From the NCBI GenBank assembly GCA_031082225.1, contig JAVHLG010000002.1, forward strand, positions 75,591 through 139,590: 64,000 nucleotides of DNA, given 5' to 3'. The stretch's first letter is position 1. Every line of letters begins with the position of its first letter. Below, piece after piece: positions 1-64,000 of the stretch. The position numbers and the translations under genes were made by a program. The notes under the pieces are model-generated. The model saw nothing but the letters and a program-made list of their open reading frames with translations, was not told the DNA's origin and made no database searches. The stretch comes from Desulfovibrionaceae bacterium. GTDB lineage: Bacteria > Desulfobacterota > Desulfovibrionia > Desulfovibrionales > Desulfovibrionaceae.

Positions 1-529
1 CCGGATTTATGGACAGATAGCGGCCCTGGGGCGAGGACCGGAAGACGCCCACCGGGGCGGTCTCGAACAGATCCCGATACCGCTTTTCGCTCTCGCGCAG
101 TTTTTCTTCAACCAGCTTGCGCGCGGTGATGTCCGTATGCGCCCCGACGATGCGCAGGGCCCGGCCGTCGCCGTTGCGGCGCAGGGCCCGGCCCCGGGAA
201 TAGATCCACGTGTAGTCGCCGCCCTTTGTCCGCAGGCGGAACTCAATCTCGTAACTGGCGGATCGGCCTTCCACATAGTCCCGGTAGGCGGTCTGGAATC
301 GTTCGAGGTCGTCGGGATGGATGTGGTCCACGCAAAAGCACCCGAAATCGGACACCTCGCCTTGCCGGTAGCCGAGCATCTCCGCCCAGCGGTCGGAATA
401 TTGGAAGCTGTCGCTTTCCAGGTCATAGTCCCAGATGCCGTCGTTGGCGGCTTTGAGGATGCCCTCCAGGTAGTCCTGGTTCCTCTGGCAGGAGGCATCA
501 TGCAGCGGATTGGCCATGGCGGTCTCCAT
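1..529 (-). CDS. PAS-domain signalling protein (N-terminal part, truncated by window start), probably sensor kinase
   Basis: Reverse-strand reading METAMANPLHDASCQRNQDYLEGILKAANDGIWDYDLESDSFQYSDRWAEMLGYRQGEV...RGRALRRNGDGRALRIVGAHTDITARKLVEEKLRESEKRYRDLFETAPVG: PAS/PAC pattern. The ORF track lists only other frames here. Confidence 0.8.
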   Translation of the reverse strand, partial: METAMANPLHDASCQRNQDYLEGILKAANDGIWDYDLESDSFQYSDRWAEMLGYRQGEVSDFGCFCVDHIHPDDLERFQTAYRDYVEGRSASYEIEFRLRTKGGDYTWIYSRGRALRRNGDGRALRIVGAHTDITARKLVEEKLRESEKRYRDLFETAPVGVFRSSPQGRYLSINP

Positions 530-1213
530 CGCCCTGCAGGCGGATCAGTCCAACATCGGACATGATGCATCTTTGTACGCGTGCATCCCCCCTCGAGACA
601 ACCGAAATCTTGTATTGCCTGGTCGATGACCCGTTTTCGACGTGAGATTCCGCTGGGATTGCATTTCGCGCTCCGGCCCTGGGGCCTGGACGTTACGCCG
701 TGGCCAGGGAGCCCTCTGTCGCAGGCCTGGTTGCATTTTTCGGAGATTTTCTTGCATTTCGGATGATTGGCGCATGTTGTCCAAAAAAAAGCGGCAGGGT
801 GGTTGACTTTGTCGTGATGATTTGATGAAATATAGGAAGAATTCTATTTTGTTGCATGAATTGGTTGTTCCTCCCATGCTCTCTTTCGGATGGGATTTGT
901 CCCGCTGCGCTCGCTCGCTGGAGGGAAAACCAATGGCCGTTTTGAGACATTTCATGGAATACCAGCGGGCCGACAGGCCTGGCGGCACCTATTCCCCCCG
1001 CGTCACCAATCCGCCGACTTTCGCCACGCTCTTTCGTTGACATCTTGTCCAATAGTTCCGTTGTCAGTAGTCATTGTATGTCATATCGCACGGATATGAT
1101 TCGGTAAGTGCGTGCCCGAGCAGGCTGTGGCCCAATGAAAATTTTCCGGATGTACAGATATCGAGAGTGTAATTTCGAAGAAGAGAAAGTGGATCGGACA
1201 GCTCAAAAGTATA

Positions 1214-1227
1214 TTGAGCTAGATCAA
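1214..1227. promoter_or_regulatory. CRP/FNR-family-like palindrome TTGAGCTAGATCAA
   Basis: 9 of 10 matches to the FNR consensus TTGAT-N4-ATCAA, 38 bp upstream of the 1266 start codon in an AT-rich leader. Confidence 0.4.
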
Positions 1228-1265
1228 ATTTTTAAATCATTATAACTGCAGGAAATGGAAATATT

Positions 1266-3494
1266 ATGTTTAATAATAGAAAATTGACTCGAGCAATTTT
1301 CGCTGTATTTTGCGTCATATTTACAAGTATAGCTGTTCTTATTAATATATCGTATGCTGACGAAGAATGGACTCAAATAACAATCAAATCTCCTTTTCAA
1401 GATGCAACAGGAATTGCAGCCGCAGACATCGATGGTGACGGCGACATGGATGTGTTCGGGTTGTCAGGGGACAGTGGAAATACCGTCGCCTGGTTTGAAA
1501 ATACGGACGGGATCGGGGCAGCATGGGTGATGCACACCATCGAGAATAGATTTTCATATCCCCATGGCTTGAAAGTTTCAGATGTTGATGGCGATGGCGA
1601 CGTGGATCTCGTTGTCGCTTCCCATCTCGGGAACAAGGTCGTGTGGTTTGAGAATGCTGACGGCGCGGGAGGGGCCTGGGTCAAACATACCATCGACGAC
1701 TATCTGGGATATGCCGGAACGGTTGAGGTTGCGGACCTGGATGGTGACGTTGACCCGGATGTATTGGCTATTGGGTGGTATACCAACGAGCTGGCCTGGT
1801 ATGAAAATCCCGGTACCAGGGATGGGGACTGGGAAAAACGTGTCGTCGATCCGACGTTTACCGCTTCCCCGCGTGGATTGAGCGCCAAGGATGTCGATGG
1901 TGATGGGGACATGGATTTTTTTTCTACAGCCTACGATACCGGCAAGGTCGTATGGTTTCAGAATGCCGACGGCAAGGCAACGACATGGACACGCCATGAC
2001 GTTGCGAGCGGTTTCTCCGGAGCGCATCAGGTTTCAGGTGCGGATATCGATGGAGATGGCGATATGGACGTTATCGCGTCGGGACATACGGCCGCGATGT
2101 TTGCCTGGTTTGAGAATAAGGATGGTCAGGGTCTGACATGGCAGACACATTACATCCTGCAATACATGAGTGGAGCAATGGATGTAAATGCTGCCGATAT
2201 CGACGGAGATGGTGATTTCGATGCCGTCGTTTCGGCCATTCTTGGTGATGTTGTGGCATATTTTGAGAATAAGGATGGCGTTGGCGGGTCATGGACAACG
2301 CATTTCCTCTCGGAAAGCTATGATTCTGCCGCAGATGTTGGCGTCGCAGACATGGATGGTGACGGCGACACGGATATTATAAGCTCCGGGAGAGGGGCGG
2401 GTCAACTGACATGGTGGCGGAACGATAGGCCGCCAGCACTCTCCGTACAGTCGCTTTCCCTGGAGTATGGCTGGTCGTTTGCGACAGGAAACACTGTAAC
2501 ACTTACAGGATTCATTCTGGACGGCGAAACGCCTTTTGCGAACAAGGTGGTAGGAGCAGATGATCCAATAGGCGCCGTTTGCAATGCTGCATACTTTACT
2601 ACGGATTCATCCGGCCGCTTCCAAATCGTATGGAACCATGTCGACTACGCTGCGTTGGGAAATGCAGCTCAGCAATTGACATTTTATGCGAGTGGATATT
2701 CGCCCATGCGCTTTTCTTTGGTCGTCCGGAACCCTAACGAAAATACCAAGGGATATTGGGTGAATGAGCGAAATCCCTATGGAACGATTGGACATGGTTA
2801 CGTAACGCACAGCGCGGGTCTCCTGACTGCCGCGATAATGAATTATTCCGCCTGTACATCCGCAAACAAGCCTACAGAAAAGGAGCGTCTCAAATCCATG
2901 GGGTATTTTGGACGATTGGCTACCATCTATCCAAAGTATCGTGAACAGATCAAACGATCCGTGGAAAGTTATGAGCCAGCGGAAGACGTCCTTTTCATCA
3001 AGGATGTTGCTGGATCGACAGGAGTCAACCAGGTGGATGCGATTGTTGCCGCCAAAACGCTTCTGGATGCCGCCCTTGGCCTTCGGTCCGAGTACATGAT
3101 CGGCATTTCCGCTCTGCTCCAGGCCTCGACCTTGCCATCTGGGGTCGTTGACATAGTCGATCAGTATGTGAAAAAAGACGTCAAAATGGTGACTGTGGTT
3201 TCCGCAAAACTTGATGAAGGGTTGGCCCATGTGGGGTATATCATTTCACTCCCCGCTCTGATGCTGACATCATCCATGGATAGTGTTCATGTGCAATCTC
3301 CGGATGGCAGTTGGACATACTACCAGAATGGTCAGGTGTTACGTCAGGATAAGCTGAAATCAGCAGATGATATTGCAAATGTTGTTTTTGTTTTCAAGAC
3401 AACGGACGGATATACGAATTCGATAACGGTTGGCAATGGGAACGGAAACGCTGGGGTGGCGACCGTCGGCAATATGCTGTTGCTCATGAACTGA
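1266..3494 (+). CDS. Exported FG-GAP/VCBS-repeat protein with uncharacterised C-terminal half
   Basis: Signal peptide-like N-terminus; seven D-x-DGDGD repeats; tail GVATVGNMLLLMN. Confidence 0.85.
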   Translation: MFNNRKLTRAIFAVFCVIFTSIAVLINISYADEEWTQITIKSPFQDATGIAAADIDGDGDMDVFGLSGDSGNTVAWFENTDGIGAAWVMHTIENRFSYPHGLKVSDVDGDGDVDLVVASHLGNKVVWFENADGAGGAWVKHTIDDYLGYAGTVEVADLDGDVDPDVLAIGWYTNELAWYENPGTRDGDWEKRVVDPTFTASPRGLSAKDVDGDGDMDFFSTAYDTGKVVWFQNADGKATTWTRHDVASGFSGAHQVSGADIDGDGDMDVIASGHTAAMFAWFENKDGQGLTWQTHYILQYMSGAMDVNAADIDGDGDFDAVVSAILGDVVAYFENKDGVGGSWTTHFLSESYDSAADVGVADMDGDGDTDIISSGRGAGQLTWWRNDRPPALSVQSLSLEYGWSFATGNTVTLTGFILDGETPFANKVVGADDPIGAVCNAAYFTTDSSGRFQIVWNHVDYAALGNAAQQLTFYASGYSPMRFSLVVRNPNENTKGYWVNERNPYGTIGHGYVTHSAGLLTAAIMNYSACTSANKPTEKERLKSMGYFGRLATIYPKYREQIKRSVESYEPAEDVLFIKDVAGSTGVNQVDAIVAAKTLLDAALGLRSEYMIGISALLQASTLPSGVVDIVDQYVKKDVKMVTVVSAKLDEGLAHVGYIISLPALMLTSSMDSVHVQSPDGSWTYYQNGQVLRQDKLKSADDIANVVFVFKTTDGYTNSITVGNGNGNAGVATVGNMLLLMN
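1425..2400 (+). repeat. Seven in-frame FG-GAP repeats with 153-156 bp period
   Basis: Motif GA(C/T)-x-GA(T/C)GG(T/C)GA(T/C) begins at 1425, 1581, 1734, 1890, 2043, 2196 and 2349. Confidence 0.85.
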
Positions 3495-3700
3495 AACGCA
3501 ACGGTGTCCGTGGGGCTGGTCCTGCCTGGACTGCCCAGCCCGAAATGAGCGGCAGCGCCTTTGGTCGAGCGGGAAAGGGCCGCTTTGATCGGGGTGCGCC
3601 GGATATCCCCTGCAGACAGCGGGGCCGGGGAGGCGACAGCCTTCCCGGCCTTTTCGATCTGGGAGGAGGGAGGGCCTTTGGGGCCGCGGCCCGGCGCGAC

Positions 3701-3940
3701 TCAGGACGCCGCGCCCAGTCGCAGCCGCTTGATGGCGTTTTGGCGGATGAGGATCTCCGTCTCCAGGCGCAGTTTGTCCTGCTGGGCCTCGAAGATCTCC
3801 CCCGGGAAATAGACCCCGTTTTTGAAATCCTCCCGGGCCCGCAACTCCCGGATGCGTTCCTCCACGGCCTTTTTCTCGGCGGCAAACGCCGTCATTTCCG
3901 CCTCGGCGGCGGCGATGGCCTGCTCGATGTCTTTGTTCAT
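3701..3940 (-). CDS. Small coiled-coil hypothetical protein
   Basis: MNKDIEQAIAAAEAEMTAFAAEKKAVEERIRELRAREDFKNGVYFPGEIFEAQQDKLRLETEIL...; GAGGAG upstream of ATG. Confidence 0.7.
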   Translation of the reverse strand: MNKDIEQAIAAAEAEMTAFAAEKKAVEERIRELRAREDFKNGVYFPGEIFEAQQDKLRLETEILIRQNAIKRLRLGAAS

Positions 3941-4052
3941 GCGCTCCTCATAACGATCTGCCGGGCCGGGAACGACTGTCGGCGCGCCGTTTCGTCCGGC
4001 GGCATGGCCGCCGTGGGCGGCGTGGCGCGCCGGTGTCGCCCGGGGCGTATCG

Positions 4053-5417
4053 TCAGTCTGCAAAAACCCGCAGGGTCTTGATGTTCACGAATTCGCGGAT
4101 GCCGAATTCCGACAACTCCCGGCCGTAGCCGGAGTTTTTCACCCCGCCAAACGGCAGGCCCGGCTCCGACTTGGTCATGCCGTTTATGGTCACGGTCCCG
4201 GCCTCGATCGAGCGGGCCATGGTCCGGGCCCGGTCCACGTCCTCGGTCCAGATGCCCGCGCCCAGGCCGTAGGGCGTGTCGTTGGCCAGAAACAGGGCAT
4301 GCTCGGCATCCTCGGCCACGAGAAGGGCCGCGGCCGGTCCGAACAGCTCCTCGTCGTAGGCGGGCATGCCCGGGGCCACGTCGGCGAGGAGCGTGGGCTC
4401 GTGGAAAAATCCCGGGCCGGGGACGGCATGGCCGCCGAGCACAAGCCGCGCCCCCATGGCCAGGCATGTCCCGATCTGTGTCGACAGGGCCTGGCGCAGA
4501 TCATCCCGGGCCATGGGCCCAAGGGTCGTGGCCGGGTCCAGCGGGTCGCCCGGCACATAGCGGGACATGGCCGCGACGAGCAGTTCGGTGAAGCGCTCCG
4601 CCACCGGCCGCTCCACGATGAACCGCTTGGAGGCGATGCACACCTGGCCGCAGCCCTGCAGCCTGGCGGCGGCCCCGGTGCGGGCGGCGGCGGACAGATC
4701 CGCGTCGGCCAAGACGATGCACGGGTCCGAGCCGCCAAGCTCCAGCACGCTTTTTTTGAGATGCTTCCCGGCCAGGGCGGCCACGGACCGTCCGGCCCGC
4801 ACGCTGCCCGTCAGGCTCACCCCGCGCACCCCGGGATGGGCGATGACCGACTCCACCAGGTCAAGCGGGATCAGAAGCGTCCGGAAGACGTTCTCCGGGA
4901 ACCCGGCCCGGCAAAACAGCTCCTCCACGGCCAGGGCGCAGCCGCAGACGCCCGGGGCGTGCTTGAGGACCACGGCGTTGCCGGCCATGACCGCCGGGGC
5001 CGCAAACCGGATGGCCTGCCAGAAGGGGAAGTTCCAGGGCATGATGCCAAGGATCGTCCCCAGGGGCTCGAAGGTCACAAAGGACTCGGCCACGATCGAG
5101 CGCACCGGCGTGGGGGCCAGCATGGCCTCGGCGCGTTTGGCGTAGTAGGTGCAGACCTGGGCGCATTTTCTGACCTCGGCCTCGGCCTCGCCCACGAGCT
5201 TGCCCATCTCGGCGGTGATCAGCCGGGCATGGGCCGGGGCCTCGGCCACGAGCAGTTCGGCCAGGGCGGTCATGCACCGGGCGCGCCCGGCGAAGGTGGT
5301 CCGGGAAAAATCCCTGGCGGCGCGCGCGACGTCGTCAAGGATGGCCGCGCACTCGGCCGGGCCGTGTTCGGGGTAGTTCCGGATGAGCTGCCCCGTGGCC
5401 GGATTGACGCTTTGCAC
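4053..5417 (-). CDS. NAD(P)-dependent aldehyde dehydrogenase (succinate-semialdehyde dehydrogenase-like)
   Basis: PWNFPFWQAIRFAAPAVMAGNAVVLKHA, ELGGSDPCIVLADADL, GCGQVCIASKRFIVE motifs; GTG start after GGGAGG. Confidence 0.9.
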   Translation of the reverse strand: MQSVNPATGQLIRNYPEHGPAECAAILDDVARAARDFSRTTFAGRARCMTALAELLVAEAPAHARLITAEMGKLVGEAEAEVRKCAQVCTYYAKRAEAMLAPTPVRSIVAESFVTFEPLGTILGIMPWNFPFWQAIRFAAPAVMAGNAVVLKHAPGVCGCALAVEELFCRAGFPENVFRTLLIPLDLVESVIAHPGVRGVSLTGSVRAGRSVAALAGKHLKKSVLELGGSDPCIVLADADLSAAARTGAAARLQGCGQVCIASKRFIVERPVAERFTELLVAAMSRYVPGDPLDPATTLGPMARDDLRQALSTQIGTCLAMGARLVLGGHAVPGPGFFHEPTLLADVAPGMPAYDEELFGPAAALLVAEDAEHALFLANDTPYGLGAGIWTEDVDRARTMARSIEAGTVTINGMTKSEPGLPFGGVKNSGYGRELSEFGIREFVNIKTLRVFAD

Positions 5418-5604
5418 CGTACATCCTCCCTGGCATGAAAACTGCGGCGGGGAGGGCGCTGGCGCGCCGTTTCCCCTGCGCAAGGACCGCGTTGTATCCC
5501 TTTCGGCCGCGCATGGCGAGTCCGGGGGAGACAGCGGTCCCGGACGGTTTGGCACGGTCTGCCTCTCTTTACAATACACATCCCAGTGCGTATTTTCATT
5601 GTCC

Positions 5605-5799
5605 ATGAACAGCGCCGAGCTCGTCAGGATTCTGGAGGCCGCCGGATTCGTCTGTGTGGGAATTCGCGGCAGTCATCGGAAATTCCGGCATCCTGACGGG
5701 CGCATGACCATCGTCCCGCATCCGAAAAAGGATCTGGGCAAGGGGTTGGTCCACAAGATCCTGCACAAGGACGCCAGGCTCGACGCCAAGGAGGAATAA
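5605..5799 (+). CDS. hicA: HicA-family mRNA interferase toxin
   Basis: 64 aa MNSAELVRILEAAGFVCVGIRGSHRKFRHPDGRMTIVPHPKKDLGKGLVHKIL; dsRBD-like HicA pattern with conserved GSH; followed by HicB. Confidence 0.9.
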   Translation: MNSAELVRILEAAGFVCVGIRGSHRKFRHPDGRMTIVPHPKKDLGKGLVHKILHKDARLDAKEE

Positions 5800-5801
5800 C
5801 C

Positions 5802-6188
5802 ATGTATTTTCCAGCCGCCGTGTTCATCGAGGAGGGCAGGGCCTATGGCGTGACCCTGCCGGACATCCCGGGCTGCAACACCGCCGGGGACAGTCTGGAA
5901 GAGGCCCTGGCCAACGTCCAGGAGGCTGTGGAACTGGCCTGCGAGGGCCTGGACGCCCGCCCCGTCCCCCGGGGAATCGAGGCCTATGCCGCCGACCCCG
6001 GCTATGCCGGGGCGGTGTGGGCCATGGTCAACGTGGACCTGGGTTTTTTGGACCGGCGCACGGTTCGGGTGAACATCACCCTGCCCGCCGCAACCCTGGA
6101 GGAGATCGACCGGGCCGCCAGGGGCCGGGGGCTTTCGCGTTCGGCCTTCCTGGCCCATGCCGCCCGGCGCGAGATGGCCCGGGCCTGA
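5802..6188 (+). CDS. hicB: HicB-family antitoxin
   Basis: [45 protein letters not shown] plus C-terminal RHH-like [20 protein letters not shown]. Confidence 0.9.
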
Positions 6189-6393
6189 CGCCGCGTCCTC
6201 AGACGCGCCTGGGCGTCGCGCCCGGCCACCCCCAAACGGACCACAGTGTTATTTTAAAAAGCGTTTCGTGTTCCCGGCCATCCCGGCCCAAGGCCCAATG
6301 ATTGACGCCGCGCCCGGCTTCCATTATGTGCCAGACCGACCTTTCACGCCACGCCAACCAAGCGGTCTGGCCGCCACGCACCCCCGGAGTCAG

Positions 6394-8199
6394 ATGGATA
6401 CGTCGGTCATTCGCAATTTCAGCATCATCGCCCACATCGATCACGGCAAGTCCACCCTTGCCGACCGCATCCTTGAAGTCACCGGGCTTTTGACCTCCCG
6501 GGACATGCGCGAGCAATACCTGGACCGCATGGACCTGGAGCGGGAGCGCGGCATCACCATCAAGGCCCAGACCGTACGCATCCCCTACACGGCTGCCGAC
6601 GGCACACACTACATCCTAAACCTCATCGACACCCCCGGGCATGTGGACTTCAGCTACGAGGTCTCGCGCAGCCTGTCGGCCTGCGAGGGCGCGCTTTTGG
6701 TGGTGGACGCCACCCAGGGCGTGGAGGCCCAGACCCTGGCCAACGTCTACCTGGCGCTGGACCACGACCTGGAGGTGGTCCCGGTCTTAAACAAGATCGA
6801 CCTGCAAAGCGCGGACGTGGAGGGGGTCAAGGCCCAGATCGAGGAGGGCATAGGCCTGGACTGCCACGATGCCCTGGCCGTCAGCGCCAAGACCGGCATG
6901 GGCGTGCCCGAGGTGCTGGAACGGCTCATCGCCAGGGTGCCGCCGCCCAAGGGCGACGCCGCAGCCCCCCTGCAGGCCCTTATCTTCGATTCCTGGTACG
7001 ACTCCTACCAGGGCGTGGTGGTGCTGTTCCGGATCATGCACGGCGGCATCGCCCTGGGCCAGAAGATCCGCATGTTCTCCACAGGCGCGGTCTACGAGGT
7101 CACCAGACTCGGGGCCTTTTCCCCGGGGCCGGTGGACATCCCCTCCATGGGGCCGGGCGAGGTGGGCTACCTGTGCGCCAGCATGAAGAACCTGCGCGAC
7201 GCCCGGGTGGGCGACACCATCACCGACGCCAAAAACCCGGCCGCCGCCCCGCTCCCCGGCTTCAAGGACGTCAAGCCCATGGTCTTTTGCGGGCTGTATC
7301 CCGTGGAGGCGGCGGAATACGAAATTTTAAAATCCGCCCTGGAAAAGCTCCAGTTAAACGACGCGGCCTTCACCTACGAGCCCGAGACCTCCCAGGCGTT
7401 GGGCTTCGGCTTCCGGTGCGGTTTCCTGGGGCTTTTGCACATGGAGATCATCCAGGAGCGCCTGGAGCGGGAGTTCGGGGCCACGCTCATCGCCACCGCC
7501 CCCTCGGTCATCTACAAGGTGGACAAGACCGACGGCACGGAGCTTTTCATCGACAACCCGAGCAAGCTGCCCAAGTCCCAGGAGATCGCCACCCTGTCCG
7601 AGCCCTACGTGCGCATGGAGATCCATACGCCCAACGAGTTCGTGGGCGGCGTGTTCAAGCTGTGCGAGGAAAAGCGCGGCATCCAGAAGGACATCCGGTA
7701 CCTGACCTCCACCCGGGTGATCATCACCTACGAGATGCCGTTTGCCGAGATCGTCTATGACTTCTTCGACCGCTTAAAATCCGCCACCAAGGGCTACGCG
7801 TCGCTGGATTACGAGATCATCGACCACCGGGCCTCGGATCTGGTGCGCCTGGACATCATGATCAACGGCGACCCCGTGGACGCCCTGGCCACCATCGTGC
7901 ATCGCGAGAAGTCCTACCATTACGGCCGGGCCCTGGCCCTGCGGCTCAAGCGGTCCATCCCCCGACAGCTTTTCGAGGTCATCATCCAGGCCGCCATCGG
8001 CACCAAGATCATCGCCCGGGAGCGCAACTCGCCCTTGCGAAAAAACGTCATCGCCAAATGCTACGGCGGCGACATCACCCGCAAGCGCAAGCTTTTGGAA
8101 AAACAGAAGGAAGGCAAGCGCCGCATGAAGCGGATGGGCAACGTGGAGATCCCCCAGGAGGCCTTTCTGGCCGCGCTCAAGGCCGGGGACGACACCTGA
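6394..8199 (+). CDS. lepA: Elongation factor 4
   Basis: [28 protein letters not shown]..., full-length LepA architecture, ~601 aa. Confidence 0.97.
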
Positions 8200-8326
8200 T
8201 GCGGCCTCCGGCCATGCCGCATGGACGGCATGGACCGGCCAGATGCTTCGATACGTTTCGGAAACGGCCCAGTCCCCACCCTGCGGCGGGAGGGGACGAG
8301 GCCCGGCGCAACCAAAAGGAAAACGC

Positions 8327-8926
8327 ATGAACCCCAGATGGCAAAAGACGCTGCTTGAATACATTGAGGCCCTGGCCGTGGCCCTGGTCCTGGCCCTGGT
8401 CATCCGCACCTTCGTGGTCCAGGCCTTCAAGATCCCTTCCGGATCCATGCTGGAGACCCTGCAGATCGGCGACCACCTCCTGGTCAACAAGTTCCTCTAC
8501 GGCGTGAAGATGCCCTTTACCGGGTCCACGCTGTTTGACGTCGAGGAGCCGAAGCACGAGGACATCATCGTCTTCGAGTTTCCCGAAGACCCGGACAAGG
8601 ACTTCATCAAGCGCATCATCGGCGTCCCCGGCGACGTCATCGAGATCAAGGACAAAGAGGTCTACCGCAACGGCGAAAAGCTCGTCGAGCCCTACGTCCG
8701 CCACACCGATCCGCGCATCACCCCGCGCCGGGACATCTTCGGCCCGGTCACCGTGCCCGAGAACAAGTATTTTTGCATGGGCGACAACCGCGACGAATCC
8801 TACGACTCCCGTTTCTGGGGCTTCGTGGACCGGGACAAGATCAAGGGCAAGGCCTGGGTCATCTACTGGTCCTGGAACGGCATCCCCAACGTGCGCTTCG
8901 ACCGGATCGGCATGCTGGTGAAGTGA
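8327..8926 (+). CDS. lepB: Signal peptidase I
   Basis: FKIPSGSMLETLQIGDHLLVNKF, KRIIGVPGDVIEIKD, MGDNRDESYDSRFWGFV boxes; directly downstream of lepA. Confidence 0.96.
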   Translation: MNPRWQKTLLEYIEALAVALVLALVIRTFVVQAFKIPSGSMLETLQIGDHLLVNKFLYGVKMPFTGSTLFDVEEPKHEDIIVFEFPEDPDKDFIKRIIGVPGDVIEIKDKEVYRNGEKLVEPYVRHTDPRITPRRDIFGPVTVPENKYFCMGDNRDESYDSRFWGFVDRDKIKGKAWVIYWSWNGIPNVRFDRIGMLVK

Positions 8927-8930
8927 CGCC

Positions 8931-10466
8931 ATGCCTGTCCGGGTCGCCACCGCCGCGCTTTTAGGCATCGACGCCTTTCCGGTCGAGTTGGAGGTGGACC
9001 TGGCCCGGCAGGGACTTCCCTCCTTCGCCATGGTCGGGCTGGCCGAGGGCGCGGTGCGAGAGAGCAAGGAACGGGTGCTGGCGGCGCTGAAAAACAGCGG
9101 CTTCAAGCTCCCGGCGGCGCGCATCACCGTCAATCTGGCCCCGGCCGACATGCGAAAAGAGGGCAGCGCCTACGACCTGCCCCTGGCTGCGGCCCTTCTG
9201 GCCGCGGCCGGAGTCCTGCCCCCCGGGGCCGCCGACGGCCTGTTTTTGGCCGGGGAGCTGTCCCTGGCGGGCGAGGTCAAGCCCGTGCCCGGCATCCTGT
9301 CCATGGCCGTGCGGGCCCGGGAGATGGGCGCCCGGGGCATCCTGGTGCCCCGCGACAACGCCCGGGAGGCCGCCGTGGTCCGCGACCTGCCGGTCTACGG
9401 CCTGACCACCCTGGGCGAGGCCGTGGAGTTTTTGAGCGGCCAGCTCTCCCTTTGCCCCGAACCTCTGCCCGAAACCGATCCCGGCCCCGTGCCCGGGGAT
9501 TTCCAGGTGGACTTCTCCGAGGTCAAGGGCCAGCAGCACGCCAAGCGGGCCGTGGAGATCGCCGCCGCAGGCGGCCACAACCTGCTTTTCGTGGGGCCGC
9601 CGGGCAGCGGCAAGACCATGCTGGCCAAGCGCATCCCCACGGTGCTGCCGCCCTTGCGCTTCGACGAGGCCCTGGAGGTCACCAAGATCTACAGCGTGGC
9701 CGGGCAGCTTCCCCGCCAGGCCGCCCTGGTCGAGGCCCGGCCCTTCCGTTCGCCGCACCACACCATCTCCGACGCCGGGCTTATCGGCGGCGGCAGCCAC
9801 CCCCGGCCGGGCGAGGTGTCCATGGCCCACAAGGGGGTGCTTTTTTTAGACGAGCTGCCGGAATTCAAAAAATCCGTGCTGGAGGTGCTGCGCCAGCCCC
9901 TGGAGGACGGCAGGGTGACCATCGCCCGGGCGGCCATGTCCCTGACCTATCCGGCGGACTTCATGCTGGTGGCCGCGCTCAACCCCTGCCCCTGCGGCTA
10001 TCTGGGCGACCCGCGCCACGAATGCACCTGCTCGCCGCCGCAGATCCAGCGCTACCGCTCGCGCCTGTCCGGGCCGCTTCTGGACCGCATCGATTTGCAG
10101 GTGGAGGTTCCGGCCGTGCCGTACAAGGAACTGCGCCAGGAGGCCTCCCCCGTGGATTCCACGGCCATGCGGGGGCGGGTTCTGGCGGCCAGGGAGCGGC
10201 AGGCGGCGCGCTATGCCGGTGCGGCCATCCACGTCAACGCCGAACTGGTGGGGAGCCGTCTGTCGGCCTGCTGCAGGATCGACGACGAGGGGCATCGGTT
10301 TCTGGAGGGCGCGGTGAGAAGGCTTGGGCTGTCGGCCCGGTCGCATACCCGGATCTTGCGCATCGCCCGGACCATCGCCGACCTGGATGACGATGCGGCC
10401 ATCCGGGTGGAGCACCTGGCCGAGGCCGTGAATCTGCGGGGGCTGGATAGGCAGCGGGAGGCGTGA
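8931..10466 (+). CDS. YifB/ComM-family Mg-chelatase-like AAA ATPase
   Basis: MPVRVATAALLGIDAFPVELEVDLARQGLPSFAMVGLAEGAVRESKERV; Walker A GPPGSGKTML; ~511 aa. Confidence 0.95.
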   Translation: MPVRVATAALLGIDAFPVELEVDLARQGLPSFAMVGLAEGAVRESKERVLAALKNSGFKLPAARITVNLAPADMRKEGSAYDLPLAAALLAAAGVLPPGAADGLFLAGELSLAGEVKPVPGILSMAVRAREMGARGILVPRDNAREAAVVRDLPVYGLTTLGEAVEFLSGQLSLCPEPLPETDPGPVPGDFQVDFSEVKGQQHAKRAVEIAAAGGHNLLFVGPPGSGKTMLAKRIPTVLPPLRFDEALEVTKIYSVAGQLPRQAALVEARPFRSPHHTISDAGLIGGGSHPRPGEVSMAHKGVLFLDELPEFKKSVLEVLRQPLEDGRVTIARAAMSLTYPADFMLVAALNPCPCGYLGDPRHECTCSPPQIQRYRSRLSGPLLDRIDLQVEVPAVPYKELRQEASPVDSTAMRGRVLAARERQAARYAGAAIHVNAELVGSRLSACCRIDDEGHRFLEGAVRRLGLSARSHTRILRIARTIADLDDDAAIRVEHLAEAVNLRGLDRQREA

Positions 10467-10567
10467 GGGGGCTGTCCCGCCGCCAACTTCCGCCCAACCT
10501 CATCCAGCGCCGTGAAGGACCGGCCGCAGGGCCGTCGTACCAACCCCAGGGGCAATCCGCCGCCTCC

Positions 10568-10835
10568 GAACGTCCATCCCTGCCATCCTGCGTCCGGCCA
10601 TGCCGCCTTGTGACCTGCTGTGTCCGTCATGATCCCTGGCGTCCGGCTCTGGTCGCCTCGTGTCTTTCGTGTCCATCGTAATCCCTGGCGTCCGGTCATG
10701 CCCTCTGCCTCCGTCCCTGCCCTCCGGCATCCGGCCCCGGTTCCCGAACGTCCGGTCCCGCCCTGCGTTGTCTGAAGCGTCCCCCCGGTGTCCGGCCCGG
10801 CCCACGAACGTCCGTCCCTGCCCTCGGGCATCCGC
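10568..10835. repeat. Degenerate short direct repeats in intergenic DNA
   Basis: ATCCCTGGCGTCCGG occurs exactly twice (10632, 10681); GAACGTCCRTCCCTGCC twice (about 10568, 10806); TCCCTGCCCTCSGGCATCCG twice. Confidence 0.6.
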
Positions 10836-11143
10836 CGCGACCGCCGCGACCGCGATGCCCCGGCGACCCCGGGCGACAGGCCCAACCCGGTCCCCCGCTC
10901 CGGCGGGTCGCGTCGTGGTCGCGGGGGCGCGGACTGCGGCGTTGTCCCGGATGCGGCGAATCCCGCCGCGAGTTGTGTCCTGCAGGGAAAGTACATCAAG
11001 CAACCGGGACGGCGGGCGGACTTGTGTGCGACGGATGCTCTTGTCACGAGGCTGTTCCCTGCGGCGGTTTTCGTGTATGACGGAAAACAGTCCAGGGACT
11101 GGGCCGTTCGGAAACACGTGCCGGGACAAAGGGGGCGGGAAAC

Positions 11144-12319
11144 ATGTACACGAGGCGGGTTGTCCTCTGCGTCTTGCTTTTCGCGCTGTGCCTGGCCTCG
11201 ACCCTGCACGCCGGGACGGCCGCCATGTATGAGCCGGTGACCAAAGAGCCTGCCGGAAAGTGGCGTATCGGCTATTACCAGGGCGGCGACTACAACGATT
11301 ACGCCCCCGTGGCCAAAGGACTGGCGGCCAGGCTCGTGGAGCTGGGATGGCTGGAGCCGTCGGTCAGGGACTGTCTTGCCGGGGCCGCCGACCCCGCGTC
11401 GGTCTGGGACTGCCTGTCCCGGGCCCGGAGCGGCTATCTGGAGTTCGTCCCGGACGCCTTTTGGACAGCGGACTGGAAGGACGATCTGCGGGCCAAAAAC
11501 CGCGCCGGTTTTCTGGAGCGGGCCCGCTCCCGGCGCGACCTGGATCTGGTGCTGGCCTTTGGAACCTGGGCCGGCCAGGATCTGGCCACCAACGAACACG
11601 ACATTCCCGTGGTGGTCTGCTCGACCTCCAGCGCCGTTTTTTCCGGCATCGTCAAAAGCCCCGAGGACTCCGGCCTCGACCATGTGCACGCCCGGGTGGA
11701 TCCCACCCGCTACGCCAGGCAGGTGCGGCTTTTCCACGACACCGTCGGATTTTCGAGGCTTGGGGTGGTGTATGAGAATTCCCGGGAGGGAATAAGCTAC
11801 GCGGGCCTGGACCAGATCGAACCCCTGGCCCGGGAGCTCGGCTTCGAACTCGTCACCTGCGAGGCCCCGTTTTCCGGGGCGTCCCTGGAGGCGGCGGAGC
11901 AGGCCGTCCTGGCCTGCCATGAGAAACTGGCAAACGAGGTCGATGCCTTCTACATTACCATCCACCGGGGCGTGAACATGAAGAGCATCGGCAGGCTCCT
12001 TGCGCCGCTTTTCGCCCGCAACCTGCCCACCTTCTCCATGGGAACCCTCTACGAGGTCAACGCCGGGGCCATGATGAGCATGGCCCAGCCGGATTTCAAG
12101 TACGCCGGGAATTTTTACGCCGAAACCATGGTCCGCATCCTCAAGGGGGAACGCCCCAGGGACATCAGCCAGGTGCTGCTCGATCCCCAGGATGTGCGGA
12201 TCAATATCGCGGTGGCGAAGCGCATCGGGTTTCACTTCCCCGTGGACATCATAAGCGATGCCCAGGAGATGGTCAGCGTCATCGAGGACTATGGCGACAC
12301 GGCGGAATCCAAGGAATAA
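11144..12319 (+). CDS. Periplasmic ABC-type substrate-binding protein (ABC_sub_bind-like), no transporter partner
   Basis: Signal peptide MYTRRVVLCVLLFALCLASTLHA; YYQGGDYNDYAPVAKGLAARLVELGWLEP; FSRLGVVYENSREG pattern. Confidence 0.75.
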   Translation: MYTRRVVLCVLLFALCLASTLHAGTAAMYEPVTKEPAGKWRIGYYQGGDYNDYAPVAKGLAARLVELGWLEPSVRDCLAGAADPASVWDCLSRARSGYLEFVPDAFWTADWKDDLRAKNRAGFLERARSRRDLDLVLAFGTWAGQDLATNEHDIPVVVCSTSSAVFSGIVKSPEDSGLDHVHARVDPTRYARQVRLFHDTVGFSRLGVVYENSREGISYAGLDQIEPLARELGFELVTCEAPFSGASLEAAEQAVLACHEKLANEVDAFYITIHRGVNMKSIGRLLAPLFARNLPTFSMGTLYEVNAGAMMSMAQPDFKYAGNFYAETMVRILKGERPRDISQVLLDPQDVRINIAVAKRIGFHFPVDIISDAQEMVSVIEDYGDTAESKE

Positions 12320-12346
12320 GAGGCGGTTGCAACCCGAGCGCAACAC

Positions 12347-15649
<3,303 letters not shown>

Positions 15650-15683
15650 CCTCGGCGGCGGCCTATGGTCAGCGGGAGGAACT

Positions 15684-16082
15684 ATGAAATTCCTGATTGT
15701 CGATGACGATCTGGCCATGTGTCAGATCTTGACGTTCTATCTGGCCAGGTATGCCCGGTGTTTTTCCGCCACCAGCACCGCGGAGGCCTTGAAGCTGTTT
15801 ACCCAATACCTGCGGCGGGAGCCCTTCCACACGGTGTTCATGGACATCGAGATGCCGGGATTCAAGGGCCATGAAATCGTGGAGCTGTTTCATGATGCGG
15901 AAACGAAGTGCCGTATTCCGGAAAAAGACAGGTTCAACCTGGTGATGGTGTCGGCGCATGCCGATCTGGAGAACATCAATCTGGCTTTGTACACGCACAA
16001 GGCCAAATGCTTCATCAAGAAGCCGTTCACCGAAGACGAACTGGTGCGGGAGTTGCGGGAGGCGAAGATATTGGTCGATTGA
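15684..16082 (+). CDS. Stand-alone CheY-like response regulator
   Basis: MKFLIVDDDLAMCQILTFYLARY...FMDIEMPGFKGHEIVELF...MVSAHADLENINLALYTHKAKCFIKKPF. Confidence 0.9.
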   Translation: MKFLIVDDDLAMCQILTFYLARYARCFSATSTAEALKLFTQYLRREPFHTVFMDIEMPGFKGHEIVELFHDAETKCRIPEKDRFNLVMVSAHADLENINLALYTHKAKCFIKKPFTEDELVRELREAKILVD

Positions 16083-16142
16083 CTGCCGTCCCCCCGGACC
16101 GCGGGAGGCGCTGACGGACGTGGCCCGTCCCGGGCCGAGCGT

Positions 16143-17594
16143 TTATTTCCGGTAGAACGCCGGAGCGAAGAGGGTCACCACGGTATAGATTTCGAGCCTC
16201 CCCAGAAGCATGCACAGGATAAGGCACCATTTGGCCGCATCCGGCAGTTGGGAATAGTTGTCCATGGGGCCCACTGACCCGAAGCCCGGGCCCACGTTGC
16301 CGATACAGGCCAGGACCGCCGTGAACGCCGTGACCATGTCCAGGCCGCAGGCCGCCAGAACCAGGGTGGAAATGCCGGCCAATCCCAGCCACAGGGCCAC
16401 GAAACCCCACATGGCCCCGATGATCTCCGGGGCCACCACCCGCCCCCCGAGCTTGACCCCGATCACCGCCCGGGGATGGATCAGGCGGAAGATCTCCCGA
16501 TGGGCGTGCCGCCCGAGCACCATGACCCGCATGCATTTCATTCCCCCGGCGGTGGAGCCGGCGCAGCCGCCGATGAACATGGCCAGCACCAGGATGCACT
16601 GGGACAGGGGGGGCCATATCTCGAAATTGGCCGTGGCGAACCCCGTGGTGGACAGGATGGAGGCCACCTGAAAGGCCCCGTAGCGCGCGGCCTGTCCGGG
16701 GTCGCCCTGATACTGCCCCAGGACGTTGACCGCGACCAGGACGGCGAACACGGCATAGAGGGTGACGAACAGCCGGAATTCGGGATCCCTGGCCATGGTC
16801 CGGGGGCGGCCCAGGAGCACGTAATAGTGCAGGGCGAAGTTGAGGCTGGCCAGGAGCATGAACATGGTGATGACCCAGTCGATGTAGGCCGAGTCGAAGG
16901 CCGACACCGAGGCGTTTTTGGTGGAGAACCCGCCCGTGGCCATGGTCCCGAAGGTGTGGCACAGGGCGTCGAAGAGGTTCATGCCGCCAAAAAGCAAAAG
17001 GACCGTCTGGAGCAGGGAAAACAGCAGGTACACCCCCCACAGGGTGGCCGCCGTGTCCTTGATGCGCGGCCGCAGCTTGTCCGGGGTCGGGCCGGGCACC
17101 TCGGCCTTGTAGAGCTGCATGCCGCTGACCCCCAGAAAGGGGAGGATGGCCAGGGTGAGCACGATGATGCCCATGCCGCCCAGAAAGTGGGTCATGCTGC
17201 GCCAGAACAGCAGGCCGTGCCCCACGGCCTCGATGTCGTCCAGCACCGAGGCCCCGGTGGTGGTGAATCCGGACATGGATTCGAACAGACAGTCGGTGAG
17301 GGAGGGCAGCATCCCGGCCAGGTAAAAGGGCAGGGCCCCGGCGAAGGCGGCGGCGACCCAGCCCAGGGTGGTCACGGCCAGCCCCTCGCGGTGGTTCATG
17401 CCCATCGCCGGCGTCGGATTGGTGCAGGCCAGGAAGAGGGCCAGCCCGAAGCCGATGGAGGCCAGCATGGAGACCGTCAGGGGCCCCAGGCCGCCGTCGC
17501 CGTAATACAGGGCAAAGGCGATGGGGAAGAGCATGCACAGGCCCACGCAGGCCACCAGGGCCCCGATGATTTTGAGGACGAAGGGCCAGCGCAT
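16143..17594 (-). CDS. trkH: Trk-type potassium uptake membrane protein
   Basis: 483 aa multi-TM protein; FESMSGFTTTGASV, STTGFATANFEIWPPLSQ selectivity-loop patterns; adjoins trkA. Confidence 0.94.
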   Translation of the reverse strand: MRWPFVLKIIGALVACVGLCMLFPIAFALYYGDGGLGPLTVSMLASIGFGLALFLACTNPTPAMGMNHREGLAVTTLGWVAAAFAGALPFYLAGMLPSLTDCLFESMSGFTTTGASVLDDIEAVGHGLLFWRSMTHFLGGMGIIVLTLAILPFLGVSGMQLYKAEVPGPTPDKLRPRIKDTAATLWGVYLLFSLLQTVLLLFGGMNLFDALCHTFGTMATGGFSTKNASVSAFDSAYIDWVITMFMLLASLNFALHYYVLLGRPRTMARDPEFRLFVTLYAVFAVLVAVNVLGQYQGDPGQAARYGAFQVASILSTTGFATANFEIWPPLSQCILVLAMFIGGCAGSTAGGMKCMRVMVLGRHAHREIFRLIHPRAVIGVKLGGRVVAPEIIGAMWGFVALWLGLAGISTLVLAACGLDMVTAFTAVLACIGNVGPGFGSVGPMDNYSQLPDAAKWCLILCMLLGRLEIYTVVTLFAPAFYRK

Positions 17595-18959
17595 CTAGCC
17601 GCGCTCCACCTTGACGGCCAGGATCCGCTCCACCCGGGGCACATCCTTGGAGGCGGCCAGGATCAGGATGCGGTCCATGGGAAAAATGACCGTGTCCCCG
17701 CCGGGAATGATGACCTTCCCGTCCCGGATGACGGTCAGGATGAGGGCGAATTTTCGCACCGTGAGGTTTTTCAGGGGGCGGCCCACCAGTTCCGAGTCCT
17801 TGAGGGCCACGGCCTCGATGATCTCGATGGCCTCGTCCTTGATGGACACGGCGGAGATGATCTTGCCCCGCCGCACCTGGCGCAGGATGGAGTTGATGGC
17901 CGACAGGCGGGGGCTGACGGTCTGGTCGATGCCGATGGCCTTGACCAGGGGCATGTAGGCGAACTTGTTGATCCGGGTCAGGGTGTGTCGGGCCCCCAGG
18001 CGCTTGGCCAGAAGGCAGGAGATGATGTTGGTCTCCTCGTCGCCGGTCAGGGCGATGACCATGTCCATGGCCTGGATGTTCTCCTCCTCCAGAAGCTCGT
18101 GGTTGGTGCCGTCCCCGGCCAGCACCACGGTCCGATCCAGGATGGTGGCCAGCTCCCGGCAGCGTTTCGGGTCGCGCTCCACGATCTTGACGTTCTTGCC
18201 GCCGACCTCGAGGATCGAGGCCAGGCGCAGCCCGATCTTGCCGCCGCCCACGATGAGGATGTTGCGGATGGGGGAATGGCGGAAGCCGAACCGGCCAAGG
18301 ACGGCGCCGAGGTCGGCCTTCTCGCAGGCGAAATAGACGTGGTCTCCGTTTTTGAACCGGTCCGTCCCCGAGGGGATGAGCAGCTTCTCGTCCCGGATAA
18401 GCGCGGCCACCATGACCCGCAGGTCGCCCGTCAGTTCGGGGAGTTCGCTGAGGGCCCGGCCGACCAGCGGCGAATCCTGGTCCAGGCGGACCCCGGTCAT
18501 CCAGATCAGGCCGTCGGCGAACTCGTTGATCTCCACCGCCGCCGGGGCCGCCAAAAGCCGCAGGATGGACTCCACCACCTCCACGTCGGGATTGATGACC
18601 AGATCCACCCGCAGGGTGTCCTTGGCCAGGGTTGCGGCGTAATCGGCATATTCCTCGCTTTTGAGGCGCACGATCTTGCGCGCCTGGGGGGCCAGGATGT
18701 TGCCGAAAAAGCAGGCGATGAGGTTGGTGTCGTCGGAATTGGTCACGGCCAAAAGCATCTGGGCCTTAGCGATGCCCGCCTCGACGAGGATCTTCGGACT
18801 CGACCCCGAGCCGTGCACGGTCAGGACGTCGAGCTGTTCGCTGACATGCCGTAGGGCCTCGGAATGGGTGTCCACGACCACCACATCCTTGCCCTCGGCG
18901 GCGAAGCGCTTGGCGATGTGAAAGCCCACCTCGCCCGCGCCGACGATGACGATGCGCAT
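17595..18959 (-). CDS. trkA: Trk system regulatory subunit
   Basis: MRIVIVGAGEVGFHIAKRFAAEGKDVVVVDTHSEAL; duplicated RCK modules; ~454 aa. Confidence 0.95.
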   Translation of the reverse strand: MRIVIVGAGEVGFHIAKRFAAEGKDVVVVDTHSEALRHVSEQLDVLTVHGSGSSPKILVEAGIAKAQMLLAVTNSDDTNLIACFFGNILAPQARKIVRLKSEEYADYAATLAKDTLRVDLVINPDVEVVESILRLLAAPAAVEINEFADGLIWMTGVRLDQDSPLVGRALSELPELTGDLRVMVAALIRDEKLLIPSGTDRFKNGDHVYFACEKADLGAVLGRFGFRHSPIRNILIVGGGKIGLRLASILEVGGKNVKIVERDPKRCRELATILDRTVVLAGDGTNHELLEEENIQAMDMVIALTGDEETNIISCLLAKRLGARHTLTRINKFAYMPLVKAIGIDQTVSPRLSAINSILRQVRRGKIISAVSIKDEAIEIIEAVALKDSELVGRPLKNLTVRKFALILTVIRDGKVIIPGGDTVIFPMDRILILAASKDVPRVERILAVKVERG

Positions 18960-19210
18960 ACGGTTTTTCCCTCGGCCAAAAGAACAGGGGATGCCCCAAG
19001 GCCTCTGCGGCGGCGGGCGCGCCGCCGACATCTCCCGCCCGCGGTCCCGGCCGGCCCCGGCCCTGGCCGCGTCAAGGCCATGGACGCGCCCCTGCCCGGG
19101 GATGCGGGAGGCCGCGCGCTGCGCCGTCCCGGCATGGACGAAAACGCGGCCGTCATGTCCTCGGGGGGGCGTCGGCCTCCGGGGCCGGGAAGGCGCGGCG
19201 CGCCCGGCCG

Positions 19211-19762
19211 CTATGCGAAGGACCGGGCGAACAGATCGGCAATGGCCTGGCGGCCGCAGTCTTCGAGAAAGCGGGTGCCGGTGCCCGTGAAGTGGGTCTG
19301 GGTGATGACCGGATCCTGCACCGGCTGGCGGTTGACGCCCTTGAGGGCGAACCACTGGGCCTTTTCCTGGCAGAAGACGTACAGGGGCTTGTTGCAGATC
19401 TTGGCGAACTCCGCCCCCCAGCCCGTGCCGCCCTTGACCGTGCCGTCCTCGTGGAGAACGCCCACCACGAAGATCTCCATGCCGGAATCCACCTGGTGCA
19501 TGATGGTCCGAAGGACCATGCGGATCTGGGGGCCGTTGCTGAAATTGCGGTTGAGCAGCTTGGAAACGTAGCTTAGGCTCACGTCCTTGCGGGTCAGTTC
19601 CTCGGCGGTCAGGACGCGCAGGCCCCGGGTGCGGTCGATCTTGTGGCCCTCGAAGGTGTAGGTGACCTCCTGGAGGCCGTATTTTTCGGCCTGGCGGCCG
19701 AACTCCGCCTCGGCGCCCTGCGCGCCGCCACTGAAAAGGGTATAGTCCGTCGGATTGGTCAT
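19211..19762 (-). CDS. Hypothetical protein with possible SLOG/Rossmann-like nucleotide-binding motifs
   Basis: MTNPTDYTLFSGGAQGAEAEFGRQAEKYG ... VKGGTGWGAEFAKICNKPLYVFCQ; glycine-rich motifs reminiscent of SLOG proteins. Weak homology by eye. Confidence 0.7.
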   Translation of the reverse strand: MTNPTDYTLFSGGAQGAEAEFGRQAEKYGLQEVTYTFEGHKIDRTRGLRVLTAEELTRKDVSLSYVSKLLNRNFSNGPQIRMVLRTIMHQVDSGMEIFVVGVLHEDGTVKGGTGWGAEFAKICNKPLYVFCQEKAQWFALKGVNRQPVQDPVITQTHFTGTGTRFLEDCGRQAIADLFARSFA

Positions 19763-20278
19763 GATGGCTCCTTGGGTTGTGTTCAGGGGCGCGCCAGGAC
19801 TGCGTCGCGCCCATGCGTTCCCGATTGTGCCTGTTCCCGGCGTTTGATGCAACGTGCCCGGGTGTCCTTTTGTCCGAATCCAAGGTCCGGGCCAAGGCGG
19901 CGCAAGGCCGTTGCGGCAACCCTCCAGGCCCGGCCGGAGGCGGGCCGGGAGTCGCCGTGGGCGACCAGTTGCGGGGGGACTTGTTTGAGGCTATAGGGTG
20001 TTGCCGTGAACGCAGGGTGGCCTGTCGCACGCGGCGACATGCCTTTAGACCGGCTGGAATCGCGCGACCGCCGGGCGGCGGGGCGACCATGGCCCCCATT
20101 CCCCTGCTGGAGAAGCCCTGCCGCGTGGCGGCCCGGGGATTTTCCGCCAAAACGGCGGGTGGCCTGGCGATGAACGCGCCTGGAAACCAGGACGGTCCGT
20201 GCGGTGGGACACCCCCGCGATCAATGGCGCTGCGCGCGATCCCTTCAACACGCCCCTCCCCTGCAGACATGGCATATT

Positions 20279-21478
20279 ATGAATGATATCGCAAAAATAA
20301 CTAAGTCGGATGTGAACGTCCCGTTGCCTGGGGGGAAAAGGAAAAAAAACCGTAGCAGGGTTTCCCCCTCCTTTCTCCAGAAGATGATTGCGTACGCCAG
20401 GGGGCACAAGCTCTTCATGGTCATGGTGGTCGTGCCTTCGGCCCTCAGCGTCTTGTATTTTGGATTGATCGAATCCGACATCTATGTTTCGGAATGCCGC
20501 TTTGTCGTGCGGCAGCCGGAGAGGAAAAATCTCTCTTCGCTGGGCTCCTTGTTGCAGAACATAGGGATTTCAAGCGTCAGGGAAGAGGCGTTCACCGTCA
20601 GGGAATACGTATTGTCGCGCGACGCCTTGAAAATCATTGATGAGAACCTCAATCTGAGGAAGGCGTTCGGAAGCAGCAAGGTCGATATCATCAACCGTTT
20701 CGACCCGCTGGGGATCGATGACAGCTTCGAGGCGCTGTACAAGTATTTTCTCGGCCAGGTCACGGTTGACGTCGATCTGACATCCTCCATCGCGACATTG
20801 ACAGCCAAGGCCTATGCTCCCAATGACGCCTTCAATATCAATGAAGGCCTGTTGTTCATGAGCGAGGGACTTATCAACAAGCTCAACGACAGGGCCAGGA
20901 AGGACATGCTGAGCATCGCGCTCAAGGATGTCGAGGACGCGGAGGCAGAGGCCAAGAATCGCGCCATGGCCCTGTCGATATACCAGGACAAGGAGATCCT
21001 GTTCGACCCGGCCCAGCAGTCCACCATGCAGTTGCAGCAGGTGGACAGGCTCCAGACCGAACTCATCGCCGTGCGCGGCCAGATCGCCCAGTACCGTGAG
21101 TTTGCTGCGGCGAGTTCGCAGATCCGGGCCCTGGAAAAACGGGCCAGCGAACTGCGCAAGGAGATCAATGCGGAGATGGCCAAGGTGGCCGGCGGAAGCG
21201 AGTCCATGAGCCAGAAGCTGATCGAATATGAGCGGCTCAAGCTCGACCGCGAATTTTCCGAGCAGAAGCTCGCCGCCGCCCTGACGTCGTTGGAGCAGGC
21301 CCGGGCCGAGGTGCAGCGGCAGCAGTTGTACCTTGAGCGCATCGTGATGCCGAACACGCCGGACAGCGCGATCTATCCCAGGCGGTTCTTGAACATATTG
21401 GCGGCGTTCGGCATGCTCTTCATCGTCTATGGCGTCGTGAAAATCCTTCTTATCGGCGTCCTTGAGCACCACGAATAA
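20279..21478 (+). CDS. kpsE: Capsule polysaccharide export inner-membrane protein (KpsE/BexC/CtrB-like)
   Basis: N-terminal TM LFMVMVVVPSALSVLYFGLIESDIYVSECRFVVRQPE, coiled-coil, C-terminal TM; precedes kpsM/kpsT homologues. Confidence 0.88.
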   Translation: MNDIAKITKSDVNVPLPGGKRKKNRSRVSPSFLQKMIAYARGHKLFMVMVVVPSALSVLYFGLIESDIYVSECRFVVRQPERKNLSSLGSLLQNIGISSVREEAFTVREYVLSRDALKIIDENLNLRKAFGSSKVDIINRFDPLGIDDSFEALYKYFLGQVTVDVDLTSSIATLTAKAYAPNDAFNINEGLLFMSEGLINKLNDRARKDMLSIALKDVEDAEAEAKNRAMALSIYQDKEILFDPAQQSTMQLQQVDRLQTELIAVRGQIAQYREFAAASSQIRALEKRASELRKEINAEMAKVAGGSESMSQKLIEYERLKLDREFSEQKLAAALTSLEQARAEVQRQQLYLERIVMPNTPDSAIYPRRFLNILAAFGMLFIVYGVVKILLIGVLEHHE

Positions 21479-22283
21479 TATGCCGGAAACCACACAGCAA
21501 ACGACATTCTCCCGCGCATTCCAGATTCAGATGCGCGTCGTCAGCGCCCTGCTCCGGCGCGAACTCATCGCCCTTTCCGGAAAAAAGGGGATCGGCTTTC
21601 TTCTAATGCTTGTGGAGCCGTTGATCTTTGTCTCTGCCATCTGCGTCTTTTTTTATTTGACACGAAGGACTGTTGGGAATGTCCCTGTCGTGGCGTTCGC
21701 CATGTCTGGATACTGTGTCATGTGGGGCTGCAGATTCCAGATGATGAAGATGATGAATGTTGTTGCCGCAAACAGATCGCTATTGTATCATAGGTATGTT
21801 AAAATTTTTGATTTGATGCTTGGACGTTCGATTCTTCAGATATGCAGCACGTCTATAAGTTTCTTAATGTTCGCCCCAATTATATATATAGGTCTTGTTG
21901 ATTTTCCGGTCAAGCCATATCTGGTTGTTTTCTCGTGGCTTGCCGTGTTGTGGTATGGATGGTCGTTGGGCCTGATTACCAGCTCTATATATGGCTTGGT
22001 AAAAATGGGAGAAAAAATTTGTATTGTAATCATGGTGTTGCACATTTGGATTACGGGTGCATTTATGATGGTCGAATGGTTGCCTCCTGATTACCGCGGA
22101 TATTATTTGTTATTTCCCATGGTCCATGCGACAGAAATGATGCGCGATGGGTTGTTCGGCAACAGGGTGACGGCACACTATAGTGTGTTGTACATGGTGT
22201 GCGCGAACATGGTTCTCACGTACCTGGGGCTTGTCCTGGTCCGAAAATTGTCACAGCGTGGAGCTATGGATGATTCGGATTAA
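21462..22283 (+). CDS. kpsM: ABC-2 type polysaccharide export permease
   Basis: Six-TM protein ~270 aa, FVSAICVFFYLTRRTVGNVPVVAFAMSGYCVMWGCR; ABC2_membrane pattern; overlaps flanking genes. Confidence 0.88.
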   Translation: MSTTNNMPETTQQTTFSRAFQIQMRVVSALLRRELIALSGKKGIGFLLMLVEPLIFVSAICVFFYLTRRTVGNVPVVAFAMSGYCVMWGCRFQMMKMMNVVAANRSLLYHRYVKIFDLMLGRSILQICSTSISFLMFAPIIYIGLVDFPVKPYLVVFSWLAVLWYGWSLGLITSSIYGLVKMGEKICIVIMVLHIWITGAFMMVEWLPPDYRGYYLLFPMVHATEMMRDGLFGNRVTAHYSVLYMVCANMVLTYLGLVLVRKLSQRGAMDDSD

Positions 22284-22941
22284 AGAGCTCTGTAAAAGCT
22301 ACAGAACGCGGCGCGGACCGCGTCAGATACTCAAGGACATCACCTGCACCGTGCACAAGGGTGAAAAGCTCGGCATCCTCGGCTGCAACGGGGCCGGGAA
22401 ATCCACCCTGATACGGATCATCGGCGGAATCGAAAACCCCACCAGCGGGTCCGTCACCCGCACCATGAGCGTGTCCTGGCCCCTGGCCTTTCAGGGCGGC
22501 CTGGCCGGGGGGCTTTCGGGACTGGACAACCTGCGGTTCATTTGCCGCATCTACCAGGTGGACTTTGTCGCCGCCCGGGCCTCGGTGGAGGAATTTTCCG
22601 AACTGGGCAACTATCTGCAGGAACCGGTCAAGTCCTATTCCGCAGGCATGCGGGCCAGGCTGGCCTTCGCCATCTCCATGACCGTGGATTTCGACTGCTA
22701 CCTCATCGACGAGGTTTCCGCCGTGGGCGACAGGCGCTTCAACGAGAAATTCAAAAACAGGCTCCTGGACAAGACCCGCGACCGGTCCATCATCATGGTG
22801 TCGCATTTTTACGGGGTGTTGCGGGAATATTGCAACCGGGCGGCGGTCTTGGACGCCGGCGTCCTGAGGGTGTACGACGATATCAAGGACGCCATTCACA
22901 ACTACGAGCAAATCCTGTATGGAAAAACCATAACCTTCTAG
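22270..22941 (+). CDS. kpsT: Polysaccharide export ABC transporter ATP-binding protein
   Basis: MIRIKELCKSYRTRRGPRQILKDITCTVHKGEKLGILGCNGAGKSTLIRIIGGIE; YSAGMRARLAFAISMTVDFDCYLIDEV. Confidence 0.93.
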   Translation: MIRIKELCKSYRTRRGPRQILKDITCTVHKGEKLGILGCNGAGKSTLIRIIGGIENPTSGSVTRTMSVSWPLAFQGGLAGGLSGLDNLRFICRIYQVDFVAARASVEEFSELGNYLQEPVKSYSAGMRARLAFAISMTVDFDCYLIDEVSAVGDRRFNEKFKNRLLDKTRDRSIIMVSHFYGVLREYCNRAAVLDAGVLRVYDDIKDAIHNYEQILYGKTITF

Positions 22942-22950
22942 TATCCTTGC

Positions 22951-23763
22951 ATGATTGATTTCGACAAACTCTTTTTCATCGCCGGGCCCTGCGTCATGGA
23001 AAGCGAGGATTTCGCCTATGCCTGCGCCTGCGCCCTGAAAGAGATCTTCGCCACGACCAACACGCCGTGGATCTTCAAGTCGTCCTTTGACAAGGCCAAC
23101 CGCAGCGCCTGCGACGGATTCCGGGGCATCCCCATGGACCGGGGCTTGCGGGTTCTGGAGAAAATCCGCAGCACTCTGGGCGTCGCCGTGCTGACCGACG
23201 TGCATGAGGCCTGGCAGGCAGGCCCTGTGGCCGAGGTCGCGGACGTCCTGCAGGTGCCGGCCCTGTTGTGCCGCCAGACGGATCTGGTCATGGCCGCCGC
23301 CGCCGCCGGGCGGCCCGTGAATTATAAAAAAGGCCAGTTCATGGCCCCCTGGGACATGGGCAATGTCATCGCCAAGGCCCGGCGCGCCGCGTCCGAGGCC
23401 GGACATGGCCCTGGGCAGTTCCTGGTGTGCGAGCGCGGAACCATGTTCGGCTACAACAACCTGGTGGTGGACATGCGCTCGTTTCCGCTCATGGCCGAGG
23501 CCACGGGGTGTCCGGTGGTGTTCGACGCCACGCATTCGGTGCAGCTTCCCGGGGCCCTGGGTTCGGCAAGCGGCGGCGACGCGGCCCTGGCCCCGGTCCT
23601 GGCCCGGGCGGCCATGGCCACAGGGCATGTCAGCGGTATTTTTTTCGAGACCCATCCCGAGCCTGCCAAGGCCTTGTGCGACGCCCACGTCATGCTCCCG
23701 TTCCGGGAGGTGGCCCCCCTGGTAGCCCAACTGCGCGCCATCGCCGCGAGCCTGCGTCCATGA
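22951..23763 (+). CDS. kdsA: 3-deoxy-8-phosphooctulonate synthase
   Basis: FFIAGPCVMESEDFAY, FKSSFDKANRSACDGFRGIPMDRGLRVLEKI, VLTDVHEAWQAGPVAEVADVLQVPALLCRQTDL. Confidence 0.96.
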   Translation: MIDFDKLFFIAGPCVMESEDFAYACACALKEIFATTNTPWIFKSSFDKANRSACDGFRGIPMDRGLRVLEKIRSTLGVAVLTDVHEAWQAGPVAEVADVLQVPALLCRQTDLVMAAAAAGRPVNYKKGQFMAPWDMGNVIAKARRAASEAGHGPGQFLVCERGTMFGYNNLVVDMRSFPLMAEATGCPVVFDATHSVQLPGALGSASGGDAALAPVLARAAMATGHVSGIFFETHPEPAKALCDAHVMLPFREVAPLVAQLRAIAASLRP

Positions 23764-24515
23764 ACGTCCCCCGCGTGGTCATCGTCATCCCGGCCCGGTA
23801 CGGCTCCACGCGACTGCCGGGCAAGCCCCTGGCGGACATCGGCGGCAGGCCCATGATCGTGCGCGTCCTGGAGCGGGCCAGGCTGGCCCGCGGCATGGCC
23901 CGGGTCGTGGTGGCCACGGACGATGCGCGCATCGCCGCCGCCGTGGCGGAGGCCGGGGGCGAGGCGGTGATGACCGGCAGCAGCCACGCCTCGGGGACGC
24001 TGCGGATCATCGAGGCCATGGAATCCATCGACGCCGGCATCTGCATCAATCTCCAGGGCGACGAGCCCCTGGCCGATCCCGCCCACCTGGAGCTTTTGGC
24101 CCGGACCATGACCGGCGACCCCGGCATCCCGGTGGCCACCCTGTGCTGTCCCATGTCCCGGGAGGAGGCCCTGTCGCCCCACGCCGTGAAGGTGGTGCTG
24201 TCGGAGAAGGGAAACGCCCTGTATTTCAGCCGGTCGCCGATCCCCCATGTCGCCGCCGACGACGCCGCGACCGTCTTTTTCCGGCACATCGGCATGTATG
24301 CCTATACGCGCCAGGCCCTGCTCCGTTTCCGGGAACTGCCGACGGGGATGCTGGAGCGGGCCGAGCGCCTGGAACAGTTGCGGTTTCTCTCCGGCGGGAT
24401 CCCGATCCGGGTGCTCACGGTCCGCGATGCGCCTCCCGGGGTGGATACGCCGTCCTGTCTGGAACGGGTCAGGGCCCTGTGGCGCGCCGCGCAGGAAAGG
24501 GAAGATCGACCATGA
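23760..24515 (+). CDS. kdsB: 3-deoxy-manno-octulosonate cytidylyltransferase (CMP-KDO synthetase)
   Basis: VVIVIPARYGSTRLPGKPLADIGGRPMIVRVLERA, LQGDEPL; ATGA overlap with kdsA. Confidence 0.95.
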   Translation: MNVPRVVIVIPARYGSTRLPGKPLADIGGRPMIVRVLERARLARGMARVVVATDDARIAAAVAEAGGEAVMTGSSHASGTLRIIEAMESIDAGICINLQGDEPLADPAHLELLARTMTGDPGIPVATLCCPMSREEALSPHAVKVVLSEKGNALYFSRSPIPHVAADDAATVFFRHIGMYAYTRQALLRFRELPTGMLERAERLEQLRFLSGGIPIRVLTVRDAPPGVDTPSCLERVRALWRAAQEREDRP

Positions 24516-25459
24516 ATCGATACGGCGATGTCTTTTTGCACACCATCCGGGTGGAGGCCACAGCGGCCATGTCCCTTCTGGAACACGACTTCACGGGCAT
24601 CGCCGCGGTCATCGACCGCATCATCCAGAGCAACGCCAAGCTCATCGTCACCGGCGTGGGCAAGTCCGGCATCATCGGCAAGAAAATCGCGGCCACCCTC
24701 TCCAGCACCGGGACTCCCAGCGTCTTTTTGCACGCCAGCGAGGCCTGCCATGGCGACGTGGGGGTCATCCGGGCCCCGGACATGGTCCTGGCCGTGTCCA
24801 AATCCGGGGAGACGGACGACATCCTCCGGCTCATCCCCTTTTTGAAGCACAACAGCATCTATCTGATCGCCATGACCGCCAACCGGCACTCCACCCTGGC
24901 CCGGTGCGCCGACTACCATATCGACGCCCATGTCTCGGAGGAGGCCTGTCCCCTGAAACTCGCCCCCACCTCGTCCACCACGGCGGCCCTGGTTCTGGGC
25001 GACGCCCTGGCCATGAGCCTCATGCACGCCAGGCGGTTCAACGCCGAGGATTTCGCCGTCTGCCACCCGGCCGGGCATCTGGGACGCCTGCTTTTGACCA
25101 CGGTGGAGATGGTCATGAAGACCGACCCCCTGCCGTTCGTCCGGGAAGGTACGCCGCTTCAGGAACTCCCCCTGGTCATGAGCGAGGGGCGCTGCGGCCT
25201 GGCCGTCATCATGGACGACGCGGACCGGGTCAGGGGCATCATCACCGACGGCGACCTGCGCCGGACCATGATGAAAAAAAACATCACGGGACTGCAAGAG
25301 GCTGTCGCCCGCGACATCATGACCACCCATCCGAAGATCGTCCCCCACGACATGCTCCTGGCCGACGCCAAGGGTATCATGCTCAAGGAGAAGATCACCT
25401 CGCTACTGGTGAAAAAAGAGGATCGGGTGGTCGGCATCGTGCAACTCTACGACATCTGA
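24512..25459 (+). CDS. kdsD: D-arabinose 5-phosphate isomerase (KdsD/KpsF)
   Basis: VTGVGKSGIIGKKIAATLSSTGTPSVFLHASEACHGDVGVI; SIS plus two CBS domains; overlaps kdsB stop. Confidence 0.94.
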   Translation: MNRYGDVFLHTIRVEATAAMSLLEHDFTGIAAVIDRIIQSNAKLIVTGVGKSGIIGKKIAATLSSTGTPSVFLHASEACHGDVGVIRAPDMVLAVSKSGETDDILRLIPFLKHNSIYLIAMTANRHSTLARCADYHIDAHVSEEACPLKLAPTSSTTAALVLGDALAMSLMHARRFNAEDFAVCHPAGHLGRLLLTTVEMVMKTDPLPFVREGTPLQELPLVMSEGRCGLAVIMDDADRVRGIITDGDLRRTMMKKNITGLQEAVARDIMTTHPKIVPHDMLLADAKGIMLKEKITSLLVKKEDRVVGIVQLYDI

Positions 25460-25566
25460 TGAGGGAACCTCCCGGCTTTTCCGGGCCGGAAGGCGGCATG
25501 TCGGCCGTTGGCGCCTGCGCGGATATTCCCGGAAACGCCGCGCTGAGTCCGCCTGGGGCGGGTTTC

Positions 25567-28500
25567 TCAGGATCCGCCTGACGGCCCCTGCGGCGTCCTG
25601 CCGCGCATGGCCCGGGCCATGACCGCCAAAAGGGTCGATATCTCGAAGGGTTTGGGCACGTAGTCGCTCAAGCCCGCCGCAAGAAACCGCTCCCGGTCGC
25701 TCTCCATGGCGTAGGCCGTGAGCGCCACGATGGGCAGGTTGCGGTCGATGCCCGGCACCTCGCCGTTGCGGATGTGCCGCGTGGCCGCCAGCCCGTCCAT
25801 GACGGGCATCTGGATGTCCATGAGCACCAGATCGACGGATTGCCGCCTGAGGGCCTCCAGGGCCAGGAGGCCGTTTTCGGCCTCCACGGGGACGTGCCCG
25901 CGCCGGGACAGGGCCTTGACCAGGGCCATCCGGTTGACCGGTTCGTCTTCGACGACCAGCACCCGAAGCGGCGGCAATCCCCCTTCCTCGGCCACAGGCC
26001 CGGGCCGGGGCGGTGCCGCCGGGACCGCCTCGCCGCCCGGCGGCCAGAACACGCTGGTGAAACAAAAGGTGCTGCCCTCCCCGGGCGCGCTCTCCACCCG
26101 GATGGTTCCTCCCAGAATCTCCACCACGCTTTTGGCGATGGACAGGCCAAGCCCCGACCCGCTGTATTTTTTCGTCAGGTATTCCTCGGCCAGGGCGAAG
26201 CTGTCGAAAATGGTCCCATGCTTGTCCGCCGGGATGCCCACGCCGGTGTCGGCCACGGTGAAAAGCAGGCAGTCGCCGGAAAAATCCCCGGCCACGCGCA
26301 CCAGCCCTTCGGCCCGGGCCGTCGCCACCTTCAGGGGAACCACGGTCACGCTCACCGAACCCGCCTGGGTGTGGCGCAGGGCATTGCCCACCAGGATGTT
26401 GATCACCTGGCGCAGGCGGAAATCATCGCCAATAAGCCGGTCGGGCACGGACGGGTCCACCTCGAAGTGCAGGGCCAGCCCCTTGAAGGCTGCGGCCACG
26501 CCATGGGTCCGGGCCAGGGAGTCCATGAGCCCGCGCAGGGAAAAGCCGCGCAGGACCGGTTCCAGGGCCCCGGCCTCGATGCTGGCCAATTCCAGCAGGT
26601 TGTCCACGATCTGGATGAGCCGGGAGGAGGATTCGCGGGCGATTTCCCAATATTCCCGCTGTTCGTCGGAAAGCTCCTCGGCCAGGGCCAGTTGCACCAT
26701 GCCCATGATGCCGTTTATCGGGGTGCGCAGTTCGTGGCTCATGTTGGCCAGAAACTGGGTCTTGGCCTCGTTGGCGGCATCGGCCAGCCGTCTGGCCCGG
26801 AGCAGTTCGTCCTCGTCGCGCTTGCGCACGATGGCCAGGCCGAGCAGCACGGCCATGCGGGACACGGTGCGCACCTCGTGCTCGCCATAACCACCCGGGG
26901 CGTTGGCCAGGGCGATCTGCCCCAGAATGCCGCCCTCGGTCACCACGGGGACGCTCATGAAATTCTCCAGGGGCACATGCCCTTCGGGCAGCCCCCGGAA
27001 GGCCGGATGGCGGGGCGGATCATCCACCACCAGGGGCTTGCCGGTGTTGAGGGATACCCCCCACAGACAGGGATACGTGCCGTCGGGATTGGGCGGAAAT
27101 TCGGTTTTCGTCTCTTCCGGCGACAGCCTGCACAGCTCGCCGAGCATATCCGTCAGGGTCAGGCTGGCCAGGTTGCCGGTTTTTTCGTCGATGAACCCGA
27201 CAAAGCCGTGCTGGCTGCCGGTGACCTGGCGGGCGACGCCAAGCACGATCTCCGACAGGGCCTTGAAGGAGGCCCCGCCGCCCAGGAGGGCCCGGGCGAT
27301 GGCGGCCAGGGCCACATTGGTCGTCAGTTCGCTGTGCAGCCGGTCCTCGGCGGCCTTGCGCTCGGTGATGTCCTCGCCCGAGGAGAGGATGCCCGTGAGA
27401 TTTCCGGCCTCGTCGCGCAGGGCCGTATTGTGGAAGGAGAGGACGCGCAGGCCGCCGTCGCGGCGCAACACCTGATGCTCCTGCATGCCCTGGAATCCGT
27501 CCGAACCATGCAGATTTTCGGCCATCACCCGGCGTAGGCCCTGGCGGGCCTCGTCCGGGATGCAGGTCTCGATCCAATCCTTCCCGAGGAGTTCGCCCTC
27601 TTCAGAATAGCCGAGAATCTCCAGACCCTTGCGGTTGATCAGGGTGATGCGGCCAAAGGCGTCCAGGCCGACCATGAGCACAGCGGCGATGTCCAGATAG
27701 CGCCGGGCCTGCTCCCGTTCCCGGGCCAGATCCACTTTGGCCCGCTCCCGCTCGCCCACGGCGCGCAGATAGCTCAAGCCATGGGCCATGTCCCCGACCA
27801 GTTCCTCCAGCAGCGGGATCTCGTCGTCCCCGAAGGCCCCCACGCCCCGGGCGTCGATGCACAGCACCCCGAACACCCCGGCATCATTGCGAAGCGGCAG
27901 GGCGACGATGGACATCGGGCCATCCTGGCCGATGTCCTCCCTCCAGGGCGCCATGCCCGGATCGGCGGCGGCGTCCGTCACAAACACGGTCCGGTTCTCC
28001 CGGATGGCCCGGCCCACAGGCCCCTGGCCGCGCGGGCGGCTGTCGTCCCACACCACGGCGAGGCGTCGTACCGCCTCAAGGTCGATTCCGGCGCTGGCCA
28101 GGGGCAGGACCGTTTTTGCCGCATCGTCTTCAGCCTGGCCCACCCAGGCGGCGTGGTAGCCGCCCACCTCCACGATGGCCCGGCACATGTCGCCGAGAAG
28201 CTCCTGTTCGCTTGTGGCCCGCACCAGCACGTGGTTGCAGGCGCTTAAGGTCTTTAAGGCCCTGTTGCTGCGGGAGAGGGCCTGGTTGACGGCGGAAATC
28301 TCCCTGGTTTTGGCGGCCACGGCGGCGGCCAGACGCTCCTGCCGGTTGACCACGAAATACGTGAGCAGGCTGAGCAGGACGATGATGCACAGGCTGCCGA
28401 TGGAGAACACCGCCAACCGGGAGGACACGGCCGCATCCCACCCCCCGCGCCAGGCGGCCGCCAGATCCCAGTGCCCCTCGGGAAGATCCACCCGCAGGAT

Positions 28501-29193
28501 CACCGGGTCTTCGGCAAAGATCGTGTCGTCGCCGAAAAAGATCCGGCCGTCCTCGTCGCGAAGGGCCAGGAGCACCCCGTCCATCTCCCGGGTGATGCCG
28601 GCCTCGGCCAGGATGCCCGGCACGTCCAGGGCGATGTTGACCATGCCCCAGTAGACGCCGTGCAGGTACACGGCCTGGCGGGCCACCAGCCCGAGGCCGC
28701 CGCGCAAAAGCTCGAAGGGGCCGCTGATCACCACGCCCCGGGATTTTACGGCCCGGTGGTAATCCTCGCGGCCCTTGGGGCGCGGATCGCTGGCCAGGTC
28801 GTGGCCGATGAGCAGCCGGTGCTGTTCGGGCGGGTAAGACATGCCGATGATGCCGCCTGGGGCCACGGACAGGGAGCGGACGCCTGCATCGCCGGCCACG
28901 AGGCCTTCGGCGAAGACGGGAAATTCCTCAAGGGTGCGCCCGGTGAGCAGCTTGGCCTCCACAAAGGCGGCCAGGCCGCCCAGGCGGGTCAGACGGCGGG
29001 TGAGCAGGGATTCCAGGGCCACGCGCTGGATGTCGCAGCGGGCTTTGATTTCGTCGCGTTTTTCGGCCATCAGCCGGGCCTTGAAGGCGTCGGCCACAAA
29101 GACCCAGGCCACGCAAAGCGCCAGGGCCAGGGAAAACGCGGCCGCAAGCGATTTGCGCCGGGGCTTTGAGATGTGGGGGAGGAGCCTGTTCAT
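25567..29193 (-). CDS. Hybrid sensor histidine kinase (CHASE-like sensor, GAF, PAS, GAF, HisKA, HATPase, REC)
   Basis: [70 protein letters not shown]. Start codon chosen at 29193 is an estimate. Confidence 0.92.
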   Translation of the reverse strand: MNRLLPHISKPRRKSLAAAFSLALALCVAWVFVADAFKARLMAEKRDEIKARCDIQRVALESLLTRRLTRLGGLAAFVEAKLLTGRTLEEFPVFAEGLVAGDAGVRSLSVAPGGIIGMSYPPEQHRLLIGHDLASDPRPKGREDYHRAVKSRGVVISGPFELLRGGLGLVARQAVYLHGVYWGMVNIALDVPGILAEAGITREMDGVLLALRDEDGRIFFGDDTIFAEDPVILRVDLPEGHWDLAAAWRGGWDAAVSSRLAVFSIGSLCIIVLLSLLTYFVVNRQERLAAAVAAKTREISAVNQALSRSNRALKTLSACNHVLVRATSEQELLGDMCRAIVEVGGYHAAWVGQAEDDAAKTVLPLASAGIDLEAVRRLAVVWDDSRPRGQGPVGRAIRENRTVFVTDAAADPGMAPWREDIGQDGPMSIVALPLRNDAGVFGVLCIDARGVGAFGDDEIPLLEELVGDMAHGLSYLRAVGERERAKVDLAREREQARRYLDIAAVLMVGLDAFGRITLINRKGLEILGYSEEGELLGKDWIETCIPDEARQGLRRVMAENLHGSDGFQGMQEHQVLRRDGGLRVLSFHNTALRDEAGNLTGILSSGEDITERKAAEDRLHSELTTNVALAAIARALLGGGASFKALSEIVLGVARQVTGSQHGFVGFIDEKTGNLASLTLTDMLGELCRLSPEETKTEFPPNPDGTYPCLWGVSLNTGKPLVVDDPPRHPAFRGLPEGHVPLENFMSVPVVTEGGILGQIALANAPGGYGEHEVRTVSRMAVLLGLAIVRKRDEDELLRARRLADAANEAKTQFLANMSHELRTPINGIMGMVQLALAEELSDEQREYWEIARESSSRLIQIVDNLLELASIEAGALEPVLRGFSLRGLMDSLARTHGVAAAFKGLALHFEVDPSVPDRLIGDDFRLRQVINILVGNALRHTQAGSVSVTVVPLKVATARAEGLVRVAGDFSGDCLLFTVADTGVGIPADKHGTIFDSFALAEEYLTKKYSGSGLGLSIAKSVVEILGGTIRVESAPGEGSTFCFTSVFWPPGGEAVPAAPPRPGPVAEEGGLPPLRVLVVEDEPVNRMALVKALSRRGHVPVEAENGLLALEALRRQSVDLVLMDIQMPVMDGLAATRHIRNGEVPGIDRNLPIVALTAYAMESDRERFLAAGLSDYVPKPFEISTLLAVMARAMRGRTPQGPSGGS

Positions 29194-29472
29194 ATCGCCT
29201 GCGCCAACATCGGAAATCACAACCAGGGTCAAAGTGTTGCATTGTGGAGCATCAAAAAAACTAGCAAGGATATCCTGCAAAAACAAGCCGGGGCGTCATC
29301 CGGAGAGCGATTCTCCGCAAATGCCGGATACCGGTGGCCTCGGCCCGGTGTCCCGTCTTGAGGCTACGCGCCCGCGAAGGGCGGGCTGCGATTGTTCCAT
29401 TGCGCTCGAGAGAAAGGTGGAGCGCAAAAGCGTGTTTGACAGGGCGCAGGCCCCGGTTTCCCGGCCGCGACC

Positions 29473-30588
29473 CTAATCCGGGGGGGCGGCCGGGATGGGC
29501 GCGGGCGGCGGCACGACCCGCCGGTACCAGGCCAGGCACAGGCAGGTCATGGGCAGGGCGATGACGAGGCCCAGAAAGCCCAGAAGCTTGCCCCACACGG
29601 ACAGGGATAAAAGCATCAGCACCGGGGACAGCCCCATGGCCTTGCCCATGACCCGGGGCATCAGGACCACATCCTGGATGATCTGGGCCACGACGAAGAC
29701 CAGGGCGATGAGCACAAGCACGGTGGGAAACCCCATGTTGGTCTCCAGGGAGTGCAGAAGCCCGAGCAGGACCGCGACGGGCACGGCCAGGAGCTGGAGA
29801 TAGGGCACCATGTTCAGGGCCCCGGTGAAGAGCCCGAGCGGAATGGCCAGGGGCAGCCCGATGAGCGAAAATCCCACGGCGCAGACCACGCCCACCACCG
29901 AGGCCAGAAGGGCCTGGGCCCGGAAGTAGCGGTTCATGTAGGCCGCAAAGTCCGACGCGAAATGCACGGCGGTCTCGCGGTGGCGTTCGGGCACGTAGTC
30001 GCGCCAATGCCGCAGCTTGCCGTAGTCGAAGAGCAGAAAGACCAGATACAGGCCGATGACGAACACCCCGACAAGCCCCATGAACAGATCGGCCGTGCCG
30101 CTGATGACCCCCCACACCCCGGGCAGGACGCGGCTGGCGGCCTCGCGCACAAGCCCCACCACGTCGTTTTGGGCGAACCAGGCCCGCACGTCGTCCCGGG
30201 CCGAGAAGTCCTTGATGGCCTTCCAGATGTCCGGGGGCAGGCGTTCGGCGGCGCGCCGGGCCAGGTCGGAGTTGCCCATGACCTCGGATAAAAGGCGTCC
30301 CATGCGGCCCATCTCGCCCGCGACCATGGGGATCACCAGCACAAGCAGTCCCACGGCGGCCAGGACGACAATCACAAGGGCGGCGATCACCGCCGCAGGG
30401 CGGTTTTTCAGGCGGCGCTCCAGGAGGTCCACCAGGGGATTGATGAGATAGGCCAGGACCAGGGCCACGGCAAAGGGGGCCAGCACGTCGCTTAAGTAGG
30501 CCAGAAGGCTGACGACGGCCCACAAAAGGCCCGCCGTCAGGGCCAGACGCACCACGCGGTCGAAGGTGAAAGGTTTGTCGTCGAACAC
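29473..30588 (-). CDS. AI-2E family (PerM-like) transporter
   Basis: 371 aa multi-TM; LAYLINPLVDLLERRLKNRPAAVIAALVIV; LPLAIPLGLFTGALNMVPYLQLLAVPVAV. Confidence 0.9.
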   Translation of the reverse strand: MFDDKPFTFDRVVRLALTAGLLWAVVSLLAYLSDVLAPFAVALVLAYLINPLVDLLERRLKNRPAAVIAALVIVVLAAVGLLVLVIPMVAGEMGRMGRLLSEVMGNSDLARRAAERLPPDIWKAIKDFSARDDVRAWFAQNDVVGLVREAASRVLPGVWGVISGTADLFMGLVGVFVIGLYLVFLLFDYGKLRHWRDYVPERHRETAVHFASDFAAYMNRYFRAQALLASVVGVVCAVGFSLIGLPLAIPLGLFTGALNMVPYLQLLAVPVAVLLGLLHSLETNMGFPTVLVLIALVFVVAQIIQDVVLMPRVMGKAMGLSPVLMLLSLSVWGKLLGFLGLVIALPMTCLCLAWYRRVVPPPAPIPAAPPD

Positions 30589-30726
30589 GAGGGCCTCTCC
30601 TTTGTTCCCGGGGCGGGGCGGACGTCCCGTCGCGGCCGGTTGAGGGCTTGACTTTTTGGCCGTTTCGAAGGATTTTCACCCGACTTTGGGCGACAATTCA
30701 CATACTGGCCACAAGGAGACCGGACC

Positions 30727-30876
30727 ATGAGCGTCATAAGCGAACTGATCACCAACATGGGGCATTCCAGCGAACAGGCTTTCTACGGCGTTCCGGCCAT
30801 CTACATCTACATGGCGATCATCGTGGCCGTGGCCTTCTACCGCATCCGCCAGTTCAGCCAGGAAGACCACCACTAG
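30727..30876 (+). CDS. Small single-TM membrane protein (49 aa), not in supplied ORF track
   Basis: MSVISELITNMGHSSEQAFYGVPAIYIYMAIIVAVAFYRIRQFSQEDHH*; AAGGAG upstream; followed by a terminator hairpin. Confidence 0.75.
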   Translation: MSVISELITNMGHSSEQAFYGVPAIYIYMAIIVAVAFYRIRQFSQEDHH

Positions 30877-30911
30877 ACCCCACGCCGCGCACACCCCCGC
30901 TCTTTCACCGG

Positions 30912-30945
30912 CCCGGAGGGCATGTCCCCTCCGGGACGGTTTTTT
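30912..30945 (+). terminator. Rho-independent terminator
   Basis: CCCGGAGG-N8-CCTCCGGG stem followed by ACGGTTTTTT. Confidence 0.8.
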
Positions 30946-31008
30946 GCCGCGCCCGTTTGTCTCCATGATCTCGTGCCATGCCTGTCGGCCCCGGGCAATG
31001 CTCTAACC

Positions 31009-31099
31009 GATGCCGGGGCATGACGCCAGCATCCCCGGCATCATTTCTGGAGATGCCCGGGACGCTTACGTTTACGGCATATGCCCCGGGCGTCCCGGG
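31009..31099. other. Two consecutive strong hairpins in the rarD upstream region
   Basis: GATGCCGGGG(31009-31018)/CCCCGGCATC(31033-31042) and CCCGGGACGC(31056-31065)/GCGTCCCGGG(31090-31099), both perfect 10-bp stems. Confidence 0.65.
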
Positions 31100-31227
31100 A
31101 CACCCCATGGGAGAGGGTTTTTCGGGAATGCGCCGCGAAGCCGGTCCGCGCTTCACAACCGTCCCCGGCTTTGGCATGATCCGCGCCCGGCGGGGACCGC
31201 TCCCGGCCTCGCCGCAAAGGATGTCCC

Positions 31228-32127
31228 ATGCCCGTTTCCCGTACCCTGTCCGGTGTTGTCGCCGCCCTGTTCGCCTTCGTGTCCTGGGGGCTTTTGCCCG
31301 TCTACTGGAAGGCCCTGGCCGAGGTTCCCCCGGTTGAGATCCTGTGCCACCGCCTGGTGTGGTCCGTCGTGGCGGCCGGGGCGGCCCTGGCCTGCCTGGG
31401 CCGGATCGGCGAGGCGCGGCGGGTGCTGGCAAGACGCCGGGAGGTGCTGCTCATGGCCTCCTGCGGCCTGCTTTTAGGCGTCAACTGGCTGCTTTTTATC
31501 CAGGCGGTCAATTCCGGGCACGTGGTGGAGGCCAGCCTGGGCTATTTCATCAACCCCCTGGTGAACATGATGCTGGGGGCGGTCTTTTTTAGGGAGCGCT
31601 TAAGCCGCCTGCAGGCCGTGGCCGTGGTCCTGGCCGTGTGCGGGGTGGGGGTGAGCGTGGCGACCCACGGGCGGCTGCCGTGGATCGCCCTGGCCCTGGC
31701 CGGGACGTTCGGGGTGTACGGGCTTTTGCGCAAGCTGATGCGGGTGGAGTCCCTGCCCGGACTGTTTTTCGAGACCGCGGTGCTGGGCATCCCGGCCGGG
31801 TTCTACCTGTGGGGGCTGTGGCAGGAGGGGGCCGGGGCCTTTCTGCACCTGGGGCAGGGCGTGGACGTGCTTTTGCTGTGCGCGGGCGTGGTCACGGCGG
31901 CCCCGCTTCTGGCCTTCGCCTTTGCGGCCCGACGGCTGCGCCTGACCAGCCTGGGCATTTTGCAATACATCGCGCCCTCCTGCATGTTCCTGCTCGGGGT
32001 GCTGGTCTACGGCGAGCCCTTCGATGCGGCCCGGGCCGCCACCTTCGCCTGCATCTGGGCCGGGGTGGCGGTCTACACCTGTGATGCGGTCATCACCCTG
32101 CGCCGGGTTCCGGGAGGCCGGGCATAG
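31228..32127 (+). CDS. rarD: RarD/EamA-family drug/metabolite transporter
   Basis: GVVAALFAFVSWGLLPVYWKALAEVPPVEILCHRLVWS...GVNWLLFIQAVNSGHVVEASLGYFINPLVNMMLG. Confidence 0.93.
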   Translation: MPVSRTLSGVVAALFAFVSWGLLPVYWKALAEVPPVEILCHRLVWSVVAAGAALACLGRIGEARRVLARRREVLLMASCGLLLGVNWLLFIQAVNSGHVVEASLGYFINPLVNMMLGAVFFRERLSRLQAVAVVLAVCGVGVSVATHGRLPWIALALAGTFGVYGLLRKLMRVESLPGLFFETAVLGIPAGFYLWGLWQEGAGAFLHLGQGVDVLLLCAGVVTAAPLLAFAFAARRLRLTSLGILQYIAPSCMFLLGVLVYGEPFDAARAATFACIWAGVAVYTCDAVITLRRVPGGRA

Positions 32128-32328
32128 GCCTTGGGCCGGACTGGCCGCCATCCGCGCGCCGTACGGGCGCGATCCTTCGCGTCGACGTCACGCTGTGCTG
32201 ATTTCCCATGACTGACACAGGGTTTTTCCCCGCCGACGGGCAGACGGGCCGCCGCACGGCGACCCGTCTGTGCGGGCATCACGTTGCCCTTGTCCACGTT
32301 TCATCCTGAAGGGCTCCATCTCTCCGGG

Positions 32329-34926
32329 CTATTGGTCGCCCAAAAGGAGCTGCATCATGGCCGGGACGGCCGACGTCATGCCCGGCATGGGCACATGCCA
32401 GACCCCCCGGCCGTGGGTGAAGGCGAAAAGCCGTCCGCTTGACGCGTCGCGCACCAGGGACTCGGTGATGACGTTGGCGAAGCCGGTGTTCTCCACCGCC
32501 CAGGTCGCGCCGCCGTTGGTGGTCACGAATACGCCGAGGTCCGTGCCCACATAGAGCCGCGAGGGGACATTGGGATCCACGACGATGGCGAACGTCGGCA
32601 CGTCGGGCAGGGCCGAGGATCCGGTCCCCGTGATCTTCGTCCAGGTCGCGCCGCCGTCCGTGGACTTGATGACGTGATGCTCCCCGAAATTGGAGCAGGT
32701 GGCGTACATGGTTTGGGTGTCGGTCGGATCGAAGGCCACGGACGAGATGTTCCCCTTGACGGGCTTGGCCTGGGTCCATGCGGTGGTCGCCGTGGCCGAG
32801 AGGGCGGCCGTGTTGACGAGGATGTGCCCATTGCTCGTGCCGATGGCCGTCAGGTTGGAGTCGCCCGGGGCCACGGCCATGGCGCTGATGGAGACGTCTT
32901 TCGGGAGCTCCGTCCCGGCCTGGGTCCACAGGGTCGCGCCGTTGGTGGTCCGCCAGGGATACCGGTTGCCGGTCCACAGGATGTCGGGGTCGTTGGGATC
33001 CATGACGAAGACGGTGACGAAGGGGAATTTGTCCGGATCCTCGGTGATGCCGTTTATGCAGTAATCAAACGTGGTTCCGCCGTCGGTGGAGCGGTTCATG
33101 GAAAGGTTGGTGTATTCGCCGTACAGGACGTTGGTGTTGCGCGGATTGACGGCCACGGCCCCGCCGTCGCCGCCCAGGAGCGTGGTCCAGGCGTTAGGCC
33201 CGGCGGCCACGGTTCCCCGCGTGGTGCCGTTGTCCTGGGAGCCGCCGAAAAACGTGTTTCCCCCGGGATAGACTGCGCCGTAGTAGTACTGGGTCACGGA
33301 CAGGCCGTTATTGAGGCTGGTCCAGGCCACCCCGGGGGGATTCGAGGTGTCGCAGACCGTCTGGGAGACGGCGGCCCTGGCGTTGGCGGTGACGAACATG
33401 CCGCCGTCGCCGCCGTTGTAGAGAATCTGGTTGGTCGTGCCGTTGTAGCCAGGGTGGAACACCAGGGAGTGGTGGTCGGCGTGGGCGTAGTAGGGTCGAT
33501 CCGTCTGTGCCCACCAGTAGGAGGCCATGCCCCAGGTCCGGCCGCCGTCGTCCGAGCGGAAGAGGTCGATGCCGCCCGTCCAGACGATGTCCGGATTTGC
33601 CGGATCCACGGCGATGACGTTGTCGTACCAGCCCTGGTTGGAGAAGTTGTTCGGGTTGTCCGTGCAGGGGCACATGGCGCTTTGCGGGTTGGTCAGGAGC
33701 ATGTCTGCCGGGACGGTGCAGTTGTTGGTGTTGGTATAGACGGCGTTCCAGGTCGTGCCGCCGTCCACGGACTTGAGCACGGCCAGGAGGCCGTTGGTGT
33801 AGAGGTATCCTTTCGTGGGGTTGTTGTTCGAGGCCAGGGCATAGATGATGTTCGGATTGGACGGGGCGATGGCCAGGGAGGTGCGGTCCATGTATTGCTG
33901 GGTATACACCTGGGACCAGCTTGTGCCGTTGTCCGTGCTGCGCAGGATGTACGCCGCAGGGGATGTGGTCCACATGCCGCAGGCGGCGAACACCCGGTCA
34001 GTCCCGGCGTTGTTGCTGATGGCCAGATCGGTGCAGCCGCTGATGGTCGAGGCGTCGTGGACCTGGGTCCAGTCCGTTCCGGCGTTTGTGGACAGGTAGA
34101 GGCCCTGCCGGGTGGCGGCGTAGACCCGGTTCGAGTCGTTTGGGCTGATCACGATGTCGTTGACGTAATAGAAATCCTCCGTGGCCGTTGCGGGCAGCAG
34201 GGTCCAACCGGACCCGGCGTTTGTGGTCTTGAAGATGCCCGCGCCGCGCACCGCGTCGGAATTGCCGAAGCCCTCGCCGGTCCCGGCGTAGAGGATGGCG
34301 GGGTTTTTCGGGTCCATGGCCAGGGAGCACACGGCCAGGTTCGGCAAAAGATCGGTCAGGGGCGTCCAGGTCGTCCCGGAGTCGAGGGTTTTCCAGACGC
34401 CTCCGGCAACGCCGCCCACGTACAGGGTGGCGGGCGTCACGGGATCAATGGCCACGGCCCTGATCCGGCCACCCACGTTGCCCGGACCGACGGGGGTCCA
34501 TCTGCCCAGCACGCCCTGGGGCGAGTCGAGGAAGTCGCCCTTTCTCCCGGCCGGGACGAGCCTGTCCAGGCGGGTGGAATAGATGTCCATGCCCTTCATG
34601 TGCTCCAGGGCGGCGACATACCGCTCCGTAGGGATGGCCGTTTCTCCCACGGGGGCGCGTCTCTCGGAAAAAAAGATCATGGCCTCTTTGGGTTTGTCGA
34701 AACGCTTGGGCGGCTTGGCGCGTTTTTTCAGCAAGAGCCGGGCCAGCCGCTCCGTGTCGCTTTCCGCATGGTTTTTTGCGGGCTGCATGAGGTTTTGCGG
34801 GGTCTGCGGGGGGGGCTGGCTGTCGCCGCATCCGAAAAGGGGGACGGACAACAGGAGAAGAAGAAGCACGCCAGCGGGGTGTGGAGCAAATCGCAACACG
34901 TTCCGGAAAAAAGGCGACATGGGCAT
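32329..34926 (-). CDS. Exported lipoprotein with BNR/Asp-box (sortilin/Ycf48-like) beta-propeller repeats
   Basis: Lipobox LLLLLLSVPLFGCGDSQ; repeated STDGG(T/A)TW motifs; tail AVPAMMQLLLGDQ. Confidence 0.88.
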   Translation of the reverse strand: MPMSPFFRNVLRFAPHPAGVLLLLLLSVPLFGCGDSQPPPQTPQNLMQPAKNHAESDTERLARLLLKKRAKPPKRFDKPKEAMIFFSERRAPVGETAIPTERYVAALEHMKGMDIYSTRLDRLVPAGRKGDFLDSPQGVLGRWTPVGPGNVGGRIRAVAIDPVTPATLYVGGVAGGVWKTLDSGTTWTPLTDLLPNLAVCSLAMDPKNPAILYAGTGEGFGNSDAVRGAGIFKTTNAGSGWTLLPATATEDFYYVNDIVISPNDSNRVYAATRQGLYLSTNAGTDWTQVHDASTISGCTDLAISNNAGTDRVFAACGMWTTSPAAYILRSTDNGTSWSQVYTQQYMDRTSLAIAPSNPNIIYALASNNNPTKGYLYTNGLLAVLKSVDGGTTWNAVYTNTNNCTVPADMLLTNPQSAMCPCTDNPNNFSNQGWYDNVIAVDPANPDIVWTGGIDLFRSDDGGRTWGMASYWWAQTDRPYYAHADHHSLVFHPGYNGTTNQILYNGGDGGMFVTANARAAVSQTVCDTSNPPGVAWTSLNNGLSVTQYYYGAVYPGGNTFFGGSQDNGTTRGTVAAGPNAWTTLLGGDGGAVAVNPRNTNVLYGEYTNLSMNRSTDGGTTFDYCINGITEDPDKFPFVTVFVMDPNDPDILWTGNRYPWRTTNGATLWTQAGTELPKDVSISAMAVAPGDSNLTAIGTSNGHILVNTAALSATATTAWTQAKPVKGNISSVAFDPTDTQTMYATCSNFGEHHVIKSTDGGATWTKITGTGSSALPDVPTFAIVVDPNVPSRLYVGTDLGVFVTTNGGATWAVENTGFANVITESLVRDASSGRLFAFTHGRGVWHVPMPGMTSAVPAMMQLLLGDQ

Positions 34927-35112
34927 AACAGGGGGCTCCGGGAAAGAGGATTTTTACCGCCAGGGATGCAACGCCTCATCCATGCATGCTTGCCAGACGG
35001 GAGTCTGGTGCGTCGGGACTGCAGCCATGCCGCCTTCCCTGTGATGCCTGGGAGGAAAGGTTGGCCATGCCTTCCCCGCCGTATGTCGCCGCCCGGCGAC
35101 GTGCCGTCATCG

Positions 35113-35271
35113 TCAGCAGCCCGGCTGCCCGGGGCGGCCGCAGCAGGGGCGCAGGGAAAAAATCTTGCGCAGGGTGTTGGCGATCACCAATCGGATCTTG
35201 ACCCCGAATCCCACAGGCCGGGTCAGGTTTTTCAGAAAACGGTCCAGGCGTGGTCCAGGCGTTTGGCACAT
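35113..35271 (-). CDS. Small Cys-rich conserved-looking protein (52 aa)
   Basis: MCQTPGPRLDRFLKNLTRPVGFGVKIRLVIANTLRKIFSLRPCCGRPGQPGC*; C-terminal RPCCGxxGxPGC resembles small-protein tails I recall from other bacteria; AGGG upstream. Confidence 0.65.
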   Translation of the reverse strand: MCQTPGPRLDRFLKNLTRPVGFGVKIRLVIANTLRKIFSLRPCCGRPGQPGC

Positions 35272-35341
35272 GGCGGTTTTCCCTGCGGCATGCACATGGC
35301 CGCGTCATGCGGTGTGGGGGGGATGCGGACCACGGCCCGTC

Positions 35342-35779
35342 TCAGCCCGGCAGTTCCGAGGTGCAGTGTCCGCACTTGACGGCCGCCAGGGGGATGGTCG
35401 AGCGGCAGAAGGGGCATTCCTTGGTGGTCGGCGCGGCCTTGGGCGCGGCGCGCAGGCGGTTGACCACCTTGACCAGGAAGAACACGGCCAGGGAGACGAT
35501 GAGAAAGTCGATGACGGTGTTTATGAACACGCCGTAGTTGACGGTGGCCAGGCCCAGGTTTTTGGCCTCGGCCAGGGACGCGGCGGGTGCGTCCGAGAGG
35601 TTGATGAAGAGGTTGCTGAAATCGATGTTGCCCATGATCCGGCCGATGGGCGGCATGAGCATGTCGGACACCAAAGACGACACCACCTTGCCGAAGGCCG
35701 CGCCCATGATCAGCCCCACGGCCAGATCCACCACATTGCCCCGGGCCGCGAACTCCTTGAACTCCGCAATGATCCGCAT
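35342..35779 (-). CDS. mscL: Large-conductance mechanosensitive channel
   Basis: EFKEFAARGNVVDLAVGLIMGAAFGKVVSSLVSDMLMPPIGRIMG. Confidence 0.97.
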   Translation of the reverse strand: MRIIAEFKEFAARGNVVDLAVGLIMGAAFGKVVSSLVSDMLMPPIGRIMGNIDFSNLFINLSDAPAASLAEAKNLGLATVNYGVFINTVIDFLIVSLAVFFLVKVVNRLRAAPKAAPTTKECPFCRSTIPLAAVKCGHCTSELPG

Positions 35780-35853
35780 GGTTCCCCCCGCGTCGTTTCC
35801 GGATGCGCCCGGTGTTCAGGACCGTTCGGCCGTCGCGATGATGCCGTGCGGCC

Positions 35854-36906
35854 CTATTCCCCCAGAAGCAGGCTGTTGACGGCCGGGACCGCGCCGCCGC
35901 CTCCGGACGGGGCGGCATAGGTCAGGTAGGCCACGGAGCAGGCCACCCGGGCCGAGGTGTACTTGATGCGCATGTAGCCCTCTTCTCCCCAGAACGTGCC
36001 CCAACTGTTGCGCAGGATCCAGTAGCCGTTGTTCTCCGCATCCCCGTTGTCGTTCCAGCCCACCAGGGCCACGGCGTGATTCGTGGTGGTGTAGGAACAG
36101 GGGGAGCCGGGGCAGCTGGTCCTGGTGTCCTCGTAGATGCCGCTTTGGTAGGCGTCGAAGGCGGATGAGGCGTAGACGGCCACGTCCACCACGCCGTGGG
36201 TCATGATGGCGGTCTTGATGGCCTCGATGTCGTTGCAGCCGCAGCGGTCCCAGGAGTCGAAGCGCACCACGGGGTCGCCCCAGTGGGTGCAGCTTCCCGG
36301 ATCGGTCGGCGTATACGGGAAATTGGCCTCCCAGGTGACGCCCTCCACGGTCAGGGCCAAAAGCTCGGCATAGTCGTAGTCCGCGCCGTCGCAGCCGTTG
36401 AAGCTCTCGTAGTACGGGCCGTATTCTCCCAGGCACCAGGCGATGAAGGACTCGGAGAAATCAGCCGCGTTGGCGTCGTATCGGCCCATGGCCGCGTTGT
36501 AGGTGCCTTCGGCCGCGGCCACGGCCCCGAAGGCGTAGCAGGAGCCGCAACTGCCCTGGTTTCGTATCGGCCCGATGTAGGAGCGTCCGTTGCGGTCGCG
36601 CCAGTCGAAGGACGAGGGCAGGGCCTTTTTGGGCAGGGTGCTCAGGGTGCTGGCCGCCATGCGGACGTTGTCGGCGGGCGGCAGGGAGGCGCGGCGGCTG
36701 CGGTACGCGCGGCGCTCAGCCACAGGGAGGTTGAAGATGGGGTTGGGGGCCACGGTGAACTGGTAGCCGTTGTGCCGGATTTTCTCCCGGATTTCTTCAA
36801 GGGTGTCGTCGTCGTCAAAGGGGATGGGCTCGGCCCGCCCGGTACCGTGGACGGCCAGGAACACCAGGCCCAGCATGATAGCCTGCACGAACGCTCGTCG
36901 CATCAT
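35854..36906 (-). CDS. Exported papain-like (C1A) cysteine protease
   Basis: Signal peptide; SSFDWRDRNGRSYIGPIRNQGSCGSCYAFGAVAAAEG (Cys), TNHAVALVGWND (His), ILRNSWGTFWGEEGYMRI (Asn); tail AVPAVNSLLLGE. Confidence 0.94.
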   Translation of the reverse strand: MMRRAFVQAIMLGLVFLAVHGTGRAEPIPFDDDDTLEEIREKIRHNGYQFTVAPNPIFNLPVAERRAYRSRRASLPPADNVRMAASTLSTLPKKALPSSFDWRDRNGRSYIGPIRNQGSCGSCYAFGAVAAAEGTYNAAMGRYDANAADFSESFIAWCLGEYGPYYESFNGCDGADYDYAELLALTVEGVTWEANFPYTPTDPGSCTHWGDPVVRFDSWDRCGCNDIEAIKTAIMTHGVVDVAVYASSAFDAYQSGIYEDTRTSCPGSPCSYTTTNHAVALVGWNDNGDAENNGYWILRNSWGTFWGEEGYMRIKYTSARVACSVAYLTYAAPSGGGGAVPAVNSLLLGE

Positions 36907-36963
36907 ACGCCCCTCTGAACTGCGTTACGGCAGGGGGGGCAGGCGCCCCCCCCCGCCGACGGG

Positions 36964-36990
36964 AAAAAAAAAGCCCGGAAAGCCCGGGCT
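36964..36990 (-). terminator. Rho-independent terminator downstream of the glycine-zipper gene
   Basis: On the minus strand: AGCCCGGGC-TTT-CCGGGCTTTTTTTTT. Confidence 0.8.
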
Positions 36991-36999
36991 GCCGCTATG

Positions 37000-37233
37000 C
37001 TAGTATCGACGTTCCTGCTGGCTGCCGATGACGGTTCCGGCCACGGCCCCGAGGCCGCCGCCCAGAAGCGCCCCCACGCCGGCATTGCCGCCGGCGATGG
37101 CGCTGATGCCGGCGCCGGCCGCTGCGCCGAGCGCTGCGCCGCTGAGGGCCCCCTGCTGGGTGGGGGTCATCCTGGTGCAGGCTGCAAAGCCGAGGGTCAA
37201 GGCCAATATGGTGACGATGATGGCTTTTTTCAC
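37000..37233 (-). CDS. Glycine-zipper lipoprotein
   Basis: MKKAIIVTILALTLGFAACTRMTPTQQGALSGAALGAAAGAGISAIAGGNAGVGALLGGGLGAVAGTVIGSQQERRY. Confidence 0.88.
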   Translation of the reverse strand: MKKAIIVTILALTLGFAACTRMTPTQQGALSGAALGAAAGAGISAIAGGNAGVGALLGGGLGAVAGTVIGSQQERRY

Positions 37234-37622
37234 GGTTTCGCCTCCTTGGCCGCCATGGTCGGCAGGATCAGTTCATTCCACACGACATCCATGACCAGTT
37301 TGTCGGCCTTGTCCGGATTGGCGGTAAAATAGGCGTCGATCTTGTCGACGATTTCGGCCCATTTCTTGTCCTTGAAGGCCAGCACCCATCCCTCGGTGAA
37401 TTTCGAGGGGTCGTCGGCCTCCTTGAGGTCGATGTGGTGTTCGATGGCCACCACGCTGCCGGCGCCGACCAGAAAGGCCAGCTTTTCCTGCTGTGAGGTT
37501 TTCATCCACACCGCGCCGGTGATCTCCGGCATGTCCGGCTCGGCGGCACAAAGCCCCCCGGCCGTAAGCACAAAGAGAACGACGGCGACGATGAGCGCCG
37601 TGACATTGCAACGTCCTTTCAT
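37230..37622 (-). CDS. Exported hypothetical protein (~130 aa)
   Basis: Signal peptide MKGRCNVTALIVAVVLFVLTAGGLCAAEP; overlaps the downstream glycine-zipper start (ATGA-type coupling); GGAGGTGCC before ATG. Confidence 0.82.
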   Translation of the reverse strand: MKGRCNVTALIVAVVLFVLTAGGLCAAEPDMPEITGAVWMKTSQQEKLAFLVGAGSVVAIEHHIDLKEADDPSKFTEGWVLAFKDKKWAEIVDKIDAYFTANPDKADKLVMDVVWNELILPTMAAKEAKP

Positions 37623-37782
37623 GGCACCTCCTGTGTTTTTTCGTCCCCGGCCTTTCTTCGCCGGTTGGCGAGGGGCTTGGAACGCCGGGCATCCTGGACG
37701 GGAGGCCCGTACTTCGTAGAACATGCGCAAAAATAGCATTACCGCGTGGGAATGACAACGGTTCCCGTTTCGCTGTGTCGAG

Positions 37783-37825
37783 AGCACATGATATGACCGA
37801 AAGAGGTAGCACATGATCTGACCGA
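37783..37825 (+). repeat. Tandem imperfect 18-bp direct repeat AGCACATGATMTGACCGA
   Basis: 37783-37800 and 37808-37825, one mismatch, 25-bp period, in intergenic DNA. Confidence 0.7.
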
Positions 37826-38061
37826 TGCCGATAGTTCTCCGAGAGGAGGACTGGGCATGGGGCGAGCCGACTGAAACGGGGTCATTCGTCTGCGCCTTGG
37901 ACATGCCTGCCGTTGCCATACGGGCGGGCGGCCTGGCCAAGGCGGCGTCATGCCGCCACCCGCACGTCACGGCAGCCATGAAAAAACGGCCGGGACACGG
38001 CGGACGCCGGTTCCCGGCCGGGCAACAGCAACATCCGGTGGTCGACGTCAGGGACGCCGCG

Positions 38062-38430
38062 TTACAACCCGTGGCCGCACTCGTGGCCGTGGTGCTGGCA
38101 CAGTTCGTCGCGGTCGGCGAGATTCCCCGCCAGATAGGCGGCCAGGGCCTTCTCCACCGGGCCGGAGGCCCCGCGAAAGACCTGGATGCCGCTTTGCCGC
38201 AGGCGCATCACCGCGCCCTCGCCCATGTTGCCGGCCACCAGCACGGACACGCCCATGGACAGAAGCGTGGGGATCAGGTCGGACTTGCAACCGCACTGGG
38301 GCGGCGGGGTGAAGGACTCGCGGGAGACGATGGTCTTGGCCTCGTCCACGGTGGCGATGGTAAAGGACTCGCAGTGGCCGAAATGTTCGTCCACCAGGCC
38401 GTCCTTGGTCGGAACAGCGATTTTCGTCAT
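38062..38430 (-). CDS. Dinitrogenase iron-molybdenum cofactor (NifX/NifB-C-like) family protein
   Basis: MTKIAVPTKDGLVDEHFGHCESFTIATVDEAKTIV...LVAGNMGEGAVMRLRQSGIQVFRGASG; His/Cys-rich C-terminus. Confidence 0.9.
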   Translation of the reverse strand: MTKIAVPTKDGLVDEHFGHCESFTIATVDEAKTIVSRESFTPPPQCGCKSDLIPTLLSMGVSVLVAGNMGEGAVMRLRQSGIQVFRGASGPVEKALAAYLAGNLADRDELCQHHGHECGHGL

Positions 38431-38516
38431 AAAAGACCTCCAACGAATGATGTGCCGGGGGGTGTAGCCCATTGCCGGAAAAACCGCCAGTCGCGGCAGG
38501 GGAATTCCCGGCCGGG

Positions 38517-39191
38517 TCAGAACGTGATGCGGGCCGAGGTGGTGAGGGTCGTCTTGCCCCGGCTGGCCGGGCCCGTGAGCAGGCACCACAGGGCGGCGGC
38601 CTCGGTATAGGGATCCTCGGCGGAGATGCCGTCCACGGGGAGGACCACCGAAAGCCCGCGCTGGGCCGCGCCCGTGGCCGTATGCAGCACGGCCCCGTGG
38701 GCCGCCGTGCCCGTGACCACCACCGTGGTCACGCCGCGCTCGGCCAGGGCCTTCTCCAGGTTCGTGCCCAGGAATTTGTCCACGCTGGCGGCCACCACCG
38801 GGTCGCCGGGGGTGCGTCCCATGCTCTCGAAGATGTCCTCGGGTTTGCCGGTGCGGGTCAGGCTGTAGAGGACGGGGACGCCCGCCGCCCTGGCCCTGGC
38901 CGCCAGGGCGGCAACGGCCGGGACCGTGTCCAGGCAGCGCGGACGGCGTTCGGCGTTGCAGGTCTGGGGCTGCATGTCCAGGATAAGGAGGGCGGTCTTG
39001 CCCTTGGGAGGGGCCGCATCCTCCAGAACGGGCGCGGGCGGCGGGGCGATGCCCGGCCACAGGTCCACCACCGTCTCACCGGCCCGGGCTGCGCCCGCCG
39101 TCAGGGCAAAGGCCATGGCAGTCGTCATGACAGCCGCCGCAAGGCGCATCGCCAGGGCCCGCAAACCGCGACAAGGTCTCATCCTGTCCAT
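38517..39191 (-). CDS. Exported isochorismatase-family (cysteine hydrolase) protein
   Basis: TALLILDMQPQTCNAERRPRC...ARAAGVPVLYSLTRTG...LAERGVTTVVVTGTAAHGAVLHTATGA; signal peptide. Confidence 0.82.
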   Translation of the reverse strand: MDRMRPCRGLRALAMRLAAAVMTTAMAFALTAGAARAGETVVDLWPGIAPPPAPVLEDAAPPKGKTALLILDMQPQTCNAERRPRCLDTVPAVAALAARARAAGVPVLYSLTRTGKPEDIFESMGRTPGDPVVAASVDKFLGTNLEKALAERGVTTVVVTGTAAHGAVLHTATGAAQRGLSVVLPVDGISAEDPYTEAAALWCLLTGPASRGKTTLTTSARITF

Positions 39192-39206
39192 GTTTCGCTC
39201 CGTGGG

Positions 39207-42200
39207 TCATGGTCTGCCGGTCCCGGCCGCCGCGGCCAGCACCGCACGCAGGCTTTCCATGTCAAAGGGCTTGGAAAGGTAGGCGTTCATCCCGGCGGCC
39301 AGGAATTTCTCCCGGTCCCCGGTCATGGCGTAGGCCGTGAGCGCCACGATGGGGATGTCCGCCTTGGCGGCGAATCCCGGTTCGGAGCGGATGCGCCGGG
39401 TGGCGTCCACCCCGCTTAGGACCGGCATCTGCACGTCCATGAGAATGAGGTCGAAATCCTCCCGGGTCAAGGCCTCCAGGGCCTCCTGCCCGTTTTGCGC
39501 GCCATGGGCCATAAAGCCCATCTTGTCCAGCATGCGTAAAAGCCCCATCCGGCTCACCGGGTCGTCCTCGGCCACCAGGACGCGGCGTCTCCCGGAGGGC
39601 GCGGGCGTCGGGGCCGGGGCGCTTTCGCGGGCATCCGCCTGCGAAGGGGCTTCCACTCGTCGGCACTCCACGGCGCAATACAGGGTCGTGCCCGCACCGG
39701 GCTCGCTCTCCACGCACACCGAGCCGTTCATGGCCAGGGCCAGGCGGCGCACGATGGCCAGTCCGAGTCCCGCCCCCTGGTGCCTGCGGGTGTAGGAGCC
39801 CTCGACCTGGGTGAAGGTCTCGAAGATGCGCTGCATCTGGTCGTCGGCGATGCCCACTCCCGTGTCTTGGACCATGAAAAGCAGCGTGGCGCGATCCGGG
39901 GCCCGGCCGGGCAGCACCGAGGTCTCGATGCGGATGTGTCCGGCCTCGGTATACTTCACGGCGTTTCCGGCCAGATTGACGAGGATCTGCCGGATGCGCA
40001 GTTCGTCGCCGAGCAGGCGGCCGACGGCCGGGGCGACCGCCATGTCCAGGGCCAGGCCGCGTTCCCGGCAGGCCGGGGCGATGGTCTCGCGCACCCCGGC
40101 CAGCAGATCGTCCAGGGCGAATTCGGTCTGGGTCATGGTCATCTTCCCGGCCTCGATGCGCGACAGGTCCAGGATGTCGGACAACAGGGCGGTCAGCCGC
40201 TGCCCGGATTTGGCGGCCATGGCGATGTATTCGTCCTGCTCGGCGGTCGGCCGGGTCAGGGAGAGCAACTGGAGCATGCCCAGGATGCCGTTTAGGGGGG
40301 TGCGTATCTCGTGGCTCATGTTGGCCAAAAACTCGCTTTTGGAGCGGTTGGCGGCGTCGGCCTGGATTTTGGCCGCCACCAGGGACTCCTCGGCGGCATT
40401 GCGGGCGGTGACGTCCATGGCCATGGTGATGAATCCGGCCCGGCCGTCGGGCAGAGGCCCCAATGGGGCGCAGGCCACTTCCCAAACCCGCTCGACGCCG
40501 TCCTTGCATACGATGCGGCAGGGCGTCGTTTGTCCGGGTTGCGCCGGGCAGGGGGGGAAGCCGGAGCCGCCCGTTACGGCGGGATCGACGCAGGCCACCC
40601 TGGGGGCGAAGTCCTCGATGTGCGGCAGATCGGCCAGGGAATAGCCGCTTTGCGCGGTGAAGGCCCGGTTGACGCTGTACACCTTGCCGCTGTCGGCGTG
40701 GATCAGGATGGGGAAGGGGGCCTCGCGCACGGCCGTGCGGAAGCGTTCCTCGCTGTGGCGCATCTCCTCCCGGGCGGCGTACTGGGCGGTGACGTCGGAA
40801 AAGACCAGCACCACCCCGGTCACGGCCCCGGTGTCGTCATGGATGGGCGCGGCGCTGTCCGCGATCTGGTGTTCCCGGCCGTCCCGGGACAGAAGCGAGG
40901 TGTGATTCGCCAGGCCCACCACCTCGCCCGTGCGCATCACCCGGGCCACGATGTCCGGGCAGGGCTTGCGGGACAGGGTGTCCACAATGTCGAACACCGT
41001 TTGGAGGGGCAGGCCGTTGGCCTCGGCCGCCGTCCATCCCGTGAGCCTCTCGGCTGCGGGGTTCATGCGGGTGACCCGGCCCGCCGCGTCCGTGGCCAGG
41101 ACCGCGTCCCCGATGGATCGCAGGGTCACGGCCAGGTCTTCCCGGCTTTCCCGCAGGGCCTCCTGGGCGGCCTTGAGGCCTGAGATGTCGGCATGGGTGC
41201 CGATCATGCGCAGGCCCCGGCCCGTGTCGTCCCGGGCCACGATCCTGCCCCGGTCGAGAATCCATTTATAGGATCCGTCCTTGCAAAGCATGCGGTGTTC
41301 CGTGGCGTAGTCCGGCGTCTCCCCCCGGATGTGGGCGGCGAGGGCGGCCTCGGCCCGGGGCAGATCCTCGGGATGCACGCGGTCGCGCCAGGACGCGTAG
41401 GTGTCGGGCAGTTCGTCCGGCTCATAGCCCAGCATCCCTTTCCATTGCCGGGAATAGCGCACCTCGCCCGTGACCACGTTCCAGTCCCACACGCCGTCGC
41501 CCGCCCCCTCCAGGGCGTACTGCCAGCGGGCCTCGCTTTCGTGCAACAGCGCCTCGTTTTTGCGGCGCAGCACCCCCATGCCGCCGACAAAGGCCGCCAG
41601 GAGCAGCAGGAAACAGATCCAGGCGGCCAGGAGCGACGTGATGACGGCGTCCTGCCTGGCGGCCAGGGTCGCGTACCGGGCCCGGGCCTGGCGCTCCAGG
41701 TCGTCGCCCAGGCCCTCCAGGGCGGCGTAGATGCTGCGCAGTTCCAGGGCCAGGGCCGGGTCGGCGCGTCCTTCCGGCGTGGTGCGTTTGGCCGAGAGCC
41801 GCCCCATGTCCGTGATCAGGGATTCAAACCGGAGCAGGTCGCCACGCAGGGCCGTTTCCTTCTCATTCGGTTCGGCGGAGAGGTCGCCCAGGCTGGCGGC
41901 CATCTCCCGGATACGCTGGGCGGCCTGTTCGAAAAAGGCGTCCCGGGCGGACAGGGACACGCCCTCTTCGTCGGTCAGGTGCCGCTGGGTGGCCAGGGCG
42001 CCCTTGAGGGCCTCGATCCGGGCCCGCTGCAGATTCTCGATGATCGGCAGGGATTGGCGATGGCTTTCCCGGTTGGCGTCGCTGGCGAACCAGAACAGGA
42101 CGCCGGACAGGACGGTGACCGCGATGATGGCGTAGAAGGAGATGTCGCCGTAGAGCAGGGCGTCGCGCAGGGTGGATGCGTATTTTTTCAGGCTGGTCAC
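39207..42200 (-). CDS. Hybrid sensor histidine kinase (TM, multiple PAS, HisKA, HATPase, REC)
   Basis: [58 protein letters not shown]; likely GTG start at 42200. Confidence 0.92.
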   Translation of the reverse strand: MTSLKKYASTLRDALLYGDISFYAIIAVTVLSGVLFWFASDANRESHRQSLPIIENLQRARIEALKGALATQRHLTDEEGVSLSARDAFFEQAAQRIREMAASLGDLSAEPNEKETALRGDLLRFESLITDMGRLSAKRTTPEGRADPALALELRSIYAALEGLGDDLERQARARYATLAARQDAVITSLLAAWICFLLLLAAFVGGMGVLRRKNEALLHESEARWQYALEGAGDGVWDWNVVTGEVRYSRQWKGMLGYEPDELPDTYASWRDRVHPEDLPRAEAALAAHIRGETPDYATEHRMLCKDGSYKWILDRGRIVARDDTGRGLRMIGTHADISGLKAAQEALRESREDLAVTLRSIGDAVLATDAAGRVTRMNPAAERLTGWTAAEANGLPLQTVFDIVDTLSRKPCPDIVARVMRTGEVVGLANHTSLLSRDGREHQIADSAAPIHDDTGAVTGVVLVFSDVTAQYAAREEMRHSEERFRTAVREAPFPILIHADSGKVYSVNRAFTAQSGYSLADLPHIEDFAPRVACVDPAVTGGSGFPPCPAQPGQTTPCRIVCKDGVERVWEVACAPLGPLPDGRAGFITMAMDVTARNAAEESLVAAKIQADAANRSKSEFLANMSHEIRTPLNGILGMLQLLSLTRPTAEQDEYIAMAAKSGQRLTALLSDILDLSRIEAGKMTMTQTEFALDDLLAGVRETIAPACRERGLALDMAVAPAVGRLLGDELRIRQILVNLAGNAVKYTEAGHIRIETSVLPGRAPDRATLLFMVQDTGVGIADDQMQRIFETFTQVEGSYTRRHQGAGLGLAIVRRLALAMNGSVCVESEPGAGTTLYCAVECRRVEAPSQADARESAPAPTPAPSGRRRVLVAEDDPVSRMGLLRMLDKMGFMAHGAQNGQEALEALTREDFDLILMDVQMPVLSGVDATRRIRSEPGFAAKADIPIVALTAYAMTGDREKFLAAGMNAYLSKPFDMESLRAVLAAAAGTGRP

Positions 42201-42276
42201 GGCTTCCTCCTGAGCCCGGGGCCCGTATCTGGCGGGCCTGGCGTAGCGCGGCCGATGCGCGCGTTGAGGGCGACGG

Positions 42277-43122
42277 TTACGGCGTCGTGTGGTCGGGCAT
42301 GTCCTGCGCGGTAAAGCCGAAGGGGCCGACCAGGTCCAGATGTTCGGGGGAACCGACAAACCCGGCCAGCACCCCGTTGACCCGGTCACGCAGGGCGGCG
42401 TCGGCCTTGCGGAATCCGAAGGCGGACCGCCCCTTGCGTTCCCGGCCGTCCGTGAGTGGGCCGGTGAAGGGGGAGGCGGCCTGGCATCGGCCCTCTGAGT
42501 CCCGGGCCAGGAGGGCGACCGTGGGCGCGGTCAGGGCCAGCCCGTCGGCCCGTCCGGCCGTGACGGCGGCCACCCCCGTGGCTGCGTCCGGAACCACGAA
42601 AAGCTGCGCCCCGGGAACGCCGAGTCCCTCAAGATAGTCCAGCTCCACGGATCCGGCCAGGACGGCCAGGATGACGTCCGGGCGGCGGGTCAGTTCGTCG
42701 TAGGAGGCAAGCCCTCTGGGATTGCCGGCACGAACCAGGAGGCCCTGGCCCGCCTGGACCGTGGGCAGGGAAAAATCGATGCCCTTGGCGCGTTCCGGGG
42801 TGGCGAACATTCCGGCCGCGATCATGTCGATGTCGCCCTCCTCAAGTCTGGTGATGAGGCTGGAAAAATCCGTCAACACCCACCGCACGTCCGAGATGCC
42901 GAGCCTCGCCAGCACGGCCCGGGCCGTCTCCGGGGACTCGCCCGTGACCCGGCCCGAGGCGTCGCGGAAGGCGAAGGGGTATTCCTCGGCGTAGCCCACG
43001 CGCAGGGTGCCGCCGGTCCACGGCGTCTGCTGTTCGTCCGGGGCCATGAAGATGGCCGCCAGGGCGACGAGCAGGCCGACAAGGGCCACGGTGGCCAGAC
43101 TGGCGGGCAGGATGCGTTTCAT
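42277..43122 (-). CDS. Extracellular solute-binding protein family 3 (amino-acid-type SBP)
   Basis: Signal/TM N-terminus; GGTLRVGYAEEYPFAFRDASGRVTGESPETARAVLARLGISDVRWVLTDFSSLITRLEEGDIDMIAAGMFATPERAKGIDFSLPT. Confidence 0.9.
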   Translation of the reverse strand: MKRILPASLATVALVGLLVALAAIFMAPDEQQTPWTGGTLRVGYAEEYPFAFRDASGRVTGESPETARAVLARLGISDVRWVLTDFSSLITRLEEGDIDMIAAGMFATPERAKGIDFSLPTVQAGQGLLVRAGNPRGLASYDELTRRPDVILAVLAGSVELDYLEGLGVPGAQLFVVPDAATGVAAVTAGRADGLALTAPTVALLARDSEGRCQAASPFTGPLTDGRERKGRSAFGFRKADAALRDRVNGVLAGFVGSPEHLDLVGPFGFTAQDMPDHTTP

Positions 43123-43289
43123 GACGGATTCCTGGTTGCCGAACGACTGGATGTCGCGTCTGTGCCGGGCAGAACGCGGTTTGCGAGGCTTGTGATGTAT
43201 TGTGCGTTACCACGGAATGCATAACAGGAACAGCCTTTTTGGCGGGAGAGTCCCGAATGTGGGGAATGCGGCACGCGACATCCGGAAAA

Positions 43290-43329
43290 ACAATACAAAA
43301 CCGGGGGCAGGTCGAAACCCGGCCCCCGG
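43290..43329 (-). terminator. Rho-independent terminator downstream of the MCP gene
   Basis: Minus strand CCGGGGGC-N13-GCCCCCGG followed by TTTTGTATTGTTTTT. Confidence 0.7.
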
Positions 43330-43425
43330 CAGTATGTCTTTGTTTGCGTCCCTTGAAAGGGACGACGGGACGTTTCATTCTCAATCGGTTCATCTCGAAC
43401 GCGAGATGCCCGGATTTCTTTGCCG

Positions 43426-45516
43426 CTACAGCAGGGCCTTGGGCCGCCTGGACCCGGTCAGGGACCGGGCGGTCCCGGTCTCGCCGCCCTCGGCCTGCAT
43501 CTCCTCGATGAGCTGCGTCAGTTCCCGGGCCTGTCCGGCCATGTCGGCCACGGCCCCCGAGGCCTCGCGCATGGCTTGGGAGGTCTCGGTGGAGATGGCG
43601 TTGATCTCCTCGATGGACCGGTTGATCTCCTCGCTGGCCGAGGACTGCTGTTCCGAGGCCGTGGCGATGGACCGCACCTGGTCGGCGGCCAGGTCCACCA
43701 GATGCACGATCTCCGTGAGGGACTCCCCGGCCCGGGTGGCCAGTTCCGTGGCCTCTTCGATGGTGCGCACGGCCTGCTCCACGTTTTTGACGTTGGTGGC
43801 GGTGCCGGTCTGGATGCCCTGGATGGCCTCGCCCACCTCCTTGGTGGCGGTCATGGTCTTTTCGGCCAGCTTGCGGACCTCGTCGGCCACCACGGCGAAG
43901 CCGCGCCCCGCGTCCCCGGCCCGGGCGGCCTCGATGGCGGCATTGAGGGCCAGGAGGTTGGTCTGGTCGGCGATGTCGGAGATGACGTTCATGATCCGGC
44001 CGATGCCCTCGGCCTGCTTGCCCAGGGTGTCCATGTCCTGCTTGAGCCCGAAGGCCTGGGTCCGGACCATGCCCACGCCGGAGACCACCCGGCCCACGAC
44101 GACGGCCCCTTCCTCGGCCTTCTTCTTGGCTGAATCCGAGGTCTCGGCGGCCTGGGAGGCGTTTTTGGCCACCTCGAGAACCGTGGCGTTCATCTCCTCC
44201 ATGGCCGTGGCCGTCTCGCCCACCCGGTGGGCCTGGTTTTCGGCCCCCCGGCTGGACTGGTCGATGCTCGCGGTGAGTTCCTCGGAGGCGGCGTTGACCA
44301 CGCGCACCACGCCCTCAAGCTTCCCGGCGGCGTGCAGCATGCCCTCGGCCTTGGCCCGCTCCGCCGCCTCCTTGGCCTCCTGGGCCTCGGCCATGGCCAC
44401 GCGGGCCTTTTCCGTCTCCTCGGCGGCCTTTTGCAGGGCCTTTTCCACCTCGGCGATCTTGTCCTTGAGGGCCGCCACCATGTTGCCCATGGAGGTGGCC
44501 AGATCCCCGATCTCGTCGTTGACCTTGACGTCCAGGGTGCTGGAATAGTCTCCGGCCTCGACCTTGCGGGCAAACGCCGCCAGCCGCAGCACCGGCGTGG
44601 TGAACTTTTTGGAGGCCAGGTAGCCGACCACGGCCAGAAGGGCCATGGCCGCCAGACAGACCCACAGGATGTGCATGAAGACGTTGTGCTGCGCCGTCGT
44701 GACCCCGGACATGTCCTTGCCCAGAAAGAACATGCCCACGGCCTTGCCGTCGGCGTCCAAAAACGGCCAGTATACGGCCATGTACGGCTTGCCGAAAAGT
44801 GGCAGCCGCAGCAGATGCACCTCCTTGCGGCCAAGCACGGCGTCGGTGACCGCCTTGTTGTCCATGGTGGTGCCCACGGCCCGCCTGCCGTCGGCCAGGA
44901 TGGTGGTGGATTCGCGCACGTTGCCGTAAAAAATGGTGGTTTCCACGTCGAGCAGCTTTTTTACGGCATCGACAAAGGCGTCGTCCTTGGAGACGTTCAT
45001 GCCCACCACCACCGCGCCGACGATCTTGCCGTCCTTTTTCACCGGGGCCGTGGCCCGAAGCGAGATCTTGACCACCTTGCCGGGTTCGAAGGTGCTGCAG
45101 TTGGAACCGGCCAGGGCCTTTTGCACGCACTGCTGGGTGGCGATGCTGTCGCCTGCGGCGTCGTCGTGCCCCCGGGTCAGCACGGTCCCCTTGTCGTCCA
45201 CGAAGACGATGAAATCCGTCTGCCCGGTCTGCATCAGATCCTGCCCCAGTTTTTTGAGCAGGGCGCTGTCCGCCGTGGCCACGCCGTTTATGACATTGGG
45301 CCGCACGGCCTGGGCCTGGGCCAGGCCGGTGTAGTCCGCAAGCATGCGTTCAACCCGGTCCTGGACCACCTTCTGGTCCGAGCGGATGGCCTCCGTAAAC
45401 GACTCTTCGAAACCCTGGCCCACGGAATAGTACGAGGCCACCAGGGCCGATGCGCCGCTGACCAGCACCGAGGCCACAACCAGAAAGACCAGTTTGAAGG
45501 AGATGTTGATTCGCAC
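43426..45516 (-). CDS. Methyl-accepting chemotaxis protein
   Basis: Cache-type periplasmic domain, HAMP, and signalling hairpin [43 protein letters not shown] start likely. Confidence 0.96.
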
Positions 45517-45772
45517 GTCGGTTCTCCCGCGCTTCGGGGTTATGGGCCGTGTCCCGGGTCTGCCGCGACCCGTGGCGTGGCCCGTCCATTGCAGGAAAGT
45601 TACATGAATGCGGCGAGATGGCAACACAAATGACATATTGCTGCGGCGGGGCGTTGTTGACTGAAGGGGAACGCGTCCATTCCGCCTGCAGAACACGGGA
45701 CGGGAGGCGTCCGATGGAAACGTTTTGCAGGCTTAAATGATATTACGATTCATTCTTATGTCTGGGGGCACG

Positions 45773-46693
45773 TCATGGCCGGTCCGGCATGGTGGACCCT
45801 CCTGTCCCGTCCGCCGCGCCAAGCCCGGACAGGGCCGCGTCCAGGCGGGACAGAAAGATGCGGGCGAAGCCTTCCCGTTCCAGGAGCCCGGACAGGACCG
45901 GCAGGCAGTCGATCCCGGCCCGGGACAGCACCCCGCGCCAGGAAAGCGCCTCGTCCCCGGCCAGATCGCGCCGGGCGTGGGCCCCGGCCACGCTGAAAAA
46001 GGGCACAAGCCAGGCCCGCAAGGCCCCGCTGTCCAGGATGGCCCGGCGCAGGCGGCCGATGTGGGAGTCCTCCCGGGCGGCGTCGGCCCTGGTGCGGTCA
46101 AGGGTGGCGAAAAAGACCAGGGGGTCGCGCCGGGCAAGCTCCGCCGCCAGGGCGGCATAGGTCTCCCGGGCCGGTCCCCGGGCCCCGTGCCCCATGACCG
46201 CCACGGCCTCGTGCGGCGTTCGTCCCGGGGGCAGGCTGGCCAAAAGCGTCTCGGCGGCCAGGACGATCCCGTCCATATCCGGGCGTCCGCCGTCGTCGCC
46301 TGCGGCCGGTAAAAGCGGCCCGCCCACGGTCACGGCGGCAAATCCTGCGCCCCGCCGGGCGCGTTCTGCGGCCGCCACAACCTCGGCGAACTCCCCCCCG
46401 GCCACCACATGCAGGGATTGCACGGCCACCCGGGCCACCCCGAGTCCGGCCATCTCCAGAAACGCGGCATCCACCGATCTGGCCCCGAAAAGCGGGCGTA
46501 GGTGGCGGCCGTGGTGCAATTCGCCCATGGTCCGGGCCAACCGCACCGGACAGTCGGGATGCCGGGCCGCTACCCGGGCCGTGAAGGCCTCCAGGGTGGC
46601 CCGGGCCCCGGGATGGCGCGAGCCGTGGGCGGCCAGGATGATGCCGGCCGAGGGAGCCGAGGGAGCTGGGGGGACGGGGGGGGCGGACGTCAT
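45773..46693 (-). CDS. cbiK: Sirohydrochlorin cobaltochelatase-like (CbiK family)
   Basis: GIILAAHGSRHPGARATLEAFTARVAARHPDCPVRLA...VQSLHVVAGGEF...VAVMGHGARGPARETYAAL. Confidence 0.8.
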   Translation of the reverse strand: MTSAPPVPPAPSAPSAGIILAAHGSRHPGARATLEAFTARVAARHPDCPVRLARTMGELHHGRHLRPLFGARSVDAAFLEMAGLGVARVAVQSLHVVAGGEFAEVVAAAERARRGAGFAAVTVGGPLLPAAGDDGGRPDMDGIVLAAETLLASLPPGRTPHEAVAVMGHGARGPARETYAALAAELARRDPLVFFATLDRTRADAAREDSHIGRLRRAILDSGALRAWLVPFFSVAGAHARRDLAGDEALSWRGVLSRAGIDCLPVLSGLLEREGFARIFLSRLDAALSGLGAADGTGGSTMPDRP

Positions 46694-46717
46694 GGGCGTA
46701 TGGGGAACCTTGCCGGA

Positions 46718-47587
46718 TCAGCCCCGGTCCCTGGCCGCGACCCAGCTGGCGGCGGCGGCCACCAGGGCCATGGCCCCGACCAGGGCCGCCGCATGGGGCA
46801 GGGGCAGAAAGGCGATTTTGATCCACAGGGGGGGGACGTTCAGGACCTCGGCCAGGGAGCGCTGCAACACCCACAAAAGTCCCAGGGCCAGGCCTGCGCC
46901 GCACAGCCCCAGGGTGACGCCGCCGACCAGAAGCGGCAGCCGGATGTACCAGTTCCGGGCCCCGACAAGACGCAGGATGGCCACCTCGTCGGCCCGGGCC
47001 AAAAGCGACAGCTTCACCGTGTTGCCCACCACCAGGGCCACCAGAAGCAGCAAAAACACCCCCGTGGGCCACAAAAGCGTGCGCCCGATCTCCACCACCG
47101 AGCGCGACAGGTCCATCTGGAGCGGATTGACGTGCACCGCCGCCACGCCCTCCAGATTTTTCAAGTCCTCGAAGGTCCGTTTGGGCCAGTCCGGGTCGTC
47201 CGGGGGGATGCGGAAGGTGGCCAGGGCCGTGAAGGGCAGGGGGCTTTTGCCGCGCAACCAGGACAGGTCGGCCCCGGCCCCCAGGGCCTCCTGCATGACC
47301 GAAAGGGCCTGGTCCGGGGAAAACGTGGTCAGCTCGAACAGTTCGGGCCGGGCCCGCAACTGCTCCCATTGGGCCGCAACCGCCTGTTCGGCGGCGTCTT
47401 TTTTCCAGAAGATCTGGTATTGGGCCTTGCCCTGGTGGCGCACAAGCTCGGTCTCCAGGTTGTGCAGGAACATGGCGAAGAGTCCGCCCAAAAAGGCGGT
47501 GAGCGTCACGGCGGCGAGCGTCAGGGCCTGGGGCCAGGGATGGCGGAACAGGTCGCGGACGCCGCGAAAAATCAGGCGGAAAAACAT
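46718..47587 (-). CDS. ftsX: Cell-division permease
   Basis: MFFRLIFRGVRDLFRHPWPQALTLAAVTLTAFLGGLFAMFLHNLET; four TM; partner of FtsE. Confidence 0.85.
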   Translation of the reverse strand: MFFRLIFRGVRDLFRHPWPQALTLAAVTLTAFLGGLFAMFLHNLETELVRHQGKAQYQIFWKKDAAEQAVAAQWEQLRARPELFELTTFSPDQALSVMQEALGAGADLSWLRGKSPLPFTALATFRIPPDDPDWPKRTFEDLKNLEGVAAVHVNPLQMDLSRSVVEIGRTLLWPTGVFLLLLVALVVGNTVKLSLLARADEVAILRLVGARNWYIRLPLLVGGVTLGLCGAGLALGLLWVLQRSLAEVLNVPPLWIKIAFLPLPHAAALVGAMALVAAAASWVAARDRG

Positions 47588-47620
47588 GCCCCTGGTCCCC
47601 TGGTCTGGCGCTTACAAAAA

Positions 47621-47632
47621 AACATGCATGTT
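47621..47632. promoter_or_regulatory. Perfect palindrome AACATGCATGTT in the ftsE-ftsX gap
   Basis: 12-bp perfect palindrome extended as AAAA-A-AACATGCATGTT-A-TTTT in an AT-rich island between the two genes. Confidence 0.5.
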
Positions 47633-47706
47633 ATTTTGTTCATAAAAATCATAGCTTCAAGGTGTTTCTGCCAGCCACGCCAGAACGGAAATGACCGAGC
47701 GCAACA

Positions 47707-48411
47707 CTAGGCCCCGTCCGGGCCGGTGAGGCCCGCGGCCTCGGCCACGTCATAGCCGCCAGGATCCGCCTCGCCGCCGGACAGGCGCAGGATGCCCGCC
47801 TCGGGCACGGCGGCCACGATGTCCCGGTTGTGGGTGGCCATGATGATGCTTGTGCCGTGCAGGTGGAACTGGCGAAAGACGTCCAGAAGCCGCAAGGAAA
47901 GATCCCAGTCCAGGTTGCCCGTGGGTTCGTCGGCCAGGATCACCCGGGGGCCGGTGACCACGGCCCGGGCGATGGCCACCCGCTGCTGCTCGCCCCCGGC
48001 CAGTTCGGCGCAGGGGCAGTCGGCCAGGGCGTCGAGCTTTAAGGCATGCAGCACGGCCATGATGCGCCGCGCAGCCTTTTGCCGGGGCATGCCGCGCACC
48101 TCCAGGGGCAGGATGACGTTGTCGCGCACGGTGCGCCCGGGCAGGATCTTGAAGTCCTGGAAGACCACGCCCACGTCCCGGCGCAGGGCCGGCAGGCGGC
48201 TTTTTTTCATGCGCGCCAGTTCGTGTCCGGCCACGCTGGCCTGGCCGGACTGCAGGGGCAGGGCGCCGTGCAGGATGCGCAAAAGCGTGGTCTTGCCCGC
48301 GCCCGAGGGGCCGGTCAGAAAGACGAATCCCCCCCGGCCCACGGAGAACGAGACGTTGCGCAAGACCCACCGCGCCCCGAATCGAAAGGAGAGATTGCGC
48401 ACCCGTACCAT
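47707..48411 (-). CDS. ftsE: Cell-division ABC transporter ATP-binding protein
   Basis: MVRVRNLSFRFGARWVLRNVSFSVGRGGFVFLTGPSGAGKTTLLRILHG; VGVVFQDFKILPGRTVRDNV. Confidence 0.92.
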   Translation of the reverse strand: MVRVRNLSFRFGARWVLRNVSFSVGRGGFVFLTGPSGAGKTTLLRILHGALPLQSGQASVAGHELARMKKSRLPALRRDVGVVFQDFKILPGRTVRDNVILPLEVRGMPRQKAARRIMAVLHALKLDALADCPCAELAGGEQQRVAIARAVVTGPRVILADEPTGNLDWDLSLRLLDVFRQFHLHGTSIIMATHNRDIVAAVPEAGILRLSGGEADPGGYDVAEAAGLTGPDGA

Positions 48412-48601
48412 TTCGCTCCATGCCGCCTTGAGAATAACCGTCCGGTCAGGGCCGATGCCCGCACCTTCGCGTCCAGACACGCCCACGGCCCATGTTGCAG
48501 TCCTGCGGTCGTGGCCATGGGGCCGCCGTCAGGAGGGCGGCATTGCCCCGCCCGGGGCCTCCTGCCATGTCCGAAAAGCGGTTATGGACGCACCACGGGC
48601 A

Positions 48602-50845
48602 TCAGCCGCACTTGGTGAAGCCGCAGGATTTGCAGATGTGGCAGCCTTCCTCGAACACCAGTTCCGCCCCGCAGTCCGGGCAGCGGGGGGCGGTCAGGGA
48701 GGCGTTGCCGTCTTTGACCACATGGCCCTGCATGTAGCGGCTCTCCAGCACCCAGGACACGGCGTCGGGGATGGACAGGAGCAGCCCCTTTTTCTGGAAC
48801 ACCGGGTTCTCGCCGCCGATGCCCTTTAACTGCCCCACGATGTCCTCCACGTCCACGCCCGAGCGCAGGGCCAGCGACACCAGCCGTCCGATGGCCTCGG
48901 CCTTGGCCGTGACCGAGCGGCCGGACTTGCCGATGGTGGCGAAGACCTCGAAGGGCCTGCCGTCGACCTCGTTCACCGTGAGGTAGAGTTCGCCAAGGCC
49001 GGTTTTGACCTTCTGGGTGAATCCGTAGACCACATCGGGCCGGGTCTTGACCCGGGTGGCGGCCTTGGGGGCCTCCTCCTGCCCGGCCTCGCCGGTGCAC
49101 AGCACCTGGGCCGTCTTGCAGCCGTCGCGGTAGACCGTCACCCCCTTGCAGCCGAGTTCGCAGGCCATGCGGTAGATGCCCGCGATCTCCTCCTTGGTGG
49201 CGGTTCCCGGCAGGTTCACGGTCTTGGACACGGCGTTGTCCGTATATTTCTGGAAGGCGGCCTGCATGCGCAGGTGCCACACGGGGTCGATGTCCATGGC
49301 CGTGACGAAGACCCGGCGAAGGGCCTCGGGAATCTCCTCCATGTGGGCCACGGAGCCCTTGCGGGCCACCTCGGCCAGGATGTCCGGCCGGGCCAGTCCG
49401 GCCGCATCCAGGGCGGCGCGAAAATACGGGTTGGTCTCCACGAGCTTTTCGCCGTCCATGACGTGGCGGGCGAAGCTTAGGGCGAAAAGCGGCTCCACGC
49501 CCGAGGAGCACCCGGCAATGATGGACAGGGTGCCGGTGGGGGCGATGGTGGTGGTGGTGGCGTTGCGGTAGGGGCCTTCGTTTCGGGCCGCGAAGACCGA
49601 ATCCGCAAAGGTCGGGAAGGGGCCGCGCTCGGCGGCCAGGGCGGCCGAGGCCTTTTTGGATTCGGCCTGGATGAAGCTCATGAGCCGCTCGGCCAAGACC
49701 AGGGCCTCGGGGCTGTCGTAGGGGACGTTCACCCGGTAGAGCAGGTCGGCGAAGCCCATGACCCCCAGGCCGATCTTGCGGTTTTTTTTGACCATCTCGG
49801 TGATGACCGGCAGGGGATATTGCGAGGCGTCGATGACGTTGTCCAGAAAGCGCACGGACAGGCCGATGATCCGGGCCAGTTCCGCCCAGTCCACGCCGTC
49901 GGGGGAGGTGGGGGAATGGACCAGGGCCAGGTTGATGGAACCCAGGTTGCAGGCCTCGTAGGGCAGAAGGGGCTGCTCGCCGCAGGGGTTGGTGCTCTCG
50001 ATCTCGCCCAGGGCCGGGGTGGGGTTGTCGCGGTTGATGCGGTCCAGGAAGACGATGCCCGGATCGCCGCTCTCCCAGGCCTTGCGCACCAAGAGCTCGA
50101 AGATCTCCCGGGCGCTTTGTCTGGCCACCGTCACCCCGTCGCGGGGATCGATCAGGTCGTAGTCATGTCCCGACTCCGCCGCCTGCATGAAGGCCTCGGT
50201 GAGGCCCACGGAGATGTTGAAATTGTCCAGGGCGTGCTCGCGTTCCTTGCAGGTGATGAATTCCTTGATGTCGGGGTGGTCCACACGAAGGATGCCCATG
50301 TTGGCCCCGCGCCGTGTGCCGCCCTGTTTGACCTGCTCGGTGGCGGTGTTGAAGATGCGCATAAACGACACCGGCCCCGAGGCCACGCCTCCGGTGGAGC
50401 CCACCCGGCTGTGCTTGGCCCGAAGCCTGGAGAAGGAAAAGCCCGTGCCGCCGCCGGACTTGTGGATGAGCGCGGCGAACTTCACGGCGTCGAAGATCTC
50501 CTCCATGGAGTCGCCCACGGGCAAAACAAAGCAGGCCGCCAATTGCCCAAGCGGCGTTCCGGCGTTCATGAGCGTGGGGGAGTTGGGCAGAAACTTGTAG
50601 GAGGTCATGAGGTCGTAGAAGGCCCGGGCCGTGTCCTCAATGTCGCGCTCTTCGCCGTAGTTGGCCTCCTGGCTGGCGATGGCCAGGGCCACGCGCCAGA
50701 AAAGGCCGGTCTCGTCCTCCAGGGGGCGGCCGTCGGGGCCTTTGCGCAGGTAGCGCTTGGACAGGACGATGGCGGCGTTTTGGTTGATGGCCGGGGCGGG
50801 CAGGTCGGCGGGCGCGGGCAACGGGGCGGCGGACGGGTCGGACAT
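48602..50845 (-). CDS. nrdJ: Vitamin B12-dependent (class II) ribonucleotide reductase
   Basis: LPNSPTLMNAGTPLGQLAACFVLPV, NPCGEQPLLPYEACNLGSINL, C-terminal CPDCGAELVFEEGCHICKSCGFTKCG. Confidence 0.96.
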   Translation of the reverse strand: MSDPSAAPLPAPADLPAPAINQNAAIVLSKRYLRKGPDGRPLEDETGLFWRVALAIASQEANYGEERDIEDTARAFYDLMTSYKFLPNSPTLMNAGTPLGQLAACFVLPVGDSMEEIFDAVKFAALIHKSGGGTGFSFSRLRAKHSRVGSTGGVASGPVSFMRIFNTATEQVKQGGTRRGANMGILRVDHPDIKEFITCKEREHALDNFNISVGLTEAFMQAAESGHDYDLIDPRDGVTVARQSAREIFELLVRKAWESGDPGIVFLDRINRDNPTPALGEIESTNPCGEQPLLPYEACNLGSINLALVHSPTSPDGVDWAELARIIGLSVRFLDNVIDASQYPLPVITEMVKKNRKIGLGVMGFADLLYRVNVPYDSPEALVLAERLMSFIQAESKKASAALAAERGPFPTFADSVFAARNEGPYRNATTTTIAPTGTLSIIAGCSSGVEPLFALSFARHVMDGEKLVETNPYFRAALDAAGLARPDILAEVARKGSVAHMEEIPEALRRVFVTAMDIDPVWHLRMQAAFQKYTDNAVSKTVNLPGTATKEEIAGIYRMACELGCKGVTVYRDGCKTAQVLCTGEAGQEEAPKAATRVKTRPDVVYGFTQKVKTGLGELYLTVNEVDGRPFEVFATIGKSGRSVTAKAEAIGRLVSLALRSGVDVEDIVGQLKGIGGENPVFQKKGLLLSIPDAVSWVLESRYMQGHVVKDGNASLTAPRCPDCGAELVFEEGCHICKSCGFTKCG

Positions 50846-51223
50846 GTGGCGCGGTCTCCAATGGGTCGAAACGGTTGACGAAAACTATCCGGGCGCCTGC
50901 GACGCCACGGAAAAAACAACAACATTTTGCATGGTTGAGCTTGGCCGGGGAGCGAAAGGCATGCGGCCGGGGTGACGGGGAAACTACGTTATTTGCCCCA
51001 TGCCTGCAACCGCATGACGCCTGACGTGGGGCATGGAAATTCCGGCCTATCTGACCGACGGGCTCCAAACGATCAGAAAGAATTGTGTGATTTCAAAGAC
51101 AAAGAAAATTCTGCGGGAGGGGGAAAACCATGGATGCACGAAGGCCGATATATGGAGACGGCATGGGCCTGCGCATATGCATACGGTTGCCGATGCGACC
51201 ATGGCCGCCTGGGAAAAACGTCG

Positions 51224-53011
51224 TCAGGATGGCGGCCGATTGGGTGTTCGAATGCCGATCAAGGACTTCTTGTGTCTGTCGGTAAAGGCATTCGACAGCA
51301 TGTAGGCGTATATTGAGGCCTGGGGAAGAAGCGCGAAATAGTCGATAAAATTCTGGATGTTGTTGAGGGCCGTGAAATCCGAGCAGAGCAGGATGACGTT
51401 TTTGAAGCCTTTGCCGAGGAGGGCGTCGGTCCACGGATAGCGGTGATTCGGGACGAACCATCCGTCAAAAAGGAAGACATCCCACGCCGCATATTTTTCC
51501 TTGAAGCTTCGTTTCGGCATGAGCAAGGACTTGCCGGGCAGGTCGCGGTGGAGGGAGGCCAGGAGGTCTTCAAGGAGAATGGCCGGCCCAGAGGCCACGA
51601 TCAAGGTGTTGCCTGCGGGCAAAGACGCAAGGCGGATCCGTTGCGAGTATTCGAAATTGTCTTCCAGGAACGCGAGGGCCATTTTTTGCGGCGTGACGGC
51701 TTCCGGGGCGAGATGTTCCAGGATGCCCAGGGGATCGTCCAGGCGACAGGACAGGTTTGCCATGTATTCATTCGTAAAATTTGTCCATCGCGTGTCGTGC
51801 GGGATACGTTCCAGGCTGGTCAGGGCGTTTTTCGTTTCACCATGCAGCCGCTGGAGTTGGGCCAGTTGGAAAAGGGCGCTGTGGTGGAAAGGGAAGCGTG
51901 TGGCGTTGCGTTTGGCCATGTCGAGGTCGAGGCCCATGCGTCTGGCATATGGGGAACTGGCCAGTGTGCAGAACAGATGGCCAGCTTCAATGGAAACGCA
52001 GGTGTTCTGATCACAATATGATTTCCCCAGAAGTGTTTTCAATATTTCGAAGAGGGCGCGGAATCGTTCCGGCGTCGTGACCTGATGCGGGCTGATGGTC
52101 AGCCTGGCGCCCTTGCGTATGCCTTCAAGAAGAAAATGAAAGGTCGCATCGTCCATGGCGGCGTTGATTTTTGCGAGCAAAAGCGAGGTGTAGATGTTGT
52201 CGTCGGTGTTGTCGTTTGTTTCGAGTTTCAATGCCGTTGTTGGATTGTTTTTTGACGAGGCGCCGTTATGCCAGTCGTCGACGGCGCGGCAGGAGTCCGT
52301 GGCTGATACATCCGTGGGGCCGATATCGCGGGCATGATCCGGAGGGAAGGTGATCTTGCCGGAGAAATACTCATACACAGCGAAGTCATGGCAATATTTC
52401 TGAATGGTTTCCGTCCGGATATGGGCGCACGGCGTGCGTGGATTGTTTTGCGACTGATTTCTAAAGGGGATATCGCCAAAGGATATGCCAAGCGCCTGCC
52501 CCAAAGCGAAAACGGACTCGCGCAGTTGGTCGACGAAGCCGATGAAAAAATAATTCTCCAGACGTGCGATGGCCCGTTCGACCGTTCCGCCCAGATGCCT
52601 GACCATGGACATATACGGATTGTCGAAAAGGTAATCGACAAACGAGCCATAGCTGTACAGTTTTGTCTGCATGCCATGGCGATAAAGGGAATAGGCGACG
52701 GCCAGAGGGTTTCTCAGGAATGTGAAGTAGTATACTTTGCAATCTGCATTCAGCAGTTCATGTATGCCGTATACGTAATGTCCGCCGCAGTAGTGGCTCG
52801 AACGGGTGGAGGCGTTTATGCTGTCGGCAAAGGAAATGCATGAAATGGAGGATTCGATATATGTATATCTTGGAAAGTCCCTGCCGAACATGGCATGCAA
52901 GGAGGTTCCGGCGCATTTTGGGATATGATCAAAGACGAACACGCTTTTGAAGCTGGGATCCGGGAATTGAAGCTCGCGCTCGATATCAAGCAGGGAAGTG
53001 GCGGCGTCCAT
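51224..53011 (-). CDS. Sulfotransferase-like protein with long uncharacterised C-terminal region
   Basis: FVFDHIPKCAGTSLHAMFGRDFPRYTYIES (PAPS 5'-PSB-like KCAGTS) and YYFTFLRNPLAVAYSLYRHG (3'-PB-like RNP). Confidence 0.75.
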   Translation of the reverse strand: MDAATSLLDIERELQFPDPSFKSVFVFDHIPKCAGTSLHAMFGRDFPRYTYIESSISCISFADSINASTRSSHYCGGHYVYGIHELLNADCKVYYFTFLRNPLAVAYSLYRHGMQTKLYSYGSFVDYLFDNPYMSMVRHLGGTVERAIARLENYFFIGFVDQLRESVFALGQALGISFGDIPFRNQSQNNPRTPCAHIRTETIQKYCHDFAVYEYFSGKITFPPDHARDIGPTDVSATDSCRAVDDWHNGASSKNNPTTALKLETNDNTDDNIYTSLLLAKINAAMDDATFHFLLEGIRKGARLTISPHQVTTPERFRALFEILKTLLGKSYCDQNTCVSIEAGHLFCTLASSPYARRMGLDLDMAKRNATRFPFHHSALFQLAQLQRLHGETKNALTSLERIPHDTRWTNFTNEYMANLSCRLDDPLGILEHLAPEAVTPQKMALAFLEDNFEYSQRIRLASLPAGNTLIVASGPAILLEDLLASLHRDLPGKSLLMPKRSFKEKYAAWDVFLFDGWFVPNHRYPWTDALLGKGFKNVILLCSDFTALNNIQNFIDYFALLPQASIYAYMLSNAFTDRHKKSLIGIRTPNRPPS

Positions 53012-53254
53012 CAGGTCATCTCTGGTTTTGATGGGGAACAGGATGGTACGGGGGCTCCCGGTGCGGTTGAGCCTGCCCGGGCTGTCGGCCGGGACCGAGA
53101 GTCCCCAGCCTCATGTCCGGGGATGCGGCGCGGCGACCCCCAGACGCCGACTTCCCGGCGGCGGCCCGGCGGAGCGGCCTGGGCAGCGGCGGATTGGCGC
53201 TCCGGCAGGTGCTCCGTGGCGGCTCGTCTGGATTTTTGCCTCCGCCGCCCGGAA

Positions 53255-53821
53255 TCATCGCCTAGCCCCGGGCCGACAGGCCCCGGCGCAGCAGCCGCCG
53301 GAGAGAAACTCGCTGTAGGCAAAAAGGATGCGCCGCTCCCGGTTTATGGCGTCCCCTGTCAGCGGCGGCGCGGGCGAGGCCGCGGCCAGGGCCACAAGCT
53401 CGTCGTAATGGGGGATGGTCCGCATGCCGCCCCGGGCCAGGATATGCCCGTCGGCCACGCGCAGAAGCAGCGCCTCCTTGGTGTCCGTGATCAGGGCCAG
53501 GGGCACGGGGGCCTCGCCGTAAAGCCGTGCGGCGGCCAGGGTCTCGCGGATGTAGGAGCCGGGTTCGCCGGAACAGAAGATGACCACCAGAAGCGGCGCG
53601 CCGTCCGCGTCCGCAACCGTCAGGTCCACCATGCGGGTATAGTCTTTGCCCTCCACCGGGAAGCACACCCCTGCCTTGGCGCACATCCGGTCCTTGGGGT
53701 AGCCCCGCTCCTCCACCAGAAGCCGGGCCAGGGCCTGGCGGAATTCCTCGTAGGAGGTTTCCTCCACGTCCTCGCCGGTCAGATAGTCCCGGATGACCCG
53801 GTTCAGGCTTTCCTCGTGCAT
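53255..53821 (-). CDS. Solitary HsdR N-terminal-like (type I restriction R-protein N-domain) protein
   Basis: IRDYLTGEDVEETSYEEFRQALARLLVEERGYPKDRMCAKAGVCFPVEGKDYTRMVDLTVADADGAPLLVVIFC: HSDR_N-like fold pattern. Confidence 0.7.
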   Translation of the reverse strand: MHEESLNRVIRDYLTGEDVEETSYEEFRQALARLLVEERGYPKDRMCAKAGVCFPVEGKDYTRMVDLTVADADGAPLLVVIFCSGEPGSYIRETLAAARLYGEAPVPLALITDTKEALLLRVADGHILARGGMRTIPHYDELVALAAASPAPPLTGDAINRERRILFAYSEFLSGGCCAGACRPGARR

Positions 53822-53955
53822 AGGCCGTCCCGATGAAGGTTAGGATTATGCCGCATGGCGGCGGCGACCGGAAAAAGGTAGCATGTCCGGTCCCGGTGTC
53901 AATCCGGCCCGGCCGCCGCTGGCGGCGCAAAGCCCCGCCAGGGGCTGTGCATGGT

Positions 53956-56529
53956 TTAGTTGAGTCGGCGTTTGGCCGCGACCCGGCGTACGGTGTCGTC
54001 CAGGGTCTGCATTTCGAAGGGCTTGGCCAGGAAATCGTCCATTCCGGCGGCCAGGAACCGGTCCCGGTCCGACTCCATGGCGTAGGCGGTCAGGGCCACG
54101 ATGGGGATGTTTTTGACCGTCCCGGGAATCTCGCCGTGCCGGATGTGCCGGGTGGCCGTCAGCCCGTCCATGACCGGCATCTGGATGTCCATGAGCACCA
54201 GGTCGAAGGGGTCGGCCGCCAGGGCGCGCAGGGCCTCCTGGCCGTTGACCGCCTCGGTGACGGCGTGTCCCATGTGGCGCAGCATGGTCGCGGCGCTTAA
54301 CCGGTTGCTTTCGTCGTCCTCGGCCAGAAGCACCCGCAGGGGCGACGACGGATCCACGGCGGCCCCGGCCCCTGCCGCCTGAGGGATCAGGCAGGCGGGC
54401 AGCCAGAAGGCGGCGGTGAAGGAAAAGACGCTGCCCTTGCCCGGGGCGCTTTCCACCCACAGGGAGCCGCCCAGCAGTTCCGAGAGCTGTTTGGCGATGG
54501 ACAGGCCCAGGCCCGTGCCGCCGTATTTCTTGGTCAGATAGTCCTCGGCCAGGGAGAAGCTGTCGAAGATCGAGTCCAGCTTGTCCCCGGGGATGCCGAT
54601 GCCCGTGTCCGCCATCCGGAACAGCAGGCACTCGCCTGCGAAATCCTTGTCCACGAACACCCGCTGCGGCCCGTCGGGGGACGGGGCATGTCGCGACACG
54701 GACAGCTCGATGCTGCCGTGCGTGGTGAAGCGGATGGCGTTGGCGAGCAGGTTGACCAGAATCTGGCGCAGGCGGAAGGGGTCGCCCACCAGGATGGCCC
54801 CCACCGCATCGTCCACCCGCCAGGTGAAGCGCAGGCCCTTGAGCCGGGCCTGGACCTCGTGGGAGCGGCACAGGGAATCGACCAGTTCGCGGAGGTCGAA
54901 CTCCTTGACCGCCAGTTGCACGGCCCCGGACTCCATATTGGCCAGTTCGATCAGGTTGTCCACGATGGACAGGAGTTTTTTGGCCGACTGCATGGTGATG
55001 TCCCAGCATTCGGTCTGATCGGGCGGCAGGGAGATGGTCTGGGCCAGTTGGGCCATGCCGAAGATGGCGTTTAAGGGGGTGCGCAGTTCGTGGCTCATGT
55101 TGGCCAGAAACTGGGTCTTGGCCTGGTTGGCCTGTTCGGCCTGCTTTCTGGCCTCGGCCATGGACACCTCGGCCAGCCTGCGGAAGGTGGTGTCTTGGAC
55201 CGTGGCCACCAGCACGTTGTGCCCCGGGACCGGGAAACTGGCGATGGTGACGTGGCGGCGCTCGCCCGTGGCCGTGGTGATGGGCAGATCCTTCCAGAAC
55301 ATGCGGCCCGGGTCGCCGCTTTGCACATCGGCGAGCATGTGGTCGCGGATGCGCGTACGCTCCGCGGGGTCGGGAAAGAGGCTGCCGAAATAGCCGTCCA
55401 GCGTAGACAGCGCCTCGGGCGGCCAGCCGAGGATCTCGGAATAGCGGGGGTTCTGGAAGGTGGCCAGGCCCGTGTCCATGAAGCGCACGCTCACGCCGAT
55501 GGGCAGGCTGGCCAGGACGGTCTCCATGAACCGGCGGCGTTTGAGCAGTTCCTCCTCGGCCTGCTTGCGCTCGCTGATGTCCCGGCCGACGGAGAAGATG
55601 CGCTGTTCATCCGGCAGGGGGATCGAGGCGAAGGACAGCCAGGCGTAGGCGCCGTCCTTTTTGCGGTAGCGGGCCTCGAAGTTGCGGACGGGAGAGCCCT
55701 CCACCAGCCGTTCCCCCACGGCCAAAAAGGCCGTCAGATCGTCCGGGTGGACCAGTTCCACCACTTGCCGTCCCGTCAGTTCTTTTTCGCCGTAGCCCAG
55801 GGTCCGGGTCCAGGCCGGGTTGACCTGCACAAGGACGCCCGCATAATCGGTCACGCCCAGAAGATCCATGGAATGGTTGAACAGCCGGTCCCGTTCCCGG
55901 GCCAGCCGGTTGGCGCTGGTGACGTCGGCGGCCATGAACAAAACGCCCGTGACCTCTCCCGTGTTGCTGGTCAGGGGGGCGGTGTGCAGGCTGAGATCCA
56001 CTCCGGATCCGTCCCGGCGCTGGCGGCGGACGTCCAGGCCGGCCAGGGGGCTTCCGGCGAAGGCCCGGTCCAGGACGACCGTGAACTCAGCCTGTTTTTC
56101 CTCCGGGACCGTGGGCGGCCGCCGTCCCATGACCTCGTCCGCCCGCCATCCGAAGAGCCGCTCGGCCGCAGGGTTCCACAGGCTGACGCGGCCCTCCCGG
56201 TCCAGGATGTAGAGGGCCAGGGGCGCGGCGTTGACGATGGAGGCCAGCTTGTCCCCGGTCGCCGCGCATTCCCGCCGGGCCGCGTCCAGATGTTCCAGGG
56301 AGGCCCGCTGACCGGCCGCCACCCGGCGCAGCAGGGCATACAACAGCAGGCTGGTGGCCACCACGAAGAACCAGCCCTTGAAGGTCTGCATGCTGGAGAT
56401 GGCCTGGGGGTCGTGGAAAAGGGCGTCCACGGCCATGTCCGAAAAAAGGATCCAGGCCCCGGCGGCCAGGAAATAGACGGCGGGGATGACAAGGACGTAT
56501 CTGCTGCCCGGCTTGAGCATGGGGCGCAT
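53956..56529 (-). CDS. Hybrid sensor histidine kinase (TM, PAS repeats, HisKA, HATPase, REC)
   Basis: [70 protein letters not shown]. Confidence 0.92.
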   Translation of the reverse strand: MRPMLKPGSRYVLVIPAVYFLAAGAWILFSDMAVDALFHDPQAISSMQTFKGWFFVVATSLLLYALLRRVAAGQRASLEHLDAARRECAATGDKLASIVNAAPLALYILDREGRVSLWNPAAERLFGWRADEVMGRRPPTVPEEKQAEFTVVLDRAFAGSPLAGLDVRRQRRDGSGVDLSLHTAPLTSNTGEVTGVLFMAADVTSANRLARERDRLFNHSMDLLGVTDYAGVLVQVNPAWTRTLGYGEKELTGRQVVELVHPDDLTAFLAVGERLVEGSPVRNFEARYRKKDGAYAWLSFASIPLPDEQRIFSVGRDISERKQAEEELLKRRRFMETVLASLPIGVSVRFMDTGLATFQNPRYSEILGWPPEALSTLDGYFGSLFPDPAERTRIRDHMLADVQSGDPGRMFWKDLPITTATGERRHVTIASFPVPGHNVLVATVQDTTFRRLAEVSMAEARKQAEQANQAKTQFLANMSHELRTPLNAIFGMAQLAQTISLPPDQTECWDITMQSAKKLLSIVDNLIELANMESGAVQLAVKEFDLRELVDSLCRSHEVQARLKGLRFTWRVDDAVGAILVGDPFRLRQILVNLLANAIRFTTHGSIELSVSRHAPSPDGPQRVFVDKDFAGECLLFRMADTGIGIPGDKLDSIFDSFSLAEDYLTKKYGGTGLGLSIAKQLSELLGGSLWVESAPGKGSVFSFTAAFWLPACLIPQAAGAGAAVDPSSPLRVLLAEDDESNRLSAATMLRHMGHAVTEAVNGQEALRALAADPFDLVLMDIQMPVMDGLTATRHIRHGEIPGTVKNIPIVALTAYAMESDRDRFLAAGMDDFLAKPFEMQTLDDTVRRVAAKRRLN

Positions 56530-56784
56530 CCAGGGGCAAGGTGTTTTCGTATCTTCGAAAAGATATCCCAGGGGAGGGGAGAAGACAAGGAAAGACCGGC
56601 AGACATTCGACCGGTGGCCGGAATTGGCGATGGCCCGGCGTCAGGGCGGCATGCCCGTATCCACGCCGCGGGCCGCGGCCAGCTTCTTGAGCCGCGCCGA
56701 CGGCATGGCCCGTTTGCCCCGCCCCCGGCGCGACTCGATTTTTGTCCGGGGATGCGCTAGTTGTGTCCAAACGACGGAGACGGC

Positions 56785-58248
56785 ATGGAAAACCACGATC
56801 ACGCCCCGGATTTGAAAAATCTCGAAGAACAGCTTCGCCGGGAGAACCCCCTTTTGGTGGACGCCGTGGCCTCCTTCCGCAAACTGGACTTCGTGGGGCG
56901 GCGGCTAGGGCTTTTGCACAAGGGCGGCTCGTTCGCCTCGCGCATCGCCTGGTGGCCGCTGGTCGCCGTGCTGGGGCCGTTTTCGGCGGGCAAGTCCACC
57001 TTCATCAACAGCTATCTGGGCCAGTCCCTGCAACACACCGGCACCCACGCCGTGGACGACAAGTTCACGGTCATCTGCCACACCACCGAGCCAGTGTCCC
57101 GGGTTCTGCCCGGCGTGGCCCTGGACGCCGACCTGCGCTTCCCCTTCTACAAGATGAGCCAGGAGCTGGAAAAGGTGGAGGCCGGGGAGGGCGGTCGCAT
57201 CGACGCCTACCTGCAGCTCAAGACCTGCCCCGGCGAACGGGCCAGGGGACTCATCCTCATTGACTCCCCGGGGTTCGACGCCGACGCCCAGCGCACGGCT
57301 ACGCTACGCATCACCGACTACATCATGGACCTTTCGGACCTGGTGCTGGTCCTTTTCGACGCCAACCGCCCCGAGCCCGGGGCCATGCGCGACACCCTGC
57401 ACCACCTGGTGGCCGGGACCGTGAACCGCAAGGATTCGAGCAAGTTCCTCTATGTCTTAAACCGCATGGACGTCACCGCCCGGGAGGACAATCCCGAGGA
57501 GGTCGTCGGGGCCTGGCAGCGGTCTTTGGCCCAGCACGGCCTGACGGCCGGGAAGTTTTACCGGGTCTACAGCCCCGAGGCGGCCCTGCCCATCGAGGAC
57601 GAGGCCCTGGCCAGACGGTTTGCGGCCAAACGGGACAAGGATCTGGGAGAGATCCACGGCCGCATGGCCCAGGTGCGGGTGGAGCGGGCCTACCGCATCG
57701 TGGGGGCCCTGGAGAAGATGGCCCGGGAGATCGAGGACCAGTTCGTGCCGCGCATCCGGGAGCTTGTGGCCCGCTGGCGCAGCGGCGTGTTGCGCCTGGA
57801 CGCGCTTTTCGCCGGGCTTTTCGCCGCAGCCTGCGCCGCAGGTTTTTTCCTGGGCGGCCGGTCGGACGGGGGCTTTTGGCCGGACTGGCTGTCCTGGCTT
57901 TTCGCCGAGTCCTGGCGGGCCTGGCCCGCTGCGGCCCTGGCCCTGGCCGGGGCCGGGTTCGCCCATTTCAAGGCCCGGAAATGGGCCTGTGGCCGCCTGC
58001 GCCGGGCCATTTCCCGGGAGAATCCGCCCGGACCCATGCGCGAGTCCCTGGAGCGGGCGCTTGAGAAAAACACCGTGTGGTGGCGCAGCATCTTCGCCTC
58101 GGAACCGGCCGGGTGGGGCAACGCCTCGCGGCGGCGCATCCGGGAGGCCATCGCCGGGGCCGAGACCCTGGTGCAGGCCTTAAACGACCGCTACGCCCAA
58201 CCCTCGGGGCCGCGCCCCGACCCGTCCGCCACCCCAACCTCCCTATGA
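56785..58248 (+). CDS. Bacterial dynamin/EHD-like membrane GTPase
   Basis: G1 GPFSAGKSTFINSYLG, G3 DSPGFD, G4 NRMD; two C-terminal hydrophobic segments. Confidence 0.85.
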   Translation: MENHDHAPDLKNLEEQLRRENPLLVDAVASFRKLDFVGRRLGLLHKGGSFASRIAWWPLVAVLGPFSAGKSTFINSYLGQSLQHTGTHAVDDKFTVICHTTEPVSRVLPGVALDADLRFPFYKMSQELEKVEAGEGGRIDAYLQLKTCPGERARGLILIDSPGFDADAQRTATLRITDYIMDLSDLVLVLFDANRPEPGAMRDTLHHLVAGTVNRKDSSKFLYVLNRMDVTAREDNPEEVVGAWQRSLAQHGLTAGKFYRVYSPEAALPIEDEALARRFAAKRDKDLGEIHGRMAQVRVERAYRIVGALEKMAREIEDQFVPRIRELVARWRSGVLRLDALFAGLFAAACAAGFFLGGRSDGGFWPDWLSWLFAESWRAWPAAALALAGAGFAHFKARKWACGRLRRAISRENPPGPMRESLERALEKNTVWWRSIFASEPAGWGNASRRRIREAIAGAETLVQALNDRYAQPSGPRPDPSATPTSL

Positions 58249-58260
58249 AGACACAAAAAA

Positions 58261-59406
58261 ATGAATCCAGCCTGCAAGGACATCACCTCGTTTCTGGTCA
58301 TGGACATCCTGGAAAAGGCCCAGGGCCTGGAGCGCCAGGGGCATCACGTCATCCACCTGGAGATCGGCGAACCCGACTTCGACACCCCGGACTGCGTCAA
58401 GGAGGCCGCCTGCCGGGCCATCCGCGACGGCAAGACCCACTACAGCCACAGCCTGGGCCTGATCGAACTGCGCGAGGCCATCTGCCGCCACTACGCCGCC
58501 GAATACGGGGTCACGGTGAAACCCCAGAACATCGTGGTCACGGGCGGCACCTCGGCGGCCCTGTTCCTCCTGTTTGCGGCCTTTGCCCGGCCAGGCGACG
58601 ACATCTTCCTGACGGACCCGGGCTATGCCTGCTATCCGAACTTCATCCGCTTCACCGGGGCCAATCCGGCCTACATCCCGGTCACCGAGGAGGACGGCTT
58701 CCAGTTCAATCCGGACGTCCTGGCGGCGCGCATCACTGAAAAGACCCGGGCCATCCTGGTCAATTCGCCCGGCAACCCGTCCGGCACCGTGCTCGGCGCG
58801 GACGCCATGCGCCGCATCTGCGGGCTCGGCCCGGTGATCATCTCGGACGAGATCTACCACGGCCTGGTCTACGAGGGGAAAGCCCGCAGCGCCCTGGAAT
58901 TTACGGACAACTGCTTTGTCTTAAACGGCTTTTCCAAGCTGCACGCCATGACCGGGTTTCGGCTGGGCTATCTCATCGCGCCGGAAAAGTACCTGTGCCT
59001 GCTCCAGAAACTGCAGCAGAATTTTTTCATCTGCGCCTCGTCCGTGGCCCAGTGGGCCGGGATCGCGGCCCTGACCGAGGCCGGGCCGGACATCGAGCGC
59101 ATGCGCAAAATCTACGACGAGCGGCGCAGGTTCCTGGTCAAGGGGCTTCGCGAACTGGGTTTCTCCATCCGGGTGGAGCCCACGGGGGCGTTTTACGTGC
59201 TGGTCAACGCCCGGCATCTCGGCGCGGACTCCCTGGCCCTGGCCCACGACATCCTGGAGACGGCCCACCTCGGGGTGACCCCGGGCATCGACTTCGGCCC
59301 GGGCGGCGAGGGACATTTGCGCTTTTCCTACGCCAATTCCCTGGAGAACATCGCCGAGGGGCTCAAAAGGCTCAAGGGGTATATCCAGGGGCGGCGCGCG
59401 GGCTAG
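58261..59406 (+). CDS. PLP-dependent class I/II aminotransferase
   Basis: IHLEIGEPDFDTPDCVKEAA...VNSPGNPSGTVL...ISDEIYHGLVYEGKARSAL...LNGFSKLHAMTGFRLGYLIAP. Confidence 0.93.
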   Translation: MNPACKDITSFLVMDILEKAQGLERQGHHVIHLEIGEPDFDTPDCVKEAACRAIRDGKTHYSHSLGLIELREAICRHYAAEYGVTVKPQNIVVTGGTSAALFLLFAAFARPGDDIFLTDPGYACYPNFIRFTGANPAYIPVTEEDGFQFNPDVLAARITEKTRAILVNSPGNPSGTVLGADAMRRICGLGPVIISDEIYHGLVYEGKARSALEFTDNCFVLNGFSKLHAMTGFRLGYLIAPEKYLCLLQKLQQNFFICASSVAQWAGIAALTEAGPDIERMRKIYDERRRFLVKGLRELGFSIRVEPTGAFYVLVNARHLGADSLALAHDILETAHLGVTPGIDFGPGGEGHLRFSYANSLENIAEGLKRLKGYIQGRRAG

Positions 59407-59718
59407 CGCCGGGGAAAGCATGTGGAGGACGCCTCAGGCGCCATCCCCAAGCCTCCCGTTTCCGTCCCCGCGGGGGACCGGCCGACCGTCCCCCCGGATG
59501 GGGTGGCTGGACCATCTTTTGCATTCCTTTTCCGGAACCCGCAGGGGGGCGACGGTTTCCCGGCGTGCTGTGGACAGCCGCCTGGAATGACGCTACTTCC
59601 GCTTACGCGGATCGCAGCCTGGGCGGCGTCCTCCGATATGTCGCGGGGATGGCCCGGCGCGCAGGATGAGGTTTTGCCGTGGCGCGTGCGCCCGGCGTGA
59701 GGTTTCCCGCAAGCCAGG

Positions 59719-61497
59719 ATGGCGACAATTCCCATGGCCGTCAGTTGGAACATCAAAGTGCTCGACGCCTTCCCGGCGGACTACGCCGGGGAGTTCGTGG
59801 TCCGTTTCGGCCATGTCCCGGTCCCGGACGCCATCGACCCCCGCCTGCTGCACGACATACCCCGGCCATCCCCGGACTCGGCCCAATCCATCACGGCCAC
59901 GCCCCTGGATCTGATGCGCGGCGTGACGTTTCTGGTGGACCCCGGCTGTCCGGATATGGATATGGACGCCGTGACGGACGTGCAGATGGAATACCTGTAC
60001 CGCTACTACAAGGAGGTCGTCCTCCCCGGGAACTCGCCCCTGGCCCCGGCGGCGCAGGGGGTGCGCGGGCAGCAGGCCCCGGAGATCGTGCGCATCCTCA
60101 ACAGGCTGCGGAACATGCCCTACCTGCTGCGCTATCCGCTCACGCGCAGGCTGGCGGCCCAGGACGTCCGCCTGCCGGTGCTGGTCCTTTTGCCCGGGCC
60201 GTCGCTTCCCAGGATCGCGCCGCACCTGCCTGAGCTGGCCCGCAGCCACGTGGTGGTGGCGGTTTCCCGCACCCTCCGGTTTTGCCTGGAGCACGGGGTG
60301 ACGCCGGACTTCGTGGTGCAGCTCGACACCTATCTCATCCAGCGCGGTTTTTACGACGACCTGCCGCCCCTGCCCGACACCACCCTCGTCGCCTTGTCCA
60401 TCAGCCCGGTGTACGGGCTGGCCGACAGGTTCCGGGGCGTGCTGTTCATGGACAGCTTCGATCTGGCCGTTCTGAAAAATCCCTACCGCATGCGCGAGAA
60501 CGGCTTAAGCACCCTCATGGCCTGCATGGGGCTGGCCGAATGCATAAGCGCCCCCTATGCGCTTCTGGTCGGTGCGAACCTGAGCTTTCCCAACGACCAC
60601 CCCTCCTGGCATTATTACAACAGCCCCGGGAGAGGGACGGAGCGCCCGGCCCCGCCCCCCCCCTGCATCCAGGTCTCGGGCGACCGTCTCGTGTTGCGAA
60701 ACCGCGCCTCGCGCCGGGTCTACACCACCCTCATCTTTCTGGCCGTGGCCAGGGAGGCGGAGCGTTTCGCCCTGGACATCGGCCGCACGACAGGCGTCAG
60801 GTTCTACGTGGACACGGATGACGGCATCCTGCCCGGCTCAATTGCGACCCTGCGCCCCGAGGAACTGCTCCAGGCCCCGGCCGTGGACAAAACGGCCCTG
60901 GCGGAAAAAATAGACCGTGCCCTGTCCAGGTCGGAGACCGTGGAACTGATGCGCCTGAAACTGGACTGCGCCAAGGCGGTGCAGGCCCTGGATCAGAATA
61001 TCCTGATCCTGGAGTCGTGCCGGGTGCGAAAGGCCTATGGCGAGGTCGCGGACAATCCCATCGCCCTTTTTGCGCAGCAGGAGCGGGATTTCAATCTTCC
61101 GGCGGACCCCGAGGTCCGGCTGGGATTTTCCGTGCGCATCGCCCGGAAGTGGCGCCAAGCGGCCGTCCAGGTCCGCAACCTGGCCCAGGCGCATATGATC
61201 GCCCGGCGGGGGGGGGCCATTCCCCTGGTCTGCCTGCCCCATGAGGCGGCGGGCCCGTTTGCGGACCTGGCGCGGCTGTTCCCGGGATTCGTCTGGGACG
61301 TCCGGCCCGTGGTGAGCCCCACGGACCGCCAGTGGCCGGTTTTTCCGCGCTCCGTGTTCTACCTGGCCCTGCATCAGACCCTGGCGTCCCTTCAGGTGGC
61401 CTTTGTGACCGCCGCCGTCCGGGAGGTCTACGGCTATCATTTTGAGGTCTACGGCGGAGACAATCTGTACCATCTGGCCCCCCTGCCGCAGGAGTGA
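59719..61497 (+). CDS. DUF115 / MptE-like / motility accessory factor (Maf)-type protein
   Basis: VLLPGPSLPRIAPHLPELARSHVVVAVSRTLRFCLEHGVTPDFVVQLDTYL; GANLSFPNDHPSWHYYN. Confidence 0.78.
   Translation: MATIPMAVSWNIKVLDAFPADYAGEFVVRFGHVPVPDAIDPRLLHDIPRPSPDSAQSITATPLDLMRGVTFLVDPGCPDMDMDAVTDVQMEYLYRYYKEVVLPGNSPLAPAAQGVRGQQAPEIVRILNRLRNMPYLLRYPLTRRLAAQDVRLPVLVLLPGPSLPRIAPHLPELARSHVVVAVSRTLRFCLEHGVTPDFVVQLDTYLIQRGFYDDLPPLPDTTLVALSISPVYGLADRFRGVLFMDSFDLAVLKNPYRMRENGLSTLMACMGLAECISAPYALLVGANLSFPNDHPSWHYYNSPGRGTERPAPPPPCIQVSGDRLVLRNRASRRVYTTLIFLAVAREAERFALDIGRTTGVRFYVDTDDGILPGSIATLRPEELLQAPAVDKTALAEKIDRALSRSETVELMRLKLDCAKAVQALDQNILILESCRVRKAYGEVADNPIALFAQQERDFNLPADPEVRLGFSVRIARKWRQAAVQVRNLAQAHMIARRGGAIPLVCLPHEAAGPFADLARLFPGFVWDVRPVVSPTDRQWPVFPRSVFYLALHQTLASLQVAFVTAAVREVYGYHFEVYGGDNLYHLAPLPQE
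60655..60663 (+). repeat. C9 homopolymer inside the DUF115 CDS
   Basis: GCCCCG-CCCCCCCCC-TGC encoding APPPPC. Confidence 0.95.
61208..61216 (+). repeat. G9 homopolymer inside the DUF115 CDS
   Basis: CGGC-GGGGGGGGG-CCATT encoding RRGGAI. Confidence 0.95.
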
Positions 61498-61501
61498 GGA
61501 C

Positions 61502-62878
61502 ATGGCCGAGAAAGCGTACGCAATCATCCTGGCGGGCGGCGCGGGGGAGCGCATGGAATCCCCGACCCCCAAGCAGTTCCTCAAACTGGCCGGACGCACG
61601 GTCATCGAACACACGCTTGCGGCCTTTGAGAACCATCCGCGTATCGACGGCATCTTCGTGGTCTGCAATCCCAAATACCGCCTGCTGATGGAGGAGCTGC
61701 TGCTGCGCGGTCCGCTCAAAAAGGTCGTCAAGGTGCTGGGCGGCGGGAAAAGCCGGATGGAGAGCTCCCGGGCCGGGGTCTTGGCCGTGCCCGAGGACGA
61801 GGCCAAGGTGCTCCTGCACGACGCCGTGCGGCCGTTCGTTTCGGCGCGCATCATCGACGACTGCATCGACGCCCTGGACCGTTTCGTGGCCGTGGACGTG
61901 GCCATTCCGGCCACGGACACCATCATCGAGGTCAACGACATGGCCTGCATCGCCTCGATCCCCTCGCGCAGCCGCCTGCAACAGGGCCAGACCCCCCAGG
62001 GCTTCCGGGCCGGGGTCATCAAGAAGGCCCACCGCCTGGCGGCCGGGGACCGCTCCATCTCCGTCACCGACGACTGCGGCCTCATCCTGCGCTACGGCCT
62101 GGGGGACATCTATGTGGTGCGCGGCGAAAACAAGAACATCAAGATCACCCACACCGAGGACCTCTTCCTGGCCGACAAGATCTTCCAGATCAACACCGCC
62201 CGGGCCGACTCCCGCATCGACCTGTCCCTGCTCAAGGGCAGGACCGTGGCGGTCTTCGGGGCCTCCCAGGGCATCGGGGCGGCCGTGGCCTACATGGCCC
62301 GGGCCCACGAGGCCCGGGTGCACGGGTTTTCCCGGTCAAGCGGCGTCGACGTCGCGGATGCGGCGGCCGTGGAGGCCGCCCTGTCCGGTGTCGCGCGGGC
62401 CGAGGGCCGCATCGACTATGTGGTCAACACCGCCGCCGTGCTGCGTTTCGGTCGGCTCATGGACCGGCGCATGGCCGAGGTGCGGGCCGAGATCGACACG
62501 AATTTCGTGGGCAACCTCAACGTGGTCCGGGCGGCCCTGCCGCATCTGGCCTCCAGCCGGGGCAGCATCGCCCTTTTCACCTCCAGTTCGTTCACCCGGG
62601 GCCGGGCCCTGTATTCGGTCTATTCCTCGTCCAAGGCGGCCACGGTGAACCTGGTGCAGGCCATCGCCGAGGAGATGGCCGCTGCCGACGTGCGCATCAA
62701 CGCCATCAATCCCGAGCGCACGGCCACGCCCATGCGCACGGAGAATTTCGGCCAGGAACCGCCCGAGACCCTGCTCGACCCGAAGGACGTGGCCGCCGCC
62801 ACCCTGCGCACCCTGCTGTCGCCGTTTTCGGGCATGGTGGTGGACGTGCGCCTGACGGACAGGCCGTGCCAGGCCTAG
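61502..62878 (+). CDS. Bifunctional IspD-type cytidylyltransferase / short-chain dehydrogenase (CDP-ribitol synthesis-like, Bcs1/Acs1-type)
   Basis: N-terminal AIILAGGAGERMESPTPKQFLKLAGRTVIEHTLAAFE; C-terminal SDR AVFGASQGIGAAVAYMA with YSVYSSSKAATVNL. Confidence 0.88.
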   Translation: MAEKAYAIILAGGAGERMESPTPKQFLKLAGRTVIEHTLAAFENHPRIDGIFVVCNPKYRLLMEELLLRGPLKKVVKVLGGGKSRMESSRAGVLAVPEDEAKVLLHDAVRPFVSARIIDDCIDALDRFVAVDVAIPATDTIIEVNDMACIASIPSRSRLQQGQTPQGFRAGVIKKAHRLAAGDRSISVTDDCGLILRYGLGDIYVVRGENKNIKITHTEDLFLADKIFQINTARADSRIDLSLLKGRTVAVFGASQGIGAAVAYMARAHEARVHGFSRSSGVDVADAAAVEAALSGVARAEGRIDYVVNTAAVLRFGRLMDRRMAEVRAEIDTNFVGNLNVVRAALPHLASSRGSIALFTSSSFTRGRALYSVYSSSKAATVNLVQAIAEEMAAADVRINAINPERTATPMRTENFGQEPPETLLDPKDVAAATLRTLLSPFSGMVVDVRLTDRPCQA

Positions 62879-62976
62879 CGGCACAAGAAAACGGCCGTGT
62901 CTCGGATGCGGAAAGATCGTTTCGAGTCGTACCGGATCACGGTGCGATATCACCGTCGAGGACGCCATAGACGCAC

Positions 62977-64000
62977 ATGGAACCAGACCAGATCAGAATC
63001 ATAGCCCGCTTTCTCGCCGAGCGGCCGCGCCAGCCGGAGAACATCGCCTTCGTCAGCGGGGCTGACGGCCAGTTTGCCGGAAACGTCAAATACCTGTTCC
63101 TGCACTTCGCCAGGCACGTCCCGCAGTGCAAAAGCGTTTTCGTGACCACAAGCCCTGATGTGCCCAGGGCCCTGCGGGGCCTGGGCCTTGCGGCGGCCTG
63201 CTTCCCCTCCCAGGATGCCCTGGAGGCCCTGGCCAGGGCCTCGGTGGTGGTGGCCGACGGCTTCCAGTACCGGGAAAAGGGCATGGCGGTGTTCGCCATC
63301 GGCGCGAAGACCGTGCAGTTGTGGCATGGCGTGGGTTTCAAGAAGATAGGATTCGTCGAGGCCGAGACCTCCCTGGATCTGCCGCCCGAGCGGCGGACTT
63401 ACCTGCGGGAGATGTATTCCGGTTACGACGCCGTGGTGTCCACCTCCCCGTTTTATACGGAGCATCTTTTCAAGACGTCGTTCGGAGCCAGGGAGATATG
63501 GGAGACGGGGTACCCCCGCAACGACGTCCTGGTACGCCCGGTCGCCAAAGACGACCTCGTCGGTTGCGACCTGGAGGGCTACGCCCGGGTCCGGGTCCTG
63601 GGCAAACGCTTCCGGCTGTGCCTGTACGCCCCCACGTTTCGGGACGACAGCGGGGATTTCTTTCTGCGCGGTCCGTTATGCTTCGAGTCCCTGTCGCGGT
63701 TCCTCGAGCGGGAGGGTATGGTGCTCTTTCTCAAGATGCACGCCTTCACGGAGGCCCGTCTCGGCAGCGAATTCACGAATATCCAGGTCATCGACCACGC
63801 AAGCGACGTCTATCCGCTGCTGCCGCATTTCTCCTGCCTGATCACGGATTATTCCTCGATCTACATGGATTATCTGCACCTCGACCGTCCCGTGGTGTTT
63901 TTTCCCTTCGACCGGGACGACTACGCCTCCCGGATGCGGGAGTTCCAGTTCGACTACGACGCCATGACTCCGGGCCCCAAGTGTTTCACCCAGGACGATC
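62977..64000 (+). CDS. CDP-glycerol/ribitol phosphotransferase (TagB/TagF-like), truncated by window end
   Basis: Read directly (not in ORF track): MEPDQIRIIARFLAERPRQPENIAFVSGADGQFAGNVKYLFLHFARHVPQ...QLWHGVGFKKIGF...LYAPTFRDDSGDFF...LITDYSSIYMDYLHLDRPVVFFPFDRDDY; open to the last base. Confidence 0.9.
   Translation, partial: MEPDQIRIIARFLAERPRQPENIAFVSGADGQFAGNVKYLFLHFARHVPQCKSVFVTTSPDVPRALRGLGLAAACFPSQDALEALARASVVVADGFQYREKGMAVFAIGAKTVQLWHGVGFKKIGFVEAETSLDLPPERRTYLREMYSGYDAVVSTSPFYTEHLFKTSFGAREIWETGYPRNDVLVRPVAKDDLVGCDLEGYARVRVLGKRFRLCLYAPTFRDDSGDFFLRGPLCFESLSRFLEREGMVLFLKMHAFTEARLGSEFTNIQVIDHASDVYPLLPHFSCLITDYSSIYMDYLHLDRPVVFFPFDRDDYASRMREFQFDYDAMTPGPKCFTQDD

Follow-up and report, generated by a model that had tools for sequence, protein, structure and literature searches.

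Polymer systems characterised so far rely on several PF04464 proteins or on a polymerase with more than one domain, and the Maf family is known for protein O-glycosylation. In Haemophilus, Bcs1 has been shown to make CDP-ribitol (PMC10299916). Structural work on Bcs3 located TagF P447 at the flank of the glycerol pocket; this proline is conserved in glycerol-phosphate transferases, and ribitol-phosphate transferases carry a glycine at the same site (PMC10299916). In C. difficile type A, the TagF-like protein CD0244 is needed for the GlcNAc phosphodiester of flagellin, and its loss leaves GlcNAc only (PMC10714395). Furthermore, ribitol genes have previously been noted in flagellin islands of two enterobacterial strains (PMC4875605). 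We found no paper on ribitol in Desulfovibrio envelopes.

We analysed a stretch of 64,000 nucleotides, hereafter the window, on contig C73 of a Desulfovibrionaceae draft genome (4.08 Mb in 150 contigs) from a Gram-negative organism of the sulfate-reducer type. At its end lies a compact cassette of three plus-strand genes (Table 1), which is complete only with 149 bases beyond the window end. The second gene, a fusion, begins with the ATG at 61502, 4 bases past the stop of the Maf-like gene, and the GGAG box ahead of it spans the junction. The cassette is flanked by housekeeping genes; on the 3′ side, an aconitase gene and a ppiD-like gene are followed by the contig end, 4417 bases after the window. 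The preliminary description of the locus had proposed looking for more glycosyl- or phosphotransferases past position 64000; neither these nor envelope genes were found up to the contig end. A polymer locus extending beyond the window was ruled out, as housekeeping genes come next. Within the cassette, we found no polymerase, flippase or exporter.

Table 1. Features of the window and related loci (window coordinates, or locus handles for other genomes)
Feature	Position	Strand	Evidence or remark
Maf-like (PF01973, MptE-like/Maf_flag10) putative glycosyltransferase, 592 aa	59719..61497	+	Pfam PF01973, E = 4e-14
Bcs1/Acs1-like predicted bifunctional CDP-ribitol synthase (IspD/TarI-type cytidylyltransferase + SDR reductase), 458 aa	61502..62878	+	PF01128, PF00106
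TagF/TarF-like polyol-phosphate transferase, 390 aa	62977..64000, on to 64149 outside the window	+	PF04464, E = 3e-57
PLP aminotransferase, upstream flank	58261..59406	+	Border of the variable slot; 94% identity in congener G069
kpsE-kpsM-kpsT-kdsA-kdsB-kpsF, group-2 capsule-type export and CMP-Kdo module	about 20276..25459	+	Judged to lie outside the cassette system
Pro-type PF04464/PF12804 loci of Desulfovibrionaceae	L052, L053, L055-L061, L063, L064, L066-L070, L073		

The proposed resemblance of the fusion to H. influenzae Bcs1/Acs1 was borne out. As in the latter, an IspD/TarI-type cytidylyltransferase (PF01128, E = 9e-52, residues 27–248) is fused to an SDR reductase (PF00106, E = 2e-28, residues 302–436; numbering of the longer TTG frame), and the GxxxGIG and YxxxK motifs of the SDR half can be read as GASQGIG and YSSSK. 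Relatives of the fusion bear the annotation ‘bifunctional cytidylyltransferase/SDR family oxidoreductase’. The protein passes the general IspD model TIGR00453 and falls 1.6 bits short of the D-ribitol-5-phosphate model NF001183, so that family models alone do not settle its identity. The cytidylyltransferase half carries HDAVRP and GQTPQ, the same as four TarI structures, with HDxARP and VQTPQ found instead in B. subtilis IspD and the genome’s own IspD. A separate IspD–IspF fusion (IspDF) for isoprenoids is present on contig C113, which rules out the cassette fusion as the isoprenoid IspD of the cell. With its architecture, the TarI-type residues and the separate IspDF in agreement, production of CDP-ribitol, the product already suggested for this gene, is a well-supported prediction. 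In contrast to Bcs1/Acs1, the fusion, known here from its sequence, lies outside any capsule cluster and has as neighbours a Maf-like gene and the gene of a small transferase. A phylum-wide scan (E ≤ 1e-70) detected it in one of 395 sampled genomes; a query across named genomes returned distant relatives only, full length in two Actinobacteria, and a scan of phages yielded nothing beyond half-length IspD matches.

Downstream of the fusion, the TagB/TagF-like CDP-polyol phosphotransferase described earlier as running off the window was recovered, and in its complete copy (L002:4978-6150) the PF04464 match is on the first 374 aa. The protein aligns with the TagF and TarL structures and retains both catalytic histidines (WHG and KMH). 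At the position of TagF Pro447 it has a glycine (WHGVG), the switch also seen in CroT; TarL, a ribitol-phosphate polymerase, likewise shows V-G at this site. When the window protein was compared with 30 family relatives, glycine was present in all Bcs1-linked (7/7) and Maf-like-linked (4/4) copies from Desulfovibrionaceae and proline in all copies that were linked to an NTP transferase (17/17) or partnerless (3/3); the two groups are largely separate clades, and the 11 versus 20 split does not represent 31 independent events. The transferase tree also splits by partner, with NTP-linked copies apart from Bcs1- and Maf-linked ones, bar one mis-called fragment (L069). Published rule, partner gene and residue all agree, and ribitol is well supported as the predicted specificity. 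Unlike TagF, TarL and Bcs3-CroT, the window transferase is a single domain with neither a polymerase extension nor a second transferase, and a whole-genome search revealed it as the only PF04464 protein. A wall teichoic acid or polyribitol-phosphate pathway needs a primase plus a polymerase, supplied as several PF04464 proteins or as one polymerase of multiple domains, and neither arrangement was found in the genome. Of the ribitol- or glycerol-phosphate polymer envisaged in the preliminary description, ribitol is upheld by the glycine, whereas the polymer is not supported, the transferase being a lone, single-domain protein. A second, commoner pair in the family consists of a Pro-type PF04464 protein (WHG[IV]P) adjoining a PF12804 NTP transferase; plasmids of Solidesulfovibrio (pDMC1) carry it too, with a shortened NTP transferase beside a Tn3 transposase.

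The first gene had not been recognised as Maf-like, and this assignment changes the likely product of the cassette. Pfam lists its domain, PF01973, as MptE-like; work on flagellin glycosylation uses the name Maf_flag10 (PMC11339370). A PDB search with the sequence alone gave no match; profile and model were needed. The top fold match of the AlphaFold2 model (pLDDT 87, 15-sequence alignment) was the Maf glycosyltransferase 5MU5 (probability 1.00, E = 6.5e-10, 514 columns), which was also the top profile match (E = 0.013), and the M. jannaschii pterin kinase ranked behind it, matching the central domain only. Because the TM-score was low (0.38/0.36), we regard the protein as a distant relative of 5MU5. 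It shares the central Maf_flag10 domain and the best fold match with the Maf flagellin glycosyltransferases (5MU5; Aeromonas, Campylobacter), and differs in the low overall score of this putative glycosyltransferase and in a gene located away from flagellin genes. No flagellin gene lies next to the cassette in the window genome. In genome G090, a flagellin gene 16 kb from the cassette was not counted as adjacent, with unrelated genes in between (two-component, TonB-receptor-like and an RND-type efflux system, as read from the ORFs). All cassette genomes encode flagellin, as do all 30 of the 119 sampled family genomes that have Maf-like relatives (106 of 119 overall, p = 0.04), but its presence says little, because it is near universal in Desulfovibrionaceae. 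Transmembrane segments were absent from the fusion and the transferase, with at most one borderline segment in the Maf-like protein. The genome has just one further PF01973 gene, and some 5 kb separate it from a gene that encodes a Flagellin_N domain (L013:2995-3819 and L013:9108-10880, contig C150). A NeuB-family nonulosonate synthase is encoded on contig C62 (L112:13753-14874; PF03102, E = 2e-70), and the organism may thus hold a nonulosonic acid donor of the Maf type.

Among the 119 family genomes, seven encode Bcs1, each with an adjacent PF04464 gene. The Maf-like family is present in all seven as well (1.8 expected, p = 4e-5, a statistic that ignores relatedness). The window genome, G014, G046 and G090 have the three genes side by side; in the three genomes of genus g14, bcs1–transferase and transferase–Maf-like form two pairs at separate loci. 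G013, G054 and G077, which belong to one genus, each have two PF04464 copies, the first with bcs1 and the second with the Maf-like gene as its neighbour; both copies have the Gly motif (L048/L065, L049/L062 and L050/L075), and such pairs possibly serve successive ribitol-phosphate additions. The genes on either side are 88–94% identical in congener G069, whose slot lacks bcs1 and the PF04464 gene. Since the flanks are kept and the content differs, the slot varies between congeners. Between aminotransferase and aconitase (L122:6548-9873), G069 holds a Maf-like gene with 30% identity on the opposite strand and an unrelated ORF without a Pfam match; in G029 (L115), a relative of this ORF likewise has a Maf-like gene close by.

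We propose that the cassette is an accessory operon whose cytoplasmic products decorate a glycan with ribitol-phosphate. The SDR half of the fusion would use NADPH to reduce D-ribulose 5-phosphate, and addition of CMP by the IspD/TarI half would yield CDP-ribitol, from which the PF04464 protein would move ribitol 5-phosphate to an acceptor hydroxyl under release of CMP. Judged from sequence, these two steps are well supported. The acceptor would be a sugar that the Maf-like enzyme of the cassette attaches, in the most plausible case to a protein which, like flagellin, has its own export route; the product could then dispense with flippase, polymerase and capsule exporter. We expect the addition of one or a few ribitol-phosphates rather than a long teichoic acid. 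Donor, acceptor, number of residues and cellular location are what we infer, and we assign a probability of about 0.5 to the reading as a whole, from CDP-ribitol and its use in transfer to the Maf-placed, protein-linked sugar. The separate loci in genus g14 and the lack of adjoining flagellin genes in the window genome speak against it, and so does a donor specificity that is based on one residue and homology.

By analogy, the flagellin modification of C. difficile type A may be taken as a comparable system and the closest worked precedent. Its gene set (CD0240-CD0244), like that of P. aeruginosa FgtA, combines a cytidylyltransferase, a TagF-like protein and a glycosyltransferase. In both, the phosphodiester is placed on a protein-linked sugar, the acceptor that we would expect for the cassette, and the predicted donor is CDP-threonine, made by an enzyme resembling phosphocholine cytidylyltransferase; the cassette differs in its predicted donor CDP-ribitol and its Maf-type glycosyltransferase. 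If our reading holds, there is a further likeness to eukaryotic ISPD, FKTN and FKRP, where CDP-ribitol is the source of the ribitol-phosphate on a protein-linked glycan (alpha-dystroglycan); to our knowledge, an SDR reductase is not part of ISPD. FKRP belongs to the LicD/nucleotidyltransferase type (PMC11666461) and, unlike the cassette transferase, unrelated to PF04464. We tentatively suggest that bacteria may have a pathway devoted to placing ribitol-phosphate on a glycan of flagellin or another Maf substrate, and the same caution applies to its functional parallel with alpha-dystroglycan, reached by unrelated transferases.

Ribitol-phosphate might instead be destined for LPS core, O-antigen or another lipid-linked glycan. 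Elsewhere, Bcs1-like fusions are found in clusters for lipid-linked polysaccharides, as in Parabacteroides with Wzy, a sugar transporter and LicD, and some cassettes of relatives lie near sugar-transferase genes, e.g., GT9 and CgeB-like. However, inspection of the cassette surroundings showed no flippase, ligase, Wzy or ABC exporter, the flanks in the window genome are housekeeping genes, and the recurrent partner belongs to a family of protein O-glycosylation; we consider a lipid-linked acceptor less likely than a protein-linked one. The same architecture could also handle another CDP-polyol, such as CDP-arabitol, -glucitol or -heptitol: the substrate range of an SDR is not predictable from sequence, and CDP-glucitol is known in Campylobacter (PMC10918830). 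With CDP-ribitol as the product of Bcs1, the nearest characterised fusion of this architecture, and with TarI-type residues and a Gly switch that fit ribitol, a different polyol appears improbable.

The export module, placed 34–38 kb away in the preliminary description, is genuine and lies 34–39 kb upstream of the cassette. Its kdsB (TIGR00466) and kpsF (TIGR00393) score above the curated cut-off, kpsE (TIGR01010, E = 8e-96) and kpsM (NF050053, E = 7e-16) have these as their best families though below cut-off, and the Pfam matches of the module include PF00793, PF02348 and PF01380. The preliminary description had taken module and cassette as split loci for one exported polymer. A polyribitol-phosphate-type capsule leaving through this KpsEMT would accord with the location of both modules inside the window and with H. 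influenzae b, which joins Bcs1, a TagF-like polymerase and Bex (PMC10299916), yet the comparative data make it very unlikely. A Bcs3-like polymerase is absent from the genome. KpsM relatives, found in 15 of the 119 genomes, coincide with Bcs1 only in the window genome (0.9 expected) and with PF04464 of any kind in four genomes (4.3 expected). The KpsEMT-Kdo module is missing from all six other sampled cassette genomes, and both sampled congeners, G041 and G069, have KpsM and lack Bcs1 and the transferase. Synthesis genes linked to or inherited with a Bex/Kps exporter, as in the H. influenzae a/b type, were thus not found. Moreover, KpsC, KpsS and Poly_export, the partners that the window module lacks, are encoded on contig C62 beside a polyketide synthase. 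In the row on C62 (L111:6066-20000, L112:1-3811), KpsC and KpsS enclose a modular polyketide synthase (KS-AT-DH-MT-ER), followed by an AONS-like PLP enzyme. Poly_export is matched roughly 5 kb upstream of this row; the locus lacks KpsMT and is probably the true partner of kpsEMT-kdsAB-kpsF. Least probable of all, the PF04464 protein could be a CpsA-like transition transferase that primes the KpsC/KpsS Kdo linker for a capsule built by another enzyme. Transition transferases of the CpsA type belong to PF04464 and act on poly-Kdo glycolipid (PMC11666461), and KpsC and KpsS are present in the genome, but Tyr94 of Cps7A replaces the TagF WHG histidine (PMC11666461), which the window protein keeps, and the cassette does not co-occur with Kps. 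On present evidence, the CDP-ribitol part of the earlier interpretation was right and the capsule-exported polymer wrong.

Lone PF04464 genes in Gram-negatives call for caution with the label ‘teichoic acid’ locus. If the decoration reading is right, glycine or proline after WHGx would provide a one-residue rule that sorts CDP-polyol transferases by partner across Desulfovibrionaceae, the cassette would offer a defined three-enzyme set to test TagF-like enzymes on non-polymer acceptors, and ribitol-phosphate would join the chemistry of bacterial protein glycans.
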